Part shown: piece after piece, positions 1 through 64,000 of the stretch
Layout: each line of letters starts with the position of its first letter
How positions within the stretch are numbered: the first letter of the stretch is position 1
Assembly: GCA_002928515.1 (NCBI GenBank)
Contig: PERI01000005.1
Coordinates: 124,001-188,000 of the forward strand
DNA: 64,000 nt
Direction of reading: 5' to 3'
DNA from: Hyphomicrobium sp.
GTDB taxonomy: Bacteria > Pseudomonadota > Alphaproteobacteria > Rhizobiales > Hyphomicrobiaceae
Made by a program: the position numbers and the translations under genes
The notes under the pieces: generated by a model
Seen by the model: only the letters and a program-made list of their open reading frames with translations
Databases searched by the model: none
What the model was told of the DNA's origin: nothing

Positions 1-2
1 GA

Positions 3-479
3 CTAGAAAGTGAGTGTGAAATGTTCGCCCATATCTGGTTTGTCGCCTGTAAGTTTGGCTTTAGCGATTTGATACAAAAAGGCGATGCTGCTTTTGCTTG
101 TGGCCCAAACTTCGGCATCGGCGATTGAAAGCTGCAAAAGACGAATATCAGGATCGCGCTTGCCATCTTCGAACCAGCTCGATGCGACAGCGTTCCAAAT
201 TTCATCAAGCTTAGCAGCATCAGTGCTCAACGATAGACGACCGTTGACGAGCGCATAAAGCCCATCACCCCCACTGGCGATCACGTATTGCGAATCTTTC
301 GCACCGCTTTCGACTGCACTGACGAGATCGGTACCCTGTGCCGTGATGAACCAAAGACTTTTGGTTTCGGCATCAGCATAATGTGACATCGGAACCAAGC
401 GTGCATCGTCGCGAACACCGAGCATCCCAGCGTTGACGCCAGCCATACGATCCCAAAATGATTTCGTGTCGTCAGACAT
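3..479 (-). CDS. Pyridoxamine 5'-phosphate oxidase-like general stress flavoprotein
   Basis: A complete 158-residue protein resembling the small general-stress-protein-26 branch of the FMN-binding split-barrel family. The N-terminal part (MAGVNAGMLGVR, then VPMSHYADAE and SLWFITAQGTDLV) follows the barrel strand pattern of this group, and the C-terminal WATSKSSIAFLYQIAKAKLTG also fits. Members bind FMN or related cofactors; the physiological substrate is generally unknown and this one should not be equated with PdxH, which is encoded separately at about 41.7 kb. The start is the ATG at 479 and the TAG stop lies only two bases from the window edge, so the gene is whole. It runs toward the window edge, separated from rsmD by about 140 bases without a visible gene. 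Confidence 0.8.
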   Translation of the reverse strand: MSDDTKSFWDRMAGVNAGMLGVRDDARLVPMSHYADAETKSLWFITAQGTDLVSAVESGAKDSQYVIASGGDGLYALVNGRLSLSTDAAKLDEIWNAVASSWFEDGKRDPDIRLLQLSIADAEVWATSKSSIAFLYQIAKAKLTGDKPDMGEHFTLTF

Positions 480-617
480 AGTGTGAAACTCCGATGCGTT
501 TGATCTTAATTTTGTTTACGATCAGGAAGAAACAGGCAATGCGGCGTGATCTCGGCAACGCAACAACGTGCCAACGCGCCATGCGTTCCCAGCGATAAGG
601 TATTGGAGCTCTAAGAT

Positions 618-1181
618 TTAAGTAGGTCGGTAGCGCAGGAAGTGGATTTCGCTGTCGCCATATGTGCGCGTGTCGCTGCGTTCAAATGACGACGGGTGCG
701 TGATCGCGGTACCAGCCCGCTCTTCCAGCACGATGAGCGCGCCAGGAATCAACCAATGACCATCAGCGAGAGACTGAAGCGCGCGGTCGCCCAGACCTTT
801 TCCATAGGGAGGATCGAGAAATGCGATTGAGAATGGGGCCATCGTACCAACGGGACCGAGATCGGTCGCGTCGCGCCGAAACAATCGGGTCTCACCAGTC
901 AGTCCAAACGATTCCACGTTGCTGCGAATAAGCCCACGCGCGGCCGCCGCATCTTCCACAAACAAGCAGAATGCAGATCCACGCGAGATGGCCTCAAGTC
1001 CGAGCGCGCCTGTCCCGGCAAAGAGATCGATGACCCGCGCGCCATTCATGGAGACATCATCAAACCCATGCGCAAGAATGTTGAATACGCTTTCGCGCAC
1101 GCGATCAGAGGTGGGACGGATCGATTGATCGTCAGGTGCAGTGAGAGCACGACCGCGAAATTTCCCAGCGACAATTCTCAT
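618..1181 (-). CDS. rsmD: 16S rRNA (guanine(966)-N(2))-methyltransferase RsmD
   Basis: A 187-residue class I SAM methyltransferase that methylates G966 of 16S rRNA in the assembling 30S subunit. The family N-terminus MRIVAGKFRGR is present, followed by RPTSDRVRESVFNIL at about 22-36, the SAM-binding DLFAGTGALGLEA at about 52-64 and the catalytic DPPY at 123-126. Length is normal for the family. Its ATG overlaps the stop of the upstream pseudouridine synthase gene by four bases (ATGA type), which suggests translational coupling of two rRNA-modification enzymes. The pairing of an RluB-like gene and rsmD is common in alphaproteobacteria. Confidence 0.95.
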   Translation of the reverse strand: MRIVAGKFRGRALTAPDDQSIRPTSDRVRESVFNILAHGFDDVSMNGARVIDLFAGTGALGLEAISRGSAFCLFVEDAAAARGLIRSNVESFGLTGETRLFRRDATDLGPVGTMAPFSIAFLDPPYGKGLGDRALQSLADGHWLIPGALIVLEERAGTAITHPSSFERSDTRTYGDSEIHFLRYRPT

Positions 1182-2065
1182 GCGTCATCATCATGCCGAT
1201 GGGAAGCCTTGCCACGCGTGTGGCGTGCCTTGCGGTCCTCAGGACTTTCGGCGAGCCCAAGCTCTTGCGAAAGTTTGGTGCCGAGTTGCTCGGCCAGCAC
1301 GCGACGCTTGACAGCCTCAACGCCGCCTGGAGCCAAATCAAGTAACTGAAATGGCCCGAAGGAGACGCGGATGAGGCGGTTCACACTCAGCCCAAGGTAG
1401 GTCAAGATTTTGCGCACTTCGCGATTTTTGCCTTCGCGGATGGCAATGGTCAGCCACATGTTGGCACCTTGAACGCTGTCGATGGCAGCTTCGATCGCGC
1501 CGTAGCGGATGCCCTCGATCTCGACGCCGTCCTTGATCCGGGCAAGATCGTCGGGGGTCACGCGGCCTTTAGCGCGGACACGATAGCGACGCACCCATCC
1601 CGTTGCGGGCAGCTCAATGTGTCGCGCAAGATCACCGTCGTTCGTCAGCAGCAGGAGGCCTTCGGTATTATAGTCGAGACGACCGATGGAGACGACACGC
1701 GGCATCTCAGGCGGCAGTTTTTCAAATACCGTCGGCCGACCCTCAGGGTCTGAATGTGTCGTCACAAGGCCCTTGGGTTTATGATACCGCCACAGGCGCG
1801 CCGGTTCAGCCGTAGGCAATGGCCGACCGTCAACGATGACTTTATCCGCGCCGCTCACTTCGAAGGCCGGTGTTTTAAGCAGCTTGCCGTTGACGCTGAC
1901 GCGGCCATCTGCGATCCAGCGCTCGGCTTCGCGGCGCGAACACAATCCGGCACGCGCCATGGCTTTGGCGATGCGCATCGGGGCGAACGACGAGCCGCTC
2001 GGCGTGGATGTTGCCGCCGTGCTGGGGCGAGGCTCGAAGCGGGTTTTGACAGGCGTCTTGGCCAT
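1178..2065 (-). CDS. rRNA pseudouridine synthase, RluB/RsuA family
   Basis: A 295-residue pseudouridine synthase. Residues 1-29 are a low-complexity Pro/Ser/Thr extension. An S4 RNA-binding domain follows (about 30-90, with RIAKAMARAGLCSRREAERWI and RVSVNGKLL). The catalytic domain contains GRLDYNTEGLLLLTNDGDLA, with the nucleophilic Asp at about 131, and the family C-terminal EGKNREVRKILTYLGLSVNRLIRVSFGPFQL. The extension and overall length fit RluB, which modifies 23S rRNA, better than the shorter RsuA, but the exact target base cannot be assigned from sequence alone. The end overlaps rsmD by four bases. The start lies 36 bases from the divergent tadA. Confidence 0.9.
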   Translation of the reverse strand: MAKTPVKTRFEPRPSTAATSTPSGSSFAPMRIAKAMARAGLCSRREAERWIADGRVSVNGKLLKTPAFEVSGADKVIVDGRPLPTAEPARLWRYHKPKGLVTTHSDPEGRPTVFEKLPPEMPRVVSIGRLDYNTEGLLLLTNDGDLARHIELPATGWVRRYRVRAKGRVTPDDLARIKDGVEIEGIRYGAIEAAIDSVQGANMWLTIAIREGKNREVRKILTYLGLSVNRLIRVSFGPFQLLDLAPGGVEAVKRRVLAEQLGTKLSQELGLAESPEDRKARHTRGKASHRHDDDA

Positions 2066-2101
2066 GAAACGGTATGTACCTTTGAGGAAAGAGCCGACCT
2101 T

Positions 2102-2566
2102 ATGACACCGCGCGACGCGTTAAGCCATATGGACGTCGCTTTGAGCGAAGCCGACGCAGCATACGCGCGCGGCGAAGTGCCTGTCGGTGCGGTTATTGTG
2201 GGGCCGACAGGAGCGGTTCTGGCGCGGGCAGGCAATCGAACGCGTGAGTGGAACGATCCGACCGCGCACGCCGAAATCGTAGCGATCCGTGAGGCGTGCG
2301 ATAAACTTGGGCAGGAACGGCTGACGGGCTGCGATCTCTATGTGACGCTGGAGCCATGTCCAATGTGTGCGGCGGCCATTTCGTTTGCCCGCGTCCGGAG
2401 GCTCTACTACGGCGCGAGCGATGAAAAAGGCGGCGGCGTTGACAACGGTCCGCGCATTTTTAGTCAAACCACGTGCCATCACGCACCTGAAGTTTACGGC
2501 GGGATAGCCGAGGCAGAAGCGGCCGCACTGCTGCGTAAATTTTTTGCTGAGCGGCGTGGGCCGTAG
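2102..2566 (+). CDS. tadA: tRNA-specific adenosine deaminase TadA
   Basis: TadA deaminates A34 to inosine in the anticodon of tRNA-Arg(ACG). From the ATG at 2102 the protein has 154 residues, normal for the family. The zinc-binding and catalytic motifs are intact: HAE at about 56-58 and PCPMC at 85-89. The downstream stretch DEKGGGVDNGPRIF is also typical. An upstream in-frame extension exists but runs antisense through rluB and is unlikely to be translated. A second possible start is the ATG at 2129 (MDVALSEADAA), which would match shorter homologues. The gene is divergent from the pseudouridine synthase gene, so both promoters must share a very short region. Confidence 0.95.
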   Translation: MTPRDALSHMDVALSEADAAYARGEVPVGAVIVGPTGAVLARAGNRTREWNDPTAHAEIVAIREACDKLGQERLTGCDLYVTLEPCPMCAAAISFARVRRLYYGASDEKGGGVDNGPRIFSQTTCHHAPEVYGGIAEAEAAALLRKFFAERRGP

Positions 2567-2590
2567 TTAGTCCTCGCTCGTCGTGGAACC

Positions 2591-3610
2591 TCAATCCCCA
2601 TCGGTCGATGATCGACGTCGAGACAACAGCCGCGAACCGCGTCGCGCGCGTGCGGGTTCACACACAGGGTTTGAGGTAAGCGGACTGTCTATCTGCGCCA
2701 GTGTTTCAACGGAGAGAATGCGCTCAAGTTGAAATTTCAGCCGGTCTTTGGCGGGTTCGGCTGCAGCGATAATCTCATCGAATTTGAGAAAATCCAGCAC
2801 TTGAAACTGACTGGTTCCGGCACTGATCAGAATGTCGGGCTGCGAGGCTTTCAGCTTTTCCTTGATGATCGATCGCTCGAATAGGAAAGCGCTGGCAAAT
2901 AGGGCTTCGAACGCCGTAGGCGTGGCGCGTTTTGGATCGGGAACCGGCGCGCCCGACACGTCGATGGCGACGACGATATCGGCGTGTGGTGTGATCACAT
3001 CGAACGGCAAAGGATTGGTCATGCCGCCATCGATCAAAACTTGTGTGCCGCGAACAACGGGGTGGAAAATCACTGGCAATGCCATGCTTGCCGCGACAGC
3101 GGTGCGCACCAGCCCTGCCGTGAACACAACGGGCTCCTGCTCATAAAAATCGGACGCCATAATATGTAAGGGAATTTCGAGATCGGCGAAGTTCGCCCTG
3201 ACGTGCTTTGGCATGACGAGATCGAGCAAAGCGTTCGGATCGAGAATGGCGGATCGCGTGAACGGATTGTAGAGCCGTTGCAGCGTTTGCGACCGGGCGG
3301 CAAACAGATCGCGCACCAGACCGAAGCGCGGCGACAGAATATCTTTAGTATGGACCCGAAGTTCTTTACCGGAAATGCCGGATGCATAGGCGGCCGCATA
3401 AATCGCGCCGATTGACGTGCCAGACATGATGGTCGGCTTGATGCCTAGTTCGTCGAACGCTTCGAGCATGACGATGTGCGCTAATCCACGCGCCCCGCCA
3501 CCGCCAAGCGCAAGACCAATCCGTGGGCGCACCACGGGCACAGCGCCATTCGTGGCCGAAAGTGGCGAGGCAACACTCCGTTCAACAACAGGTGGTTTGC
3601 GCGATGTCAT
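2591..3610 (-). CDS. Patatin-like phospholipase (RssA/NTE type)
   Basis: A 339-residue patatin-fold serine hydrolase. It shows the oxyanion loop GGGGARG at about 36-42, the nucleophile elbow GTSIG with Ser66, and the second catalytic residue in DGG at about 194-196, so the Ser-Asp dyad appears complete. I chose the ATG at 3610 (MTSRKPPVV) because the longer frame would run into the 3' end of purD. Family members hydrolyse acyl ester bonds of lipids, but the substrate here is unknown. No signal peptide or membrane helix is evident, so a cytoplasmic or membrane-peripheral location is likely. It lies directly downstream of purD on the same strand, 70 bases away. Confidence 0.88.
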   Translation of the reverse strand: MTSRKPPVVERSVASPLSATNGAVPVVRPRIGLALGGGGARGLAHIVMLEAFDELGIKPTIMSGTSIGAIYAAAYASGISGKELRVHTKDILSPRFGLVRDLFAARSQTLQRLYNPFTRSAILDPNALLDLVMPKHVRANFADLEIPLHIMASDFYEQEPVVFTAGLVRTAVAASMALPVIFHPVVRGTQVLIDGGMTNPLPFDVITPHADIVVAIDVSGAPVPDPKRATPTAFEALFASAFLFERSIIKEKLKASQPDILISAGTSQFQVLDFLKFDEIIAAAEPAKDRLKFQLERILSVETLAQIDSPLTSNPVCEPARARRGSRLLSRRRSSTDGD

Positions 3611-3680
3611 GCGGGATGAGTGTGACGACGTTTGATGCTGCAACGCAAGGGCGTCGTGCCAAACATCAACAAAACGGTGG

Positions 3681-4958
3681 CTAGCCCTTAGGGCGCAGAA
3701 TAGCCCGCCAGCCGATATCTTTCCGGCAGAAACCTTCCGGCCAGTCGATTTCGGCAATCGCCGCATAGGCGTGCGCCTGGGCTTCCGAGACTGTTTTAGC
3801 CCGCGCGGTGACATTCAAAACGCGCCCGCCATCGGCCAGTAATCGGTCGCCGTCGCGCCGCGTACCGGCGTGAAAAATTTGCACATCGTCGATGCGTTTG
3901 GCAGCCTCTAGGCCACGAATTTCGCTGCCCTTCTGTGGCGGTCCGGGATAGCCGTTGGCCGCCATTACGACTGTAAGCGCCACATCGTCACTCCAGCGCA
4001 AACTGAATGTGTCGAGGTTCCCGTCGGCCGTGGCAAGCAGGGCCGGTAACAGATCGGACTGCAAACGCATCATGAGAACTTGCGTCTCAGGATCGCCGAA
4101 ACGAACGTTGTATTCGATCAATTTCGGTCCGTCTTTCGTCAGCATCAAACCGGCAAACAACACGCCTTGAAACGGAGTGCCGCGTTCGGCCATGGCAGCA
4201 ACAGTCGGCTGAATGATCTCGCGCATCGTTTGTTCGATGAGAGCTTTTGTCATGACCGGTGCAGGTGAATAGGCACCCATGCCGCCGGTGTTGGGGCCTG
4301 TATCGCCGTCGCCGACACGCTTGTGATCCTGCGCGGTCGCGAGTGCCAGCGCGTGACGACCATCGCATAACGCAAAAAAGCTCGCTTCCTCGCCTTCGAG
4401 AAAGTCTTCGATCACAACTTCTGCGCCCGCTTGTCCGAACGCGCCTGAAAAGCATGCGTCGATGGCAGCAGCGGCTTCTGCATGTGTCATCGCAATCGTC
4501 ACGCCTTTGCCAGCGGCTAGACCGTCAGCTTTGACGACGATGGGGACTGGTTGTGTGGAGAGATAGGCGTGTGCGCTGGCGGCCTCGGTAAAGCGCCCAT
4601 AAGCGGCAGTGGGAATATTGTGCGCGCGGCAAAGGTCTTTTGTGTATCCCTTGGAGCCTTCGAGTTGAGCTGCCGCCTTCGAGGGTCCGAAGTGCTTGAT
4701 GTCAGCTGCACGCAAGGCATCACCGAGACCGGCAACAAGCGGCGCTTCGGGGCCGATGACGACAAATCCTATGTTGAAGAGTGCACAAAAGTTGATGACC
4801 GCATCGGCATTTGCGGTATCGAGCACAACGCACTCGGCAACTTCGGCTATTCCTGCGTTGCCTGGAGCACAATAGAGTTTGTCGAGAAGAGGGCTTGCGC
4901 TCAGCGTCCACGCCAGCGCGTGCTCGCGACCACCCGAGCCAATCAAGAGTACATTCAT
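3681..4958 (-). CDS. purD: Phosphoribosylamine--glycine ligase PurD
   Basis: PurD joins phosphoribosylamine and glycine using ATP, the second step of de novo purine synthesis. The 424-residue protein begins [17 protein letters not shown], the hallmark N-terminal glycine-rich segment. It continues with the ATP-grasp signatures [13 protein letters not shown] and GFVEYN-like [14 protein letters not shown], which carries Mg/ATP contacts. The start at 4958 matches homologues; an upstream in-frame ATG at 5012 adds an unrelated 18-residue extension. It is divergent from xseA, with 66 bases between starts. The downstream patatin may be co-transcribed. Confidence 0.96.
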
Positions 4959-5024
4959 GGACTGCCTGTTGCTTTCATCGCGCTGGTGTAGCATCGAACG
5001 TGAAACAGGCAAGATAGGTCGCGC

Positions 5025-6530
5025 GTGAACGAACCACTGGATAAATCAGCGAGCAGAACCGGAGCGAATGCACCGGAGTTTTCCGTCTCCGAGCTTTCTG
5101 GCGCCATCAAGCGCGCCCTGGAAGACGGCTTTGGCTATGTGCGACTCAAGGGCGAGATTTCAGGCTATCGCGGTCCGCACGCCTCGGGGCATTGCTATTT
5201 CGCGCTGAAAGACGACAAAGCCAAAATTGAAGCCGTCATCTGGAAGGGCGTGTTCGGCCGCCTGCGCTTCAAGCCGGAAGAAGGCATGGAGGTGATCGCG
5301 CAAGGCAAGATCACGACATTCCCAGGCTCGTCGAAATACCAAATCATGATCGAGGCATTGGAGCCCGCCGGTGCCGGTGCTCTGATGGCGCTGCTGGAAG
5401 AGCGCAAGCGCAAGTTTGCTGCTGAAGGGCTGTTCGACGAGGCCAAAAAGAAGCCGCGTCCATTTTTACCCAAGGTGGTTGGCATCGTGACGTCGCCGAC
5501 AGGGGCCGTCATTCGCGATATGATCGCCGGCTTCAATGAACGCTACCCCGCACGCGTCATCGTCTGGCCGGTGCGTGTGCAAGGCGAAGGCAGTGCGGTG
5601 GAAATCGCGGCTGCTATCCGTGGCTTCAATGCCTTGCCCAGCGATGGAAAAATTCCCCGTCCCGACGTGCTGATCGTCGCCCGCGGCGGCGGCAGTCTCG
5701 AAGACTTGTGGAGCTTCAACGAAGAGATCGTTGTGCGGGCGGCAGCCGAAAGTACCATTCCCCTGATATCGGCGGTGGGCCATGAAACCGACTGGACGTT
5801 GATCGATCTCGTTGCTGATGCGCGCGCGCCAACGCCGACCAAAGCTGCCGAATGGGCAGTACCGAAGTATTCCGAATTGATCGATGCGTTGGAAAAGTTT
5901 GGCCTGCGCCAACGCATGGGTATGCGCCGCGTTCTCGAAAGTGTGCGCACGCATTTGAAAGCAGCCGGTCGAGGATTGCCGAAACTTGAGGATTTGATTG
6001 CCTTACCCCGTCAAAGGTTCGACGCGGCCGATCGCAGACTGGGCCGCGCATTATTGGCCAATACCCGCGCGCACGGCACAAGATTGGCCCGCACGGGCGG
6101 GCGACTATCGACAGCGCCGCTCGTGCAACGATTGAGCCGCTCTGCGGAGCGCTTGGCGGCATTGTATGATCGATCCGGCCAAGCGCTGATGCATCGTATT
6201 ACCGTGCGTCGCCGCGTGCTTGAAGGACGCGCTGCAGTCTTGGGTGCTCTGGGCTATCAGGGCGTACTGGCGCGCGGCTACGCACTGGTGCGCGGCGATG
6301 ATGGCCGTATGATCCGCTCAGCAGGCGTGATTGCACCAGGAAACATTCTCGCCATTGAATTCGTCGATGGGCAAATTCTAGCCGAAGCTAAAAGTGGGTC
6401 TCACCCGGGCGCGGGAGCGACAGGCACAAGTCAAGGGTCACCAAAGTCGGGCGGGAAGGCCGAACCGCAGATAGGCAAAGCGTCGCGGAGCCCTAGCGGA
6501 TCGCGTGGTGGTCAGGGCTCACTTTTTTAG
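5025..6530 (+). CDS. xseA: Exodeoxyribonuclease VII large subunit XseA
   Basis: Large, catalytic subunit of exonuclease VII, which degrades single-stranded DNA bidirectionally together with XseB. The start is a GTG. The N-terminal OB-fold is clear ([16 protein letters not shown], then [12 protein letters not shown] and [22 protein letters not shown]). The nuclease core contains [30 protein letters not shown] and [25 protein letters not shown] long helical region follows, and then a Gly/Ser/Lys-rich tail from about residue 460 ([11 protein letters not shown]...), which is probably disordered. Length of 501 residues fits the family. xseB is not in the window. Confidence 0.95.
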
Positions 6531-6645
6531 CGAAACTGGTGTAAGACAGACAATTGTTAAACGAGACATGCTGCCACCCGAAGCCAATTTTCCTCGGTCT
6601 GAGCCATCCCTCGTACATTTTCCATGGCCTTCAGGACGCGAACGT

Positions 6646-6876
6646 ATGAATCGGATCGAAAAGTTTTTCGGAGTTCGCAACGAAGCCAAAATTCGGTTTT
6701 TGGATGGCGAATTCGAAGTGATAGCGCCTGGAGAATTTGTGCGCTGTGCGGTGTCGGGTCAGCAAATTGCGATTTCCGATTTGCGCTACTGGAGTGTGGA
6801 TGCTCAGGAAGCGTACGCGTCGGCCGAGATTTCGGTCAAACGCTACCTTGAACTCAAAAATAGCGGCGAAGTTTAA
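6646..6876 (+). CDS. DUF2093 family protein
   Basis: A 76-residue protein starting MNRIEKFFGVRNEAKIRFLDGEFEV. It matches the small DUF2093 family, which is found in Hyphomicrobiales and typically next to lpxK. Conserved-looking segments are FEVIAPGEFVRCAVSG and ISDLRYWSVDAQEAYASAE. The CAVSG segment resembles one side of a zinc or metal knuckle, but no second cysteine pair is seen. The ATG at 6646 is chosen over an upstream in-frame ATG at 6505 that overlaps xseA. Function is unknown. It is convergent with lpxK, 31 bases apart, which keeps the usual synteny. Confidence 0.85.
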   Translation: MNRIEKFFGVRNEAKIRFLDGEFEVIAPGEFVRCAVSGQQIAISDLRYWSVDAQEAYASAEISVKRYLELKNSGEV

Positions 6877-6907
6877 GCTCAAACGTCAGCGTGAACCGCC
6901 AATGCGT

Positions 6908-7936
6908 TCAGCCTCGCTTGGCCAAAGCTGCATTGACGAGGCGCTTGAGAACAATGACATCTGGCTCATCAAAAGTCAGTGTGATCGGCAACGTCTTCGA
7001 TTGCTTGCAAAGTTCTGCCATATGACCGCTTGAACCCTGCAAGCGCGCCAAATCTTTTTCAGTCGTCACCAGCACCGCGTCGCGCGTGTGCGATTCCGTT
7101 AGGAGTGCAGCGGCTGTCGTTTGCGAATAAGGCTCATGATCAGCGAACACATGACGTGATAAGATGCGCGCACCAAGCCGTTCGAGCATAGCGAAAAATC
7201 GCTGAGTATTGGCAATGCCTGCATAGGCTATGACAGGCCGATCGCGCAGCCATTCTGTATCACCGCTGGGCACCGTCTCTGCCGCCATGACGGGACATCG
7301 CGTGGTTGCCAAAAAAGTTGCTAAACTGGAGGGATGTCGCGCTGCGTTTTTGCCGATGACGACAACACAGTCCGCTAGGCGGGCTTGGAACGCCAATGGC
7401 GCGCGCAACGGGCCGCCAGGGATCACGCGGCCATTACCAAAGCCGCGCCTGCCATCGATGATGGCAATCGAAAAATCTTTGGAGATCGCGGGGTTTTGTA
7501 AGCCGTCATCCATGATGATCACAGCAGACTGAGATGCCGTGCGTGCGATGAAATGTGCGCCGTCACGACGATGGCGGGCAACGACAGTCGGTGCGGTTCG
7601 TGCCAGAAGAAGCGGCTCATCACCGATATCAGACGCAGTATGTATCGCGGGATCAACGCGCACGGGGCCTGTTTGGCTGCCGCCGTACCCACGCGATAAA
7701 AACCACGGCTCGCGTCCAGCTTCTTTCACAATACTCGCAAGAAAAAGCGACATCGGGGTTTTTCCGGTTCCGCCTGCTGTGAAATTGCCGACGCAAATGA
7801 CAGGTCGTGCAGCTTTAATCGGGTTCGCGCGCACATATCGGCGCTCAGCGATTACGCCATAAACGCGACTGATGGGACCCAAGAGCGCCGCTTGCCAACG
7901 GGGCCCAGAACCATACCACCAGGATGGTTCGCGCAT
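6908..7936 (-). CDS. lpxK: Tetraacyldisaccharide 4'-kinase LpxK
   Basis: LpxK phosphorylates the 4' position of the lipid A disaccharide precursor at the inner membrane. The 342-residue protein has the unusual P-loop region ICVGNFTAGGTGKTP (Walker A about 53-60) close to an N-terminal amphipathic segment, as in characterised LpxK. It also contains ILSRGYGG-like FLSRGYGG and VIIMDDGLQNP, which carries catalytic aspartates. The gene starts seven bases after the stop of the fused waaA gene, so the two are almost certainly one operon that makes and glycosylates lipid A. Confidence 0.95.
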   Translation of the reverse strand: MREPSWWYGSGPRWQAALLGPISRVYGVIAERRYVRANPIKAARPVICVGNFTAGGTGKTPMSLFLASIVKEAGREPWFLSRGYGGSQTGPVRVDPAIHTASDIGDEPLLLARTAPTVVARHRRDGAHFIARTASQSAVIIMDDGLQNPAISKDFSIAIIDGRRGFGNGRVIPGGPLRAPLAFQARLADCVVVIGKNAARHPSSLATFLATTRCPVMAAETVPSGDTEWLRDRPVIAYAGIANTQRFFAMLERLGARILSRHVFADHEPYSQTTAAALLTESHTRDAVLVTTEKDLARLQGSSGHMAELCKQSKTLPITLTFDEPDVIVLKRLVNAALAKRG

Positions 7937-7943
7937 GTTTGCT

Positions 7944-9950
7944 CTACCCCCGCGTTTGTTTTGGCAAAATCGGTTGCAACGCAGTCATGGTAATGGCCAG
8001 AGCACCGCTCAGTTGATTCAGCGCTTCATTCGCAGAAATCTGCATGCGTTGAGCTTCGTCTGCATTTGACAAGATAAGCTCTGTCGCGCGCGCGATTTCA
8101 TCGGCGGTCGATACGATCACGCACGCGTTAGCCTCGCGCAAGGCCAAGTATGCGTCGCGAAAATTATGATTGTGCGGGCCGCTCAAAACGCAAGTGCCGT
8201 GACGCACAGCTTCGATCGGATTCTGTCCACCATGGGGAATGAGAGAGCCACCGATAAAGGCGACCGGCGCAAGAGCGTAAAGTGTACCCAGTTCGCCAAT
8301 GGTATCGGCGATATAAATATCTGTTGCGGAGTCAGGAAGTGCCCGCTCACTTCGCCGCGTTGCACGATGCCCTTGCGAATTGAGTAGGGTGGAAAGCGCG
8401 TAACCACGTTCGGGATGGCGCGGCACAATAATCGTCAACAAGTCTGGAAGATTGCGCCGCATCAACTTATGCGCAGCAGCGATCATGGCGTCTTCACCTT
8501 CGTGCGTGCTGGCCGCAAGAAACACGGGTCGCGACCCAATCGCGGATATCAGTGCGTCGAGCGCCGCTTGATCGACTGGCGGTGGCGGAGCATCGATCTT
8601 CAGATTGCCCGACGTGATGACATTGGGAGCGCCAAGCCATTTCAAAGTTTTCGTAATGCGCTTATTTTGCGCAAGAATGACGCTGAAGCGGGAAAACATG
8701 GGACGCCCGAAACGGGCATGGCTGCGCCATCGCTTCATGCTGCGCGGAGACATCCGCGCGTTCACAAGAGCCAGCGGAATTTTGCGTTCAGCCGCGGCGA
8801 GCACAATGTTTGGCCACAGATCAGACTCTGTGAAGATCGCGGTATCAGGTCGCCAGTGATCGAGAAAGCGCGCCGCAAAGATGGGTACGTCGAGCGGAAT
8901 ATACTGATGAAAAGCGCGCGGTGGCAGGCGATTGTCGGCAAGATCAGCCGAGGTCACTGTGCCTGTGGTCAGTAAAACATGAGATTGATCATTGTGCGCC
9001 AATATCGAGTCGATCAGCGGCAGGACAGCATTGGTCTCGCCCACGCTTGCGGCATGAACCCATACCAGCGGCCCAAGCGGGCGTGGGCGTTGGGCTTGCC
9101 CCAATCGTTCTCCGCGACGTTGCGGGTCTTCTTTCCCACGCCGTTCACGCATGGTGAGTAAGAGGGGGGCTGCAGGCCGCATGGCGCTCAATGCCGTGCG
9201 ATAAATTTTAAGCCCAAGCCCCGGCGACGGCGGCGACTGTGCGGCAAGCTGATCGAGCGGCGTAGCGCGCGAGATATCGGCGCCAGCCAGGGCATAGGCT
9301 TTCACTGTCGCAGCGTTGAGCGCAGTTTCAAGTTCCAGACGCTTCGCTTCCAGCATGTTCGCGTCGGCATCGCGCGGAACAAAAATCGGATCGCCGCCAA
9401 CGAAAACCAGTTTTGAATAGGGTAAGTTAACGGTCATTCGGCTCCAGGTGTCAAAGGATAGGAACCGCTTGGTGGCGCAAGCAACCGGAACAATAGGACA
9501 GCCCGAGAGCCGCGCAATCATGATGATGCCAACGCCCGCGATGCGCGCGGGCCCGGGCGGAATATCGGCAGTCATGACGAGAGAGGTGTCATCTTTGAGG
9601 GCTTGAACAGCCGCGCGCAGCGCTTGAGCGCCACCGCGATCCCGCTTTCGATCACCCGCACCGGCGCCGCGAATGAGACCTGTATTCAACTGTAGCATCG
9701 CTTCGCCGATCAGTTCGGCATCGCCATGTTTGGCAACCATCGCCGCAACTTTGATGTCGCCAGGATGGAGATGCGCCAGCATCATAAATTGCCCATGCCA
9801 TGACGCAATAATACATGGATGCGTAGCGCGTAGCCGCGACCTTAAATCTGCGGGCTCATAGACGATATGCGAGGATTTGACGACGTATTTGATCAATCCC
9901 GCGAGCATGCGACCGCCGAGACGCATAACTGTGGTCTTGGTTTCAGCCAT
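7944..9950 (-). CDS. waaA: Fused DUF374 acyltransferase-like domain and 3-deoxy-D-manno-octulosonic acid (KDO) transferase
   Basis: A 668-residue fusion. Residues 1 to about 225 form a DUF374 lysophospholipid-acyltransferase-like domain (SWHGQFMMLAHL at 50-61, VAKHGDAELIGEAM, MTADIPPGPARIAGVGIIMIARLSGCPIVPVA). After a linker, residues 246-668 form a complete KDO transferase. The latter shows RRGKEDPQRRGERLG, VWVHAASVGE with the presumed catalytic Glu305, the GT-B acceptor part, and the donor-site GGSLIPHGGQNPIEA. In many rhizobia the DUF374 gene and waaA are adjacent separate genes, so this looks like a fusion of neighbours. The KDO transferase adds KDO to the lipid A precursor at the inner membrane; the role of DUF374 is unproven. 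The start is the ATG at 9950; lpxK follows after seven bases. Confidence 0.92.
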   Translation of the reverse strand: MAETKTTVMRLGGRMLAGLIKYVVKSSHIVYEPADLRSRLRATHPCIIASWHGQFMMLAHLHPGDIKVAAMVAKHGDAELIGEAMLQLNTGLIRGAGAGDRKRDRGGAQALRAAVQALKDDTSLVMTADIPPGPARIAGVGIIMIARLSGCPIVPVACATKRFLSFDTWSRMTVNLPYSKLVFVGGDPIFVPRDADANMLEAKRLELETALNAATVKAYALAGADISRATPLDQLAAQSPPSPGLGLKIYRTALSAMRPAAPLLLTMRERRGKEDPQRRGERLGQAQRPRPLGPLVWVHAASVGETNAVLPLIDSILAHNDQSHVLLTTGTVTSADLADNRLPPRAFHQYIPLDVPIFAARFLDHWRPDTAIFTESDLWPNIVLAAAERKIPLALVNARMSPRSMKRWRSHARFGRPMFSRFSVILAQNKRITKTLKWLGAPNVITSGNLKIDAPPPPVDQAALDALISAIGSRPVFLAASTHEGEDAMIAAAHKLMRRNLPDLLTIIVPRHPERGYALSTLLNSQGHRATRRSERALPDSATDIYIADTIGELGTLYALAPVAFIGGSLIPHGGQNPIEAVRHGTCVLSGPHNHNFRDAYLALREANACVIVSTADEIARATELILSNADEAQRMQISANEALNQLSGALAITMTALQPILPKQTRG

Positions 9951-10174
9951 ACTGGGAGGGATACCTTCAACTCAGAGCATGGAAACGCGTGTGGCGGTTG
10001 TGCAGCGTAACGCGAAAGGAAAAAGGGCAAGCCCTTGTACGACTGTCCTAACGCGAATAGTCAGGGCGTGCAAATCGCCGACAACTTTTCAAGATTGTAA
10101 TGTCTATCGAACGACGTGACACGTTTGCGACTTGACAGGCCTAACCCGATTGTCTTTGGGCTTTACGAGCAATC

Positions 10175-10963
10175 GTGAACTTGAGAATCATATCTCTATC
10201 CCATTGGAGCGTGCGAACCGCCCGCATGGCCAGCCTTCTCAAACAAGCAAAATCTAGCCTTCGACGCGGGAGCGGTGCGCTGATCAAACGTGCTGTCAGC
10301 CGCACGGATTCTCGAATGAGTCGCGCTTACGGCCGGGCGCTATGCTACCTCGACATGATGTTTGTGGATTACGGCATTGTGCGCGTTTTCTACAATAACC
10401 AGCATCACATATCACCCGACATTTGGCGGTCAGCCCAGCCCATTCCGCGGCATGTTCGTGCGTTAGCCGATAAAGGCGTAAAAACTATAATCAATCTGCG
10501 CGGCGAACAAACGGTTGGCACGCGATGGCTGGAACAAAACGCGTGCGATAGATCCGGTATCAAGTTTGTAGATGTTCGCGTGCGATCCAGGGCAGCGCCA
10601 ACAGTTGGTGAATTCAACGCGATGCGCCAAGCGCTCGAAAGCGTCGAATATCCGATCTTGATCCATTGCAAATCTGGCGCCGATCGTGCCGGCGTGATGA
10701 GCGTTCTCGCACGTCATATCCATGACGGCGTACCGATCAAAGAAGCACGTGATCAGCTCTCATTGAAATTCGGGCATATTCGCCAAGCCGATACAGGAAT
10801 TCTCGATGCCGTTTTCGATCGTTACGTCGAAGACAATGAGAAAAATCCTATTGAATTCTGGCAATGGGTCGAAACCGCTTATGATCACAAGGTGATCAGC
10901 CAATCTTTCAAGGCTAACAGTTGGGCAACACGCTTCGTGGGCTCGATACTGCGCCGCGAATAA
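10175..10963 (+). CDS. Tyrosine/dual-specificity phosphatase-fold protein
   Basis: A 262-residue protein with the CX5R phosphatase signature HCKSGADRAG (Cys165, Arg171) after WRSAQPIPRHVRALADKGVK and TIINLRGE, a layout typical of DSP/PTEN-like phosphatases. Caulobacter CtpA, an essential envelope-related phosphatase homologue, has a similar type of domain. Given the divergent lpxK-waaA operon next door, a lipid A or envelope phosphatase role is plausible, but this is inference; protein phosphotyrosine is the alternative. The track frame begins at a GTG; an ATG at 10226 (MASLLKQAK) could also be the start. The basic N-terminus (residues 10-50) has no clear cleavable signal, so the location is uncertain. 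Confidence 0.8.
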   Translation: MNLRIISLSHWSVRTARMASLLKQAKSSLRRGSGALIKRAVSRTDSRMSRAYGRALCYLDMMFVDYGIVRVFYNNQHHISPDIWRSAQPIPRHVRALADKGVKTIINLRGEQTVGTRWLEQNACDRSGIKFVDVRVRSRAAPTVGEFNAMRQALESVEYPILIHCKSGADRAGVMSVLARHIHDGVPIKEARDQLSLKFGHIRQADTGILDAVFDRYVEDNEKNPIEFWQWVETAYDHKVISQSFKANSWATRFVGSILRRE

Positions 10964-10995
10964 ATGCTCGAACGCTAGGCTAAGAACGTCCGTCG

Positions 10996-11247
10996 TCACG
11001 GATTTCCAGGTTCGAGCAACCGGTGCAAGTGAACAATGAAATAACGCATCATGGCGTTATCGACGGTGCGCTGGGCAGCGCTTTTCCAAGCAACGAAAGC
11101 GGCTTCGTAATTCGGATAAATGCCAACGATATCTACGCCGTTCAAATCACGAAATTCGTGGCCTTCCAGCGTCGTCAGTTCTCCGCCAAAAACGAGGTGT
11201 AAAAGCTGACCTTTAGGCTCCGTTTTTCCTGGCATCATTGGTGTCAT
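10996..11247 (-). CDS. DUF4170 family protein
   Basis: An 83-residue protein matching DUF4170, a small family almost confined to alphaproteobacteria. Key stretches are LLHLVFGGELTTLEGHEFRDL, DIVGIYPNYEAAFVAWKSAAQRTVDNAMMRYFIVHLHRLLEP. In rhizobia it normally sits in the cluster DUF4170 - DUF374 - waaA - lpxK - DUF2093. Here that order is kept but the phosphatase gene on the opposite strand interrupts it. No signal peptide or membrane helix is seen. Function unknown; the synteny suggests a cytoplasmic accessory role in lipid A or KDO handling. A second ATG three codons downstream could also start translation. Confidence 0.85.
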   Translation of the reverse strand: MTPMMPGKTEPKGQLLHLVFGGELTTLEGHEFRDLNGVDIVGIYPNYEAAFVAWKSAAQRTVDNAMMRYFIVHLHRLLEPGNP

Positions 11248-11368
11248 TTATCCGCTGATAGAGCTGAACAACATGCGTAGCGATTTGTGCGCGATGCACA
11301 TCACCTCGGTCAAAAGTCTAAGCGTGAATGGCGCGCTATAAAACGACAATTCGCAGGGACGAGCCGCG

Positions 11369-12337
11369 TCACGAAATCCCAGCAAACCAAGACAGCGCCA
11401 TATCTGCCACAAGACCGAGAAACACGGCGATGCCCACGTCTCGGTTCGAACGAAAGCGACGCAGGCAATTGGCGGGGTCAGAAGTGTCCAAAGTGGCGAC
11501 CTGCCATGACATCTGCAAAAAAACCAGCGTCAGCGCTAGGAAGTAGATGAGATGCGCACCAGCGAGTGCGCCTGCGATCAACCACATGACCACGCCAGCT
11601 CCATAGAGCGCGCCGACATATGAAACGGTATTTTCGCCAAACCTGAGCGCGGTCGAGCCGATGCCGAGCAAGGCATCGTCCTCGCGATCTTGGTGCGCGT
11701 AAATCGTGTCGTAGCCGATTGTCCATAACACGCAGCCCATATAGAGCGCGATGGCCGGCCACTCGATATCGCCTTTTATGGCGGCCCAGCCCACCAGGGC
11801 ACCCCAGTTAAAAGCCAAGCCCAAAACAAGCTGCGGATAGGATGTCAGACGCTTGGCAAAGGGGTATGCGATGACGATGGCGAGCGAGGATATGGTGAGC
11901 CAGATCGTAAACGTATTGAAGCGCAACAGAACGGCAAGACCAACCATTGATGCCAAAAGCACGAAAACGAGTGCGGCCGCCGGTGAAACTTGCCCCGAGG
12001 GTATCGGCCGATTGGCGGTACGTTGCACTTGGCCATCGATATCGCGATCCACATAGTCATTGTAAGCGCAACCAGCCGCCCGCATTGCGACGGCGCCGAT
12101 CGCAAACAAAGCTAGATATGTCAGGTTGGGGTGAGGGGCGCCTGACCCCATTTCTGCGAGTGTCTGAGACCACCAGCATGGAAACAGCAGTAACCAAGTG
12201 CCAATAGGCCGGTCGAAACGGCCCAAACGTAAATAAGGAGCAATGGACCTAGGTGCATAGCGATCCACCCAATTAGAAGGCGCCGCATCGGCGACGGGAA
12301 CGACATCGTTCTGATGGGGGTCTGCGTGAACGGCCAA
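11369..12337 (-). CDS. ubiA: 4-hydroxybenzoate octaprenyltransferase UbiA
   Basis: Integral membrane prenyltransferase that attaches the polyprenyl tail to 4-hydroxybenzoate in ubiquinone synthesis. Both Asp-rich motifs are present: NDYVDRDIDGQVQRTANRP (first, NDxxD) and DTIYAHQDREDD (second). About eight hydrophobic helices alternate with these loops, as expected. I prefer the TTG at 12337 as start because a GGAG lies eight bases upstream and the resulting 322 residues match homologues, which begin shortly before NWVDRYAPRSIAPYLRL. The longer frame to 12424 adds a hydrophobic stretch not usual in the family. It is divergent from rsmE, with about 120 bases between the chosen starts. Confidence 0.92.
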   Translation of the reverse strand: MAVHADPHQNDVVPVADAAPSNWVDRYAPRSIAPYLRLGRFDRPIGTWLLLFPCWWSQTLAEMGSGAPHPNLTYLALFAIGAVAMRAAGCAYNDYVDRDIDGQVQRTANRPIPSGQVSPAAALVFVLLASMVGLAVLLRFNTFTIWLTISSLAIVIAYPFAKRLTSYPQLVLGLAFNWGALVGWAAIKGDIEWPAIALYMGCVLWTIGYDTIYAHQDREDDALLGIGSTALRFGENTVSYVGALYGAGVVMWLIAGALAGAHLIYFLALTLVFLQMSWQVATLDTSDPANCLRRFRSNRDVGIAVFLGLVADMALSWFAGIS

Positions 12338-12458
12338 AGCGATAACTCCAATAATAACTGCCAAAGTATCGCGCTGATAGCACCCTTGCAATGTGAGACA
12401 CGACAGTGCGGCGATCACCGCCACTTGCCGGAATTGAAAGCTGCGCTAAGACCAACGC

Positions 12459-13199
12459 ATGGCGATCCACGATTCATCATCACAACGGCTCTATGTCACA
12501 GCGCCTCTAGGCACTGGCATCGATGTGACTTTGTCGGAGGATCAGGCACATTATCTCATCAACGTCCTGCGACTGAAACAGGGGCAAGCCGTACTGATTT
12601 TTAACGGACGCGATGGCGAATGGCGTGCCGTTATGCGCGACGCACGAAAAAAATCGGCGACGCTGCATGTCGAACAACAAGTTCGTGTCCAGACGACTGG
12701 ACCGGACATCGCCTATGTATTTGCCCCACTCAAGCGCTCGCGACTAGATTACATGGTCCAAAAAGCAACCGAGCTTGGAGTGGCGTCGCTTCACCCTGTA
12801 ATTACACAACATACAATCGCTGAGCGTGTGAACGTCGAGCGCATGAAGGCCAATGTCATTGAGGCAGCCGAGCAGTGCGGGATCCTGCGAGTTCCAGCGG
12901 TTCATGATCCATTGACTCTGGATAAAATTTTATCCGCTTGGGACTCATCACGACCGCTCATTTTTTGTAACGAAGCAGCCGAGTATGACAGCCCAATAAC
13001 CAAGTTGCAAAAAATACCACAAGGCCCGCTCGCAGTCCTTATTGGTCCCGAAGGCGGCTTCTCGGACAAAGAACGGGCTGCATTGTGCGCGCTACCCTTT
13101 GTCCATAGCCTTTCGCTAGGTCCTCGCATCATGCGCGCAGATACTGCCGCTGTTGCGTGCCTAGCGCTTATTAACGCGACACTTGGTGACTGGCGCTAA
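12459..13199 (+). CDS. rsmE: 16S rRNA (uracil(1498)-N(3))-methyltransferase RsmE
   Basis: SPOUT-class methyltransferase that methylates U1498 of 16S rRNA. The 246-residue protein has the N-terminal PUA-like part (RLYVTAPL, HYLINVLRLKQGQAVLIFNGRDGEW) and the SPOUT knot with AVLIGPEGGFSDKERAAL and LSLGPRIMRADTAAVACLALI, which form the SAM-binding trefoil. The middle segment KRSRLDYMVQKATELGVASLHPVIT is also diagnostic. Length and start are normal. A short non-coding gap of about 110 bases separates it from gshA on the same strand. Confidence 0.95.
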   Translation: MAIHDSSSQRLYVTAPLGTGIDVTLSEDQAHYLINVLRLKQGQAVLIFNGRDGEWRAVMRDARKKSATLHVEQQVRVQTTGPDIAYVFAPLKRSRLDYMVQKATELGVASLHPVITQHTIAERVNVERMKANVIEAAEQCGILRVPAVHDPLTLDKILSAWDSSRPLIFCNEAAEYDSPITKLQKIPQGPLAVLIGPEGGFSDKERAALCALPFVHSLSLGPRIMRADTAAVACLALINATLGDWR

Positions 13200-13311
13200 G
13201 AGACTGGCGCTAACTGTCAAGTCTTGCTGTTCGCAATAGGCCCAGCCATAAGGCTACCAGAGTGCGGGTGTCTGCGCCGTAGCTCTGGGATGAGAAGTTG
13301 AGCCCGGCCGT

Positions 13312-14694
13312 ATGTCCACAAGAGAACAAGGCGCTGCAAGCCCGATCGTCGAAACACGTGATGATTTGGTAGCGTGGTTTGCTGTCGGCGAGAAGCCGAA
13401 GTCGCAATGGCGCATCGGCACTGAGCACGAAAAATTTGTCTTCAAAACGGGATCTCTGGCACCTGTGCCTTACGACGGGCCATCGGGCATCAAAGCCTTG
13501 ATGGAAGAATTGATACAGCGCTACGGCTGGCTGCCAATCGTCGAGAGCGGCAACGTGATCGCGCTCAAGCGACCGCAAGGCGAGAAGGGTGGGACCATCA
13601 GCCTTGAGCCCGGCGGACAGTTCGAACTATCTGGTGAACCGTTGGAAACGCTGCACGAGACCGCAGCGGAAACCGAACAGCATCTGCGTGAAGTGATCGA
13701 CGTCGGCGAAGATCTCGCCATCGGATTTTTAGGTGTCGGATTCTCGCCGAAGTGGCGCCTCGATGAAGTCCCGACCATGCCCAAGCAGCGCTATCAAGTC
13801 ATGAAGCGCTATATGCCCCAAGTCGGCAGCCGTGGTCTCGATATGATGTTCCGCACCGCAACCGTGCAGGTGAACCTCGACTTCGCAAGCGAAGCCGACA
13901 TGGTGAAAAAACTGCGTGTGACGCTCGCCTTGCAGCCCATCGCCACCGCGCTCTTTGCATCCTCACCCTTCACCGAGGGCAAGCCGAACGGCTTTCAATC
14001 GATGCGCAGCGAAGTCTGGCGTGACACCGACAAGCGCCGCACCGGCATGCTGCCATTCGTGTTTCAGGACGGTATGAGCTACGAACGCTATGCCGATTAT
14101 GCGCTCGATGTGCCGATGTATTTCGTATATCGCGACGGCAATTACATCGATGTAGCCGGTGCATCGTTTCGCGATTTTATGGCTGGAAAATTGAAGGGGC
14201 TGGAGGGCATCCGGGCAACCGTGGATGATTGGTCGGATCACCTGACAACACTCTTTCCGGAAGTGCGCATGAAGCGATTCCTGGAAATGCGGGGCGCCGA
14301 CGGAGGACGCTGGCAATCGATCACCGCGTTGCCAGCCTTCTGGACTGGCTTGTTATACGACGAGGCAGCCCTTGAGATGGCCTGGCAACTCGTCAAGGAC
14401 TGGACAGACGAGGAGCGCGAGGCGCTTCGCCAAGAGGTTCCCAAATCCGGCCTGCAAACCAAGTTCCGCACGATCAATGTTGGCGAACTCAGTCGCGAAA
14501 CCTTGCGCATTGCGCGTTTGGGATTAAAAAATCGCAGACGGATCAATGCCAAAAATCAGGATGAGACGATATATTTGGCACCGCTGGATGTCATAGCTGG
14601 TAATGATACGACCGCCGCAGATCACCTGATTATGCGCTTCTCAGGTCCATGGGGCGGCAACATTGACCATATATTTGAAGAGTTTGCGTTTTAG
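13312..14694 (+). CDS. gshA: Glutamate--cysteine ligase, alphaproteobacterial/plant type
   Basis: This enzyme makes gamma-glutamylcysteine, the first and limiting step of glutathione synthesis. The 460-residue protein matches the GCS2 class shared by alphaproteobacteria and plants rather than the enterobacterial form. Examples are WRIGTEHEKFVF near the N-terminus, GGTISLEPGGQFELSGEPLE, FSPKWRLDEVPTMPKQRY and the C-terminal FSGPWGGNIDHIFEEFAF. No gshB is present in the window. It is followed by about 115 bases and then the small cysteine-rich gene on the same strand; whether they share a transcript is not clear. Confidence 0.95.
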   Translation: MSTREQGAASPIVETRDDLVAWFAVGEKPKSQWRIGTEHEKFVFKTGSLAPVPYDGPSGIKALMEELIQRYGWLPIVESGNVIALKRPQGEKGGTISLEPGGQFELSGEPLETLHETAAETEQHLREVIDVGEDLAIGFLGVGFSPKWRLDEVPTMPKQRYQVMKRYMPQVGSRGLDMMFRTATVQVNLDFASEADMVKKLRVTLALQPIATALFASSPFTEGKPNGFQSMRSEVWRDTDKRRTGMLPFVFQDGMSYERYADYALDVPMYFVYRDGNYIDVAGASFRDFMAGKLKGLEGIRATVDDWSDHLTTLFPEVRMKRFLEMRGADGGRWQSITALPAFWTGLLYDEAALEMAWQLVKDWTDEEREALRQEVPKSGLQTKFRTINVGELSRETLRIARLGLKNRRRINAKNQDETIYLAPLDVIAGNDTTAADHLIMRFSGPWGGNIDHIFEEFAF

Positions 14695-14808
14695 TCAGTA
14701 TGGCCGACCTGCGACCGACACCAAGTCCAGTTCAGCTTGTGTTCATGGTCAGCAGATTATAGCCCAATGATTATTCCGGCCGATGGGGCCTTGAGTGGGA
14801 GGCGACCC

Positions 14809-15024
14809 ATGCTGAGAGGCAATTTCGTGAAAACAGTTTTTGCGTGCATGCTTGCCATGTGCGCGGCAATTTTTAGCGGTCGTTCGGTCGAAGTGGCCCA
14901 AGCCGATCAGTGCGTGCAGCAATGTCGCTCAGCGCACAACCAATGCCGTGTTGCGACCAAAGGGTCGTCAAGCTGCGATAGTCAGCTTCAGTCATGTATG
15001 GACTCGTGCCGTCGTCGCCGTTGA
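14809..15024 (+). CDS. Small exported protein with symmetric cysteine ladder
   Basis: A 71-residue protein. The ATG at 14809 is chosen because a good GGGAGG ribosome-binding site lies seven bases upstream; the in-frame ATG at 14737 lacks one. Residues 1-33 look like a Sec signal peptide (basic start, hydrophobic VFACMLAMCAAIF, cleavage after AQA). The mature part is only about 38 residues with six cysteines spaced CX3C-X6-C-X9-C-X6-CX3C, a perfect mirror. Two helices each bearing CX3C would form a disulfide-stapled hairpin, like the twin-CX3C fold of mitochondrial small Tims, though no homology is implied. It ends in four arginines. I do not recognise the family; function unknown. Confidence 0.7.
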   Translation: MLRGNFVKTVFACMLAMCAAIFSGRSVEVAQADQCVQQCRSAHNQCRVATKGSSSCDSQLQSCMDSCRRRR

Positions 15025-15301
15025 TACAACAAAAGCGAGCGATATTCAGGTAAACTAAGCGCGCTCACCTGACGTGCAGTCACACATTCTGTCACATGAA
15101 AAATCAGTCTGTTGCTGGAGATGCCATCGCATGCGAATATGCACGCGTCACATCAGAAAATCGAACCGCAGATATCGATTAGCAATGTCGGTTGCAACCT
15201 GCCGCTGTTCGCTCAAGTAAGCGACCGCCTGCGCAAGGAAGACCGAACATAAGATATATCGGTTGGCCTTCGACTTGGTGCCGGATGATGGAGTGTTTTG
15301 C
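15025..15301. other. Intergenic region upstream of glcD
   Basis: About 277 bases without a convincing gene. The opposite-strand open frame here has no family resemblance and overlaps the glcD start. The region should carry the promoter of the glcDEF-cobTS operon, but I cannot point to convincing -35/-10 elements or an operator palindrome. Confidence 0.4.
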
Positions 15302-16774
15302 ATGTCGCTCATCGCTATGCCGGAGCCGGATAACGGTGCCGTTAGAAGACGGGCCGAAATCATCGAAGATATTGCAGCGCTCGTTGGCCGCGCAGCACTG
15401 ATCACCGATGATGATGGACGACGCGCATTTGAAACCGATGCCCTAACGGCCTATCGAAGCGTGCCTTTGCTCGTCGTCCTGCCGCGGACAACAGATGAAG
15501 TTTCCAAAATCTTACGATATTGCAACGACGCGAGTGTGAAAGTAATTCCGCGCGGCGCTGGCACTTCGCTGTGCGGTGGCGCATTGCCGACGGAAGACGC
15601 GATCGTGCTGTGCGTTTCCAAAATGAACCGTATTCTTGAAGTCGATTATGCCAATCGTTTCGCACGCGTTGAATCAGGCATCACGAACCTAGCGATATCT
15701 AATCGCGTAGCCGAGAAGGGATTTTTCTACGCGCCTGATCCATCATCCCAAATTGCCTGCACATTAGCTGGTAATCTCGCAATGAATTCAGGCGGTGCGC
15801 ATTGCTTGAAATATGGCGTTACGACCAACAACGTGTTGGGACTGAAGATGGTGCTCATCGACGGCACCGTCATAGATATCGGTGGCGCACATCTGGAAAC
15901 GCCGGGCTATGACATGATGAGTTATGCGATTGGCTCTGAAGGCCAGCTTGGCGTCATCACCGAGGCGACGGTGCGAATTTTACGCGCAGCAGAGGGTGCC
16001 CGCCCCATGCTTTTAGGGTTTGAATCGCCTGAAACAGCAGGCGCGTGCGTGTCAGCCATCATCGCAGCAGGCATCATTCCCGTTGCTATCGAATACATGG
16101 ATAAGCCTGCGATCGCTGTTTGCGAAGCTTTCGCCCGCGCTGGCTATCCGCTCGATGTTGAAGCGTTGCTCATCGTTGAGGTGGAGGGGTCGGAAGCAGA
16201 AATCAACGCACTGCTCAAAAAAATTGCTGAGATCGCCAGAAAATTTAATCCAAAGACTATGGAGATCAGCGCCGATAGCGATCATAGCGCTCGAATATGG
16301 GCGGGGCGAAAATCCGCGTTCGGCGCGATTGGCAGGATTTCAGATTACTACTGCATGGATGGCACCATTCCGCTTGGCAAGTTATCGCACGTGCTGACAC
16401 GCATCAGCGAAATATGTGCCGCGCGTGACTTGAAAGTAGCAAACATCTTCCACGCCGGAGATGGTAATCTGCACCCACTTATTCTCTATGATGCCAACAA
16501 GCCGGGTGAGACGGCAAAAGCCGAAGCAGCTGGCGCTGAAATTTTGAAACTGTGCGTCGAAGTCGGCGGATGTCTGACGGGCGAACATGGCGTCGGCATC
16601 GAAAAGCGTGACCTCATGTCGGTTCAGTTCTCACAAACCGACCTCGCCGTACAAATGCGATTGAAGAGTGTTTATGATCCAGGCTGGCTGTTGAACCCAG
16701 CCAAAGTATACCCGCTCGATGCCAGTGAACCCATGCGCGATGGCGTTCGCATTTACGCCAGTGAAGCAGCCTGA
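15302..16774 (+). CDS. glcD: Glycolate oxidase subunit GlcD, FAD-linked oxidase
   Basis: FAD-binding catalytic subunit of glycolate dehydrogenase, which oxidises glycolate to glyoxylate. From the ATG at 15302 it has 490 residues. The type 4 FAD domain contains VIPRGAGTSLCGGALP, ITNLAISNRVAEKGFFYAPDPSSQIACTLAG split across the flavin site, and SGGAHCLKYGVTTNNVLGLK. The C-terminal domain shows NIFHAGDGNLHP and GGCLTGEHGVGIEKR, both typical of GlcD. It leads a tightly packed group with glcE (13 bases downstream) and glcF. A TTG at 15263 or ATG at 15317 are alternative starts. D-lactate dehydrogenase of the same superfamily is the main alternative, but the trio with GlcE and GlcF argues for glycolate. 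Confidence 0.93.
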   Translation: MSLIAMPEPDNGAVRRRAEIIEDIAALVGRAALITDDDGRRAFETDALTAYRSVPLLVVLPRTTDEVSKILRYCNDASVKVIPRGAGTSLCGGALPTEDAIVLCVSKMNRILEVDYANRFARVESGITNLAISNRVAEKGFFYAPDPSSQIACTLAGNLAMNSGGAHCLKYGVTTNNVLGLKMVLIDGTVIDIGGAHLETPGYDMMSYAIGSEGQLGVITEATVRILRAAEGARPMLLGFESPETAGACVSAIIAAGIIPVAIEYMDKPAIAVCEAFARAGYPLDVEALLIVEVEGSEAEINALLKKIAEIARKFNPKTMEISADSDHSARIWAGRKSAFGAIGRISDYYCMDGTIPLGKLSHVLTRISEICAARDLKVANIFHAGDGNLHPLILYDANKPGETAKAEAAGAEILKLCVEVGGCLTGEHGVGIEKRDLMSVQFSQTDLAVQMRLKSVYDPGWLLNPAKVYPLDASEPMRDGVRIYASEAA

Positions 16775-16787
16775 GCAGGAGATCGAC

Positions 16788-18011
16788 GTGACCGAATTCT
16801 TGCGCCCTGCTGCCGAGTGGGAGCTTCAGTCCATGATCGCCAAGTTGGCGAGCGAGAACAGGTGCGCCGAGATCGTCGGTCATGGCGCTTTGCGCAACGC
16901 GGGTCGCAGCACCGCACCTGAGACCGTGATTACGACCGCTTCAATGCGCGGTATTTCGCTTTATGAACCCAATGAGCTGGTCATGTCGGCACGCGCTGGC
17001 ACACGTCTCGTCGATATCGAAGCGGAACTCGCGTCACGGCGACAAATGTTGCCGTTCGAGCCGGTAGATATCGGCCCGACAATCGGTGCGCCAGCGAGCA
17101 CTCTCTCGATCGGTGGCGTATTTGCGACGAACATGTCCGGCGCGCGTCGCATAGCAACCGGCGGTGCGCGAGATCATTTACTCGGTGTTCGCGCAGTCAA
17201 TGGCCGTGCAGAATTGTTCAAATCGGGCGGTCGCGTCATGAAGAACGTCACCGGCCTTGACGTCGCGCGCGGTCTGACGGGCAGTTGGGGAACGCTCGCC
17301 GTGCTCACAGAGGTGACGTTTAAAGTCGTGCCGATGCCGCATGCTTCAGGCACCTTGGTATATCGAGGATTGCCGGACGATCTGGCGATTGAGGCACTCA
17401 CCCTCGCGATGGGCACACCCTATGAAGTAACGGGGGCCGTGCATCTGCCAAAGCGGGTAGCGGCGCGGCTCAAAAACAAAAATCTCGCAGACATTGGCGA
17501 GCCATTGACCCTGATGCGACTTGAGAACTTCCCCGAGTCGGTTGCCGAACGACGCAACAAATTACAAACAGCTTTGAAGGTTTACGGCGAGCCGTCCGTG
17601 GTAGCTGCCGAAGAATCTTGGAACCTCTGGAGTGAATTGCGATCGCTGTCAGTGATGCCGTTTTCACCCGATACAATCCTGTGGCGCATTTCGACAGTGC
17701 CGACGAAAGCCCCCGAAATTGTTGCCGCCATTCAAAAGTTCATGCGCGTGGATGCCTTCTACGATTGGTCCGGCGGCCTAATCTGGCTCGAAGTACCAGC
17801 CGCTGCCGATGCAGGGTCAGCCGATGTGCGCCGGGCCGTTGCCGTACGCGGCGGCCATGCGACATTGATCCGCGCTGCACCCGATGTCAGAGAAACTGTT
17901 GAAGTTTTTGAACCCATGAAACCAGAAATCGAGCGCTTGACGCGTGGTATCAAGACGGCGTTCGATCCGGCAGGTATTTTAAATCCGGGCCGGATGTACG
18001 CCACGATCTAG
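16788..18011 (+). CDS. glcE: Glycolate oxidase subunit GlcE
   Basis: Second FAD-binding subunit of glycolate dehydrogenase. I chose the GTG at 16788, 13 bases after the glcD stop and preceded by GGAG; the longer frame overlaps glcD. The 407-residue protein shows GHGALRNAGR in place of the usual glycine-rich FAD loop, PFEPVDIGPTIGAPASTLSIGGVFATNMSGARR, GGRVMKNVTGLDVARGLTGSWGTLAVLTEVTFKV split over the conserved region, and the C-terminal FDPAGILNPGRMY. It works with GlcD and the Fe-S subunit GlcF at the membrane. Confidence 0.92.
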   Translation: MTEFLRPAAEWELQSMIAKLASENRCAEIVGHGALRNAGRSTAPETVITTASMRGISLYEPNELVMSARAGTRLVDIEAELASRRQMLPFEPVDIGPTIGAPASTLSIGGVFATNMSGARRIATGGARDHLLGVRAVNGRAELFKSGGRVMKNVTGLDVARGLTGSWGTLAVLTEVTFKVVPMPHASGTLVYRGLPDDLAIEALTLAMGTPYEVTGAVHLPKRVAARLKNKNLADIGEPLTLMRLENFPESVAERRNKLQTALKVYGEPSVVAAEESWNLWSELRSLSVMPFSPDTILWRISTVPTKAPEIVAAIQKFMRVDAFYDWSGGLIWLEVPAAADAGSADVRRAVAVRGGHATLIRAAPDVRETVEVFEPMKPEIERLTRGIKTAFDPAGILNPGRMYATI

Positions 18012-18041
18012 CACCGCGTCTTCAAGGTATATAAAATTTCA

Positions 18042-19406
18042 ATGCAGACCAATTTCACACCTGAACAGTTGCAAGATCCGAAACTTGCAGAAGCCGATGC
18101 AATCCTGCGTCGGTGCGTTCATTGCGGGCTCTGCACCGCGACGTGCCCGACCTATGTGCTTCTCGGTGATGAGCGTGACAGTCCACGCGGCCGCATTTAT
18201 GCGATCAAAGACATGTTGGAAACCGAAACCGCATCGCGGCCCGAAGTTTCAACGCATATCGATCGCTGCCTCTCTTGCTTCTCGTGCATGACCACGTGCC
18301 CATCGGGCGTGGATTACATGCATCTGGTTGAAATTGCCCGCGACCATATCGAGGCGACCTCTCAACGCAGCTTTAAGGATCGGGCGCTACGCACAGCTCT
18401 GGCGCAAATCGTGCCGTACCCCTCGCGCTTCAGACTTGCGATGAAAGCAGCACCACTGGGTCGAAAGTTGGCTGGCACGCTACGCCGCATCGGCCTGCAC
18501 GAACTCGCAGCCATGACCGAATTGGCCCCTCAACAGCAGACGAAATCGGCGCGTTTTTATGGACCAGGTACCGCGACAACAACAGGCGCACGCACAGGGC
18601 GCGTCATCCTTTTAGGAGGTTGCGCCCAGCAAGTTTTGCGCCCTGAGATCAACGACGCGACCATCCGCTTGCTCGCACGCGGCGGTGTCGATGTCGTCGT
18701 CTCGGCTGGGGCAGGCTGTTGCGGAGCGCTCACCCAGCATATCGGCAAACAAGCCGATGCACTGGCCTCAGCCAAGCGCAATGTTGATGCGTGGTCTAAG
18801 GAAATGGCCAAAGGCTATGTCGATGCCATCGTCATCAATGCGTCGGGATGTGGCACGACAGTTAAAGATTATGGTCACTTGCTAGCTGGCGATCCTGAAT
18901 ATGCCCAACGCGCCAAAGCGATATCGGATATCACGCAAGACATATCCGAGTTTGTCAGCGGACATGATATCGGGCCGCCAAAGCGATGGACCAGCCTCAA
19001 GGTCGCATATCATGCGGCCTGCTCGCTGCAACACGGGCAACGCGTCACGCATCAACCCAAAGCCTTGTTAAAAAAGGCAGGTTTCAGCGTTCTCGATATT
19101 CCCGATAGCCATTTGTGCTGTGGATCGGCAGGGGTCTATAATATTCTCCAGCCGAAAATCGCGCGGGAATTGCGCGATCGTAAAACAGCGCACATCAAAG
19201 CGCTACGACCGGATGTGGTGGCAGCTGGCAACATCGGCTGCATTTCGCAATTGCAGGCGGGACTGGAATATCCCGTGGTACACACCGTCGAATTACTCGA
19301 TTGGGCCTATGGCGGGCCTGTGCCGACTGGACTAGAAGCCCTGAGACAGTACTCGACAGACGTTCCCAAACCAACGCGCACGGTATCGGATTATATATCG
19401 GCATGA
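18042..19406 (+). CDS. glcF: Glycolate oxidase iron-sulfur subunit GlcF
   Basis: Fe-S subunit that passes electrons from the flavin subunits to the quinone pool. The 454-residue protein carries two 4Fe-4S ferredoxin clusters: CVHCGLCTATCPTY near residue 25 and CLSCFSCMTTCPSGVDY near residue 75. Two CCG-type cysteine domains follow (GGCAQQVLRPEIN, GAGCCGALTQHIG, and later HAACSLQHGQ, LCCGSAGVYNILQP), as in heterodisulfide-reductase-like subunits. The TGA stop overlaps the ATG of cobT by four bases, so translation of cobT is probably coupled to this gene. Confidence 0.95.
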   Translation: MQTNFTPEQLQDPKLAEADAILRRCVHCGLCTATCPTYVLLGDERDSPRGRIYAIKDMLETETASRPEVSTHIDRCLSCFSCMTTCPSGVDYMHLVEIARDHIEATSQRSFKDRALRTALAQIVPYPSRFRLAMKAAPLGRKLAGTLRRIGLHELAAMTELAPQQQTKSARFYGPGTATTTGARTGRVILLGGCAQQVLRPEINDATIRLLARGGVDVVVSAGAGCCGALTQHIGKQADALASAKRNVDAWSKEMAKGYVDAIVINASGCGTTVKDYGHLLAGDPEYAQRAKAISDITQDISEFVSGHDIGPPKRWTSLKVAYHAACSLQHGQRVTHQPKALLKKAGFSVLDIPDSHLCCGSAGVYNILQPKIARELRDRKTAHIKALRPDVVAAGNIGCISQLQAGLEYPVVHTVELLDWAYGGPVPTGLEALRQYSTDVPKPTRTVSDYISA

Positions 19407-20449
19407 CCAGAATGGACGACGAGTCGCTTTGGCGCGATGCTTTGCGTCACCAGTTGCAAGCGCGGCTGCGTGGCAAAGCAAAGCCCGTCGGTGCGCTCGG
19501 GCGCATTGAAACTCTGGCGTTACAGATCGGCATGGCGACAGGCTCATTGGAACCCGACCTCGGGGGAGCCAAGATCGTCGTGTTTGCCGGTGATCATGGA
19601 CTAACAGCCGAAGGCGTGACGGCTTATCCATCGGCAGTCACCCGCGACATTGCCAAGTTGGTGTTGGCGGGGTCGGCGGGCATCAATGTGTGCGCGCGCG
19701 CGGTCGCCGCGCCCGTCGTCCTCGTCGATGCAGGATTATTGCGTCCGCTGGCTGAGCACCCAGCTCTGCTAGATCGCAGGATCGGGGCCGGCACAAAAAA
19801 CTCACGGCGCGAACCGGCAATGTCGCATGACCAATGCAATGCCGCTTTGGTGGAAGGGCGCGCGATCGATGTAGGACTAGGCCACGAAGGCGTGGGTATC
19901 GTCGCGTTCGGCGAAATCGGCATCGGCAACAGCAGTGCCGCAGCGTTGGTCGTGCACACGCTCACCGGAATTAGCCTGGACAAACTGGCCGGTCCTGGTG
20001 CGGGCGTTCCACCGCTCGGTCTAGATCATAAACGGCAAGTGTTATCAGAAACGATTGCATGCGCGCCCATCAACGAGCCTGATCTTGCAATGCGTGCGTT
20101 TGAAACGATGCGTCAGTTCGCTGGCTTTGAAATGGTGATGATGGCAGGCGCGATGATGGCGGCCGCCGCCGAACGTCGCGTCATCATTGTCGATGGCTTT
20201 ATCGGTACTGCCGTTGCGATTGCTGCAGCAGGCATGAAGCCAGAAGTTCTCGATCACTGTGTATTTGCGCATTGTTCGGCGGAACCGGGCCATCGCGTGC
20301 TGCTCAAGTATTTGCAGGTTGAGCCTCTGTTTGACCTTGGGATGCGGCTTGGCGAAGGTACCGGTGCGGCCTTGGCGATCCCGATGGTGCGGGCCGCCGA
20401 AATGCTGTTGCGTGAAATGGCGGATCTACCGGGCGAGCATCCTGTATGA
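19403..20449 (+). CDS. cobT: Nicotinate-nucleotide--dimethylbenzimidazole phosphoribosyltransferase CobT
   Basis: CobT activates the lower ligand base for cobalamin by making alpha-ribazole phosphate. The 348-residue protein has KPVGALGRIETLALQIG at the N-terminus, VVFAGDHGLTAEGVTAYP, FGEIGIGNSSAAALVVHTLTG, GPGAGVPPLGLDHK and MRLGEGTGAALAIPM with the catalytic Glu. The ATG at 19403 sits in an ATGA overlap with glcF; a second ATG at 19412 is possible. The 3' end overlaps cobS in the same way. Linkage to glc genes is unusual; the shared transcript is inferred from the overlaps only. Confidence 0.95.
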   Translation: MTRMDDESLWRDALRHQLQARLRGKAKPVGALGRIETLALQIGMATGSLEPDLGGAKIVVFAGDHGLTAEGVTAYPSAVTRDIAKLVLAGSAGINVCARAVAAPVVLVDAGLLRPLAEHPALLDRRIGAGTKNSRREPAMSHDQCNAALVEGRAIDVGLGHEGVGIVAFGEIGIGNSSAAALVVHTLTGISLDKLAGPGAGVPPLGLDHKRQVLSETIACAPINEPDLAMRAFETMRQFAGFEMVMMAGAMMAAAAERRVIIVDGFIGTAVAIAAAGMKPEVLDHCVFAHCSAEPGHRVLLKYLQVEPLFDLGMRLGEGTGAALAIPMVRAAEMLLREMADLPGEHPV

Positions 20450-21216
20450 TCGCTCGCGAATTTGATTATTTTCTCGCGGCCGTTCAGTTCTTGACACGTT
20501 TGCCGGTTCCACAAAGGCCGAATTTCCAAGCCGACTCGATTGACCGCTCCACAAAATACTTTCCACTTGTCGGCGCCATCGTCGGCTTGATGGCAGCAGC
20601 GGTCGTGCTTGCGACATCCATCGTGCTACCGCAACCGCTGCCTATGATTTTAGGGTTGATCGCCGGAGTAATGATCACCGGCGCTTTGCATGAAGACGGA
20701 TTGGCTGATACTGCGGACGGTCTGTTTGGCGGCACGACGCGCGAGCGTCGGCTTGAAATTATGAAAGACAGCCGCGTTGGCAGCTATGGCGTTTTGGCGC
20801 TCGGCGCGGTTCTGGCCTTGAAGCTCGCGAGCTTGCACGCGCTAGATCCATGGATGGCCGCTGCGGCATTGGTAGGCGCGCACAGCGGCGGACGCTTGAT
20901 CGCAGTCTTCGCATTGCGAACGATGACATATATTGGCGATGTGGACGCTGCCAAAATCAAACCACCCAGAATGCCGATTTCACCTAGCGAACTCGTCATC
21001 GCAAGTGCGTTTGCCATCGTGCCAATGCTCGTTGGACTTGCGCCATCGACCGTTGCGATCTGTTTTGCCCTAGGTGCGCTGCTCGCCGCATGGATCGCAT
21101 GGACAGCCCATCGCGCCATCGGAGGCTACACTGGAGACGTGATCGGCGCGATGGAACAAATGTTCGAAGTTGGGTTTCTCATGGCCGCTGCTGCCATCAT
21201 CAGCGGTCCTGGTTAA
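20446..21216 (+). CDS. cobS: Adenosylcobinamide-GDP ribazoletransferase CobS
   Basis: Membrane enzyme that joins adenosylcobinamide-GDP to alpha-ribazole, the final assembly step of cobalamin. The 256-residue protein begins with AVQFLTRLPVP and contains the diagnostic acidic motif HEDGLADTADGLFGG followed by RRLEIMKDSRVGSYGVLALG. Several hydrophobic helices follow. The C-terminus HRAIGGYTGDVIGAMEQMFEVGFL also fits. It overlaps the end of cobT by four bases (ATGA), consistent with coupled synthesis of consecutive pathway enzymes. Confidence 0.95.
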   Translation: MIAREFDYFLAAVQFLTRLPVPQRPNFQADSIDRSTKYFPLVGAIVGLMAAAVVLATSIVLPQPLPMILGLIAGVMITGALHEDGLADTADGLFGGTTRERRLEIMKDSRVGSYGVLALGAVLALKLASLHALDPWMAAAALVGAHSGGRLIAVFALRTMTYIGDVDAAKIKPPRMPISPSELVIASAFAIVPMLVGLAPSTVAICFALGALLAAWIAWTAHRAIGGYTGDVIGAMEQMFEVGFLMAAAAIISGPG

Positions 21217-21270
21217 CGGACATAACTGCAACGCACACGCCATGCGGCACGCCAATGTGTGGTTCGCTGA

Positions 21271-21450
21271 TTGACGCAAGTGTATTGCGCGCGATATTTC
21301 AACTTGAGGGGCAATTGGCGCAGCTATCATCAGCCGTTCGGATGGGTGATGTGGTGCGATGTCGTGAGTTGGATCAAGCAGGACCTGAACGGCCAGCCCT
21401 GCAAGATCTTTGAGTTGAAAGTACGCCTGCGTCATGGCGATTCTAGCTGA
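21271..21450 (+). CDS. Possible small Trp/Cys-rich ORF
   Basis: The gap between cobS and the next gene holds a 59-codon frame with no ATG, which would start at TTG 21271 or GTG 21280 and overlap the next gene by 17 bases. The product (TQVYCARYFNLRGNWRSYHQ, then PFGWVMWCDVVSWIKQDLNG) is rich in Trp, Tyr and Cys, as small soluble domains can be. No good ribosome-binding site is visible and no family is recognised. It could equally be chance; confidence is low. Confidence 0.2.
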   Translation: MTQVYCARYFNLRGNWRSYHQPFGWVMWCDVVSWIKQDLNGQPCKIFELKVRLRHGDSS

Positions 21451-22636
21451 TAAAATTTACAAGCGGAACGCGCGAAACGTCTTCGCGCGAGCACACGACG
21501 CGATCAATCGCGACCGACGCTACATCGCCGAAGTCTTCGATGGCGCTGACGAAGCGTTAGCCGCTTTAGACGCAGTGCAAGGCGGCTTGCATGCGACAGG
21601 ATTTCAAACGCTGGATTGGTTGACGCTCGTGTATGAGGAACTGGCGACATCCCAACGCGTCACACCCCGCGTCGTCATCGTCAGCGAACGCAATTCTGGC
21701 GATGTCGCAATTATTCTGCCTCTGTTGATCGAAACCAAACGCAAGCTGCGCATTGCCAAATTCCCCGATCTTGGCGTGTCGCTCTACGGCGGACCTATAC
21801 TCGGTCCATCGATCTTGAAGAAGCCGCGATCGATCAGACGCGCGTGGCGTGCCGTCCGCAACGCCATGCGCGATGTTGACGTGATCCGGCTGGAACGCAT
21901 GCCAGACCGTATCGGCGACAGAGATAACCCTTTGATCACACGATCAGGCGTTGCGCCCTCGCGCTTTTTCGCAAATGCGATTGTTGTCCAAGAGACAGTT
22001 GACGGACATTTTGGCGCGCATGGCATGAACGTGCATGCCGATAAGCCACTGATCGATCGCAGTGCCCGCAAACAAGCTTCAACACAATTGTATCGCGTGA
22101 CGCAACCTGAAGACATCGCGCGTGTATTCGCAGCGCTCGTCGAACAGCAAGGCCCCCGCAAATCTCCAAACGGTGATAAGCACCTCTTCGATAAACCGGC
22201 CATTCGAGCTTTCTATGAACGGCTCGTCATCGATGGATCGGATGTGGGATTGGCCCACTTGTTCGCGTTGGTGTCGGACGGCGTGATCGTCGCGACATTG
22301 CTCGGCATCGTTCACGATTGCACATTCACGACGCTGCTGATGTCAACCGATGGCGAGCGCCAGCGCGGCGTGCCCGCATCACGCCCCATCGTTGTCGAAG
22401 CTATGAAGTATTTTGTCGCGCGCGGCGTGAACCGTTTCGATCTCGGCCTCGGCGAAGTGGCCGACAAAGGCGACCTCGGCGTTCACGAAACGCCGCTGTT
22501 CGATTTGTATGTGGCGCATAATGTTGCGGCTGTTCCGGGGGCTTGGCTTCATCGCACAGCCGGACGTCTGCGCCGCAACCGGTATGTTCGAAACTTGAAG
22601 GCACATATTAACGCTTTGCGCGGCGTTAATTCCTGA
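21434..22636 (+). CDS. GNAT-fold acyltransferase, CelD/BioF2-like
   Basis: A 400-residue protein with the layout of the BioF2/CelD-like N-acyltransferase group (double GNAT fold, as in FemAB relatives). Typical segments are [16 protein letters not shown] near residue 55, an ADAVLPLL-like [33 protein letters not shown], and near the C-terminus [31 protein letters not shown]. In alphaproteobacteria such proteins often sit near polysaccharide genes or act on envelope glycans or lipids, but the acyl donor and acceptor here are unknown. No signal peptide. It stands alone between cobS and hisS. Confidence 0.7.
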
Positions 22637-22727
22637 AAATACCGGCCTTTCACCCGCCCATCCGTTCCGCTATAAGGCAGCGCAGTGTTCCCAGGCACTT
22701 TGCGGTGCCGCAGCAACTTTCATAACC

Positions 22728-24368
22728 ATGTCGAAATCGGAAAAAGACGCGCGGCCGAACCCGGCGCAGGCGCCAAAGCAGGACGTGTCGCCAAGCGCTG
22801 CGCGCCCATCCGCGCGCATAGCCAAAGGCTTTCGCGATATTGAGGCCGCGGAATTGAAGGGCCTCAACGAGATGTTGAGCGTCATACGCGGCGTCTATGA
22901 GACCTACGGCTTCGAGGCGCTCGAAACACCAGCGCTGGAATACACAGATGCGCTTGGCAAATTCCTGCCCGATCAGGAGCGACCGAACGCGGGCGTGTTT
23001 TCGTTCCAGGACGAAGACGATCAGTGGATGAGCCTGCGCTATGATTTGACGGCACCGCTGGCCCGTTACGTCGCGCAGAATATGCAGACGTTACCCAAGC
23101 CGTTCCGACGCTATGCGTATGGCAACGTCTATCGCAACGAAAAGCCGGGACCGGGACGTTTCCGTCAATTCATGCAGTTCGATGCAGACACCGTCGGCAG
23201 CGACAGCATCGCGGCCGATGCCGAGATGTGCATGCTGGCGGCCGATACGCTGGAGGCGCTGGGCGTCAAACGCGGCGACTACGTCATCAAGGTCAACAGC
23301 CGCAAGGTGCTGGACGGATTGCGAGATGCCACCGAAATAGATAGCGACTCGCGATGGCTTTCGGTGATGCGGGCACTGGACAAGTTCGATCGCCTCGGAC
23401 GAGACGGCGTTGCATTGCTTCTAGGGTCGGGCCGCAAGGATGAGAGTGGCGACTTCACGCCAGGAGCTGGCTTAGACGAACAAGCGATCTTCAGGTTTCT
23501 GCAACTACTGACGTTCCGAGAAAAGATCGATGACGCATTTGGGGAAACCAAGTTTCTCTTCAATCCTGTCATAACGACAAGTGAGCCAGGCGGGCCGCTT
23601 GTTCCGCGCAGCCTCACTTCAACCATTGCATTCGGCATTCGCCATTACGTTGAACAAGTACAGCAGCGAGACATTCGAACGCTGGTTCGGCTAGAATCCG
23701 GTCTTTCTGAAATAGAGAATCTTGGCTTGCTAATACACGCTGCGGGCTACGACGACGGTCGAATTGTTTTCGACCCCTCCGTCGTCCGCGGCCTTGAATA
23801 CTACACAGGCCCCGTCTTCGAAGCTGAGCTGACCTTCGAAGTGAAAGGTGACGACGGCAAGCCCGTGCGCTTCGGTTCCGTCGGCGGCGGCGGCCGTTAC
23901 GATGATCTGGTCAGCCGCTTCACCGGCGAACGCGTGCCCGCAACCGGTTTCTCGATCGGCGTATCGCGTTTGCAAGCAGCACTTGCGCTCATCAAAGACC
24001 GCAAGCAAACAGCCCTCGGTCCCGTCGTCGTGCTGGTGATGGATAAGCCGGAAATCGCCGCCTATCAGAGATTGACGCAAACCCTGCGCGACGCCGGCAT
24101 CCGCGCCGAAATGTATCTCGGATCTTCCGGCATGAAGGCGCAGATGAAATATGCCGACAAACGCAACGCACCATGCGTCATCATTCAAGGCTCGGACGAG
24201 CGCGCCAAAGGCGAAGTCACGATCAAAGATCTGATCGAAGGCGCGAAGGCGGCAGCGGCCATCAAAGACAACAAGGAATGGAAAGAACAGCGCCCGGCGC
24301 AATTGGCTGTTGCGGAAACGCAGATGGTCGATGAAGTCCGCAAGATTATCGCACGGCATCAGGACTGA
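22728..24368 (+). CDS. hisS: Histidine--tRNA ligase HisS, non-canonical alphaproteobacterial type
   Basis: Class II synthetase that charges tRNA-His. The 546-residue protein is longer than the enterobacterial enzyme (about 424). It has a Pro/Ala-rich N-terminal extension (1-35), then [10 protein letters not shown] and [13 protein letters not shown]. Motif 2 reads [18 protein letters not shown] followed by MQFDADTVG, the form known from alphaproteobacteria whose tRNA-His lacks the extra G-1. The histidine-binding [15 protein letters not shown] and [13 protein letters not shown] are intact. The C-terminal anticodon domain carries [11 protein letters not shown] and [20 protein letters not shown]. 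It forms an operon with hisZ (five bases downstream) and hisG. Confidence 0.95.
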
Positions 24369-24373
24369 CCCCG

Positions 24374-25552
24374 ATGACCGCAGAAACGGCACTCAAATTC
24401 GCGGCGCTCGAAGCCCAAGCGCAGACATTGATGTCGGTCTTCACCAAGGCCGGGCATGAAGCGGTTGCGCCCGCCGTGATCCAACCCGCAGACGTGTTTC
24501 TCGACGTGATCGGTGAGTCATTGCGCGCGCGCACGTATGTGTTCACCGATCCAGACGGCGCAGAGCTGTGCTTGCGGCCCGACCTAACGGTGCCGGTCTG
24601 CCGTATTCACTTGGCGCGCCACGCGAACCCAGAAACGCAGGCGAAGTATTGCTACAATGGATCGGCGTTCCGATTTCAGCCGCAAGGTGCCGACGCAGCT
24701 CACCCGCGCGAATTTCGCCAAGCAGGCATCGAGCGATTTGCCGATAGTGCCCGCGAAGCCGCCGAGGCAGAAACGGCAGCGCTTATTCTCAAAGCGGTCG
24801 AGTCCGTTGGACTGAAAAATTGGACGCTCCACATCGGCGATCTAGGGCTTTTTCGCGCGGTTCTCGATGCTGCGAAACTTCCGCAACGCTGGCAAAAAAA
24901 TCTTGGCGAAGCGTTCCTGCGACCCGGCGCGTTCAAGACAGAACTCAAGCGATTGACAACAGAACCTGGAGCGAGAAGCCGCGCGTTACCAGAAGATTTG
25001 CTGCGTGATTTGGTGCCGGGTGATGCGGAGGCGAGTGAGGCTGCATTACTCGCCTACCTCGATTCCAACGGCATTGAGTTGATCGGCAATCGCACGGCCG
25101 CAGAAATGGTCGCCCACCTTCTGGACGCTTTGAAAGATCGCGACGCAAAACCTCTCGATGCGAGCGCGGCGGCCATGATCGAAAGCTATTTGGCGGTATC
25201 GGGTCCGGCAGCCACAGCGGGTACCCGGATCGCCAACTTGCTCACAGGCGTGAAAGGCGGTCCAGGCGCGGCGCTCGATGCCTATGATCGTCGCCTGGCG
25301 TTGCTGGCAAACGCCGGTGTCGATCTCAATCGTATAACTTTCTCCGCCGAGTTCGGCCGTTCTCTCGCGTACTACACAGGATTGGTGTTTGAAGTCTCAG
25401 CTCCTGGTATGCCACCCGACAGTCCCATCGCTGGGGGCGGTCGCTATGATGGCTTGATGCGGTCAGCAGGTGCATCGCGCGATGTGGCAGCTGTTGGCGC
25501 AGCGATCCACACCGAGCGTTTGTTGTCAGCGGTCACAGGGGCAAGGTCATGA
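24374..25552 (+). CDS. hisZ: ATP phosphoribosyltransferase regulatory subunit HisZ
   Basis: HisZ is a HisS paralogue without aminoacylation activity. It forms the hetero-octameric ATP phosphoribosyltransferase with short-form HisG and confers histidine feedback control. The 392-residue protein keeps the class II core ([47 protein letters not shown], and [12 protein letters not shown] with GGGRYDGLM) but lacks the anticodon-binding domain. Its end overlaps hisG by four bases. The presence of both genes is consistent with the 232-residue HisG lacking its own regulatory domain. Confidence 0.93.
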
Positions 25553-26247
25553 GCAAGTTGACGCTCGCCATACCCTCCAAGGGGCGTCTGATGGAGCAGA
25601 CGACAGATATGTTTGCCCGCGCCGGATTAAGCTTACGCAAAACGGGTCACGCACGCGGCTATCGCGGCGAGATAGAAGGCCTGCCCGATATCGAAATCGC
25701 CTATGTGTCTTCTTCGGAAATCGCAGCAGCGCTCAAGAGCGGCAGCGTTCACTGCGGCATCACCGGCGAAGACCTCGTGCGCGAGAGCATGTCGGACGCG
25801 GCCACCCGCGTGACATTCCTGAAGCGACTTGGCTTTGGCTTTGCCGATGTTGTGGTTGCCGTACCTGCGTGTTGGATCGATGTCGCGACCGTCGCAGATC
25901 TCGAAGATATTGCCGTACCGTTTCGTCGCGCCCATGGTCGTTGGCCGCGCGTGGCCACGAAGTACATGAATTTGACACGCGCCTTTTTCGCCGAAAAAGG
26001 TTTCGGCGATTACCGCATCGTGGAAAGCCTCGGCGCGACGGAAGGCACACCCGCGGCCGGCGCCGCTGAACTGATTGTCGACATCACGACGACGGGTGAA
26101 ACTTTGCGTGCGAACGGCCTGAAAATTCTCGACGATGGGGTCATTTTGAAGTCTGAGGCAAACCTCGTTGCTTCGAATGTTGCCGCCTGGTCGCCTTGGC
26201 TTAGAAACGCGCAAAACACGCTATTAGTTAAGCTGAACGCTATTTAA
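25549..26247 (+). CDS. hisG: ATP phosphoribosyltransferase HisG, short form
   Basis: Catalyses the first step of histidine synthesis, joining ATP and PRPP. At 232 residues it is the short form, lacking the C-terminal ACT-like regulatory domain and therefore dependent on HisZ encoded just upstream. The start [18 protein letters not shown] and the PRPP-site region [23 protein letters not shown] are diagnostic. The 26248-26400 gap that follows is AT-rich near the stop, but I see no clear terminator hairpin. Confidence 0.95.
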
Positions 26248-26400
26248 TATTCGCTAAATTTTTCTTAACCGTTGTCATCTATCCTTCAGCGTAGATGTGA
26301 GTGGAATGCTTCCTAGGCGGCCTGGCTTGAGCCATGCGCAGCTCATTGAGGAAGTTGGAAGGGTGGCCATGTCTTTCGCAATGACGGTGTGTGATCGGCA

Positions 26401-26997
26401 ATGAAAGCTCCAATGAATAACGCAGATCGGCGTGCCTTTGGCCGTCGTCCCACATATCAGCACGCGGTGGTTTTAATGACGGGCCGCGCACCTGTGCGCT
26501 GCATCGTTCGCGACATTTCTCTGACCGGTGCAATGCTCGAATTCAGTGATAGCGTCGCCTTGTCCTCGCGCATACAGGTACGCTGGGAAGGCAGTGGCTT
26601 AAAAGCCGACTGCGAAGTTCGCCATCAGCACGGAACGAAGGCCGGAATTCAATTTACCTGCGCCACAGGACCACGCATCGCTAAGGAAATACTCGAAGCA
26701 ACGACAGTCGTTCCAAAAACATCTGAGTTGCCATCGACACCTGCCGAAGCAATTTCAAGCATCGTTGAAAATCAAGCGCAGGTGCACATTGCGGTGCAAA
26801 CACGCAGCACAGAAACGACGGGCATGGTCCACCAAATGCGCGCGCACTTGCAATCGCAGGTCGTCGAAGTACCGGTTGCGACGCAAGTCAAGAAATTTAA
26901 GTCTCTGCGAGACACTCCGACATTCTCGCGCATCAGCGACCGGATCGAACCGCCGCCGTTGCCACAGTCGGACACGAACAAAACTTTGCGTGGCTGA
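26401..26997 (+). CDS. PilZ domain protein
   Basis: A 198-residue protein with an N-terminal PilZ domain (about 8-95). The c-di-GMP-binding signature is present: RxxxR in RRAFGR (about 11-15) and DxSxxG in DISLTG (38-43). The rest is low in recognisable features, contains Gln/Thr-rich segments and is probably flexible. PilZ proteins sense c-di-GMP and act on motility, polysaccharide or transcription through partners; nothing here names the partner. The ATG at 26401 is chosen as the start. It is convergent with recQ, 34 bases away. Confidence 0.85.
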   Translation: MKAPMNNADRRAFGRRPTYQHAVVLMTGRAPVRCIVRDISLTGAMLEFSDSVALSSRIQVRWEGSGLKADCEVRHQHGTKAGIQFTCATGPRIAKEILEATTVVPKTSELPSTPAEAISSIVENQAQVHIAVQTRSTETTGMVHQMRAHLQSQVVEVPVATQVKKFKSLRDTPTFSRISDRIEPPPLPQSDTNKTLRG

Positions 26998-27031
26998 AAA
27001 GATCGTCACGCTTTTTGAAAATGTTTGAGAG

Positions 27032-29236
27032 CTATTGGTCAGCAAGTAAACATTTCAGTATTCCATAATCATAGCGACCATCGAGTGCAGCGTAGGCAGG
27101 TCCGAGCTTGCCGGTATCGCGCGTGTGCAGGCGATCGAAGACAGCCTCAATTTCGTCGCGCTCAGACGCATCTAGCGGCAACACATCTTCTGCGGCAAGC
27201 AGACCAGCCTCGATAGCCTCAGCGAAATGTCCATAAACGGTGCCGATGTCCATGCGCCGCTCAGTAGAGATACTTTCAGCGTCAAGGCCACGCACATGAG
27301 CGGCAAGAGTTTGGTTGACGGTGGCCGAAAGGCGGTTGCTCAAGATCGGATGCATCTTGAATGTTGCGATGGTATCTAAAAAGGCCTTGCCATAGCGCGC
27401 GATTTTGCTGCTTCCAAGCCCCGTAATGTCGTGGAGTGCTGCTTCTGAACCAGGCCGCTTCTCAGCTAACTCAATGAGCGTGCGATCTTGTGCGACGACG
27501 TAAGGCGGAAGTTTTGCGGCCGACGACAAACGAAGCCGAACCGCTTTCAAAGCATCGAGCAATGCCGCATGTTCTGGCGCAACGCGCGGCGCAGAACGCC
27601 CATCGCGTTTAGGCTTTTTGGCTGGCACGCGCGCGATACGCATGAGAAAACGCTCATCACCCCGCAGTAAAGGTCGTGCGCGCTCAGTGAGCGCCAATGT
27701 TCCGTGCCCTTCCTCATCCCCCGTAAGATATCCGGCTGCGGTCAGTTGCCGAAAAAGCCCTTTCCAAACTGTAGCAGGGATGTCGCCTCCAATGCCAAAA
27801 ACCGAGATCCGGTCATGGCCGTTGCGAACGATCCGCTCTTCTGCTTTGCCGGTGAGCACATCGACTACATACCCGACGCCAAAGCGCTGGCCGGTGCGAT
27901 ACACAGCCGAGATCGCCTTTTGCGCGAGCAGCGTTCCGTCCTCTGTTTCTGGTGGCGCAAGACAGTTGTCACAGTTGCCGCACGGGTTCGACTGACGCTC
28001 GCCAAAATATGCCAGCAAAGCCTGACGACGGCATCCTGGCATCTCAGCTAACCCGATGAGCGCATCGAGTTTTTGTCGTTGAACGTGTTTGAATGAATCA
28101 GCGCCTTCAGATTGGGCGATCCATTGGCGCAATTGCACGAGGTCTTGAAAGCCGTAGGCCATCCAGGCATTGGCAGGTTCTCCATCGCGGCCCGCGCGAC
28201 CTGTCTCCTGATAATAAGCCTCAATCGATTTTGGCAAATTGAGATGGGCGACAAAACGAACGTCAGGTTTGTCGATACCCATGCCAAAAGCTATTGTGGC
28301 AACAATGATAATGCCGTCATCACTTAAAAACTTCGTTTGAGCGGCTGCGCGGATGTGGGGTTCAAGGCCGGCATGATATGCTAATGCCTTGCGCCCTTTC
28401 GAAGCGAGCCAAGCCGCAGTTTCTTCGACCGACTTCCGAGAGAGACAATACACAATGCCAGCATCGCTGGCGTGCTCGGTCTCTAAGAATTGCCACAGCT
28501 TCTCTCGCGCGCTCATCGAAGCGGTTTCAGAAATTGTGTAGCGAATATTGGGCCGATCAAAACTCGCTATGAAACAAGCCGCCTTTTCGAGCGACAATTC
28601 AGTGACGATTTCTTGACGCGTGCGCTCGTCCGCAGTTGCCGTCAACGCGATGCGTGGCACGTTCGGAAATCGTTCCGCCAAAATTTTGAGTTGTTTGTAT
28701 TCGGGGCGGAAATCGTGCCCCCATTGAGAAACGCAATGCGCTTCGTCGATGGCAAACAACGCCACTTGATGCCGCGACATGAGCGTAAGCATGCGCTCTT
28801 GGACAAGGCGTTCCGGGGCGACATAGAGAACGTCCAACGCCCCAGCGGCGAATTGACGTTCAATGGAATCTTGAGTGGGGCGATCCTGCGTCGAATTCAA
28901 AAAGGCAGCATTCACGCCGAGGTCTTTGAGGGCATCGACTTGATCTTGCATCAATGCGATCAGTGGTGAGACCACAACGCCGGTCCCACTGCGCACGAGT
29001 GCTGGAATTTGATAGCACAACGACTTGCCGCCGCCTGTCGGCATCAAGGCGAGACAATCGCCACCGTTGAGAATGGTTTCAATGATGGGACCTTGATGCG
29101 AGCGAAAACTTTTATATCCGAATACGTCTTCCAGAATAGCGTGAGCTTTATCCAGAAGCGCCAGGCCAGACTGCTCTGGTGGAGCCTGTGAAATAGAGCG
29201 GGGCAGACGATGGAGAGGTGCGGCACGAGCCGACAT
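27032..29236 (-). CDS. recQ: ATP-dependent DNA helicase RecQ
   Basis: A 734-residue RecQ helicase (3'-5' DNA unwinding in recombination and repair). The superfamily 2 core has [35 protein letters not shown] split over motif 0/[20 protein letters not shown] (motif II and the aromatic-rich loop), and [18 protein letters not shown] (motif VI). An RQC zinc site follows with [12 protein letters not shown] and CGNCDNC. An HRDC domain lies near 545-615 ([20 protein letters not shown]). The last 110 residues resemble a helix-turn-helix HTH_40-like module found at the end of some RecQ proteins. The start [11 protein letters not shown] is upstream of a short linker before the core. Confidence 0.95.
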
Positions 29237-29451
29237 CGGCGATGTCCTGATGCATAATCAAGTGATCGCCGGAACCTAGTGTGATTCTGTCAGATGGGCG
29301 CGCTCGCAAACGACGCCTATCCAAAATTAGTTTTGTGTGATCTCATTGAAAAACTTGTGCAATAATCCCGGATGCAACTTCTGGGCAGCGCGGAGTCTGC
29401 ACCACTCAGTGGGCGTTCAGCGCAAGTTCATGTTCGAATTTCTATATAGCG

Positions 29452-29485
29452 AGCAAGCTAGTGGAAATCGCCACTAGGTCTTGCT
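29452..29485. repeat. Hairpin-forming inverted repeat
   Basis: AGCAAG-CTAGTGG pairs with CCACTAG-gt-CTTGCT around the loop AAATCG. This gives 13 base pairs with a two-base bulge. No T tract follows on either strand, so a classic intrinsic terminator is not supported. Confidence 0.6.
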
Positions 29486-29490
29486 GTGCC

Positions 29491-29530
29491 CCGGCCAAGC
29501 GCCCCATTCATCCCCCCAAAGCTTGGCCGG
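29491..29530. repeat. Perfect 10-bp inverted repeat with C-rich loop
   Basis: CCGGCCAAGC at 29491-29500 pairs perfectly with GCTTGGCCGG at 29521-29530. The 20-base loop is C-rich on the plus strand and would be G-rich on the minus strand. The position, just downstream of the beta-helix gene stop as read on the minus strand, would allow a role in its 3' end, but there is no T tract. Confidence 0.6.
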
Positions 29531-29569
29531 TGTTCGGCATGTCATAGCGGCGGACGATTAATCAGCCCG

Positions 29570-30907
29570 TTACACCGTAACGTTGCCAACGACTTTTACT
29601 TTGTCGAGCATCTCTGGCTCAAGCGTGAGATCTGGTCCAAGAACATGGCCATGGTCCATAGCGCGAATGGCACCATCAATGGCATCGGAGATGAGGTTTT
29701 GCGCGATGAGGCACGCACCAGCTTCGACATTCTGACTAATGCCGATTCCAACTTTAGTGTTGCGGATGACGTTGCCGGTAGCCGAAACATTTCGCATGTA
29801 TCGCCCCCAGCCAATAGTCACGCCAAACGTCGGGGCATTCTCGATGGTATTTCCACTCACAACAGTATCGGCCTCAACACTGATGCCGATGCCTCGCGTA
29901 TCAACCGGCTCATGTTCGCGCCGAAATAGATTGCGAATGAGATTACCTTGCACGACGGCAAGTCGGCCGCCCTCGTTGAAGTTGACAACGGCAATACCTG
30001 TCGCTGCCACATCGACGATATTGTTGGAAATCACCGCGCCCTCAAATCCAAACTCGGCATAAAGTGCGACCTCACCGAGACGTTCGCAGCTATTCCCTGT
30101 GATCAGGATGTTCGACGATGCATTGCCGCGTATAGCTGAGTAGGTGCAATCGGTAATTCTGTTGCCACTGACGATAACGCCACTGGCGCGATAGACATTC
30201 ACACCATTACCGAATTGCCCGGTGCCCCCGAACGTATTGCGAATATTCGATATGCGATTGCCGGTAATTTGCGTGCCATCTTCTGCAACGGCGGTGCGTA
30301 AAGCTGTGACGCCGTTGTTTCCGCATCCCGAAACAGTATTGTTGCGGATATCTAGGCCGGTCGCATCAAGCGACATCAGACCCACATCGTGCACATCACG
30401 GATGATACAACTTTCGATGCGGCCAGAAACGCCCACCAGCGACAGGCCGCTGTGAACACTGCTGCGAATTTCTACGTTCTCGATGGTAATGCGCTGGCTT
30501 CGAGAAATTGACAGCAAACCATTGCCGCGTTCCGTTTCAAATGGAAGAAATGTGCCGTCGATAACGAGGTCTCGCAAAACCAAATCATCAGCTAAATCGG
30601 CAGTTACGCACGCGCTGCCACCCATAAAAATGAGTGTTGTCGCGCCATGATCTCCAAGCAGTCTTGTTCCCGAGCGCAATCGCAGGTCAGTGAACCGAAA
30701 TGTACCAGCAGGTAATCTTACAGGTATGTTCGTTTCGGCTGCTGCATCAATCACAGCTTGAAGCTGCACTGTCTGATCAAAGGCTGCGTTTGGCACAAGC
30801 TTTTGAAGCAGGGTTTTGTTGTGAGGCTGTGCAGCCAACGCCTGTTGAGATCCCATCGCGCTCAAAGCAGCGCTGGCGGTCATCATAGATCGACGGTTGA
30901 TGGGCAT
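29570..30907 (-). CDS. Tat-exported right-handed beta-helix protein, TIGR03808 type
   Basis: A 445-residue protein from the ATG at 30907. The N-terminus MPINRRSMMTASAALSAMG has a twin-arginine pair before a hydrophobic segment and an AxA cleavage site (ALAAQ). The rest is parallel beta-helix: an initial coil with DAAAETNIPVRLPAGTFRF, then many turns with the GN-x-I/V pattern (ITGNRISNI, VSGNRITDC, ITGNSCERL, ISNNIVDVA, VSGNTIENA, ATGNVIRNT). This matches the rhizobial family TIGR03808 of Tat-translocated repetitive proteins. Pectate-lyase-like catalytic residues are not evident, so polysaccharide binding or lysis is only a guess. The longer frame to 30982 would bury the Tat signal. Confidence 0.85.
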   Translation of the reverse strand: MPINRRSMMTASAALSAMGSQQALAAQPHNKTLLQKLVPNAAFDQTVQLQAVIDAAAETNIPVRLPAGTFRFTDLRLRSGTRLLGDHGATTLIFMGGSACVTADLADDLVLRDLVIDGTFLPFETERGNGLLSISRSQRITIENVEIRSSVHSGLSLVGVSGRIESCIIRDVHDVGLMSLDATGLDIRNNTVSGCGNNGVTALRTAVAEDGTQITGNRISNIRNTFGGTGQFGNGVNVYRASGVIVSGNRITDCTYSAIRGNASSNILITGNSCERLGEVALYAEFGFEGAVISNNIVDVAATGIAVVNFNEGGRLAVVQGNLIRNLFRREHEPVDTRGIGISVEADTVVSGNTIENAPTFGVTIGWGRYMRNVSATGNVIRNTKVGIGISQNVEAGACLIAQNLISDAIDGAIRAMDHGHVLGPDLTLEPEMLDKVKVVGNVTV

Positions 30908-30962
30908 AAGCACGGCTCCTGATTGCCTTCTTATCCAAGCAAGCCGCGCGCCATGAACAAAG

Positions 30963-31649
30963 TTAATGGGCTGCGCGTTCAATATCCGACAAGCAAACCT
31001 TTAAAATTTCCAAAGCGCCCGTGACAGCCTGCGCGAGCGTTAGGGGTGGGCCCGATAGATCGACAGGAAGATGAATAAAGCCAATTTGCCGCGAAACATT
31101 CGTCGCCCGCGCAGTATCCAGAGATTGATAAAAAACCGCGTTGCACAGATAGCCACCTGCATCGTCCGAAACTGATACAGGCAGAGATAGCGCGGACAGG
31201 CGCGCAATGATCGCATCCGTGGGGATCGTCGTGCAATAGAACGGCGCGCCAGCAGTATTCAGTAGAGCTGATGCTGGTAGAAGCTGTGCAGCATCCGGCA
31301 TGAGGCGGCACACATTAACCGCGCGGGTTTCGATGCAAAATCCGTCGGCACCATGCGCCACGCCAAAATGGAGGATCAGGTCTGGAGCCACGCTGTCTTG
31401 CAGCGAAAGTGCGTGCATCGGACCGTCTAACCACTCAGTTGGCAAGAGAGCGGTGTGAATAACAATCTCTGGAAAAAATTTCTGCGCTTCTTTGGCCAAA
31501 GCTATGACCAAGTCGCCAGAGACGTTGTGTGCAACGCCAGGAAATGATCCGAATCCTGTCAGCAGAACGCGAGGTATGCGGCGAGCTGCAGGAAATCTGA
31601 GGTCTGATTTGTCTGCTTGCACCATGGCGAGGTCAAAAGCTTGCTGCAT
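30963..31649 (-). CDS. pcp: Pyroglutamyl-peptidase I family cysteine peptidase
   Basis: Peptidase C15 fold enzyme that removes N-terminal pyroglutamate from peptides. From the ATG at 31649 it has 228 residues. The catalytic triad is visible: Glu107 in CIETRAVNVCR, Cys169 in GGYLCNAVFY and His193 in GFIHLP. The N-terminal VLLTGFGSFPGVAHNVSG matches the family start. Longer in-frame upstream sequence overlaps meaB and is not protein-like. A second ATG at 31625 is also possible. It lies 14 bases after meaB on the same strand, so the two may be co-transcribed, although their functions are unrelated. Confidence 0.88.
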   Translation of the reverse strand: MQQAFDLAMVQADKSDLRFPAARRIPRVLLTGFGSFPGVAHNVSGDLVIALAKEAQKFFPEIVIHTALLPTEWLDGPMHALSLQDSVAPDLILHFGVAHGADGFCIETRAVNVCRLMPDAAQLLPASALLNTAGAPFYCTTIPTDAIIARLSALSLPVSVSDDAGGYLCNAVFYQSLDTARATNVSRQIGFIHLPVDLSGPPLTLAQAVTGALEILKVCLSDIERAAH

Positions 31650-31663
31650 CCAAAACTCTGACG

Positions 31664-32668
31664 TTACGTGAGGTCCATCATGCTCATGATGCGATCGACA
31701 GCAAGAGTTGGGAGTAAAGTGCCTTCGGCAACGGCCGCCTCGATGCTGGGTAAATCTGCGCCAACTTTCGGATTTTCTCGCAGAGCACGCATGAGCCGAC
31801 CTTCCAGCATGTCGCGCATCCAAGACACGGCTTGCGATTGGCGTCGCGAAGTGAATGTCCCCGTCGCCATCATGATGGCGCGGTGTTCGAGAACCTTGGC
31901 CCACAACTCGTGGAGCCCTCGGTTGTCGCGGCCCGAGACCGTGACAACTGGAGGATGCCATGTTGCGCCATGCGGCGTAAATATTTGCAATGCGCCACGA
32001 TATTCGTTGGCTGCACTTTCTGCGCGCTTGATGTTGTCGCCGTCAGCTTTGTTGATGGCGATCATATCGGCCAGTTCGATGATGCCCTTTTTAATGCCCT
32101 GAAGATCGTCGCCGCCACCGGCCAGTAAAAGGACCAGGAAAAAATCGACCATATCGGAAACGGCAACTTCCGATTGTCCAACGCCGACCGTCTCGACGAT
32201 GACGACATCAAAACCAGCGGCCTCGACCAGAGCCATCGTTTCTCGCGTTTTGCGTGTCACGCCACCCAAAGTTCCAGAAGACGGCGACGGACGAATGAAC
32301 GCATTTTTTTGCAAGGCCAGATCATTCATGCGGGTCTTATCGCCAAGGATCGATCCACCAGTGCGCTTCGAGGTCGGATCGATCGCAAGCACCGCGACCT
32401 GCTTGCCCTCTGCGATCAGATTCATGCCCAGTTGATCGATCGTTGTCGATTTGCCAACGCCTGGGACGCCTGTAATTCCCAATCGAATGGCTTTACCGGT
32501 GCGGGGGAGCAACTCCTGTAGGACAGATTGCGCGAGGCGGCAGTGCTCACGGTTTGTGCTTTCGACAAGCGTTATGGCGCGCGCAAGAAGCGCGCGGTCA
32601 CCGGCAGCGATGCCAGCCACATAGTCAGCAACCGGAATGCGAAGGGCGGGGGTAGAATTCGAGGCCAT
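31664..32668 (-). CDS. meaB: Methylmalonyl-CoA mutase-associated GTPase MeaB
   Basis: G3E-family GTPase (ArgK/MeaB) that protects and reloads the B12-dependent methylmalonyl-CoA mutase. The 334-residue protein shows Walker A GVPGVGKST at about 67-75, VAVLAIDPTSKRTGGSILGDKTRM, VIVETVGVGQSE and the guanine-specificity motif INKADGDN. The C-terminal dimerisation arm (RDMLEGRLMRALRENPKVG) is present. Methylmalonyl-CoA mutase itself is not in the window. The start at 32668 is divergent from the hydrolase lipoprotein gene, with about 190 bases between. Confidence 0.94.
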   Translation of the reverse strand: MASNSTPALRIPVADYVAGIAAGDRALLARAITLVESTNREHCRLAQSVLQELLPRTGKAIRLGITGVPGVGKSTTIDQLGMNLIAEGKQVAVLAIDPTSKRTGGSILGDKTRMNDLALQKNAFIRPSPSSGTLGGVTRKTRETMALVEAAGFDVVIVETVGVGQSEVAVSDMVDFFLVLLLAGGGDDLQGIKKGIIELADMIAINKADGDNIKRAESAANEYRGALQIFTPHGATWHPPVVTVSGRDNRGLHELWAKVLEHRAIMMATGTFTSRRQSQAVSWMRDMLEGRLMRALRENPKVGADLPSIEAAVAEGTLLPTLAVDRIMSMMDLT

Positions 32669-32857
32669 TTCGGGATTTTCATAGAAGTGTCAAATGCGTG
32701 CAGGACCATGGTCGGGAATTGCGCATGTCGCAAGCCGCGATTTGGTCGCCGTTATCAGTCATACCCGAGAACCTATCGTTAGGGTAAGTTGCTGGGCAAG
32801 GACCGGGATTATGGAAACCGCCATAAGGGGTTGGCTTTGTTTCGGGAGGGGGTTGCT

Positions 32858-34399
32858 ATGACAAACGCTGCAAACAAGTATTCAATCAAGATATCGCGAC
32901 TGTCGTGGGCTGTACTGATAGCGCTGCCCCTTTTGGGCGCGATTGCCGGATGCAGTGAGGCACCCAAACTTCCAGAATCCAGCCAAGCTGAAAAATCGGA
33001 TACTCCAGAACAGCCAAAAAAATCGAAAAAGCAGTCCGCTGATCGCGAAGAGAGCGCCGGTGAAGAACTGCCGAGTAGCGCAGAACCCGAGCCCGAAATT
33101 GTCGACGCGATGCCGCCACCGGCTATGGAACCTGCACCCGAAGCCAGCCCCGAACCACCCGCAACAGCAAGTCCACCACCGAGCCCAAGTGCTAGCGCGC
33201 CAGCACCAGGTCGCGAGCTGACCGATGATGGCGTCGTTGGCCGTGGCCTAGGCAGTAGTGCCCCTAGGCCGCGCACAGGAGCCGCACGCGCCCCAAGCGC
33301 TGCACCGCAACCGCCGCCACCACCTCCTCCTGCACCCGCAATTGCACCTCCCGCAGAAGCCGACAAACTGTTTGACGTCGTGCCGGTTTTTTATGGAACG
33401 GACCGCACCGTGGAGCCTGATCCGACGCGTTTGCATTACGGCTCAGAACGCGGGCACAAACTTCAATTGGGTCGCGCGATGATAACGGTGCCGACCGCTC
33501 ACAAGGTTCCAAATATCGAACGTCCTTGGGTGGTCGAAATTCCCTACTTCAAAGTCAAAGTGTATGAAGAAAAGGAAGACCCAGCCAAACATTTCACGGT
33601 GCAAGAGATTGCATCTTTGACGAAGGAGCAGATGCTGGCATTGGTGCGCGAGCGCTTAGCAACGTCAGCGGCTTTCAAAGATCACGCGATTGTCTTTGTG
33701 CACGGGTTCAACACCTCGTTTGATAATGCGATCTACCGCACAGCTCAGATCGCATACGACCTCAAATTTGATGGTGCCCCTTTTGTCTATAGCTGGCCGT
33801 CCGGCGGCAAGGTAGCCAGCTACACGTATGATCGCGGCAGTGCCGAGCAAGCAGAACCGCATTTGGCGGAATTCCTGGATCTCGTTGTCAAGGAAAGCGG
33901 CGCAAAAACCATCAGTCTGATAGCCCACTCCATGGGCAACGAATTGTTGTTGCGTGTGCTCGAACGCATGCGTCCGACAGCACCCGATGGCGTGGTCATT
34001 AGCCAAGTCATCTTCGCGGCACCCGATGTCGATCGTGACAAGTTCAAGAATATCGCGCGGCAAATTACCAATTTCGCTCAAGGCGTGACACTCTATGCGG
34101 CGTCGAACGACAAAGCGCTTGGATATTCTGCACGATTTTGGGGTGGCGTACCTCGCGCGGGCGATGTTCCTGAATCTGGTCCGCTCATCGTGCCGGGCGT
34201 TGACACAATCGATGTCACAACCGTTTCGACTGATAGTTTAGGTCTCAATCACTCAGGCTATGCGGAAAACAAAACCCTTCTGAACGATATCAAAATCTTG
34301 ATTCAGACCGGCGAGCGTCCACCCGATAAGCGCATCCCAATCGTGCAACGCATCGAATCGCCGGGCGGGTTATTCTGGCGTTACCCAGTAATGCCCTAG
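32858..34399 (+). CDS. Alpha/beta hydrolase lipoprotein, DUF900 family
   Basis: A 513-residue predicted lipoprotein. The ATG at 32858 follows a GGGAGGGGG ribosome-binding site. The signal peptide ends in a lipobox (GAIAGC, Cys32). Residues 35-200 are a Pro/Ala/Ser/Glu-rich linker with PPPPPP-like runs, likely spanning periplasmic space. The C-terminal DUF900 alpha/beta hydrolase domain has VFHGT-like VPVFYGTDR, VFVHGFNTSFDNAIYRTAQ, SWPSGG, and the nucleophile elbow AHSMGN (Ser about 358). A catalytic Asp in APDVDRDKF and His in LNHSGY are plausible. Substrate unknown; a tethered periplasmic or surface esterase is inferred. Confidence 0.85.
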   Translation: MTNAANKYSIKISRLSWAVLIALPLLGAIAGCSEAPKLPESSQAEKSDTPEQPKKSKKQSADREESAGEELPSSAEPEPEIVDAMPPPAMEPAPEASPEPPATASPPPSPSASAPAPGRELTDDGVVGRGLGSSAPRPRTGAARAPSAAPQPPPPPPPAPAIAPPAEADKLFDVVPVFYGTDRTVEPDPTRLHYGSERGHKLQLGRAMITVPTAHKVPNIERPWVVEIPYFKVKVYEEKEDPAKHFTVQEIASLTKEQMLALVRERLATSAAFKDHAIVFVHGFNTSFDNAIYRTAQIAYDLKFDGAPFVYSWPSGGKVASYTYDRGSAEQAEPHLAEFLDLVVKESGAKTISLIAHSMGNELLLRVLERMRPTAPDGVVISQVIFAAPDVDRDKFKNIARQITNFAQGVTLYAASNDKALGYSARFWGGVPRAGDVPESGPLIVPGVDTIDVTTVSTDSLGLNHSGYAENKTLLNDIKILIQTGERPPDKRIPIVQRIESPGGLFWRYPVMP

Positions 34400-34495
34400 C
34401 TGGGCAGCGCATCAGTCGGGCTCAATCATTTGTCAACGACTGTCTCATAATCTGACAGGAGCATGCCAATAGGCTCAGCATGCACCTTGAGGATT

Positions 34496-34954
34496 ATGAG
34501 TATGGCTACGCGCATTGGGACAGCCGTGTCTGTCGCGATCATTTCGCTTTCCCTAGCTGGGAATGGAGACATCGCATTCGCAGCGGACGCTTACGTTTGC
34601 GGTCCTGATAAACTGGTCTATGTCGAGATCAAAGATTTGGAGCGGATGAAGCGGTCAGATGCGTGCATCGCCGCTTACTATGGGCTGAAAATCGAGCCAG
34701 AGCGTGCGGAAGTCAAAACGAAAGCCATCATCGAGAATGAGCCAAAGTTAAAAGAGCCGCTCAAAACGAATTCTTCGCCCATCAAGTTCAAGCCAATCGT
34801 GCAAGACGACATCGTCAAGGATGGTCGTCGCGCCGATTTGAATCCGGCGCAACTGACCCAGTCACCGCTGCCTTCAGCCAATACCGACTACCGTAACGTT
34901 CGCATCATCAACGCCGTCTCAGAGGATCAAACTTGGTATCGCCACCAGCAATGA
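34496..34954 (+). CDS. Small exported protein of unknown function
   Basis: 152 residues from the ATG at 34496, which has GAGG just upstream. A signal peptide (about 1-31, ending AFA-AD) is followed by ADAYVCGPDKLVYVEIKDLE and DACIAAYYG, with two cysteines that could pair. The middle is rich in Lys and Glu (PERAEVKTKAIIENEPKLKE), and the C-terminal part contains IVQDDIVKDGRR. The next gene carries a similar DDLVKD stretch, hinting at a related pair. I do not recognise a family. Probably periplasmic. Confidence 0.75.
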   Translation: MSMATRIGTAVSVAIISLSLAGNGDIAFAADAYVCGPDKLVYVEIKDLERMKRSDACIAAYYGLKIEPERAEVKTKAIIENEPKLKEPLKTNSSPIKFKPIVQDDIVKDGRRADLNPAQLTQSPLPSANTDYRNVRIINAVSEDQTWYRHQQ

Positions 34955-35064
34955 TCCAGCAGAATTTATGATCACGCGGGACCGAGCGCGCGCCGCGTAA
35001 CGATTTATTTACGCTGTTGCGGCACAGTCATTTCAGTTTTGTTCAGACCTTAAGGGTGTGCGTT

Positions 35065-35559
35065 ATGAGTAGGTCTATTTCCTTGGCATTTGCGGCGGTA
35101 GTGCTGGCAGCTACGTATTTTGCCGTTCCGACACCCGGCCCATCCCAGGCTGCTGATGCGACACCGCAAAGCAAGCCATCACCTGAAGCAGCCGTGCCAG
35201 AGGCTTCGGTCCCGCAGATGGAAAAAGCGCAAGTCAAACGCTTGCACACCGTTCCGGAAGATGATCTCGTGAAGGATCATTCTGTTCCGCCGAAGTTTGT
35301 CCGTGATCTCATCGCCACGCGACCAAAAGAAGATTTGATCATCTGCATGGCGGGATGTTCGCCATCTCGCGATCGCGTGATTTACGCACAACCGAGCGAA
35401 ATCGCGCCTGAAACGGCAACGATGCTGGTGCCTGCCTCGCCAATGACGCCAACGAAAATAGATACGATGCCATCTGAGAATATGACACCTGTATTGCCAC
35501 AGCCAAGCGCTGCGACAGCACCGCGGATACTGAATGCACCGCAGACCACCATTCAATAA
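35065..35559 (+). CDS. Small exported protein of unknown function
   Basis: 164 residues from the ATG at 35065. It has a Sec-type signal (MSRSISLAFAAVVLAATYFAVP, cleavage near SQA-AD) and then a Pro/Ala-rich stretch. The better-ordered part is VKRLHTVPEDDLVKDHSVPPK, with DLIICMAGCSPSRDR holding a CX3C pair. The C-terminus is Pro/Thr/Met-rich and low in complexity. It shares DD(I/L)VKD with the product of the gene before it, about 110 bases upstream on the same strand. No family recognised. Confidence 0.7.
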   Translation: MSRSISLAFAAVVLAATYFAVPTPGPSQAADATPQSKPSPEAAVPEASVPQMEKAQVKRLHTVPEDDLVKDHSVPPKFVRDLIATRPKEDLIICMAGCSPSRDRVIYAQPSEIAPETATMLVPASPMTPTKIDTMPSENMTPVLPQPSAATAPRILNAPQTTIQ

Positions 35560-35579
35560 TTAGCAGCCTAAATATCAGA

Positions 35580-36572
35580 TCACTGCGTCACGGCCGATGA
35601 TGCATTGACAATTCTGAGGACGTCTTCGTAGGAGGGCGTCTTGTGCACAACGCCATCTTTGATCAGATAAAGCCACTCAAGTTTGTCGGTTTGAACGAGA
35701 TCTTCGGGCGTTACCGCATAGAGTTCATCGGTTAGAATATCTTTGAAACTGATAGCTGTTTCTTTCGCATCATCGCCTAACAGTGTCCAGTTGCCAGGCT
35801 CGGGCAGATATTGTTCAGCAGATTTTGTAAATATAACATCGCGCAAGGCTTCAGGTGAAATCTCTCCGCGTTGAATGGCCTCGACCATCATTTCAACAAA
35901 GCCGACCTGAACCAAGCCAGTGCAAATATATTCGTTAGGCGGCGTCCATTCGTTCTTACGATAACGCTCAACCGTTTTTTGCTTAGTCTCCATTTTTGAT
36001 TGCACGCCGAACCAGATATTCTGACTGATCTTCCAGATCGTCCAAAAATCGTAACGAGATTTGATTTTATCGAGCAGGACACCGCGCACACGAGCTTGCC
36101 GGTTGCCATCGAACCACGATTTTGATTTCAGGCGACGTATAGCTACGAAATCAGCATTATCACCACGTGCATAGTCTGCGATTTTGGTGAGATCGACACC
36201 GCTGGTTCCGGCCTCGATGACAAAGGTTTCAGAAATGCCAGCATCGAAAGGCGGTGCTGTATAAACAAGGGCCGCGTGCGAAAACAGTGAGTTCGTGGCC
36301 CAGCGAATGACCGTTGATGCGATGTCGCCGGATCGACGCGTTAATATGACGTCGGCCTTCGTCAAATACTCTCCGCTCAAAAACTCATCGACGGGCTTGG
36401 GCCAAACATCGTCGAAAGCTTTGCCAGGGGCGGCCGCGCTAGTTGGAGCATCTGTGCCATCTCCGCCTGAAACAGCCAGAGCTGTCCCCGTCAAAGGGAC
36501 GCTGGCTAAAGCAAGGGTCAGCAAAACTACGCCCAAGCATCCACTCATTCTCAGCGCGCGGTTGCGATTCAT
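35580..36572 (-). CDS. YiiX/YebB-like permuted NlpC/P60 family protein, exported
   Basis: 330 residues from the ATG at 36572, with a signal peptide (LGVVLLTLALASVPLTGTALA). The core resembles the permuted papain-like YiiX group: LTKADVILTRRSGDIASTVIRWATNSLFSHAALVY (conserved His in FSHAALVY), then VIEAGTSGVDLTKI, and the Cys in YICTGLVQVGFVE. In the permuted fold these supply the His and Cys of the active site. Such enzymes act on amide or ester bonds; the substrate here is unknown, though a peptidoglycan or lipid target in the periplasm is possible. It is convergent with the preceding small exported gene and divergent from the pentapeptide gene. Confidence 0.78.
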   Translation of the reverse strand: MNRNRALRMSGCLGVVLLTLALASVPLTGTALAVSGGDGTDAPTSAAAPGKAFDDVWPKPVDEFLSGEYLTKADVILTRRSGDIASTVIRWATNSLFSHAALVYTAPPFDAGISETFVIEAGTSGVDLTKIADYARGDNADFVAIRRLKSKSWFDGNRQARVRGVLLDKIKSRYDFWTIWKISQNIWFGVQSKMETKQKTVERYRKNEWTPPNEYICTGLVQVGFVEMMVEAIQRGEISPEALRDVIFTKSAEQYLPEPGNWTLLGDDAKETAISFKDILTDELYAVTPEDLVQTDKLEWLYLIKDGVVHKTPSYEDVLRIVNASSAVTQ

Positions 36573-36761
36573 GGCTGCCCCATTTTTATGATAGATGATC
36601 TGAATTGAGCTTATAAACCTATGCTGATGGCAACTTATGACATTCAGTAGAATGAAATTCAAAGGGGCCGACAACTGGAGACGTCAAAGTCATAGAACGA
36701 CGAAGATGGCGTGGCCGCAAGGACACTCAATTGACTGGCAATCTAATAGGAAGCTCACAGT

Positions 36762-37556
36762 TTGAAACATGCAACGCAATTGGCCGTTCATTGTTTGTCG
36801 GCAATGCTTCTGTCCATATCGGTGTCCGCCGCCGATGTGACAGCGCGGGATATTACAGAAGCGTTGTTTCGCGCAGGTACGTCGAGTGGCACAGTCACAT
36901 ACTCTGGCAAAGATTTGAGTTTTCTAGATCTAGCTGGTCTTGATTTTAAACAGGCAGTTCTAACCGGCACCAATTTCTACGGATCGGACTTAACGCACGC
37001 GCGTCTCAGCGGCAGCAACCTAGCTGGCGCCAAGTTGGATCGAACCAGCCTGTCGCGTGCTGACCTTTCGGGCGCAAATTTGAAAGGCGCGACGCTGTTG
37101 ACGGTGAGTGCGCACGCTACATCCGAACCCAATCCAAAAGATGCTCCAAATTTTTCTGGAGCCGATCTGAGTGATGCGCACATTGCATCCCGCCTTGACG
37201 GTGCAAACTTTAGTCATGCCAATCTCAGTCGCGCACGAATGGGAACACTCGTTCCGACTTGGGGATCATATCGTCCCCGCGCCATTTTCAATGGCGCTAA
37301 GTTCTCGGGCGCATCACTGCATGGAGCCGACTTAAGCATGGCAGTCATGCAATTCACTGAATTTAGAAACGCAGACCTGCGTGGAGCTAACTTAAAAAAC
37401 TGCGACTTCACCAAAGCAGACCTGGCTGGCGCAGATTTGTCAGGGGCCGACATCTCTGGTGCCGATTTCGACGGTGCAGATTTAACCGGCATTAAAGGCT
37501 TGGATAGCGTGATAGGGCTGGCAGAGGCAAAAAACCTAGATCGTGCCGTGCGCTAG
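36762..37556 (+). CDS. Exported pentapeptide-repeat protein
   Basis: 264 residues from a TTG start at 36762 with an AGGAAG nearby. A Sec signal (1-24, ending VSAAD) is followed by a right-handed quadrilateral beta-helix of pentapeptide repeats: LSFLDLAGLDFKQAVLTGTNF, SRADLSGANLKGATL split over turns, and a regular C-terminal run FTKADLAGADLSGADISGAD followed by FDGADLTGIKG. Two short insertions break the helix (about residues 115-135 and 165-180). Pentapeptide proteins are structural scaffolds or binding surfaces; no enzymatic role can be assigned. Export makes it different from the cytoplasmic gyrase-protecting Qnr type. Confidence 0.85.
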   Translation: MKHATQLAVHCLSAMLLSISVSAADVTARDITEALFRAGTSSGTVTYSGKDLSFLDLAGLDFKQAVLTGTNFYGSDLTHARLSGSNLAGAKLDRTSLSRADLSGANLKGATLLTVSAHATSEPNPKDAPNFSGADLSDAHIASRLDGANFSHANLSRARMGTLVPTWGSYRPRAIFNGAKFSGASLHGADLSMAVMQFTEFRNADLRGANLKNCDFTKADLAGADLSGADISGADFDGADLTGIKGLDSVIGLAEAKNLDRAVR

Positions 37557-37673
37557 CATTTTTCTATCCGGGTGCGACGGAAATTATAACAAACCACGTT
37601 CTTGACTGTGTTGGCGCATGCGGAACCACTCTCCCCCCGGTACCGCACCGGCCTTCCACAGAGGAGACAGTGT

Positions 37674-38354
37674 ATGAAAAATCTATCGCGCGGAGCTTGG
37701 CTCGCGCTCGCAGCCGTGATCGCAATCCCAACTACCGTTGCTATTGCTAAGAAATACGAACACTCAAATTGGCATGGGATGAGTTCTGAAACGCGCGCGC
37801 GTCTTGATGACGGCAAATTGGCGATGGCCAAGACCGCGTTAAAGTTGACCCCCGATCAGGAAAAGCTCTGGGCACCAGTTGAAACTGAAGTGCGTGGATC
37901 GTTCAAGGCGCGCCAGGAAAAAATGGAAGCCCGCAAAAAAGAACGCGAAGAGCGTAAAGCTGCTCGTGCCGAACGTAAGGAAAAGAAAGAGCCGCGCGGT
38001 GAACGCAAGCGACCTGATCTCTCGGAACGATTCGACAAGATGAGCGCAGAACTATCAGAGCGCGCAGATCGCATGAAAGCGTTCTCAAGCGCATTCAAGC
38101 CATTCTATGCATCTCTCACGGACGACCAGAAAGATGTTATTCGCCCGCTGATGCGTGACTTGGCACCTGGCTTCGGCATGCGCGGTGGCAAAGGTCCAAA
38201 GCATGCGCGAGGCGGTTGGGGTGGCCATCACGGCAAAGGTCATTGGGGTGGCTGGAAGAAGGGTGATCGTGCAGAGCGCGGTGGCCCAGACAAGGAAGCT
38301 GCTTCAGAACGTGACGAAGATGCAGCACCCGCATCTTCTGACACAAAAGAATAA
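37674..38354 (+). CDS. Spy/CpxP-like LTXXQ periplasmic protein
   Basis: 226 residues from the ATG at 37674, preceded by a GAGGAG site. A signal peptide (MKNLSRGAWLALAAVIAIP, cleavage near AIA-KK) leads into a helical domain with two LTXXQ motifs: LTPDQ at 58-62 and LTDDQ near 145. Between them is a highly charged Lys/Arg/Glu stretch that likely forms long helices. The C-terminus is His/Gly/Trp-rich (HARGGWGGHHGKGHWGGW), which suggests metal binding. Spy/CpxP relatives are periplasmic chaperones or envelope-stress and metal-stress sensors. A strong terminator follows at 38421-38445. Confidence 0.82.
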   Translation: MKNLSRGAWLALAAVIAIPTTVAIAKKYEHSNWHGMSSETRARLDDGKLAMAKTALKLTPDQEKLWAPVETEVRGSFKARQEKMEARKKEREERKAARAERKEKKEPRGERKRPDLSERFDKMSAELSERADRMKAFSSAFKPFYASLTDDQKDVIRPLMRDLAPGFGMRGGKGPKHARGGWGGHHGKGHWGGWKKGDRAERGGPDKEAASERDEDAAPASSDTKE

Positions 38355-38420
38355 ACGAGCAATTTTGAGACTGACTGGACACCGAGGGTGAACGCTTAGC
38401 AGCGTTCAAATCACGAAAGA

Positions 38421-38450
38421 AAAGGCCGGGAAATCCCCGGCCTTTTTTTA
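38421..38450. terminator. Bidirectional intrinsic terminator
   Basis: AAAGGCCGGG at 38421-38430 pairs perfectly with CCCGGCCTTT at 38436-38445 around a five-base loop, followed by a T tract on the plus strand. The opposite strand also ends in TTTTCTTT. It sits between the converging Spy-like gene and rhlE and could stop both. Confidence 0.9.
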
Positions 38451-38479
38451 TTTTATGAAATTGAAGGCAAAACATTGTC

Positions 38480-40306
38480 TTACGCAGCGGGCTTGCGGTT
38501 ATTGCGGCCACTGCGAGTGTCGTCGCGCTGCTTCAAGAACTTCGGTGGCTGTTGACCATTCCAGTTGCTTTCCTTGCCACGCGAAGCGTCAGCGTGCGCA
38601 CCACGATGACGAGGTTCGTCGTGCTTGCGTTCTGGCCGGGAAGGATGTGACGCGCCCTCATGGGCTGGTGAACGTTCGGCGCGAGGCGAGGCGTGACGCT
38701 CATCACGACGAGGTCCGCTGACGTGACGCGCATCAAAGCGTGCCCCGTCGCGCTGCGGACGCTCATGATGTGGGCGTTCAGCGCGTGGCTGATCCGAACG
38801 CGGTCCAGTATCAAGACGATGCGTGTGCGCACGTGGATGACGCGCTGCTTCAGGTTGCCCTGGAGCACGCGGGCGTTTCTGTGCAGTCGGATCGTAGGCA
38901 GGTCGCGTGCTGCGGCCATGCTCGGAACGCGGGGCACGATCAGCAATCGCTGCGGGCTTGCCGCGTGACGCTGCGGTATCGTCGCGAGATCCACGCTGAC
39001 GATCCGCTTCGCGACCGTTGTCACGGCTTCGTCCATCACCTGATCGTCCACGCTCGCGACCGCCTTCGTTATGCGGACGCGCGCCATTTCGATGTGCGTT
39101 ATGGGCCCGACGCGGATCGACATGCTGCGGACGACGTTCCGGTGTCGGCAAAGTCTCGCCACCAACATCGTCGATGACTTCAATCTTCTGCTTCATGAGG
39201 CGTTCAATGGCGAGAATTTCGCTTCGCTCGCTTGGATCGCACAAAGAGATCGCAAAACCGGATTTTCCCTTTCGCGCCGTACGACCGATGCGATGAACAT
39301 AGGTTTCCGGATCAAGCGGCATATCGAAGTTGACGATATGCGTGACATCCGAAACGTCGATACCACGAGCCGCGATATCGGTAGCAACCATTACGCGAAC
39401 GTGACCCGCCGCAAAATCACTCAGCGCACGTTGGCGCGCGTTCTGAGCCTTATTGCCGTGCATCGCTACAGAACCTATGCCAGCCATCCCGAGCCGATCA
39501 CAAACTCGGTCCGCGCCGCGCTTCGTCCGTGTAAACACGATGACACGCGAGAACGAATCGTCGGACAAAAGTGTATGCAAACGGCTCTGCTTTTCATTCG
39601 CACGCACGATCATGACTTTTTGATCGATACGATCGACGACCATTTGTTTCGGGCTGATATCGACGCGCACAGGATCGGTCAGCAATTCATTGGTCAGCGC
39701 GCGAATTTCCGTCGGCATGGTCGCCGAGAAAAGGGCCGTCCGTCGTTGGCGTGGCAGCAGCGAGACGATCTTACGGATATCGCGAATGAAGCCCATGTCG
39801 AACATACGATCGGCTTCGTCGAGCACGAGTGTGCGAACGGAGCGCAAATCAGCATGACGCTCCGAGACATGATCGAGCAAACGGCCTGGTGTCGCGACAA
39901 GCACGTGAACGCCGCGCTTTAGGGCATGCACTTGCGGGCCCTTGCTCACGCCGCCAAGCACAACGGCACGGCGAATATTCATATTACGCGACAAGCTCGC
40001 TACTTCAGCGTCGATCTGAACCGCAAGCTCGCGTGTCGGCGCCAGGATGAGCGTGACGACTTCGCGAGGGTTGGGGTCAATCGGAGCGTTAGCCAAGTGA
40101 TGCAAGATCGGCAGAACAAATGTTGCAGTTTTTCCCGAACCCGTTTCGGCCAGCGCGACGAGATCGCGATTTTGCAATTGCGGGGGCAAAGCTTGAATTT
40201 GAATAGGCGTAGGTGTTTCGTAGGCGCACTGCTTGAGTGCACGCGAAAGAGGCTCGGCAAAGCCGAACGCCTCAAAAGTCTTTTCGGTCAAAGTAAATAT
40301 TCCCAA
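38480..40306 (-). CDS. rhlE: DEAD-box RNA helicase, RhlE type
   Basis: A 608-residue ATP-dependent RNA helicase. The start appears to be a TTG giving MGIFTLTEKTFEAFGF. The core shows the Q motif with TPTPIQIQALP, Walker A AETGSGKT, PTRELAVQI, the DEAD box in LVLDEADRMFDMGF, SATMP, and HRIGRTARKGKSGFAISL. After about residue 370 comes a 230-residue tail very rich in Arg, His, Asp, Gly and Pro (RERGRSGDGRSRDNGREADR), typical of RhlE-type RNA-binding tails. It works in ribosome assembly or RNA decay, and often at low temperature. The C-terminal tail is low-complexity, so strand-shadow ORFs there are artefacts. Confidence 0.92.
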   Translation of the reverse strand: MGIFTLTEKTFEAFGFAEPLSRALKQCAYETPTPIQIQALPPQLQNRDLVALAETGSGKTATFVLPILHHLANAPIDPNPREVVTLILAPTRELAVQIDAEVASLSRNMNIRRAVVLGGVSKGPQVHALKRGVHVLVATPGRLLDHVSERHADLRSVRTLVLDEADRMFDMGFIRDIRKIVSLLPRQRRTALFSATMPTEIRALTNELLTDPVRVDISPKQMVVDRIDQKVMIVRANEKQSRLHTLLSDDSFSRVIVFTRTKRGADRVCDRLGMAGIGSVAMHGNKAQNARQRALSDFAAGHVRVMVATDIAARGIDVSDVTHIVNFDMPLDPETYVHRIGRTARKGKSGFAISLCDPSERSEILAIERLMKQKIEVIDDVGGETLPTPERRPQHVDPRRAHNAHRNGARPHNEGGRERGRSGDGRSRDNGREADRQRGSRDDTAASRGKPAAIADRAPRSEHGRSTRPAYDPTAQKRPRAPGQPEAARHPRAHTHRLDTGPRSDQPRAERPHHERPQRDGARFDARHVSGPRRDERHASPRAERSPAHEGASHPSRPERKHDEPRHRGAHADASRGKESNWNGQQPPKFLKQRDDTRSGRNNRKPAA

Positions 40307-40351
40307 GGGCTTCTAGGCCCCGCGCAGTATCTGCCGGGTGGCCAGTCCCAT

Positions 40352-40381
40352 GGCCCACACCGGCGCTTTCGGGGTGTGGCC
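40352..40381. promoter_or_regulatory. Hairpin in the leader of rhlE
   Basis: GGCC-c-ACACC-type arm at about 40352-40361 pairs with GGTGTGGCC near 40373-40381, about nine pairs with a one-base bulge. It lies some 50 bases upstream of the rhlE start, within the probable 5' untranslated region of the helicase mRNA. A regulatory role, such as temperature or autogenous control, is inference. Confidence 0.4.
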
Positions 40382-40547
40382 GTTCTATTCGGATTGATCT
40401 GGATGCAGGGTCGAGCGCGTTGTTAAACGCTTTGAAGTGGCACGAGGACCCGAGCGCCATCGAAGAGCAATGAGGTGGAAATGACGATGTTCGCAAGATT
40501 TGTCAAGGAGATACAACGAGACGTGCCGGCATGACGCGGGCATGACC

Positions 40548-40928
40548 TCAACTCAGGTTGAGCAAACGGCCCTCAATTTGGATCGAACAGCTATCGATAT
40601 TGAAAAGAATTTCATCCGTTTCAGCCAAGTCTGCATCGATCTCTGCCAAATCGCGCTTCGGTTTGCGTGCCTTCGCTCGTCCAACCAGCATGCCGAGCGT
40701 TGACAACAAACCGCTCTTTTTTCGTCGATGCGATGAGCCTCCGAGCGCTTTATCGGCAGCATCGCGAGCCTGCTTCTGCTGCCCCAGCAATGCGCGACGG
40801 CGCAGCGCATATTCCTTTTTTTTCTGACGCAGTTCTTTAAGCGCAATCTTGGCATCGGCATTAGAAGTGGGCGTGGCAAGCACCTCGGTTCCCGTGATCG
40901 TGACGAACCGCGCCGGCGAAAATTGCAT
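40548..40928 (-). CDS. Small basic protein of unknown function
   Basis: 126 residues, ATG at 40928. The N-terminus (MQFSPARFVTITGTEVLATP) is followed by a strongly charged helical part with LKELRQKKKEYALRRRALLG and AKARKPKRDLAEIDADLAET that looks like a coiled coil. No signal peptide or membrane segment. I recognise no family. Coding is supported by a single uninterrupted frame with a plausible amino acid pattern and no competing frame; it may be lineage-specific. It lies in the gap upstream of rhlE, transcribed in the same direction. Confidence 0.55.
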   Translation of the reverse strand: MQFSPARFVTITGTEVLATPTSNADAKIALKELRQKKKEYALRRRALLGQQKQARDAADKALGGSSHRRKKSGLLSTLGMLVGRAKARKPKRDLAEIDADLAETDEILFNIDSCSIQIEGRLLNLS

Positions 40929-41067
40929 GCATCAACCCCGATGGAAAGCGCTCGGAAACTATGACTCCTCGCAGGAATAGATGCTTTTCAAGCGAGCAAA
41001 AGCAAGCCGGAAGATGGCCGCGGGCAAACGCCCATGTGCCTCACGAATCTGATGACTAATGCTATAG

Positions 41068-41520
41068 TTAGCCTTCGAGTTGCCAGACCCCAGTTGGCAA
41101 ACGACATGCAACGGCCTCAGTTCTTTTGCTATATTCTGCGCTATTGAGGACGACGAGGATGGTACGGCAGACAGCACCCTGCTTGCCTTTAAACGACCCA
41201 ATCGGCTTTACAATTCCCGATAAACGCCCGTGACTTCGATGCCAAACGTAGCTGGAACCATCGGCGACTTCGCTCAAAGCGAATTGCAAACTTTCCAGCG
41301 CAGCATCTTCGTCGGCCTCATCGAGGGGTGTATTGAGACCGGCAAGCTTTGGCCGACCGGACGCATTGCGACCGTTTTCCGGGCAAGTACAACTTGGGGA
41401 TTTGGCGCTGGAAGCTTCGGACGCTTGAACAAGGTCAGCGGACATAAAAATTACGCTGACCAGGACGAAAGCTGTCAATCCAGCCGTCGCCATTGAAAAT
41501 AATGATACACTCTGGGACAT
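41068..41520 (-). CDS. Exported protein with RT0821/Lpp0805-type surface antigen domain
   Basis: 150 residues. A signal-like N-terminus ([26 protein letters not shown]) precedes a CTC pair (PSCTCPENG). The C-terminal half, [20 protein letters not shown] then [15 protein letters not shown], and [20 protein letters not shown] followed by [16 protein letters not shown], fits the domain found at the end of 17-kDa surface-antigen-like (RT0821/Lpp0805) proteins. Two cysteines in the domain (VCRTI, ACRLP) are usual. The glycine-zipper part common in these lipoproteins is missing, so this is a shortened relative. Likely periplasmic or outer-membrane associated; function unknown. Confidence 0.72.
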
Positions 41521-41671
41521 AACGCGTACTCACACTCGAACACTGCACGCTCCAGCGACCGGCCGAAGCGTCATGACTGTGCCTTGGTATGGTTACGGCT
41601 TACTTAACGAGTGTTCCTCTTGGCCGCAGGGGGCAAGAGGTTTCAACGATCAAATCGACGATTGGCTGACA

Positions 41672-42313
41672 ATGTCTATGACTACACCAAGCAGTTCTGA
41701 TTATAACTTTACCAGCGCTGATGAGCCATTCACCCTCTTCGAAACCTGGTTTTCAGAGGCATCGAAATCCGAGATCAACGATCCCAATGCAATGGCACTT
41801 GCAACGGTTGATCCATCCGGCATGCCCAATGTGAGGATGGTGCTTTTAAAAGGCTTGGACGACGCCTCCGTCACTCAGCGTGGCTTCGTATTCTATACAA
41901 ACTTTGATGGCACCAAAGGCCAAGAGTTAATCGCAAATCCAAAAGCAGCCGTTGTGTTTCATTGGAAAAGCCTAGAACGACAAGTTCGCGTGAGGGGGGC
42001 GGTTGCGATGGTGCCGGACGCAGAAGCCGATGCTTATTTTGCGTCACGACCCCGCCTGAGTCGAATTGGTGCCTGGGCTTCTCAACAGTCGCGGCCACTG
42101 GAAGGGCGATTTGCACTGGAAGCAGCGGTCGCAAAATATACGGCCAAATATGCAATTGGGGACATCCCGCGTCCGTCATATTGGTCGGGATTTCGAATCA
42201 TACCTGAAGAAATCGAATTCTGGATGAGCAGACCATTTCGTCTTCATGATCGAATTGTATTCAAACGCAGTTCGAGCACACAACCGTGGACGAGCCAGCG
42301 CTTGTATCCTTGA
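41672..42313 (+). CDS. pdxH: Pyridoxine/pyridoxamine 5'-phosphate oxidase PdxH
   Basis: FMN enzyme that makes pyridoxal 5'-phosphate from PNP or PMP. From the ATG at 41672 it has 213 residues, the family length. Diagnostic segments are [80 protein letters not shown] and [27 protein letters not shown], ending SQRLYP. The in-frame ATG at 41573 adds an unrelated extension. It is divergent from the surface-antigen-like gene. Confidence 0.95.
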
Positions 42314-42429
42314 GTTCGAAAAAACGATACGCATCAGTGAGCGAGCAAGACAGCACACTCTTTCGACGAATTCTCAGGTATGCTTCGCAATCATTTATAC
42401 ATATTGACGGCCTGCAAGCGGAAAGCACC

Positions 42430-43371
42430 ATGATCGCGAAGACTATATATGCCGCTGATCATCCACCATCGTTCTTGGCGGGTTGGGCCAGCCGCCTCGC
42501 ATTGTTCTGCCTTATACTTCTGATTGCGGCAGCTTTCTTACATCGATTGTTCGCTCTGCCGACCCCGATCGCTTTGAACATTGCTACGGCTTCTTTTGTT
42601 GGTGCAGGTATTGCGTTGGCCATGGCTGCAGTCGCAGGACTGGACATCTGGATTACAGGACGCCAAGGCGCGCCGCGTATCGTACTCGCATCACTCATAT
42701 CGCTTGGGTTATTATCGGTTCCGTTATCAATTTACGCGCTCAGCAGCCACTGGCCGGAAATCAACGACATCACAACCGATACCCGCGATCCACCGCAATA
42801 CATTCAAGCACAAAATCTGCGAGGAACAACAAGCAATCCAATTGCTTATCCGGGTAGCGAGTTCGCAACTCAGCAGCAAAAATACTACCCAGATTTGAAA
42901 ACACTCAATGTGCCGCGCCCCGCTGATGAAACCTTTGAAATCGTGCTGCAAGCATTGGCAAAATTACGATATAAAACATCGTCTGAACGCGCACCTGATA
43001 TCGAAAATAATAGTCCGGGATTTGTTGAGTTCACAGAACATACCATGATGCTTGGTTTCCCCGATGACATCGTTATTCGAGTGACAGGCAGCGATGAAAC
43101 ATCGAACGTCGATTTAAGATCCTCATCGCGTTACGGCCGAAATGATTTTGGTCGAAACGCTGAGCGGTTACGAATTTTGCTGAAGGAGATTGTCACGCGC
43201 CTTGAAGCTTCCGTGCCAAATCCCACGCGAACGAAGACGTCAACTGCAAAAAATGACGGCAAGCCGATCGCTAAACGACCCTCAAGACGCGATCGGGGGT
43301 CATCGGCAAATCGCAGGCGACGTGACCCTTCTCGACCAAATATTCGACGTGTGCCTGAACCGATAGAGTAG
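42430..43371 (+). CDS. DUF1499 family membrane protein
   Basis: 313 residues from the ATG at 42430 (a GTG upstream frame would overlap pdxH). Three hydrophobic segments occupy about residues 20-110 (LALFCLILLIAAAFLHRLF, ATASFVGAGIALAMAAVAGL, IVLASLISLGLLSVPLSIYAL). The C-terminal soluble domain has AYPGSEFATQQQKYYPDLKT, ALAKLRYKT and FPDDIVIRVTGSD with SSSRYGRNDFGRNAERLRIL, matching DUF1499. The last 45 residues are Arg/Lys/Ser-rich and lie antisense to the end of the MBL-fold gene, a 101-base convergent overlap. Function unknown; the domain is widespread in photosynthetic and proteobacterial lineages. Confidence 0.8.
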   Translation: MIAKTIYAADHPPSFLAGWASRLALFCLILLIAAAFLHRLFALPTPIALNIATASFVGAGIALAMAAVAGLDIWITGRQGAPRIVLASLISLGLLSVPLSIYALSSHWPEINDITTDTRDPPQYIQAQNLRGTTSNPIAYPGSEFATQQQKYYPDLKTLNVPRPADETFEIVLQALAKLRYKTSSERAPDIENNSPGFVEFTEHTMMLGFPDDIVIRVTGSDETSNVDLRSSSRYGRNDFGRNAERLRILLKEIVTRLEASVPNPTRTKTSTAKNDGKPIAKRPSRRDRGSSANRRRRDPSRPNIRRVPEPIE

Positions 43372-44152
43372 CAGCAGGGAGCATGTGAGCAGCCAAACCC
43401 TGATAAACTTCAGGCACAATACGTCGAACGCTTTCAGCACCGTCGCTGAGAGCTTTCATAATGGCCTGCTCACGCCAACGGCGATGCAAAAGGTATGCTT
43501 TGACGGTGCGCTGCGGATCTTTCAGACGCCCACCATGTCCTGGAAAAAAAACCTCATCGCTTCGGTCCAATAAAATTTCCAAGGATCGAATGTAGTCCGC
43601 CATCCGACCTTCTGGCGGAGCGACGACAGTCGTATTCCAAGCCATGACATGATCGCCAGAAAACACAGTATCGCGCCCTTCGAGGGCAAACGAGAGATGG
43701 TCCGGCGCATGTCCAGGCGTATGTATCGCGGTCAATGACCAATCACGACCACTGACAGTATCGCCACCGCAAAGCGCAACTTCCGGCTTAAAGTCATAAT
43801 CGATAAACACTGAACCTTGTGGCGTTTCGGACAGCGCCATGCGGGAGGCATCTGGATCCCGCGCAAATGCACAGACCTGCGCTCCGGTTGCCTGACGAAG
43901 GGCGGCGACGCCATCGACATGATCGCGATGCGCGTGCGTAACAAAAATATGGCTGATGTCGCGTGAGCCTGCAGCTTTCAGGATAGCATCGCGATGCCGA
44001 GCATCGTCTGGCCCTGGATCAATAACAGCAAGTGACGTTGAGCCTACAAGATAAGTATTAGTCCCCTTGAATGTGAATGGACCTGGATTTTGTGCAACAA
44101 GCCGAACAATGCCAGGCGCCATCGGCGAGGGCACGCCATAAGAGAAATCCAT
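43271..44152 (-). CDS. MBL-fold metallohydrolase, LACTB2-like
   Basis: 293 residues from the ATG at 44152. Metallo-beta-lactamase fold with the zinc-binding THAHRDHVD (HxHxDH), the third histidine in AIHTPGHAPDH, the Asp in VFSGDHVM and His in FFPGHG. The N-terminal NPGPFTFKGTNTYLVGS and the C-terminal winged-helix-like part (LHRRWREQAIMKALSDGAES, ATLSVQAHVEYLVEKGHV) fit the LACTB2-like group, some of which are ribonucleases or thioesterases. The actual substrate is open. Its 3' end overlaps the DUF1499 gene on the other strand. Confidence 0.88.
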   Translation of the reverse strand: MDFSYGVPSPMAPGIVRLVAQNPGPFTFKGTNTYLVGSTSLAVIDPGPDDARHRDAILKAAGSRDISHIFVTHAHRDHVDGVAALRQATGAQVCAFARDPDASRMALSETPQGSVFIDYDFKPEVALCGGDTVSGRDWSLTAIHTPGHAPDHLSFALEGRDTVFSGDHVMAWNTTVVAPPEGRMADYIRSLEILLDRSDEVFFPGHGGRLKDPQRTVKAYLLHRRWREQAIMKALSDGAESVRRIVPEVYQGLAAHMLPAATLSVQAHVEYLVEKGHVACDLPMTPDRVLRVV

Positions 44153-44306
44153 ATCGGTTCTGAAGGCGATCTCGACCAAAAATGCTATCCCTTGCAAAGA
44201 TCAGTGGGCCATTCCAGCGATAGTCGCCATGACCAAAGCGCTGTTCGCCAGATACAAAAAATGTACCAGCAAATTTCAAGTTCGAAGTACCAGAGGCGGA
44301 GAGGTC

Positions 44307-44349
44307 AAAAAATAAATGATGTCCAAGGTACAACCATGTTGCAACTTGG
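44307..44349 (-). terminator. Probable intrinsic terminator after the UDP-xylose synthase gene
   Basis: On the minus strand CCAAG...CTTGG (44345-44349 with 44323-44327) encloses an inner CAAC/GTTG pairing separated by a 3x3 internal loop, and is followed by a T-rich run (ATTTATTTTTT, 44307-44317). It lies about 25-65 bases beyond the uxs stop. Confidence 0.55.
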
Positions 44350-44372
44350 CACCTCATTCAATTTTATCTGTC

Positions 44373-45326
44373 TCAAGCTACGCGCAGTGTTTCGTCGAAA
44401 TACGCAATTGTTTTCTGCAAACCATCACGCAATTCGACTCGAGGTGCCCAATCGAGGTTTTGCTTTGCCAGTGTAATGTCCGGGCAACGTTGCCTTGGAT
44501 CATCTTCAGGTAGAGGTAAGCGAATGATCTTGGATTTTGATCCAGTCATCTCGATGATGATTTCAGCAAGCGTATTGACGGAGATTTCCGAAGGATTTCC
44601 GAGATTAACAGGGCCTGGCCAATCGCCAGGCGTTTCCATCATTCGGATTATGCCTTCTACCAAATCATCAACATAACAAAATGATCTCGTTTGTTCGCCT
44701 TGACCATAAACAGTGATGTCTTCACCGCGAAGGGCTTGAACAATAAACGTTGAAACGACGCGCCCGTCCTCTGGGTGCATACGTGGACCATAGGTATTAA
44801 AAATGCGGACAACCTTGATCGGCAAGCTGTGTTGGCGATAGTAGTCGAAAAATAGTGTCTCCGCGCAGCGTTTACCCTCGTCATAGCAGGATCGAATACC
44901 TACAGGATTGACGTGGCCCCAATAGTCTTCCGTCTGTGGATGCACATGCGGGTCGCCATAGACTTCAGATGTAGACGCTTGCAGAATCTTCGCGCCAGTC
45001 CGCTTAGCCAATCCGAGCATATTAATGGCTCCATGCACACTCGTCTTTGTCGTCTGCACGGGATCGCGTTGATAGTGAATGGGCGACGCGGGGCACGCCA
45101 AATTATAGATTTGGTCCACCTCTACATAGAGAGGAAAAGTAATGTCGTGGCGCATCGCCTCAAAATGTGGATGCTGCAAGATCGCAGTGAAGTTACGTCG
45201 AGAACCCGTGTAATAGTTATCTACACTAATGACGTCAGCGCCACTGTCCAAGAGCCGCTCACACAAATGCGAACCAAGAAAGCCAGCCCCGCCGGTGACC
45301 AAGACGCGTTGACCACTTAATTTCAT
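44373..45326 (-). CDS. UDP-glucuronic acid decarboxylase (UDP-xylose synthase)
   Basis: NAD-dependent short-chain dehydrogenase-type enzyme that turns UDP-glucuronate into UDP-xylose. From the ATG at 45326 it has 317 residues. The Rossmann motif is [10 protein letters not shown]. The catalytic YxxxK region is [11 protein letters not shown], typical of the UXS group, and [20 protein letters not shown] plus [20 protein letters not shown] are near-diagnostic. Together with the glycosyltransferases immediately upstream it suggests synthesis of a xylose-containing surface glycan. The start at 45326 avoids overlap with the glycosyltransferase gene. Confidence 0.93.
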
Positions 45327-45363
45327 GAAATAAGTTCCGATTATTGACAGTAAAATCGAAATA

Positions 45364-46476
45364 CTATGAGGGTGGCATCTTAGCAATTATATTGTTCTGT
45401 GCACGGAATCTTAGGTCAGAATAGACTTTGCGCCCCATTCGTTCGCTCAAATTCTCGCGCACCTCGTTTTCACCGAAGGCCGAAATGAGCGCCAGTAGAT
45501 TCTGCTCAATAAGTTTGATCACATTTGGATTTTTATAATAAGAGGTTCTATTTTTTACCACCGCAGTCGCTGGTGCATCCATAAGCCTCCAAAATTGTCC
45601 AGGGGCTAAAGAATTAAAATGCTCAGGGCGAGACACCAGCTCTCGTGTTATATCACGGCGTCTAATTTCTGAACGATTAACCCCAGCCATTGTTGCATTT
45701 TGAAGGCCCGGCATGCTGACCATTGAAGCGAAGCGATTGGTATCATGATTTCGATAGGCCGAAAGTGGCTTATGGATAGTCACCGAACCTGAAATCGCGT
45801 GATTAAGCCACATGAAATAGTTGTCTGTTGCACCAACGTACTCAGCTCTTTTGCTTTGTGGTCGTGTAGCACGTATCAGCGATAATCGGTGCATATTTGC
45901 AGTGCCAGGTGACCAGTGCCATCCTTGCTTTTCAGGCGCAATGTATGCCGCATAATTTATTACACCACAATCAGCTGTAACGCTGTTTTTTTCGTCCGAA
46001 CTATTGCTATTTATTTTTCCCAACGGCAATCCAACGTTAGTCGACGATAAAAAAGCATCATATCCCGATGTTAAAATTGTGCCAGCGTAGTCGACTTCCA
46101 AAACACAGCTGGACGTGAATGCGACATCTGAAGGCGCCGCAAGATGGGTTGCAACATGAGTAGATATATAATTGGAGAACAACACATCGTCAGAATCGAC
46201 AATCGTTACGTAATCGCCGGTCAGTTCATCTAAGACATGGAGGAGCGCACCAATCTGGTTGAGATTTCGATCAAGATATAAAAATCGAAATCGCGAGTCA
46301 TATCCCTGATATCCATTAATGATCTCGCGACTGCCGTCCGTTGAATTGTTATCGACGACCAAGCATTCGAAATTTTGATAATCTTGGATTTGGACGCTTT
46401 TTATTGCCGCTCCGACATAAGAAGCATAATTGAAGTTTATCAGAACTAAACTTACCTTAGGGCGCTGAATGCTCAT
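45364..46476 (-). CDS. Family 2-type glycosyltransferase
   Basis: 370 residues. GT-A fold: [20 protein letters not shown] at the start, [16 protein letters not shown] (nucleotide binding), the DxD-type VDSDDVLF near residue 95. The later [16 protein letters not shown] and [16 protein letters not shown] are shared with the C-terminal half of the upstream protein, so the two are paralogues. No membrane segment. The sugar donor and acceptor are not predictable; with the UXS gene next door a xylosyl transfer is possible. Its ATG overlaps the stop of the upstream gene by four bases. The DNA is visibly AT-richer than the flanks. Confidence 0.88.
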
Positions 46477-48374
46477 TTCTTAAATTTTAATCTTTTAATT
46501 AGCTTAGCTGAATTGGGAAAAATTATTAATGCGCGCATTGCCATGGCTCGCGCGCGCGACTTGAAAGGCGTTTTACCGTCAAAACCAGCATGAAGAATTC
46601 TATTAGTACGGTCGCGATTATTGCGCTCCACTACGGCATTCACAAAATCCTTATCGCCTAGTGACTTCCTTAGGACCACTGAGTTTTGCAAGAAAATATC
46701 TTCTCCGCGCTGCGTTGAAAAATACTTTCTCCTTTGTCTGTGCGAGTAAGTTCCGGCCAGGCGATCAACAGTAGTCCAGTAATTATCGCCAAGAAGCCAT
46801 TTAAATCGCTCCACGCGTTCGAATAAAATTGCAACGCTATCATAATTATCAAGATTAGATTTCGAGTGATAGGCAGGCGTTCCATTTCGTAAATCCCGAA
46901 TGCTTTCACCTTGAGCAAAAAAATTATTTCCATGAACTCTATAGGCGGACAGCGGAAGATCAACGACAGCTGATCCAGCGATCGAATGGCAAGCTCTATT
47001 GAAATGACCATCAGCAGAGCGCAATAAAACACTGTTGCCGTCACCTATTTTTGTTAAATCAAGCATAGACTTGCGAAACATATTTGCAGTGCCCGGCCCC
47101 CATGGCCAACCTCTAATCCAACGCGGGAGATATGCTGTAACTTCAGCAATTTTCAAATACTGCTCGTCGCTTATGCTCGAAAAACGCAATGTTTTTGATG
47201 CGTCTCTAAAGCCTTTTTGAAAATTCGATTGATTGATATTGATATGACAATACAAAGATGTAAGCAGGCTGCCTGCATCATTAATTTCAATCATGTTGCT
47301 AGACGTAAATGCTACGCTACGCGGGAGCGCCAAGTGAGCCTGTAAATGAGTTGCAGCAAAATTCGCAAACAAAACATCATCAGCATCGACGAAAGTTACA
47401 AATCCACCCTTGATTTTATTGAGAGACCAGATGGCAGCTCCGAGCTGGCCCATATTTTGATCGAGATAAGCGGTCTTGAAGCGATCATCTCCCTTGATAT
47501 GGGTTTCAATGACCTCTTTGCTGTTGTCGGTTGATCCGTTATCAATCACCAAGCATTCAAAAAACGGGTAATCTTGTTGTTTTATTGAATTTATCGTCTG
47601 TCCAACATACCGACCATAGTTCCAATTAATCAGAACAAAAGAGACAAGTGGCGGCGAAACACTTCCGGCCGAGAGTTCATCAAGCTGCCTTCCTCCAATT
47701 GTCACTGGACCATAGGATTGTGAGGTTAGATTAGATTGTGATGTGTATGGGCTAGGCTCAATATCTTCAGCGATGCTGATTTTCTGAACAATTATTTGAT
47801 GGTCGCGATGAAGTTCTAAGTATTGCCCACTTATGGACTTGAGGAAAAAATCTATTCCAACCTTTGGCCTATTGTGATCTGGAAATTCGGGTTTCCATCT
47901 GTAGTCGTCCAAAATCATAATGCCGTCAGATTTCAGCAGGCTCCAAGCTATGCAAGCATCGAAGTAGACCGAAGTCGCGTGATGATCGCCGTCAACATAA
48001 ATCACATCAAATGTTTGCGCCTCGTTCGTAAGCTTGGACAGCAACTCAACAGAGTGGCCTTTCATTTTTTTTATACGCGGACCATACGCATGAACATTGT
48101 CGTCGAACCTTTTTTCAACATCACTCATATTGGCAAAAGTTTTTGAGCTAGGATCTAGATGTTCATCGTTTCCAGCAAATGTATCGATGCAAATAACTTT
48201 TGATTGGGGAAAAAATTCCAGAAAGAATACGGCCGAGCGGCCTTCGAAAGAGCCGATTTCCAGAATATCAATGGCTAAGTGCTTTCGATCCTTGAACACG
48301 CTTGTCCAAGTATCCAGCCATGGGGAAAGCCAGTCAGTGGTGAAGCTTTTGCCAGCAAAAAAGGCTTGGTTCAT
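46473..48374 (-). CDS. Bifunctional protein: SAM-dependent methyltransferase fused to a glycosyltransferase
   Basis: 633 residues. The first 205 form a class I methyltransferase of the Methyltransf_24/cephalosporin-hydroxylase-like type: ILEIGSFEGRSAVFF (38-52), VICIDTFAGNDEH, VIYVDGDHHATSVYFD and MILDDYRW (about 153-160). After a 40-residue Ser-rich linker, residues 243 to about 475 form a GT-A glycosyltransferase (PLVSFVLINWNYGRYVG, FECLVIDNGSTDNSKE, DADDVLF, GWPWGPGTANMFRKS). The remaining C-terminal part is basic and helical with no match I recognise. Likely a methylating glycosyltransferase for a surface sugar. One sampled 60-base line (46681-46740) is 40 percent G+C, lower than housekeeping neighbours. 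Confidence 0.85.
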   Translation of the reverse strand: MNQAFFAGKSFTTDWLSPWLDTWTSVFKDRKHLAIDILEIGSFEGRSAVFFLEFFPQSKVICIDTFAGNDEHLDPSSKTFANMSDVEKRFDDNVHAYGPRIKKMKGHSVELLSKLTNEAQTFDVIYVDGDHHATSVYFDACIAWSLLKSDGIMILDDYRWKPEFPDHNRPKVGIDFFLKSISGQYLELHRDHQIIVQKISIAEDIEPSPYTSQSNLTSQSYGPVTIGGRQLDELSAGSVSPPLVSFVLINWNYGRYVGQTINSIKQQDYPFFECLVIDNGSTDNSKEVIETHIKGDDRFKTAYLDQNMGQLGAAIWSLNKIKGGFVTFVDADDVLFANFAATHLQAHLALPRSVAFTSSNMIEINDAGSLLTSLYCHININQSNFQKGFRDASKTLRFSSISDEQYLKIAEVTAYLPRWIRGWPWGPGTANMFRKSMLDLTKIGDGNSVLLRSADGHFNRACHSIAGSAVVDLPLSAYRVHGNNFFAQGESIRDLRNGTPAYHSKSNLDNYDSVAILFERVERFKWLLGDNYWTTVDRLAGTYSHRQRRKYFSTQRGEDIFLQNSVVLRKSLGDKDFVNAVVERNNRDRTNRILHAGFDGKTPFKSRARAMAMRALIIFPNSAKLIKRLKFKK

Positions 48375-48437
48375 ATGAAAAGCCCCGTCTTAGAATGCAT
48401 TATTCATTATTGTAGCCGCAAAAAAACAATTAACAAT

Positions 48438-50195
48438 CTAACTCGCCTCTAGCTGATCAAACTGTATGCGGTGTAGTTTCGAATACAGCCCGTCGCGCAA
48501 CAAGAGCTCTCGCTGTGTCCCGCTTTCCGCCAGACGTCCACTCTCCAACACATGAATGATATCTGCTCGGGCCACAGTCGCCAATCGATGCGCAATGACA
48601 ATCGTCGTGCGACCCAACGTCAACTTCTTCAATGCCGCTTGAATGTGCCGTTCAGTCTCGCTGTCCAGCGCTGAAGTAGGTTCATCTAAAAGTATAATCG
48701 GCGAATTTTTCAAAAATGCACGAGCGATTGAAATCCGCTGACGTTGACCGCCCGATAGCATGCCGCCCAGTTCTCCCACTGGCGTATCGTACCCCTTGGG
48801 AAAGTCGCGAATAAAATCATCGGCGTGCGCCGCTTTGGCCGCGGCAATAATGTCTTCTTCAGTATATTTTTTATCCTCGGTCACAAGATTTTCTTTAATC
48901 GTTCCCTCAAACAAAAACACATCCTGACTCACGAGAGAAATTTGCCGACGAAGCGAGTCGAGTGAGACGGTGCTTATGTCTTGCCCATCAATATAAATGG
49001 TCCCCGATTGAGGCACCCATAGGCGTTGGACCAAGTTCAAAATGGTTGTCTTGCCGCTGCCTGATAGCCCTACTAGGGCGGTCATTTTTCCAGCGGGCGC
49101 CAGCAAACTTAAGTTCTGAAGGACGTCTGTTTTCTGATCATAGGAAAATGCGACGTTATCAAATCGAACTTCGCCTCCATCCACGATCAGGAGTAGCTTA
49201 TTAGGTTGTTCTTTCTCTGCGGCTGGCGTATCAAGTAGCGTATAAATCATGCGGACTTGAACTGCCGCGCTGGTGAGTTGCAAATGGAGCCGCGACAAGC
49301 GACGTAGAGGTTCGCCAGTTAACAGCAAGGCCGTGATAAACGCAAAGAATTCTCCAGGCGTTTGTCCGTGTTGTAGCGTTCGCCATCCTGCGTAAGTCAC
49401 AACGGCCGCGATTGCAAAGCCTGCCATCGTTTCCATCAGCGGGTTTACGCGCGCCTTCACGCCAACAATTCTATTATTGAGCCGCTCAACCGCTTCGATA
49501 CTTGTATCCATGCGCTTCTGCATGGTGTTTTCAAGTTGAAACGATTTGACGATGCGAACGCCCTGAACTGTTTCACGCATCGCAGAGATAATCGTCGAAA
49601 CTGAGCTCGTTTCGCTGCGCGCCGCTTTTTTAATTTTTTCGCTTAAACTTTTCAAAACGATGGCTGATACGGGGCCAATAAACAAAAGCACCATTGACAT
49701 GATGGGGTCCTGCATCACCATCACCACGACAAGGCCAAGAACCGTCAGCACATCGCGGCCAAGACCGACCGCTAAAAGGTTCATCATGTCACGCGCACCA
49801 CGCGTGTTGTAAGAAATGCTGGTAATCAACTCTCCGGACGCGTTCTTTTGGAAAAAGGCCATATCCATTTTCAGGATATGTTCAAAGAGACGCTTCTGCA
49901 TTTGCGCGACGAGGCGATTGCCAATGCGGCTCAAAATCACTTCTTGGAAATAGGCAGCAATACCTTTTACCAAAAAAATCGCAGCGATAGCCATCGGGAT
50001 CCAGGTCAGCGCCTGTGTGCTGCGCTCGACGAATATGAGGTTGATGGTATCCTTCATCATGTATGCGGTCAGAGCCGTCGTGCCCGCAACAATGCCCATG
50101 AAGATAAACGCAACCGCGTACTTCGGCGCATATTCTGCCGCGTTTTCGGACAATAGACGTTTGACGATTGGGAAAGTGTCGTCTTGAGCTTGCAT
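48438..50195 (-). CDS. ABC transporter, MsbA-type permease-ATPase
   Basis: 585-residue half-transporter with an N-terminal six-helix exporter domain and a C-terminal ATPase. The latter shows Walker A VGLSGSGKTT, Q-loop region, signature LSGGQRQRISIARA and Walker B IILLDEPTSALD, then AHRLATVARAD. The best family fit is lipid A/lipid flippase MsbA. Given lpxK-waaA elsewhere in the window, lipid A-core flipping at the inner membrane is likely; export of the glycan made by the neighbouring genes is the alternative. The start is the ATG at 50195. Confidence 0.88.
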   Translation of the reverse strand: MQAQDDTFPIVKRLLSENAAEYAPKYAVAFIFMGIVAGTTALTAYMMKDTINLIFVERSTQALTWIPMAIAAIFLVKGIAAYFQEVILSRIGNRLVAQMQKRLFEHILKMDMAFFQKNASGELITSISYNTRGARDMMNLLAVGLGRDVLTVLGLVVVMVMQDPIMSMVLLFIGPVSAIVLKSLSEKIKKAARSETSSVSTIISAMRETVQGVRIVKSFQLENTMQKRMDTSIEAVERLNNRIVGVKARVNPLMETMAGFAIAAVVTYAGWRTLQHGQTPGEFFAFITALLLTGEPLRRLSRLHLQLTSAAVQVRMIYTLLDTPAAEKEQPNKLLLIVDGGEVRFDNVAFSYDQKTDVLQNLSLLAPAGKMTALVGLSGSGKTTILNLVQRLWVPQSGTIYIDGQDISTVSLDSLRRQISLVSQDVFLFEGTIKENLVTEDKKYTEEDIIAAAKAAHADDFIRDFPKGYDTPVGELGGMLSGGQRQRISIARAFLKNSPIILLDEPTSALDSETERHIQAALKKLTLGRTTIVIAHRLATVARADIIHVLESGRLAESGTQRELLLRDGLYSKLHRIQFDQLEAS

Positions 50196-50523
50196 GCGAT
50201 CCTGAACCTGCAGAAATTATTCTGAACGTCTATAATGAACCAAGGAACGCCCGTAAATTTTACTTATGCGCTATCCCAAGGATCGACCCTGCAAAAAGCC
50301 CAACAAACGCGATTTTACGCTCATATCGAAGACCTTGGTGCGACAAAAAATCGAACGCAATCAAGATCGATAGTAGGAATACGCGGTGGCGATACATGCC
50401 AAACATGTCACTAAGCCACTCAAAAATGCGGCAAAAGCTTAGCGCGAATTCAATCAGGCGCCACCAACGGCTTGCCCTTCATCGCATTGACTATTGGCCG
50501 GGCTGTCAAAGCTAGAGAAAAAT
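50196..50523. other. Intergenic region between the ABC transporter and tRNA-Pro
   Basis: About 328 bases. The open frame on the plus strand across it shows no family resemblance and overlaps the transporter start, so I do not call it. It should hold the promoter of the ABC transporter gene and the 3' side of tRNA-Pro; no clear hairpin was found. Confidence 0.4.
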
Positions 50524-50600
50524 TGGTCGGAGCGAGAGGATTCGAACCTCCGACCCCTTGCTCCCGAAGCAAGTGCGCTACCAGGCTGCGCTACGCTCCG
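50524..50600 (-). tRNA. tRNA-Pro (CGG)
   Basis: A 77-base cloverleaf including the encoded CCA. The acceptor stem CGGAGCG pairs with CGCTCCG, and the anticodon stem CTTGC/GCAAG frames the loop TTCGGGA with anticodon CGG. The T arm GGAGGTTCGAATCCTC is standard. Read on the minus strand from 50600. Confidence 0.95.
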
Positions 50601-50904
50601 CCCGACCTTCAGCCTATGGGTTTAGGCTATTTCCTTCCAGGCGCACGGATATTCATGAACGACCGGAACGGGGCTTATAGCGGCAGGTGACAGGGGCCGC
50701 AAGCGGCAGCAAGCTCATGGGTCAATGACCTGAAATGGAAAGCCCACACCCATGATTAGGCCAAGGACATCGACACTGGGGACCGTTTGACGCGAGGGCT
50801 ATCTCGGGCATTGCCCGTCGCAAGTTGACTGACTATGGTGCGCGGCGCGGCGGTGATTTGATCCTGACGCGTCACAGGTTGAGCCAGTTTTGGTCGGCCA
50901 GTGT
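50601..50904. other. Intergenic region between two tRNA genes
   Basis: About 304 bases between divergent tRNA genes. A short inverted repeat AGCCTA/TAGGCT stands at 50611-50628. Promoters for both tRNAs should lie here; I cannot assign -10/-35 boxes confidently. No ORF with family resemblance. Confidence 0.4.
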
Positions 50905-50979
50905 TGGGATGTAGCCAAGTGGTAAGGCAGCGGATTTTGATTCCGCCATTCGGAGGTTCGAACCCTCCCATCCCAGCCA
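50905..50979 (+). tRNA. tRNA-Gln (UUG)
   Basis: A 75-base cloverleaf including CCA. Acceptor TGGGATG pairs with CATCCCA and is followed by discriminator G and CCA. The anticodon stem GCGGA/TCCGC frames TTTTGAT with anticodon TTG. The T arm GGAGGTTCGAACCCTCC is standard. Confidence 0.95.
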
Positions 50980-51125
50980 ATTATATAAGCAAAATCACAG
51001 AAAAGCTGTTTTTGACCTAAGCCATGCCGCAAGCATCGAGCGAGAGCGTGCATCGCTGCACGGGTCTGCAACCCGCATGGTCATAAATTAGTGCGATGAT
51101 TGAAGACGTACCCTAGACAGCAAAA

Positions 51126-51154
51126 GGCCGCCTCCGACGGGATAGGAGGCGGCC
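51126..51154 (-). terminator. Intrinsic terminator of the TonB-dependent receptor gene
   Basis: GGCCGCCTCC (51126-51135) pairs perfectly with GGAGGCGGCC (51145-51154), nine-base loop. On the minus strand the hairpin is followed by TTTTG. It lies about 40 bases beyond the receptor stop. Confidence 0.85.
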
Positions 51155-51191
51155 TCGCAACCAAAGACCTAGAAACGGTCTCGGGGGTAAC

Positions 51192-53627
51192 TCAGTGATC
51201 GAACTTTAGCGTGAAGCCACCAAAGATCGTGCGGCCGATACCAGGTTTGATGCCGTCCGAACGGTCCGAAATGTAGAATTCATCTGTGAGGTTCTGACCA
51301 GAGATGAACAACGACAACTGGTCGTTGACTTTGAAGTTGCCTCGCGCAGAGACCAACCAGACGTCTGGAACGAGACCAACTTCACCATCTTCGTCACCAC
51401 CATAAGGAGTGTTTTGAGAATCGGTGTGGAAGTCACCGCGGTAGTTCCAAGAAACGCTCAAATCCCATCCAGCTTCATGCTCGACACCAATGGTTAAATT
51501 CGCAAAATGCCGAACAGATTCTGGAATACGATTGCCTGAAACGTCGAATACGTCTTCGCCGTCAACATCAATCCCGCGCTCAATTTTACCATCTACATAT
51601 GTGTAGACAGCCTCACCAAAGAAGTTCCAAGGGCCTCCATGATGTGGACGACTATCAAGACGTCCGAACATTTCAAAGCCTTGGAACTCAACTTCGTCAA
51701 GTACGCCAAACACTTGGAGGCCATCGTCATTCAGCTCGGCTTCCTTGAATTGATAATTATCGATTTTGCTATGAAAGATTGCCATGTCGAGGGTTACGCC
51801 GCGCATAGCTGTCGATCTCAAACCAAGCTGGAAGTTATCACCCACTTCTTCCGGAAGCGGGAAACCATTGGCTTCCGCATCGCGAACGATGTGCGGTGTC
51901 AAACCACGGTGATAGCCGCCATAAAGAGTCGTGCGCTGCATGGCTTCCCAGGCAAAGGCTAGGCTTGGAAGCACATGGTCATGGTTGGACTGCCCGACGG
52001 TGTCACCATCAACTGTTTCCCGGTAGTCAACATCGTAACTTTCAAAGCGAACGCCGGGCGTTATTGTAAAATTCCGCGTCACGTGGATAGCCGTTTGCAT
52101 GAAAGCAGAAAAAGCACTGGCATCTAGTTTTTGTTGATCTTCTACGTCTCCGCGATCGTCAAAATCTAGAAATTCTCCACGCTCGCCAATGCGGTTCGTG
52201 TTGCTGAATTTTTCTTCGCGATACTGGATGCCGGTCTGAAAATCATGCGTCATCCCATTGAATAATTGCAGGTTAGCAAACTCCAATCGCGAATCGACGC
52301 CATAGTTTCTGTATCGACGATCACGACCTTCGAAAATGATGTCATCGGCATCACCTTCGTCAAGTTCTCCGCCGCCAGCATCTTCAAATCGATCCGGATA
52401 AAATCGCGCACGCTCGTGATCAGCTCCATACAAGCGTGTTGTCAGAGTCGTATCTTTGTCGAAGTAATAGTTGTGAGCGATCTGCAAACGATAGTGATCG
52501 CCATTATAATTACTATCGTCGAGGCCAACCAAATTTCCGAAGCCATCGCCTGACTTACGTCGGCGGTTGGCAAAAAAGTCGCTCTCAGTGCCCTCAAAAT
52601 TGGTTTCGTCATAGTTATCGCGCTGGCGGAAGAAGCCGCCTGACACCGTCAAATCTTGCTTGTCACCCTTAAATCCAATTGCGCCGTAGAAATCGTTGTA
52701 GCGCAGAACTTCGTTATCCCAGGCTCCGCCCGTTTCCGATCCTGAGTAGGATGCAACGACACCAACATGGCCAAGATTTTGCCGCGTATGGACATGACGG
52801 AAGTTGTTCCAGTCACGATCGCTGCCTTCCGTGGTACCCACGCCGAACTTCATCAGCGTTTCATTGGCGCCGAATGGCGACAAGTTGCGGAAGTTGACGA
52901 CGCCGAAATTATTCAATGGCCCGTAATTGACGACGTTGCCTTTCAGAACTTCGATGCTTTCAATGCGCTCGATCGGCGGAGTGTAATGAGATGATGAGTC
53001 CAGATAAGGCGCGAAGTTGATGGGCTGGCCATCTTCCATCACGAGCACTTTTCGCGAACGACGGAACGGAGCGCCGCGAACAGATATACCGCCATGACGT
53101 CCGATGCCATCATCGAGAACCGACACGACACCCGGCACACGGGCTAATGCTTCGTGGCTCGTCAAAGGACGCTGGCTATCGAGGTCTGTAGTCGAAACGC
53201 GCGCGCCTGAACCTGCATAATTCTGCAAGTCGCCTGGCAAAACTTGGCGAGCATTAATCGGGTTGATCGACCCAAACTGCGCCCGCTCGGCTGCTCCTGC
53301 TCCAGCCGTCGCGCCATATGGCGAATTGGCGAGGATCTGGGCGGGTTCTGAAATCTCAGCAATGGCTTCGAATTCGTCATCCTGAGGCGGCAGTGGCGGC
53401 GGCGAAGAGGCCTGTTGCTGAACTGGGCGCGGTTTCGGCTTCGGCTTTGCGGCCGCTGGCTTCGGCGTCGCAGGCTTTGGAGCAGCCTGCTGCTCTTGAA
53501 TGATCTGCACGTCGGGGAGATTAGAACCGGCGCCACCTTCGGCGGCAGGCGGCGGGTCGTTGGACTGCGCCAGCGCCACATTGGGCACGCCGGCCAGTAC
53601 GATCAACGCCGGAATTAATTTTTTCAT
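51192..53627 (-). CDS. TonB-dependent outer membrane receptor, FecA/siderophore type
   Basis: 811 residues from the ATG at 53627, preceded by a GGGGGAAG site; an in-frame ATG at 53756 adds an unrelated leader. Signal peptide MKKLIPALIVLAGVPNVALA. Residues 23-85 include LPDVQIIQEQ, which may act as a TonB box, and a Pro/Lys/Ala stretch (APKPATPKPAAAKPKPKPRP). The plug follows (LTSHEALARVPGVVSVLDDG, GISVRGAPFRRSRKVLVMED, ERIESIEVLKGNVVNYGPLN) and then the 22-strand barrel, ending GRTIFGGFTLKFDH. Likely uptake of a ferric chelate, but the ligand is not defined by sequence. It carries its own terminator. Confidence 0.93.
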   Translation of the reverse strand: MKKLIPALIVLAGVPNVALAQSNDPPPAAEGGAGSNLPDVQIIQEQQAAPKPATPKPAAAKPKPKPRPVQQQASSPPPLPPQDDEFEAIAEISEPAQILANSPYGATAGAGAAERAQFGSINPINARQVLPGDLQNYAGSGARVSTTDLDSQRPLTSHEALARVPGVVSVLDDGIGRHGGISVRGAPFRRSRKVLVMEDGQPINFAPYLDSSSHYTPPIERIESIEVLKGNVVNYGPLNNFGVVNFRNLSPFGANETLMKFGVGTTEGSDRDWNNFRHVHTRQNLGHVGVVASYSGSETGGAWDNEVLRYNDFYGAIGFKGDKQDLTVSGGFFRQRDNYDETNFEGTESDFFANRRRKSGDGFGNLVGLDDSNYNGDHYRLQIAHNYYFDKDTTLTTRLYGADHERARFYPDRFEDAGGGELDEGDADDIIFEGRDRRYRNYGVDSRLEFANLQLFNGMTHDFQTGIQYREEKFSNTNRIGERGEFLDFDDRGDVEDQQKLDASAFSAFMQTAIHVTRNFTITPGVRFESYDVDYRETVDGDTVGQSNHDHVLPSLAFAWEAMQRTTLYGGYHRGLTPHIVRDAEANGFPLPEEVGDNFQLGLRSTAMRGVTLDMAIFHSKIDNYQFKEAELNDDGLQVFGVLDEVEFQGFEMFGRLDSRPHHGGPWNFFGEAVYTYVDGKIERGIDVDGEDVFDVSGNRIPESVRHFANLTIGVEHEAGWDLSVSWNYRGDFHTDSQNTPYGGDEDGEVGLVPDVWLVSARGNFKVNDQLSLFISGQNLTDEFYISDRSDGIKPGIGRTIFGGFTLKFDH

Positions 53628-54110
53628 CTTTGCTTCCCCCGAAATGATGGCCATTCGGAGAGTTGCAAATTCTTGAGTATGGTCCCCACGACCCCGGCGC
53701 ATCGAACTGGCTAAAGTTCGCAGCGCGTCCCAAGACGCTGCACTCCCGTTGATCAAAACGATGAAGTGCAGCTATGAGAGAGTAAATTCCGAAGATTCCA
53801 CCAACGCTAAGGAATGTTTCCCGGACCGCCCATTTTGATAGAACTTTTGTGGGATTTCTTGCCACACCGATGCCGCAAAATGGAATCTCGATGGTGCTAA
53901 AATCTAAAGCGCAATTTTTTTGTTCAACTTTGACGCACAAGAACGCGCCAAGTCGTCACTGTATATTAACTCAGGACGTTGCGGATAATTCAAAAGCAAT
54001 GAATTCCGCTGTCAATTTTCAGGAAATATTCTCACAAGCCGAGCGACGCAAGAAAATGCGCCCATGACATTCTCTAACTGTCAGGGCGCAATGATCTATC
54101 CAGAGCTGCT
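53628..54110. other. Upstream region of the TonB receptor gene
   Basis: About 483 bases between the receptor start and the msrA stop. It should contain the receptor promoter and any iron-responsive operator. I looked for Fur/Irr-type palindromes and saw only weak partial matches (for example around 53898-53913), so none is called. The msrA terminator hairpin lies near the right end. The remaining sequence is fairly AT-rich with no convincing ORF. Confidence 0.4.
54051..54089 (-). terminator. Probable intrinsic terminator of msrA
   Basis: GCGCCC-at-GACA (54058-54069) pairs with TGTC-a-GGGCGC (54079-54089) around a nine-base loop. On the minus strand it is followed by ATTTTCTT. It lies about 20 bases downstream of the msrA stop. 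Confidence 0.65.
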
Positions 54111-54734
54111 TTACGATCCAGCCTTGTCGCCCCAAAGCTGCTTTAAGCGCGCATCGCGACCGCAACCTGCGCGATAGAATTTGTAGCGAACGGAATTCGT
54201 TTTGTAGAAGTCCTGATCGTGCGCCGGAGTGAACGCAGAAGCGGGCAAAATTTGCACGACAATCGGCTGTTCGGCGAACCGCTTACTGTCCTCGATCTTC
54301 TTCTTGCTGGCCTCTGCTAGCGCTTTTTGTTCGTCACCATAGGTAAATATGCCAGGGCTGTAATGATAGCCGCGATCGCAGAACTGACCGCCACCGTCGA
54401 GCGGATCGACGTTGACCCAAAAATGATCGAGCAGCTTCTGATAACTGACGATGGACGGATCGTACGTCACACGCACGACTTCGAGATGACCGGTCTTGCC
54501 TGTGCCAACCTGCTCGTAAGTTGGGTTCTCGACATGGCCACCCATAAAGCCGGAGGTTGTTTCGATGACGCCTTTGACTTTGTCGAAATCGCTCTCGACG
54601 CACCAATAACAGCCAGCCGCAAAAGTCGCGACGGCAGCAAGTGGCACCGTTGCGGGTGCGGAAGTCGGCTCTGCGCGTAAAGGCATTGCGGCAAATACTG
54701 CGGCGACAATCAGAGCAGACATAAAGCGCGTCAT
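54111..54734 (-). CDS. msrA: Exported peptide-methionine (S)-S-oxide reductase MsrA
   Basis: Reduces methionine-S-sulfoxide in damaged proteins. The 207-residue protein has a Sec-type signal (MTRFMSALIVAAVFAAMPLRAEP), so it acts in the periplasm. Catalytic region AAGCYWCVES (Cys42; most homologues have GCFWC, here Tyr for Phe), then VKGVIETTSGFMGGHVENPTYEQVGTG split over the conserved segment and HFWVNVDPLDGGGQFCDRG. The C-terminal GCGRDARLKQLWG may hold the resolving cysteine. The gene lies 88 bases downstream of msrB, same direction. Confidence 0.94.
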   Translation of the reverse strand: MTRFMSALIVAAVFAAMPLRAEPTSAPATVPLAAVATFAAGCYWCVESDFDKVKGVIETTSGFMGGHVENPTYEQVGTGKTGHLEVVRVTYDPSIVSYQKLLDHFWVNVDPLDGGGQFCDRGYHYSPGIFTYGDEQKALAEASKKKIEDSKRFAEQPIVVQILPASAFTPAHDQDFYKTNSVRYKFYRAGCGRDARLKQLWGDKAGS

Positions 54735-54822
54735 TGAAGACCTCGAAGGAAATTAATTTTGAACACGAAGAAAATGGTCGCGTGGTCAGGGGCGTGACCA
54801 CGCGACACGACATGCAAGCTGA

Positions 54823-55326
54823 TTACGTTCCGCTGGCAGCCTTGGGCACGAATTTCAACGACACGCCATTCATGCAGTAGCGCAGACCTGTCGGTGCCGG
54901 ACCATCTTCGAACACATGGCCCAAGTGACCACCGCAACGACGGCAGTGGATTTCGGTGCGCGTCGTGAAGAAGCTCTTATCGACGGAATCTCCAACAGCA
55001 CCGTCGATCGGCTTCCAGAAGCTGGGCCAACCGGTGCCGCTGTCGAATTTCGTATCGGATGTGTAAAGCGGCAAATCGCAAGCAGCGCAGTTATAGACGC
55101 CGGGCTCGTAGACCTTATCGAGCGGCGATGTTCCAGCACGCTCGGTGCCGTGCTCGCGCAAGACGTAATACTGCTCCTTGGTGAGAATCTTTTTCCACTC
55201 TTCATCAGTTTTCATAATCTCAAACCTCTTTGGCGCATCTTCAGCGGCGTTCGCCACCACTCTAGCGCCTGCAATCCCACCTGCGAGCGCAAGTCCTGCG
55301 GTGGTAAATGTGCGACGGGAAAACAT
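54823..55326 (-). CDS. msrB: Tat-exported peptide-methionine (R)-S-oxide reductase MsrB
   Basis: 167 residues. The N-terminus MFSRRTFTTAGLALAGG carries a twin-arginine motif (SRRTF, 3-7), so the zinc protein is likely folded in the cytoplasm and exported by Tat. The zinc ligands are CAAC and CRRC; the catalytic Cys is in LRYCMNGVSLKF. LTKEQYYVLREHGTERAGTSPL is the family start. Together with the exported MsrA just downstream it would give complete repair of both methionine sulfoxide stereoisomers in the periplasm. Confidence 0.94.
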   Translation of the reverse strand: MFSRRTFTTAGLALAGGIAGARVVANAAEDAPKRFEIMKTDEEWKKILTKEQYYVLREHGTERAGTSPLDKVYEPGVYNCAACDLPLYTSDTKFDSGTGWPSFWKPIDGAVGDSVDKSFFTTRTEIHCRRCGGHLGHVFEDGPAPTGLRYCMNGVSLKFVPKAASGT

Positions 55327-55466
55327 TGGTCAGTCCTCAGATATGGCGTTGGCGAAACTCTATACTTCGCGACACCCACAGATACGATGAAAACGCCTCA
55401 GTCGTTTCGTCCGATCCAAGAGGTAAATTCACGATTGCGTGCGCTGCACCATGGGCAGAGCATCAG

Positions 55467-56183
55467 CTAGTCGGCGATTTCGATCCGCCGCTCGACAACA
55501 ATAGCTTCGGACGTTAACCGACAGCCGTAGCAGAGCATTTCGACGCCAGCCTCTGCCGCTCTGGCAAACGCGGCCCCGTAAGCCGGGTCAATATCTTGAG
55601 CGACAGCAAAGCGCTCGGCATCGCCACGCTGGACGAGATAGACCATCACGGCACGATGGCCCTCCGCCACCATGGCGCTGAGTTCGCCCAAGTGCTTCAC
55701 GCCACGTTCCGTTTTGCTGTCTGGGAATTCAGCCAACCCGGGCTGTCGCATCAGATGAACGTTCTTAACTTCGACATAGCAAGACCGCCCGCCCGGACCG
55801 CCTTCGAGTAAAATGTCGATGCGGCTGTTCAAACCATATTTCACTTCGCGCCGCAGTGAGCCGAAACCTTTCAGCTCGGGGATGAGTGCCGTTTCGATGG
55901 CCTCCGTCACAAGTGTGTTGGTGTGATTGGTGTTGATGCCAACCAGTGTCGGGCCGCTGCCCGCGTCGGCTTCGATCATTTCCCATGTGTGCTTGTATTT
56001 GCGCGTAGGGCTATCGCTGGTTGAAAGCCAAACGGCCGAACCCGGTGCCGTTAAACCCATCATCGAACCGGTATTCGGGCAGGTTGCGGTGATGGTTGTG
56101 CCGTTATGAAGGCGCACGTCAGCCAGGAAGCGTTTGTAGCGTTGAATGAGACGGCCGGAGATTAGGGGGGCTGCAAATTTCAT
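55467..56183 (-). CDS. sfsA: Sugar fermentation stimulation protein SfsA
   Basis: 238 residues from the ATG at 56183. SfsA proteins have an OB-fold plus a nuclease-like core; DNA binding is reported, but the cellular role remains unclear. Diagnostic segments are GRLIQRYKRFLADVRL, TCPNTGSMMGL, ADAGSGPTLVGINTNHTN, RIDILLEGGPGGRSCYVEVK and the MVYLVQRGDAERFAVAQDID stretch. A longer start at 56210 adds nine residues. Divergent from the creatininase-like gene with 87 bases between. Confidence 0.94.
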   Translation of the reverse strand: MKFAAPLISGRLIQRYKRFLADVRLHNGTTITATCPNTGSMMGLTAPGSAVWLSTSDSPTRKYKHTWEMIEADAGSGPTLVGINTNHTNTLVTEAIETALIPELKGFGSLRREVKYGLNSRIDILLEGGPGGRSCYVEVKNVHLMRQPGLAEFPDSKTERGVKHLGELSAMVAEGHRAVMVYLVQRGDAERFAVAQDIDPAYGAAFARAAEAGVEMLCYGCRLTSEAIVVERRIEIAD

Positions 56184-56270
56184 AGCCTGCACGTAACGCC
56201 GGAGCGCCATGTCGGCAATCGCAAAATGCTAACGTGAGATGTCCGCGATTCGCGCCGAACGAGGTCAAAA

Positions 56271-57098
56271 TTGCCAAGAGTTCGAACCAGACTGCGTAAT
56301 TTATGGGTCTTGGCGGCGTGCCTTTGCACCACGTTCGCACACATTTCTTCAGCCGCCGAAATCGAAACCGCGCGCATGACGTGGCCAGAAATTCGCGACG
56401 CCGTGGCCTCTGGCAAAACCACGATCCTCATACCTTCAGGTGGCACCGAACAGAACGGTCCGCACATGGTGACGGGAAAGCACAACGTGATCGTCGCGGA
56501 GACGGCCCGTCGCATTGCCTCGGAACTGGGCGATGCGCTGGTCGCACCGGTAATCGCATACACCCCCGAAGGCAATATTTCTTCGCGCGAGGGGCACATG
56601 GCGTATCCGGGAACCATCAGCATTTCTCCCGCTACATTTGTCGGAATCCTCGAAGGTGCCGCCCGCAGTTTCAAAGCGCATAGCTTCAAAACCATTGTGT
56701 TTTTAGGTGATAGCGGACCTAACCAAGCGCCTCAAACAAGGGTGGCAACGGCTCTTCAAAAGGAATGGGCTGGTGAAGGCGTACAAGTTATCAGCGCAAA
56801 TTCCTATTACGCGAACAATGGCCAAGTGGACATGCTCAAGGCGGCGGGTGAAACGAACGCCAGTATCGGCCATCACGCCGGAATGAGAGATACCTCAGAA
56901 CTACTGGCCATTGATCCTGCTGGCATTCGTAGTGATAAATTGGCCGTAGACCGCGATGGCATGTCCGGGGATTCGCGTCGGGCCTCCGCTGAATGGGGTG
57001 CGAGGTTGCTAGCGCTCAAAGTTAAGGCCGCTGTGGCTGAAATCCGCGCGGCAAAGTTGGGCCAAACAGTTCACCCTAGCCATGATGGCGGCAAGTAA
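56271..57098 (+). CDS. Exported creatininase-family amidohydrolase
   Basis: 275 residues from a TTG start with GAGGT about ten bases upstream. Signal peptide about 1-28 (LWVLAACLCTTFAHISSAA). The creatininase fold is shown by MTWPEIRDAVASGKTTILIP and SGGTEQNGPHMVTGKHN, then VIAYTPEGNISSREGHMAYP and FLGDSGPNQA. Compared with cytoplasmic creatininase (EQHGPHL...D and NGHYEN), two metal-ligand positions look exchanged: Asn62 and His71 here, and Asp147 for the second-domain His. I recall this pattern from other exported family members, so it may define a subgroup. Substrate unknown; creatinine hydrolysis should not be assumed. Confidence 0.82.
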   Translation: MPRVRTRLRNLWVLAACLCTTFAHISSAAEIETARMTWPEIRDAVASGKTTILIPSGGTEQNGPHMVTGKHNVIVAETARRIASELGDALVAPVIAYTPEGNISSREGHMAYPGTISISPATFVGILEGAARSFKAHSFKTIVFLGDSGPNQAPQTRVATALQKEWAGEGVQVISANSYYANNGQVDMLKAAGETNASIGHHAGMRDTSELLAIDPAGIRSDKLAVDRDGMSGDSRRASAEWGARLLALKVKAAVAEIRAAKLGQTVHPSHDGGK

Positions 57099-57199
57099 CT
57101 TGCCTTAATGCGCATTCCGCAAGTTGTGCCACACTGACGGAATGCCAAAGGCGATGCTATCCCTAAGCGTATGCAAAACTATAAGCGTGGAGCGCACGC

Positions 57200-57937
57200 G
57201 TGCCTGATGACAAAATAGTAACGGCTGCCGTGCTCGTCATTGGCGACGAGATTTTATCTGGCCGGACCAAGGACCGAAATATCGGCACCATCGCGACGCA
57301 TCTGACATCCATAGGAATTCAATTGCGTGAGGTGCGCGTCGTTCCTGACGTTGAAGCCGAAATCGTCACCGCATTGAATGCGCTTCGTAGGCGATACAGC
57401 TACGTATTTACTACCGGCGGCATCGGTCCGACACACGATGACATTACCGCCGACAGTGTCGCCGCTGCGTTTGATGTGCCAATTGCTGTCGATCCGCGTG
57501 CCAAAGCCCAGTTGGCAACCTATTACAATGCCCGCAAACTAGAATTGACGCCTGCGCGACTGCGGATGGCGCGCGTGCCAACTGGAGCGGAACTGATCGA
57601 GAATAAGGTTTCCGGAGCTCCGGGCTTTGTTATTGGCAACGTCGTCGTTATGGCAGGGGTGCCTGACATCATGCAGGCCATGTTGGAGACGGTGACGCCA
57701 TTGCTCGTCACAGGAGCTCCGCTGCAATCGATTACGATTGAAATCGATCAGCCAGAAAGCGAAATTGCGGCTGTGTTCGGCGCCCATCAACGCCGCTACC
57801 CTGATATTACGATGGGCAGCTATCCGTTGCTCCGACATGGGCAGCCAGCAAGTGACTTGGTCCTGCGCGGCATCGATCCAGAGCGCTTGAAGCTAGCCGA
57901 GCTAGAGCTCCGGGCCGCCCTGAGACTACCCAAGTAA
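57200..57937 (+). CDS. CinA N-terminal-type (MoaB/MogA-like) molybdopterin-binding protein
   Basis: 245 residues from a GTG start. The fold is the COG1058 MoaB/MogA-like domain seen at the N-terminus of CinA: AAVLVIGDEILSGRTKDRN, IGTIATHLTSIGIQLREVRV, YVFTTGGIGPTHDDITADSV, and GAPGFVIGNVVVMAGVPDIM. The C-terminal amidase domain of full-length CinA is absent. Roles suggested for relatives include pyridine-nucleotide pyrophosphatase activity or cofactor binding, but for this stand-alone form the function is open. The 57938-58187 gap after it is AT-rich with two small hairpins. Confidence 0.85.
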   Translation: MPDDKIVTAAVLVIGDEILSGRTKDRNIGTIATHLTSIGIQLREVRVVPDVEAEIVTALNALRRRYSYVFTTGGIGPTHDDITADSVAAAFDVPIAVDPRAKAQLATYYNARKLELTPARLRMARVPTGAELIENKVSGAPGFVIGNVVVMAGVPDIMQAMLETVTPLLVTGAPLQSITIEIDQPESEIAAVFGAHQRRYPDITMGSYPLLRHGQPASDLVLRGIDPERLKLAELELRAALRLPK

Positions 57938-58187
57938 GCCACATTCCTCGTCCGAAAAATCTTAAAATTACGATATAAGATATTGAAATATATAACATTA
58001 GTGCGCCGCAATATGGCGGCAATCCGCCACGGTGCTTTCCACCATCGTTAATTTCTAAGTTGGCCCCATTAAGGTTTTTGTTTTGTTCTCACTGACATCT
58101 TTCGGTGAGACAGGCGGAGGCTCTGGCGGGGGACAGCGCAAGTGTGCGCGGGGTTCACGCCACATGAACGCTTGAGAGGAAAAGACA
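57938..58187. other. AT-rich leader region upstream of the RlpA-like gene
   Basis: About 250 bases. It begins with an AT-rich block (around 57955-57995) that could contain a promoter. TGGCGG-caat-CCGCCA (near 58014-58029) and TCTCACTG/CGGTGAGA (58087-58110) form two small hairpins. A long structured 5' leader for the next gene is possible; a regulator is not identified. Confidence 0.45.
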
Positions 58188-59093
58188 ATGGTTCGCAATC
58201 GCGTTGGTGGGACGACCCGCCGCTTCGGGTCATATAAAATTTGGTCCGCACTGATCGCCGCATTTCTCGTCCAAGGCCTCGCGCCATCCATCGCCCAGGC
58301 GAAGACCCCAGGCAAGACCTACTGCTTCAACGGCATCTGCCACCGCGTCAACACCATCCCTGAAATGGTGTCACTTGTCGGTCGCAATCTGAAGCTCAAC
58401 ACATCTTTTTATGATGATTGTAAGCGCGATCGCTTCAATCCTTGTGGGCTGACATCGTCGGGTGAAGTGTTTCGCCCCAACGAGGCCGACAACGCTGCAA
58501 GCCCAATCTATCCAAACGGTACCGTTCTGTTATTGCGCAATCCCTCCAACGGCAGTTCTGCAGTCGTGCGCGTGAACAACGCGGGACCATATTGGCGCAA
58601 GCGCAAACTCGATGTGTCGCGCGCCACCGCCGAAAAGCTCGGCTTCAAAAAGCGCGGCGTGGCCGATCTCGAAGTGCGGGTCGTTGCAGCGCCGACGGTT
58701 GCCGAAGCGCGTTACAAGAAGAACAGACGGTACGCGAAAGTCGCTGGCCCTATTGGCCAGTATGCATCGATCGATCAAGCTCAAGGTGGCATGATGGTGG
58801 CTATGGCACTCGATGCCATGTCTGGATCGGTGTTTGCTTCGGCCGCGAGCAAAATGTTGCCGTCGCTGAAATCAGCATCCCCGGCGCTTGCCAAAACTTT
58901 GCGATCGAGCACCACGGTACTAGCAGCTAACCTGCCAACCCCAGCCGATGGCCTCAAGGCCGCAGCGCGACGCCTTTACGGTCCTGATCGGTCGCCCAGC
59001 AATCGCAATATCAAATTTGAAGCGCAATCGACGATGACGGCAGAAGTCGACATTGCTCCGATCCATCGCGCGCGCCGCCGTAACCCGATTTAA
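58188..59093 (+). CDS. RlpA-like double-psi beta-barrel protein with altered active site
   Basis: 301 residues, signal peptide ending near IAQA-KT. A DPBB domain of the RlpA type covers about residues 65-165: LKLNTSFYDDCKRDRFNPCG, LTSSGEVFRPNEADNAASPI, VVRVNNAGPYWRKRKLDVSRA. RlpA lytic transglycosylases normally have a catalytic His in the TAAHRTLP-like segment and Asp in VNDRGP. Here the aligned positions are Ser105 and Asn131, so lytic activity is doubtful. Four cysteines (46, 51, 78, 86) could form disulfides. The C-terminal third (about 180-301) is Ala/Ser-rich and helical, without a SPOR domain. A peptidoglycan-binding or structural role is inferred. Confidence 0.75.
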   Translation: MVRNRVGGTTRRFGSYKIWSALIAAFLVQGLAPSIAQAKTPGKTYCFNGICHRVNTIPEMVSLVGRNLKLNTSFYDDCKRDRFNPCGLTSSGEVFRPNEADNAASPIYPNGTVLLLRNPSNGSSAVVRVNNAGPYWRKRKLDVSRATAEKLGFKKRGVADLEVRVVAAPTVAEARYKKNRRYAKVAGPIGQYASIDQAQGGMMVAMALDAMSGSVFASAASKMLPSLKSASPALAKTLRSSTTVLAANLPTPADGLKAAARRLYGPDRSPSNRNIKFEAQSTMTAEVDIAPIHRARRRNPI

Positions 59094-59123
59094 ATCGATA
59101 TCAGCTACCAGGATGCATGGCAC

Positions 59124-59870
59124 TTAGCTGAGTGTCATGCTTTCGCTGGTGTCGAGACCCACTATTGAACCCCGCACGCGCTCTTTGCCCCGAGGGGGCT
59201 CGACAAACAGATCGTATTGGCTATCGAGCGCGTCAAGAAAAGCTGCAACCATGTCAAGCAGCGGCCCGAGCGTCACGCGCTGGGCAACCAGAAAGTTGTC
59301 ATCGATTGTGAGCTGTACGCTCGCCGTTACCCCGGACGCGCCGGGCGCAATCATGCCGCGCCCTCGCACGTAGGCCGTCAAGCAGTCGCCGGTATCGAAA
59401 TCGATGCCGCGCGCATCTGCACAATCCTGGACAGCGTCGAGCAGAAGCGATGTGCCCGATGCAAACAGATTGGCGATGGGCGCAAACCGCGTATCGATGT
59501 CAGCCAGAGATCGCGCATGCTCGCGCGCCTGCAAAACCCTAGCAATCAGCATGAGCTCGAAAGTGCGCACGTCTTCTGCGATGGTCCGCTGTTGCGAGGC
59601 AAAGTGCGCAGGACTGTCCTTGGGCGTCGCCTCCGATGCAATGTCGTCGACAACTGCATCGGCAAGCGTGCGCCAATCAGTACCTCGCGCAATCAAATCT
59701 TCGCCAGCTGCCAAAGCACCATCGAGATGGTCGGCGAGCATGTAAACAGCGAGCGGCGCACGTGGTGCGTATGCGATCATCAACGGTCCTTCAGGCGACA
59801 GTCTTACGACATCGACACTGCACCGATTCGCAAACCCGCCCAAATTGAGCACAAACCCTGCTTTGGACAT
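59124..59870 (-). CDS. Conserved-looking protein of unknown function
   Basis: 248 residues from the ATG at 59870 (MSKAGFVLNLGGFANRC). The longer frame to 60062 runs into the barrel-like gene. It is a soluble-looking protein with three parts: an N-terminal strand-rich segment with PLMIAYAPRAPLAVYMLADHLDGAL split across two elements, a helical middle (ADIDTRFAPIANLFASGTSL), and a C-terminal ASVQLTIDDNFLVAQRV with LDMVAAFLDALDSQYDLFVE. I recognise no family. It may be co-transcribed with the upstream barrel-like gene, 106 bases away. No signal peptide. Confidence 0.6.
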   Translation of the reverse strand: MSKAGFVLNLGGFANRCSVDVVRLSPEGPLMIAYAPRAPLAVYMLADHLDGALAAGEDLIARGTDWRTLADAVVDDIASEATPKDSPAHFASQQRTIAEDVRTFELMLIARVLQAREHARSLADIDTRFAPIANLFASGTSLLLDAVQDCADARGIDFDTGDCLTAYVRGRGMIAPGASGVTASVQLTIDDNFLVAQRVTLGPLLDMVAAFLDALDSQYDLFVEPPRGKERVRGSIVGLDTSESMTLS

Positions 59871-59976
59871 TTTTGGGAGATGTGGACTTCGTGTTGATAA
59901 ATGCTTTGTGAAAAGTGGATAAGTCGGTATCAGCAACCTTCGTCGACCACTCGGACACGCATCTCGCACGCCATTT

Positions 59977-61086
59977 TTATCGGATCGGAAGATTGAGCTG
60001 AAAGCGTCCTTCGACATTCGGCTGCTCGGCAGCAAGCGTCTCTTCGACGTGCGTCGTGACACTCAAAGAATACGCGTCGGGCTTAGCCAAGGTCACGCCA
60101 CCGCCGATTTTCTCCGACACTGCCGCCCCATCAAATTCGCTTTCGTTGCGATAAGTCAGGAACGGTTCCAAGCTTTCCCCGTTCTCCAGCGCAAACGGTC
60201 GTGAGATGCGCGGCTCAACTGTAAATGTACTTTTTTCGACCCGCGCTGCGCCAGTTTCGGTGCCATGTGCCACGCCAAGCGTTGGTGACACTTTGATGTT
60301 CGAAAACATCCAATCGCCTCGCACCCGTGCCGATAGTGCGCTGTGGGTACCGCCAATCGCAGTATCACCAAACGTGGTCGAATTCTCACCCCAGGCGGCC
60401 TTGGCATCGAACGTCGTCGTAGGAATTGGACGCACAGCAAAATACGTCGAAACCGTAAAGGCATCTTGCGCGCTCGTCACATCGGAAGCTCGTGCCTCGT
60501 CCGCTTCAATCGAAACTCCGACAAGCGTATCGCGTGTCACTTTATAGTCGGCACCAACGCCGCCTCGCGTTGCGCGTGGCGCGGCCGAGGCTTCGATGTT
60601 TTGCACGTCGAGCGACGTCCATACGTCGAGCTTTGGATTGATGACAGGCGGCAGGCTAGGAAACTTGAAATCGGCAGGCGCCAGCGCTTTGGCACCTTCA
60701 ATTTTTTTCGCAACGTCGCTGTTGGCGAAACCGCCCAACTGCCTAGCACTGGTTCTCACCGACACGCTCGCATCTGTAGGCGTCACGGCGACCGGAGACG
60801 ACAGCCACTCAGGCGCAATCCAGGGCGTACCATTCAAGCGCGTATCGCTACGCCCAAGTGAGGGATCGTAAGTCAGCAAACCGTCAATTCGCGCGGCATG
60901 TAAAGAAGCAGCGCAACTGGTGATTACACTACCGTCCGCGGCCAAACATCCATCCGCTTGCGCACCAGATGAGAGCGTAATTCCGGCACCACATGACAGA
61001 GCCAATATAAACGCGCGTGATGAAGGCATGAAGCTGCGCCGAAACGCTGAACATTTGCTGCGATAATTTTTCATCGACGACATCAT
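59977..61086 (-). CDS. Exported protein with outer-membrane-barrel-like C-terminal half
   Basis: Up to 369 residues; ATGs at 61086, 61074 and 61029 are all possible. The hydrophobic AFILALSCGAGITLSSGAQA is a signal peptide. Residues about 160-369 show alternating amphipathic strands with aromatic ends (VGADYKVTRDTLVGVSIEAD, AFTVSTYFAVRPIPTTTFDA, ARVRGDWMFSNIKVSPTLGV, RISRPFALENGESLEPFLTY), as in autotransporter or small OM barrels. The C-terminus ends NLPIR rather than the usual aromatic residue, so barrel assembly by the normal signal is uncertain. No passenger domain is recognised. Family not identified. Confidence 0.55.
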   Translation of the reverse strand: MMSSMKNYRSKCSAFRRSFMPSSRAFILALSCGAGITLSSGAQADGCLAADGSVITSCAASLHAARIDGLLTYDPSLGRSDTRLNGTPWIAPEWLSSPVAVTPTDASVSVRTSARQLGGFANSDVAKKIEGAKALAPADFKFPSLPPVINPKLDVWTSLDVQNIEASAAPRATRGGVGADYKVTRDTLVGVSIEADEARASDVTSAQDAFTVSTYFAVRPIPTTTFDAKAAWGENSTTFGDTAIGGTHSALSARVRGDWMFSNIKVSPTLGVAHGTETGAARVEKSTFTVEPRISRPFALENGESLEPFLTYRNESEFDGAAVSEKIGGGVTLAKPDAYSLSVTTHVEETLAAEQPNVEGRFQLNLPIR

Positions 61087-61171
61087 GCGTTTCGCAATCT
61101 GTCCTCAATGCGGCGCAGGGATTACTTTTGCGTCCCGATCTGCGACCAACAGACTTGCGCTCAGGTCATAG

Positions 61172-61199
61172 CCTCGTGGCAAAGATTTTTGCCACGAGG
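61172..61199. repeat. Perfect 12-bp hairpin between barrel-like and amphi-Trp genes
   Basis: CCTCGTGGCAAA (61172-61183) pairs perfectly with TTTGCCACGAGG (61188-61199) around the loop GATT. No T tract follows on either strand. It lies 31 bases past the amphi-Trp stop and before the barrel-like gene start, so it may act as an RNA stability or processing element. Confidence 0.75.
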
Positions 61200-61229
61200 A
61201 AGCAGTACGTGGACAAGTGTCTCGTATAC

Positions 61230-61496
61230 TTATTTCAGCGCCATTTTCTTTTTCGCAGGCTTGGCAGCGTCGGCATCCGACCACTTAATCTGAAATTCGA
61301 TTTCTTCGTCGCCGCCCTCGCGCTCATGCTCGATATTGTAAATCGCCCGCGCCGGCACGTTGATGCGCTCACCTGCAATTTGAATGGCGAACGGCTTGTC
61401 TTTTTCCATTGCGTCAGCAAGGCGACGCAGTTTATCGATGAATTGCGCGTGCGTGTACGTCTTCTCAAGATCGCGTGATTTTTTGCGGGGCGCCAA
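61230..61496 (-). CDS. Amphi-Trp domain-containing protein
   Basis: 88 residues with the amphi-Trp pattern: a charged N-terminus (MAPRKKSRDLEKTYTHAQFI), LADAMEKDKPFAIQIAGERI and the C-terminal strand EEIEFQIKWSD. The short Lys/Ala tail (AKPAKKKMALK) is low in complexity. Such small proteins occur widely in bacteria and archaea and lack a defined function. No signal peptide. Upstream is a 125-base gap to the membrane protein gene on the same strand. Confidence 0.78.
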   Translation of the reverse strand: MAPRKKSRDLEKTYTHAQFIDKLRRLADAMEKDKPFAIQIAGERINVPARAIYNIEHEREGGDEEIEFQIKWSDADAAKPAKKKMALK

Positions 61497-61621
61497 AGGT
61501 CATCTCCAGTGTGTCATCGGATGCAGTTCAAACGCGCTCGATCTCGCGCGCAGCCGGTATATGGGAGCCGAGGATGTCGATGGAAGGCTTGCAGCAAAGA
61601 TTTTCGCGCGTTGGAATTTCG

Positions 61622-61957
61622 TTATTGCGCCGCTGCGCCAGGCGACGACCCGTCCTGTTTGCACCCGGGCAGATCGGCACCCTGCGCGCATTGCTCTTTG
61701 AAGTACGTATCGATGTAGCGCTTCACCGAATGCGGACCGTTTTCATGGCTGTGGGTGTAGGCGATCGTGCCGACCATGAGGGCCGTGCCGATCAACCAAA
61801 TGCCCAAGCTACGCAGGATGACGCGCCCGCGCCCGGCGGCGCCCACCCACGATGGCTTCATCATGCCAATGAGCAACACCAACAACCCGATAACGAGTGC
61901 TGCCAGAAACGCGACCGACATCCAGTTTTGCAGCAGGCTCAATTGCTCTGAGGTCAT
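61622..61957 (-). CDS. Small membrane protein with two transmembrane segments
   Basis: 111 residues. Two predicted membrane helices: VAFLAALVIGLLVLLIGMM (about 15-33) and SLGIWLIGTALMVGTIAYTH (about 50-69), joined by a basic loop (KPSWVGAAGRGRVILR). This places the N-terminus and the C-terminal tail on the same side; by the positive-inside rule, with the basic loop inside, that would be outside the cytoplasm. The tail (YFKEQCAQGADLPGCKQDG) holds two cysteines that could pair. No family recognised. Confidence 0.65.
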   Translation of the reverse strand: MTSEQLSLLQNWMSVAFLAALVIGLLVLLIGMMKPSWVGAAGRGRVILRSLGIWLIGTALMVGTIAYTHSHENGPHSVKRYIDTYFKEQCAQGADLPGCKQDGSSPGAAAQ

Positions 61958-62089
61958 GGGGCTCGTCCGTTTGAGGATCTAGCAAATGTATGAAGCGACG
62001 TCAGACTATGAGACGATCTGGTGCGGCGCTAGTCTGGCATTATCAGCGTGTGGACAGCCTATCCCAAGGCTGGCACGGCGGAAGTTCAC

Positions 62090-62293
62090 ATGATTATGCC
62101 AAATCGTGGAACTTTGCCGCCCGGCGGTGGTTGGCTAGATATGAAATACGCCATGAAACGCATCGGATCAGAATTGCAACGCCGGGCCAGCGATGAGCCG
62201 ATCCCGGAAATGGAAGATCGTATCATCGCGGCTATGGCGCGGCTTGCGGAGATGGAGAGGCAATCTGCGCTTTCCATACCGAGCCCGGACTAA
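62090..62293 (+). CDS. Small helical protein, first of a related tandem pair
   Basis: 67 residues from the ATG at 62090, which has GGAAG upstream; a GTG at 62048 is possible. The core KRIGSELQRRASDEPIPEME followed by DRIIAAMARLAEMERQS aligns without gaps to the core of the next small gene (13 identical of 33 positions). The IG-x-EL...EPIP layout weakly recalls the NepR anti-sigma family, but the spacing differs, so I do not call it. No signal peptide. Function unknown. Confidence 0.55.
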   Translation: MIMPNRGTLPPGGGWLDMKYAMKRIGSELQRRASDEPIPEMEDRIIAAMARLAEMERQSALSIPSPD

Positions 62294-62369
62294 CGCCAGC
62301 AAGGAACGTGAACGACAATAAGAACTAAAATTCGGCGCGTGGAGGCACGCATCTAGCGGGTTGGTGGGC

Positions 62370-62612
62370 ATGAATGAAACACTTAGACAACTCGGACAGG
62401 AATTGCGGCGGCGCTCGCAAGCCATTCTTCGCCGACCCATGAACTGGCGCATGATCGACACAGTTGTTCGGCTGGAAGAAACCGAAGAACAACGCGCGCG
62501 AGACGCAAAGCTGGCGCAAGGTGTGTTCGACGACGATAGAGACGCAGACGGCCTCATCTGGCGCGCGGCGAACGACGATGCGAAGTCTGGTGATGACGGT
62601 GAGAGACGCTAG
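62370..62612 (+). CDS. Small helical protein, second of a related tandem pair
   Basis: 80 residues from the ATG at 62370 (a TTG at 62361 is possible). MNETLRQLGQELRRRSQAIL is followed by RPMNWRMIDTVVRLEETEEQ, paralogous to the upstream protein. The C-terminal half is acidic (FDDDRDADGLIW, NDDAKSGDDGERR) and has no counterpart in the first protein. The pair is 76 bases apart on one strand. No family recognised. Confidence 0.5.
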   Translation: MNETLRQLGQELRRRSQAILRRPMNWRMIDTVVRLEETEEQRARDAKLAQGVFDDDRDADGLIWRAANDDAKSGDDGERR

Positions 62613-62840
62613 CTCAGGCGGAAATAATTTGAGCGCCAATCAATTCCTATCTACGGGCAAAGTTTTTACGAGCACATACCACCCGCAGAGATTCCGGCGT
62701 TCGCCACACCCAACGCCATCCGGGCGAAGGTCGGGGCCGGGATGACGTCGTGGAAAAAGTTCGCACTGCCTGCCCGAACCTCATTCTCTGGCTTTTTCAG
62801 CGGCTTCTATTATCAGCAAATCGAATATCCGTAGCCAAAT

Positions 62841-63665
62841 TTACTGCTCGAACAAACTAAAGGTATAATCGCATCCAGGGTTCGCTGGCTCACCAAATTT
62901 GTCTTGGAAGAACATGCGGCAACCCGCTCGAGTTTTCATAAGTTTAAGAGTTGCAGCGGGAGAAAACTCTGTAGGCAGGAGTTGTCGATCATCTGACAGC
63001 GATCGAAGCCATTCCAAATATTCATTCGTATTTTTGAATTTCTTCGGGTCATCTTTCATAAAATCAAGTCCGGCTTCAATCTTCGAACATGACATCATGT
63101 ATGACCAATTGAGGCAGAAAAGTTCTCCAATTGGAGGCTGGAAGGAATTACTGTCTTTCCATGGCGGTGTATATTTGTGAGCAACTGACGATTGCATTTC
63201 CAGCAATGGCTCACTGCTCCCAAAAATGTTCTCAATAATTATACTCTGAGCCTCAGGTAAAATTATGCATCCAGCCCATTCTTGCTGTCCGCCAATGTCG
63301 GCTAAGCGCTTAAATTGGTCGCTTATTACGAGATGTGGATCATTTTCGACGCATACATCTCCAGTGGTTATTGCGCCCCGAAGCGGAAACCGCTGACCAA
63401 AAAATGTCTCTAATAGGAAGCAAATGGTCAGAAGAAAGTCTTTCACACTATGAACGTTAATCGGTTTCGATACGAGTACGAGCGTGTCAAAGACGAACTC
63501 ACCAAGCTCGAAATTCGGCGGCGGTGGGTTGGGGCTACCTTGCATAGCATTTGGTGTAAACGCGTGGATTTTTGCTTCACGGAGAAGATCTGCATACTTC
63601 TCAACAATTGAAGACAGGTCGGAGCTGTTTCTTAGTGTTGCGTCGAAGCCAAGAACGTCAAGCAT
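62841..63665 (-). CDS. Orphan protein with a nucleotide-cyclase-like layout
   Basis: 274 residues from the ATG at 63665 (MLDVLGFDATLRN); the longer frame crosses the nrdJ terminator. The order of motifs resembles a group of uncharacterised proteins with a minimal class III cyclase fold: LDVLGF (metal-binding Asp position), FVFDTLVLVSK (second Asp), FPLRGAITTGDVCVEN, and QQEWAGCIILPEAQS. If the fold is right, both metal-binding Asp positions are kept, but the substrate and product are unknown. The DNA is AT-richer than the neighbours and there is no partner gene within the window, so recent acquisition is possible. Confidence 0.5.
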   Translation of the reverse strand: MLDVLGFDATLRNSSDLSSIVEKYADLLREAKIHAFTPNAMQGSPNPPPPNFELGEFVFDTLVLVSKPINVHSVKDFLLTICFLLETFFGQRFPLRGAITTGDVCVENDPHLVISDQFKRLADIGGQQEWAGCIILPEAQSIIIENIFGSSEPLLEMQSSVAHKYTPPWKDSNSFQPPIGELFCLNWSYMMSCSKIEAGLDFMKDDPKKFKNTNEYLEWLRSLSDDRQLLPTEFSPAATLKLMKTRAGCRMFFQDKFGEPANPGCDYTFSLFEQ

Positions 63666-63753
63666 TGCTACCAGCCGATTGGAATAAAATACTTGTGCCA
63701 AATTTCTGACCTTCGAGTGTGGCTTTTTGCGCTGGTTATGTAGCAAGCAAACT

Positions 63754-63783
63754 AAAACGCGGCCGAGGTTTCCCCCGGCCGCG
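63754..63783 (-). terminator. Intrinsic terminator of nrdJ
   Basis: CGCGGCCG (63758-63765) pairs with CGGCCGCG (63776-63783), extendable by a further GG/CC. On the minus strand it is followed by TTTTAG. It lies about 30 bases beyond the nrdJ stop and isolates the next gene. Confidence 0.8.
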
Positions 63784-63813
63784 CTGTGCTTCAAATCTCT
63801 AACCGTTCGACTA

Positions 63814-64000
63814 TCAACTACACCCACTCGTTGACCCGCACGTGTCGCACTTCAAGCACGTGCCATTCCGCACCATCGTGAAGTTGTGGCACTCGGTGCA
63901 CGAGACGCCTTCGTAGCCGCGCAACTTCGCTTCCGACATCCGCTGCTTGTTCAACTCGGCTTTGGTCAGAACCGGTGCGGGCTGCGCAGTCACAACCTGG
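63814..64000 (-). CDS. nrdJ: Vitamin B12-dependent ribonucleotide reductase NrdJ, C-terminal fragment
   Basis: The 3' end of a class II ribonucleotide reductase, cut by the window edge; about 61 codons are seen. The reading QVVTAQPAPVLTKAELN then KLRGYEGVSCTECHNFTMVR and NGTCLKCDTCGSTSGCS ends at TGA 63814-63816. The CxxC...CxxC array at the C-terminus is characteristic of the alphaproteobacterial NrdJ and probably binds zinc or relays thiols to the active site. The enzyme makes deoxyribonucleotides with adenosylcobalamin, without needing oxygen. A terminator follows. Confidence 0.9.
   Translation of the reverse strand, partial: QVVTAQPAPVLTKAELNKQRMSEAKLRGYEGVSCTECHNFTMVRNGTCLKCDTCGSTSGCS

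Follow-up and report, generated by a model that had tools for sequence, protein, structure and literature searches.

The Hyphomicrobium DNA analyzed here encodes a short protein whose six cysteines are arranged in a mirror-symmetric spacing that is not due to chance. The protein carries the hallmarks of export, and its mature part is predicted to fold into an antiparallel pair of helices, which its cysteines would staple into a three-rung disulfide ladder. Members of this protein family are nearly universal in one bacterial family, yet none of the libraries searched has a model that fits them, a gap that is probably due to the protein's short length. On balance, we favor a reading in which the exported and oxidized hairpin serves as a passive, very stable, cationic binding scaffold in the periplasm or envelope.

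The Gene and Its Product

The positions of the gene, its parts and its neighbors are collected in Table 1. Translation of positions 14809-15024 (+) of the window, meaning the whole 64 kb stretch of DNA that was analyzed, yields MLRGNFVKTVFACMLAMCAAIFSGRSVEVAQADQCVQQCRSAHNQCRVATKGSSSCDSQLQSCMDSCRRRR followed by a stop codon. A hydrophobic signal peptide with an A-Q-A end precedes the mature part, DQCVQQCRSAHNQCRVATKGSSSCDSQLQSCMDSCRRRR. The cysteines C35, C39, C46, C56, C63 and C67 are separated by X3-X6-X9-X6-X3, which reproduces exactly the CX3C-X6-C-X9-C-X6-CX3C arrangement after a signal peptide given in a preliminary description of this DNA. A GGAGG motif is located ~6 nt upstream of the ATG and is found at a similar position in many Hyphomicrobium relatives. 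A promoter scan of positions 14600-15310 found none. Terminator-like matches near the gene fall inside the signal-peptide codons and were set aside as apparently spurious.

Table 1. Positions of the features discussed (window coordinates, except for the last three rows, which are outgroup loci)
Feature	Position	Strand	Basis
gshA (glutamate-cysteine ligase, PF04107), upstream neighbor, 114 nt away	13312..14694	+	
Shine-Dalgarno-like GGGAGG 5' of the ATG	14797..14802	+	Sequence
Whole ORF, 71 aa plus stop	14809..15024	+	Translation, homologues, pN<pS
Predicted Sec signal peptide, residues 1-32, probable cleavage after A-Q-A	14809..14904	+	Sequence; member features
Predicted mature protein, 39 aa (D33-R71), basic tail RRRR	14905..15021	+	AlphaFold2 (AF2)
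Predicted helix 1, residues 34-50, bears C35, C39, C46	14908..14958	+	AF2, helix 4-20 of model; 40 degree arc
Turn KGSS, length-variable region	14959..14970	+	Loop-length counts, column profile
Predicted helix 2, residues 55-70, bears C56, C63, C67	14971..15018	+	AF2, helix 25-40 of model; 40 degree arc
glcD (FAD-linked oxidase), downstream neighbor in Hyphomicrobium	15302..16774	+	
Thioredoxin-like CPYC protein, outgroup	L107:5414-6037	+	
Thioredoxin-like CPYC protein, outgroup	L032:4117-4755	-	
Thioredoxin-like CPYC protein, outgroup	L030:3864-4604	-	

Considering all frames of the 64 kb, the window protein is the sole case of a palindromic six-cysteine run of fewer than 45 residues. When six cysteines are placed at random along 36 residues, 0.7% of the placements have palindromic spacing. 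Under the same random model, palindromic spacing combined with confinement of both arms to a helical stripe of at most 40 degrees is expected at about 9e-5. The mirror symmetry of the window protein is thus not a chance arrangement.

Distribution and Selection

Protein searches found relatives across the genus and family, including Filomicrobium and other Hyphomicrobiaceae besides Hyphomicrobium itself. In the GTDB family to which the window belongs, 96 of the 103 genomes gave a hit with a search profile made of 23 mature domains (alignments for both searches and folding were restricted to mature segments), and these hits cover 23 of the 25 genera. Nearly all genomes of this family gave one match each, and the window's own genome holds a single copy. 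At least one genome scored as lacking the gene, G035, carries a CX2C variant (L034) that was missed at the profile threshold, so the count overstates how often the gene is truly absent. In an order-wide sample, the profile matched 17 of 249 genomes, mostly of the own family, while samples of the class and phylum gave next to no further matches.

Scanning genome contigs with the single protein found no relative, because the sequence outside the cysteines varies; a diverse alignment contained no stretch conserved enough to scan with. A DNA pattern scan of the order and class returned mostly repeat noise, along with a few real candidates. At the codon level, pN never exceeded pS in 138 equal-length genus pairs (mean pN 0.20, mean pS 0.68). 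The gene is under purifying selection, which supports that it is coding.

A diverged six-cysteine protein, CRAKCGEEEAACLKRTSNKSQCGGKAQACMSKCK, and a close relative, both spaced 3-6-9-6-3, are encoded by two alphaproteobacteria of different families (L222:4998-5198, - strand; L221:4998-5492, - strand). Longer exported proteins bearing a six-cysteine hairpin motif near the C-terminus occur in two genera of one family (L223:4959-5444, - strand; L224:4974-5540, - strand), where their genes lie between metabolic genes. The motif is preceded in these proteins by a Pro/Gly-rich stretch with repeats of the VSPFPIAP or VGPFPxPG type.

Conservation of Cysteines, Turn and Tail

The cysteine pattern withstood the check that the preliminary description had proposed, conservation of the spacing among orthologues: across 89 distinct mature sequences, none of the six cysteines is ever lost, and the arms always have the form CX3C-X6-C and C-X6-CX3C. 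Insertions and deletions in these CX3C-type sequences are confined to the turn, which spans 8, 9, 10 or 11 residues between the third and fourth cysteine (C3 and C4) in 1, 66, 7 and 15 of the 89, respectively. Two additional lineages (L106; L154 and L034) retain all six cysteines with CX2C in place of the N-terminal CX3C, apparently showing some tolerance in the spacing of that arm. No member has lost a cysteine pair, so that pair loss offers no signal about connectivity.

Besides the cysteines, no column is invariant, and no conserved catalytic residue was found among the columns of the family alignment. The commonest other residues are R after C3, T-K-G, S-P before C4, D/E after C4 and L four positions after C4. 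They cluster around the turn and would fit a role in helix capping. In 91 of 92 members, the core and the six tail residues that follow it carry a net positive charge. Whereas the tail of the window copy is RRRR, some Hyphomicrobium species add some 20-92 residues in which R, G, P, D and E abound; in L021, L025, L044, L050 and L052 this tail looks disordered and measures 25-92 residues.

Predicted Fold and Disulfide Ladder

AlphaFold2, supplied with 50 aligned sequences, predicts a helix at model residues 4-20, a turn, and a second helix at residues 25-40, with a mean pLDDT of 90.3. This helix-turn-helix model lends support to the disulfide-stapled helical hairpin suggested in the preliminary description, with disulfides that would form as outlined below. 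On a helical wheel, the three cysteines of each arm are found within 40 degrees. Only 3 of the 85 possible arm spacings place the cysteines on a stripe of 40 degrees or less, namely (4,7), (7,4) and (7,7), and the two arms of the family use (4,7) and (7,4). The spacing can be put as a simple rule of geometry: the three cysteines of one arm share a straight stripe of the helix, and the other arm mirrors them. This rule predicts the disulfide connectivity and is searchable elsewhere. With each arm presenting its cysteines on one such stripe, an antiparallel hairpin would pair C1 with C6, C2 with C5 and C3 with C4. From this geometry and from an eight-cysteine variant, we infer the pairing C35-C67, C39-C63 and C46-C56.

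The eight-cysteine variant came from a pattern search and belongs to a genome of another family of the order (L225:4842-5120, + strand, in G185). It is an exported protein of 93 aa with cysteines spaced 3-3-6-9-6-3-3. Folded as a single sequence, it is predicted to form a helical hairpin (block pLDDT 84-92, residues 51-90), and the position of its two additional cysteines is symmetric, which a fourth rung would require. The protein might possibly represent a four-rung version of the same ladder, either homologous or convergent. Among the seven remaining genomes of its family, none yielded a convincing second copy. Foldseek comparison with the PDB gave no confident neighbor, only matches at E>5 to ribosomal proteins and similar, 41-residue hairpins being hard for this method.

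Predicted Export and Oxidation

Of 92 members, 90 have a strongly hydrophobic 12-mer ahead of C1, and 83 have an A-x-A-like motif near it. The two features coincide at 4.6% of positions in control proteins. DsbB is encoded in the window's own genome. The signal-peptide-like stretch supports export of the mini-protein, and the host DsbB its stapling by disulfides, in line with what had been proposed at the outset.

Gene Neighborhood

The flanking genes gshA and glcD agree with the earlier placement of the gene between gshA and glc. gshA is the gene directly upstream, in the same orientation, at 66 of the 83 own-family loci whose sequence suffices, representing 17 of 23 genera. It is not adjacent in the other 6 of 23 genera, nor in any outgroup family examined. 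The 3' side is often occupied by glcDEF or, on the opposite strand, by lutCBA, which encodes LUD-domain proteins (PF02589) and a CCG-domain protein. Convergent lutCBA replaces the glc neighbor in many genomes and is often still convergent in the outgroup families. Beyond these downstream genes, a cytochrome c and a LysR regulator are often found. In three outgroup families, the gene is adjoined by a divergent gene for an exported thioredoxin-like protein with a CPYC motif (PF13098), a homologue of which was not found in the window's own genome.

This linkage is old and partly conserved. It is nevertheless weak evidence for function, since lut runs convergently to the gene and gshA need not be its neighbor. 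With gshA absent beside the gene in six genera and in the outgroups, a link to glutathione can only be tentative.

Proposed Role

In the favored scaffold reading, the mini-protein would be secreted unfolded via Sec, as its signal peptide suggests, and would be oxidized in the periplasm, consistent with DsbB in the genome. It would then adopt the predicted antiparallel two-helix hairpin with three stacked disulfides, C35-C67, C39-C63 and C46-C56. The hairpin would most likely act through binding, as a scaffold with positive charge that resides in the periplasm or the envelope of Hyphomicrobiaceae cells, and its partner could be an anionic polymer of the envelope or one of the envelope's proteins. 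An enzymatic function is improbable, as only the cysteines are invariant and the other well-conserved residues lie at the turn, in positions suited to helix capping. More tentatively, and short of thinking it probable, we propose that the mini-protein belongs to the periplasmic core of Hyphomicrobiaceae as a whole, that its disulfide ladder, with three rungs or, in a natural variant, four, is previously undescribed, and that its role is peculiar to the envelope of this budding group. The 39-residue scaffold is probably very stable, and the mini-protein offers a natural candidate substrate for studies of DsbA/DsbB oxidation in Hyphomicrobiaceae.

Several other functions were weighed against this one. 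A cationic stapled hairpin could be a secreted antimicrobial or antagonistic peptide that attacks competitors in the manner of an alpha-hairpinin; the best PDB profile match is the plant alpha-hairpinin EcAMP1 (E 0.19, non-significant), the mature domain is cationic, and six-cysteine alpha-hairpinins are reported in plants (PMC11591084). We nevertheless consider this unlikely, as the gene is present almost throughout the family, as a single copy and at a constant location, whereas bacteriocins are usually patchy. Moreover, nothing beside it was recognized as a conserved gene for immunity, transport or maturation, and no similarity reaches a significant E-value. The tip of the hairpin might instead inhibit a protease or another enzyme, as in alpha-hairpinin trypsin inhibitors, since the turn, R-x-A-T-K-G-S-P-x-C-D, ranks with the best conserved stretches outside the cysteines. 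Helix capping may explain these residues (C-cap K-G, N-cap S-x-x-D/E), and both the length and the sequence of the tip differ between genera, which makes inhibition highly improbable.

The cysteines themselves invite two further explanations. Reduced thiols of the helical CX3C pairs could bind Cu(I) or Zn in a Csp-like manner, as CX3C within helices fits Csp-type sites and all six cysteines are invariant. However, the protein has Sec-like export to the periplasm of a host with DsbB, and disulfide rungs explain the mirror symmetry. His or Met ligands are not conserved (one position is H in 43 of 92 members and otherwise Y, E or F), and no metal-protein match was obtained from Pfam or NCBIfam, the metallothionein hit being limited to 2 of 23 members at E 0.071. 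Metal binding is thus rather unlikely. A thiol-redox function tied to glutathione, such as a periplasmic chaperone, a disulfide buffer or a thiol sensor, would agree with gshA directly upstream at most own-family loci and with the CPYC protein adjoining in three outgroup families. Yet gshA is not adjacent in six genera and the outgroup families examined, the thioredoxin homologue was not found in the window's own genome, long-conserved gene order could account for the neighborhood, and the Tim10/DDP profile is unmatched. Hence, we regard the redox function as quite unlikely and retain the binding scaffold as the preferred reading.

Comparison with Known Families

Searches of Pfam, NCBIfam, PHROGs and PADLOC gave no significant and consistent match for the family, and no paper on this bacterial six-cysteine family was found in the library of literature searched. 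A match to PLA2G12 (E 0.0078, 2 of 23 members) was dropped as the would-be catalytic His is not conserved.

The mitochondrial small Tims, to which the preliminary description had drawn an analogy, carry CX3C motifs 11-16 residues apart and have only four cysteines. The likeness lies in the twin CX3C on two antiparallel helices and in oxidation in a periplasm-like compartment, both predicted here. The analogy nonetheless turned out to be weak: in the family's commonest form, 23 residues separate the two CX3C motifs, two further invariant cysteines stand between them, and the helices lie inside the ladder, with no long helical arms outside the disulfides. The profile zf-Tim10_DDP (PF02953) matched 1 of 23 members at E 0.27 and did not match the window protein at E<=10.

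CHCH or twin CX9C proteins of the Cox17 and CHCHD4 type have CX9C arms and two disulfides. They resemble the family in its predicted disulfide-stapled antiparallel helical hairpin, and differ from it in that the family has CX3CX6C arms and three predicted rungs; Pfam CHCH gave no match at E<=1. Bacterial copper storage proteins (Csp) bear CXXXC sites on the helices of larger four-helix bundles. The family shares CXXXC motifs on helices, but is a predicted two-helix hairpin with Sec-like export, and neither the window protein nor the alignments matched a Csp family in Pfam or NCBIfam.

The closest architecture is that of the plant six-cysteine (6C) alpha-hairpinins. Like these and the four-cysteine (4C) EcAMP1, the family is small and apparently secreted, with a predicted helix-loop-helix, symmetric cysteine arms and a variable turn. 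The 6C fold is matched by prediction (AF2 helices 4-20 and 25-40, pLDDT 90), together with the signal peptide features. Unlike the plant proteins, the family is bacterial, is encoded by a single-copy conserved gene and shows no significant sequence similarity to them. The published 6C motif is CX3CX3C-X4-20-CX3CX3C (PMC11591084), whereas all 89 CX3C-type members have CX3CX6C-X8-11-CX6CX3C. With its arms spaced differently, the family is best described as a variation on a known architecture and not as one of the alpha-hairpinins.
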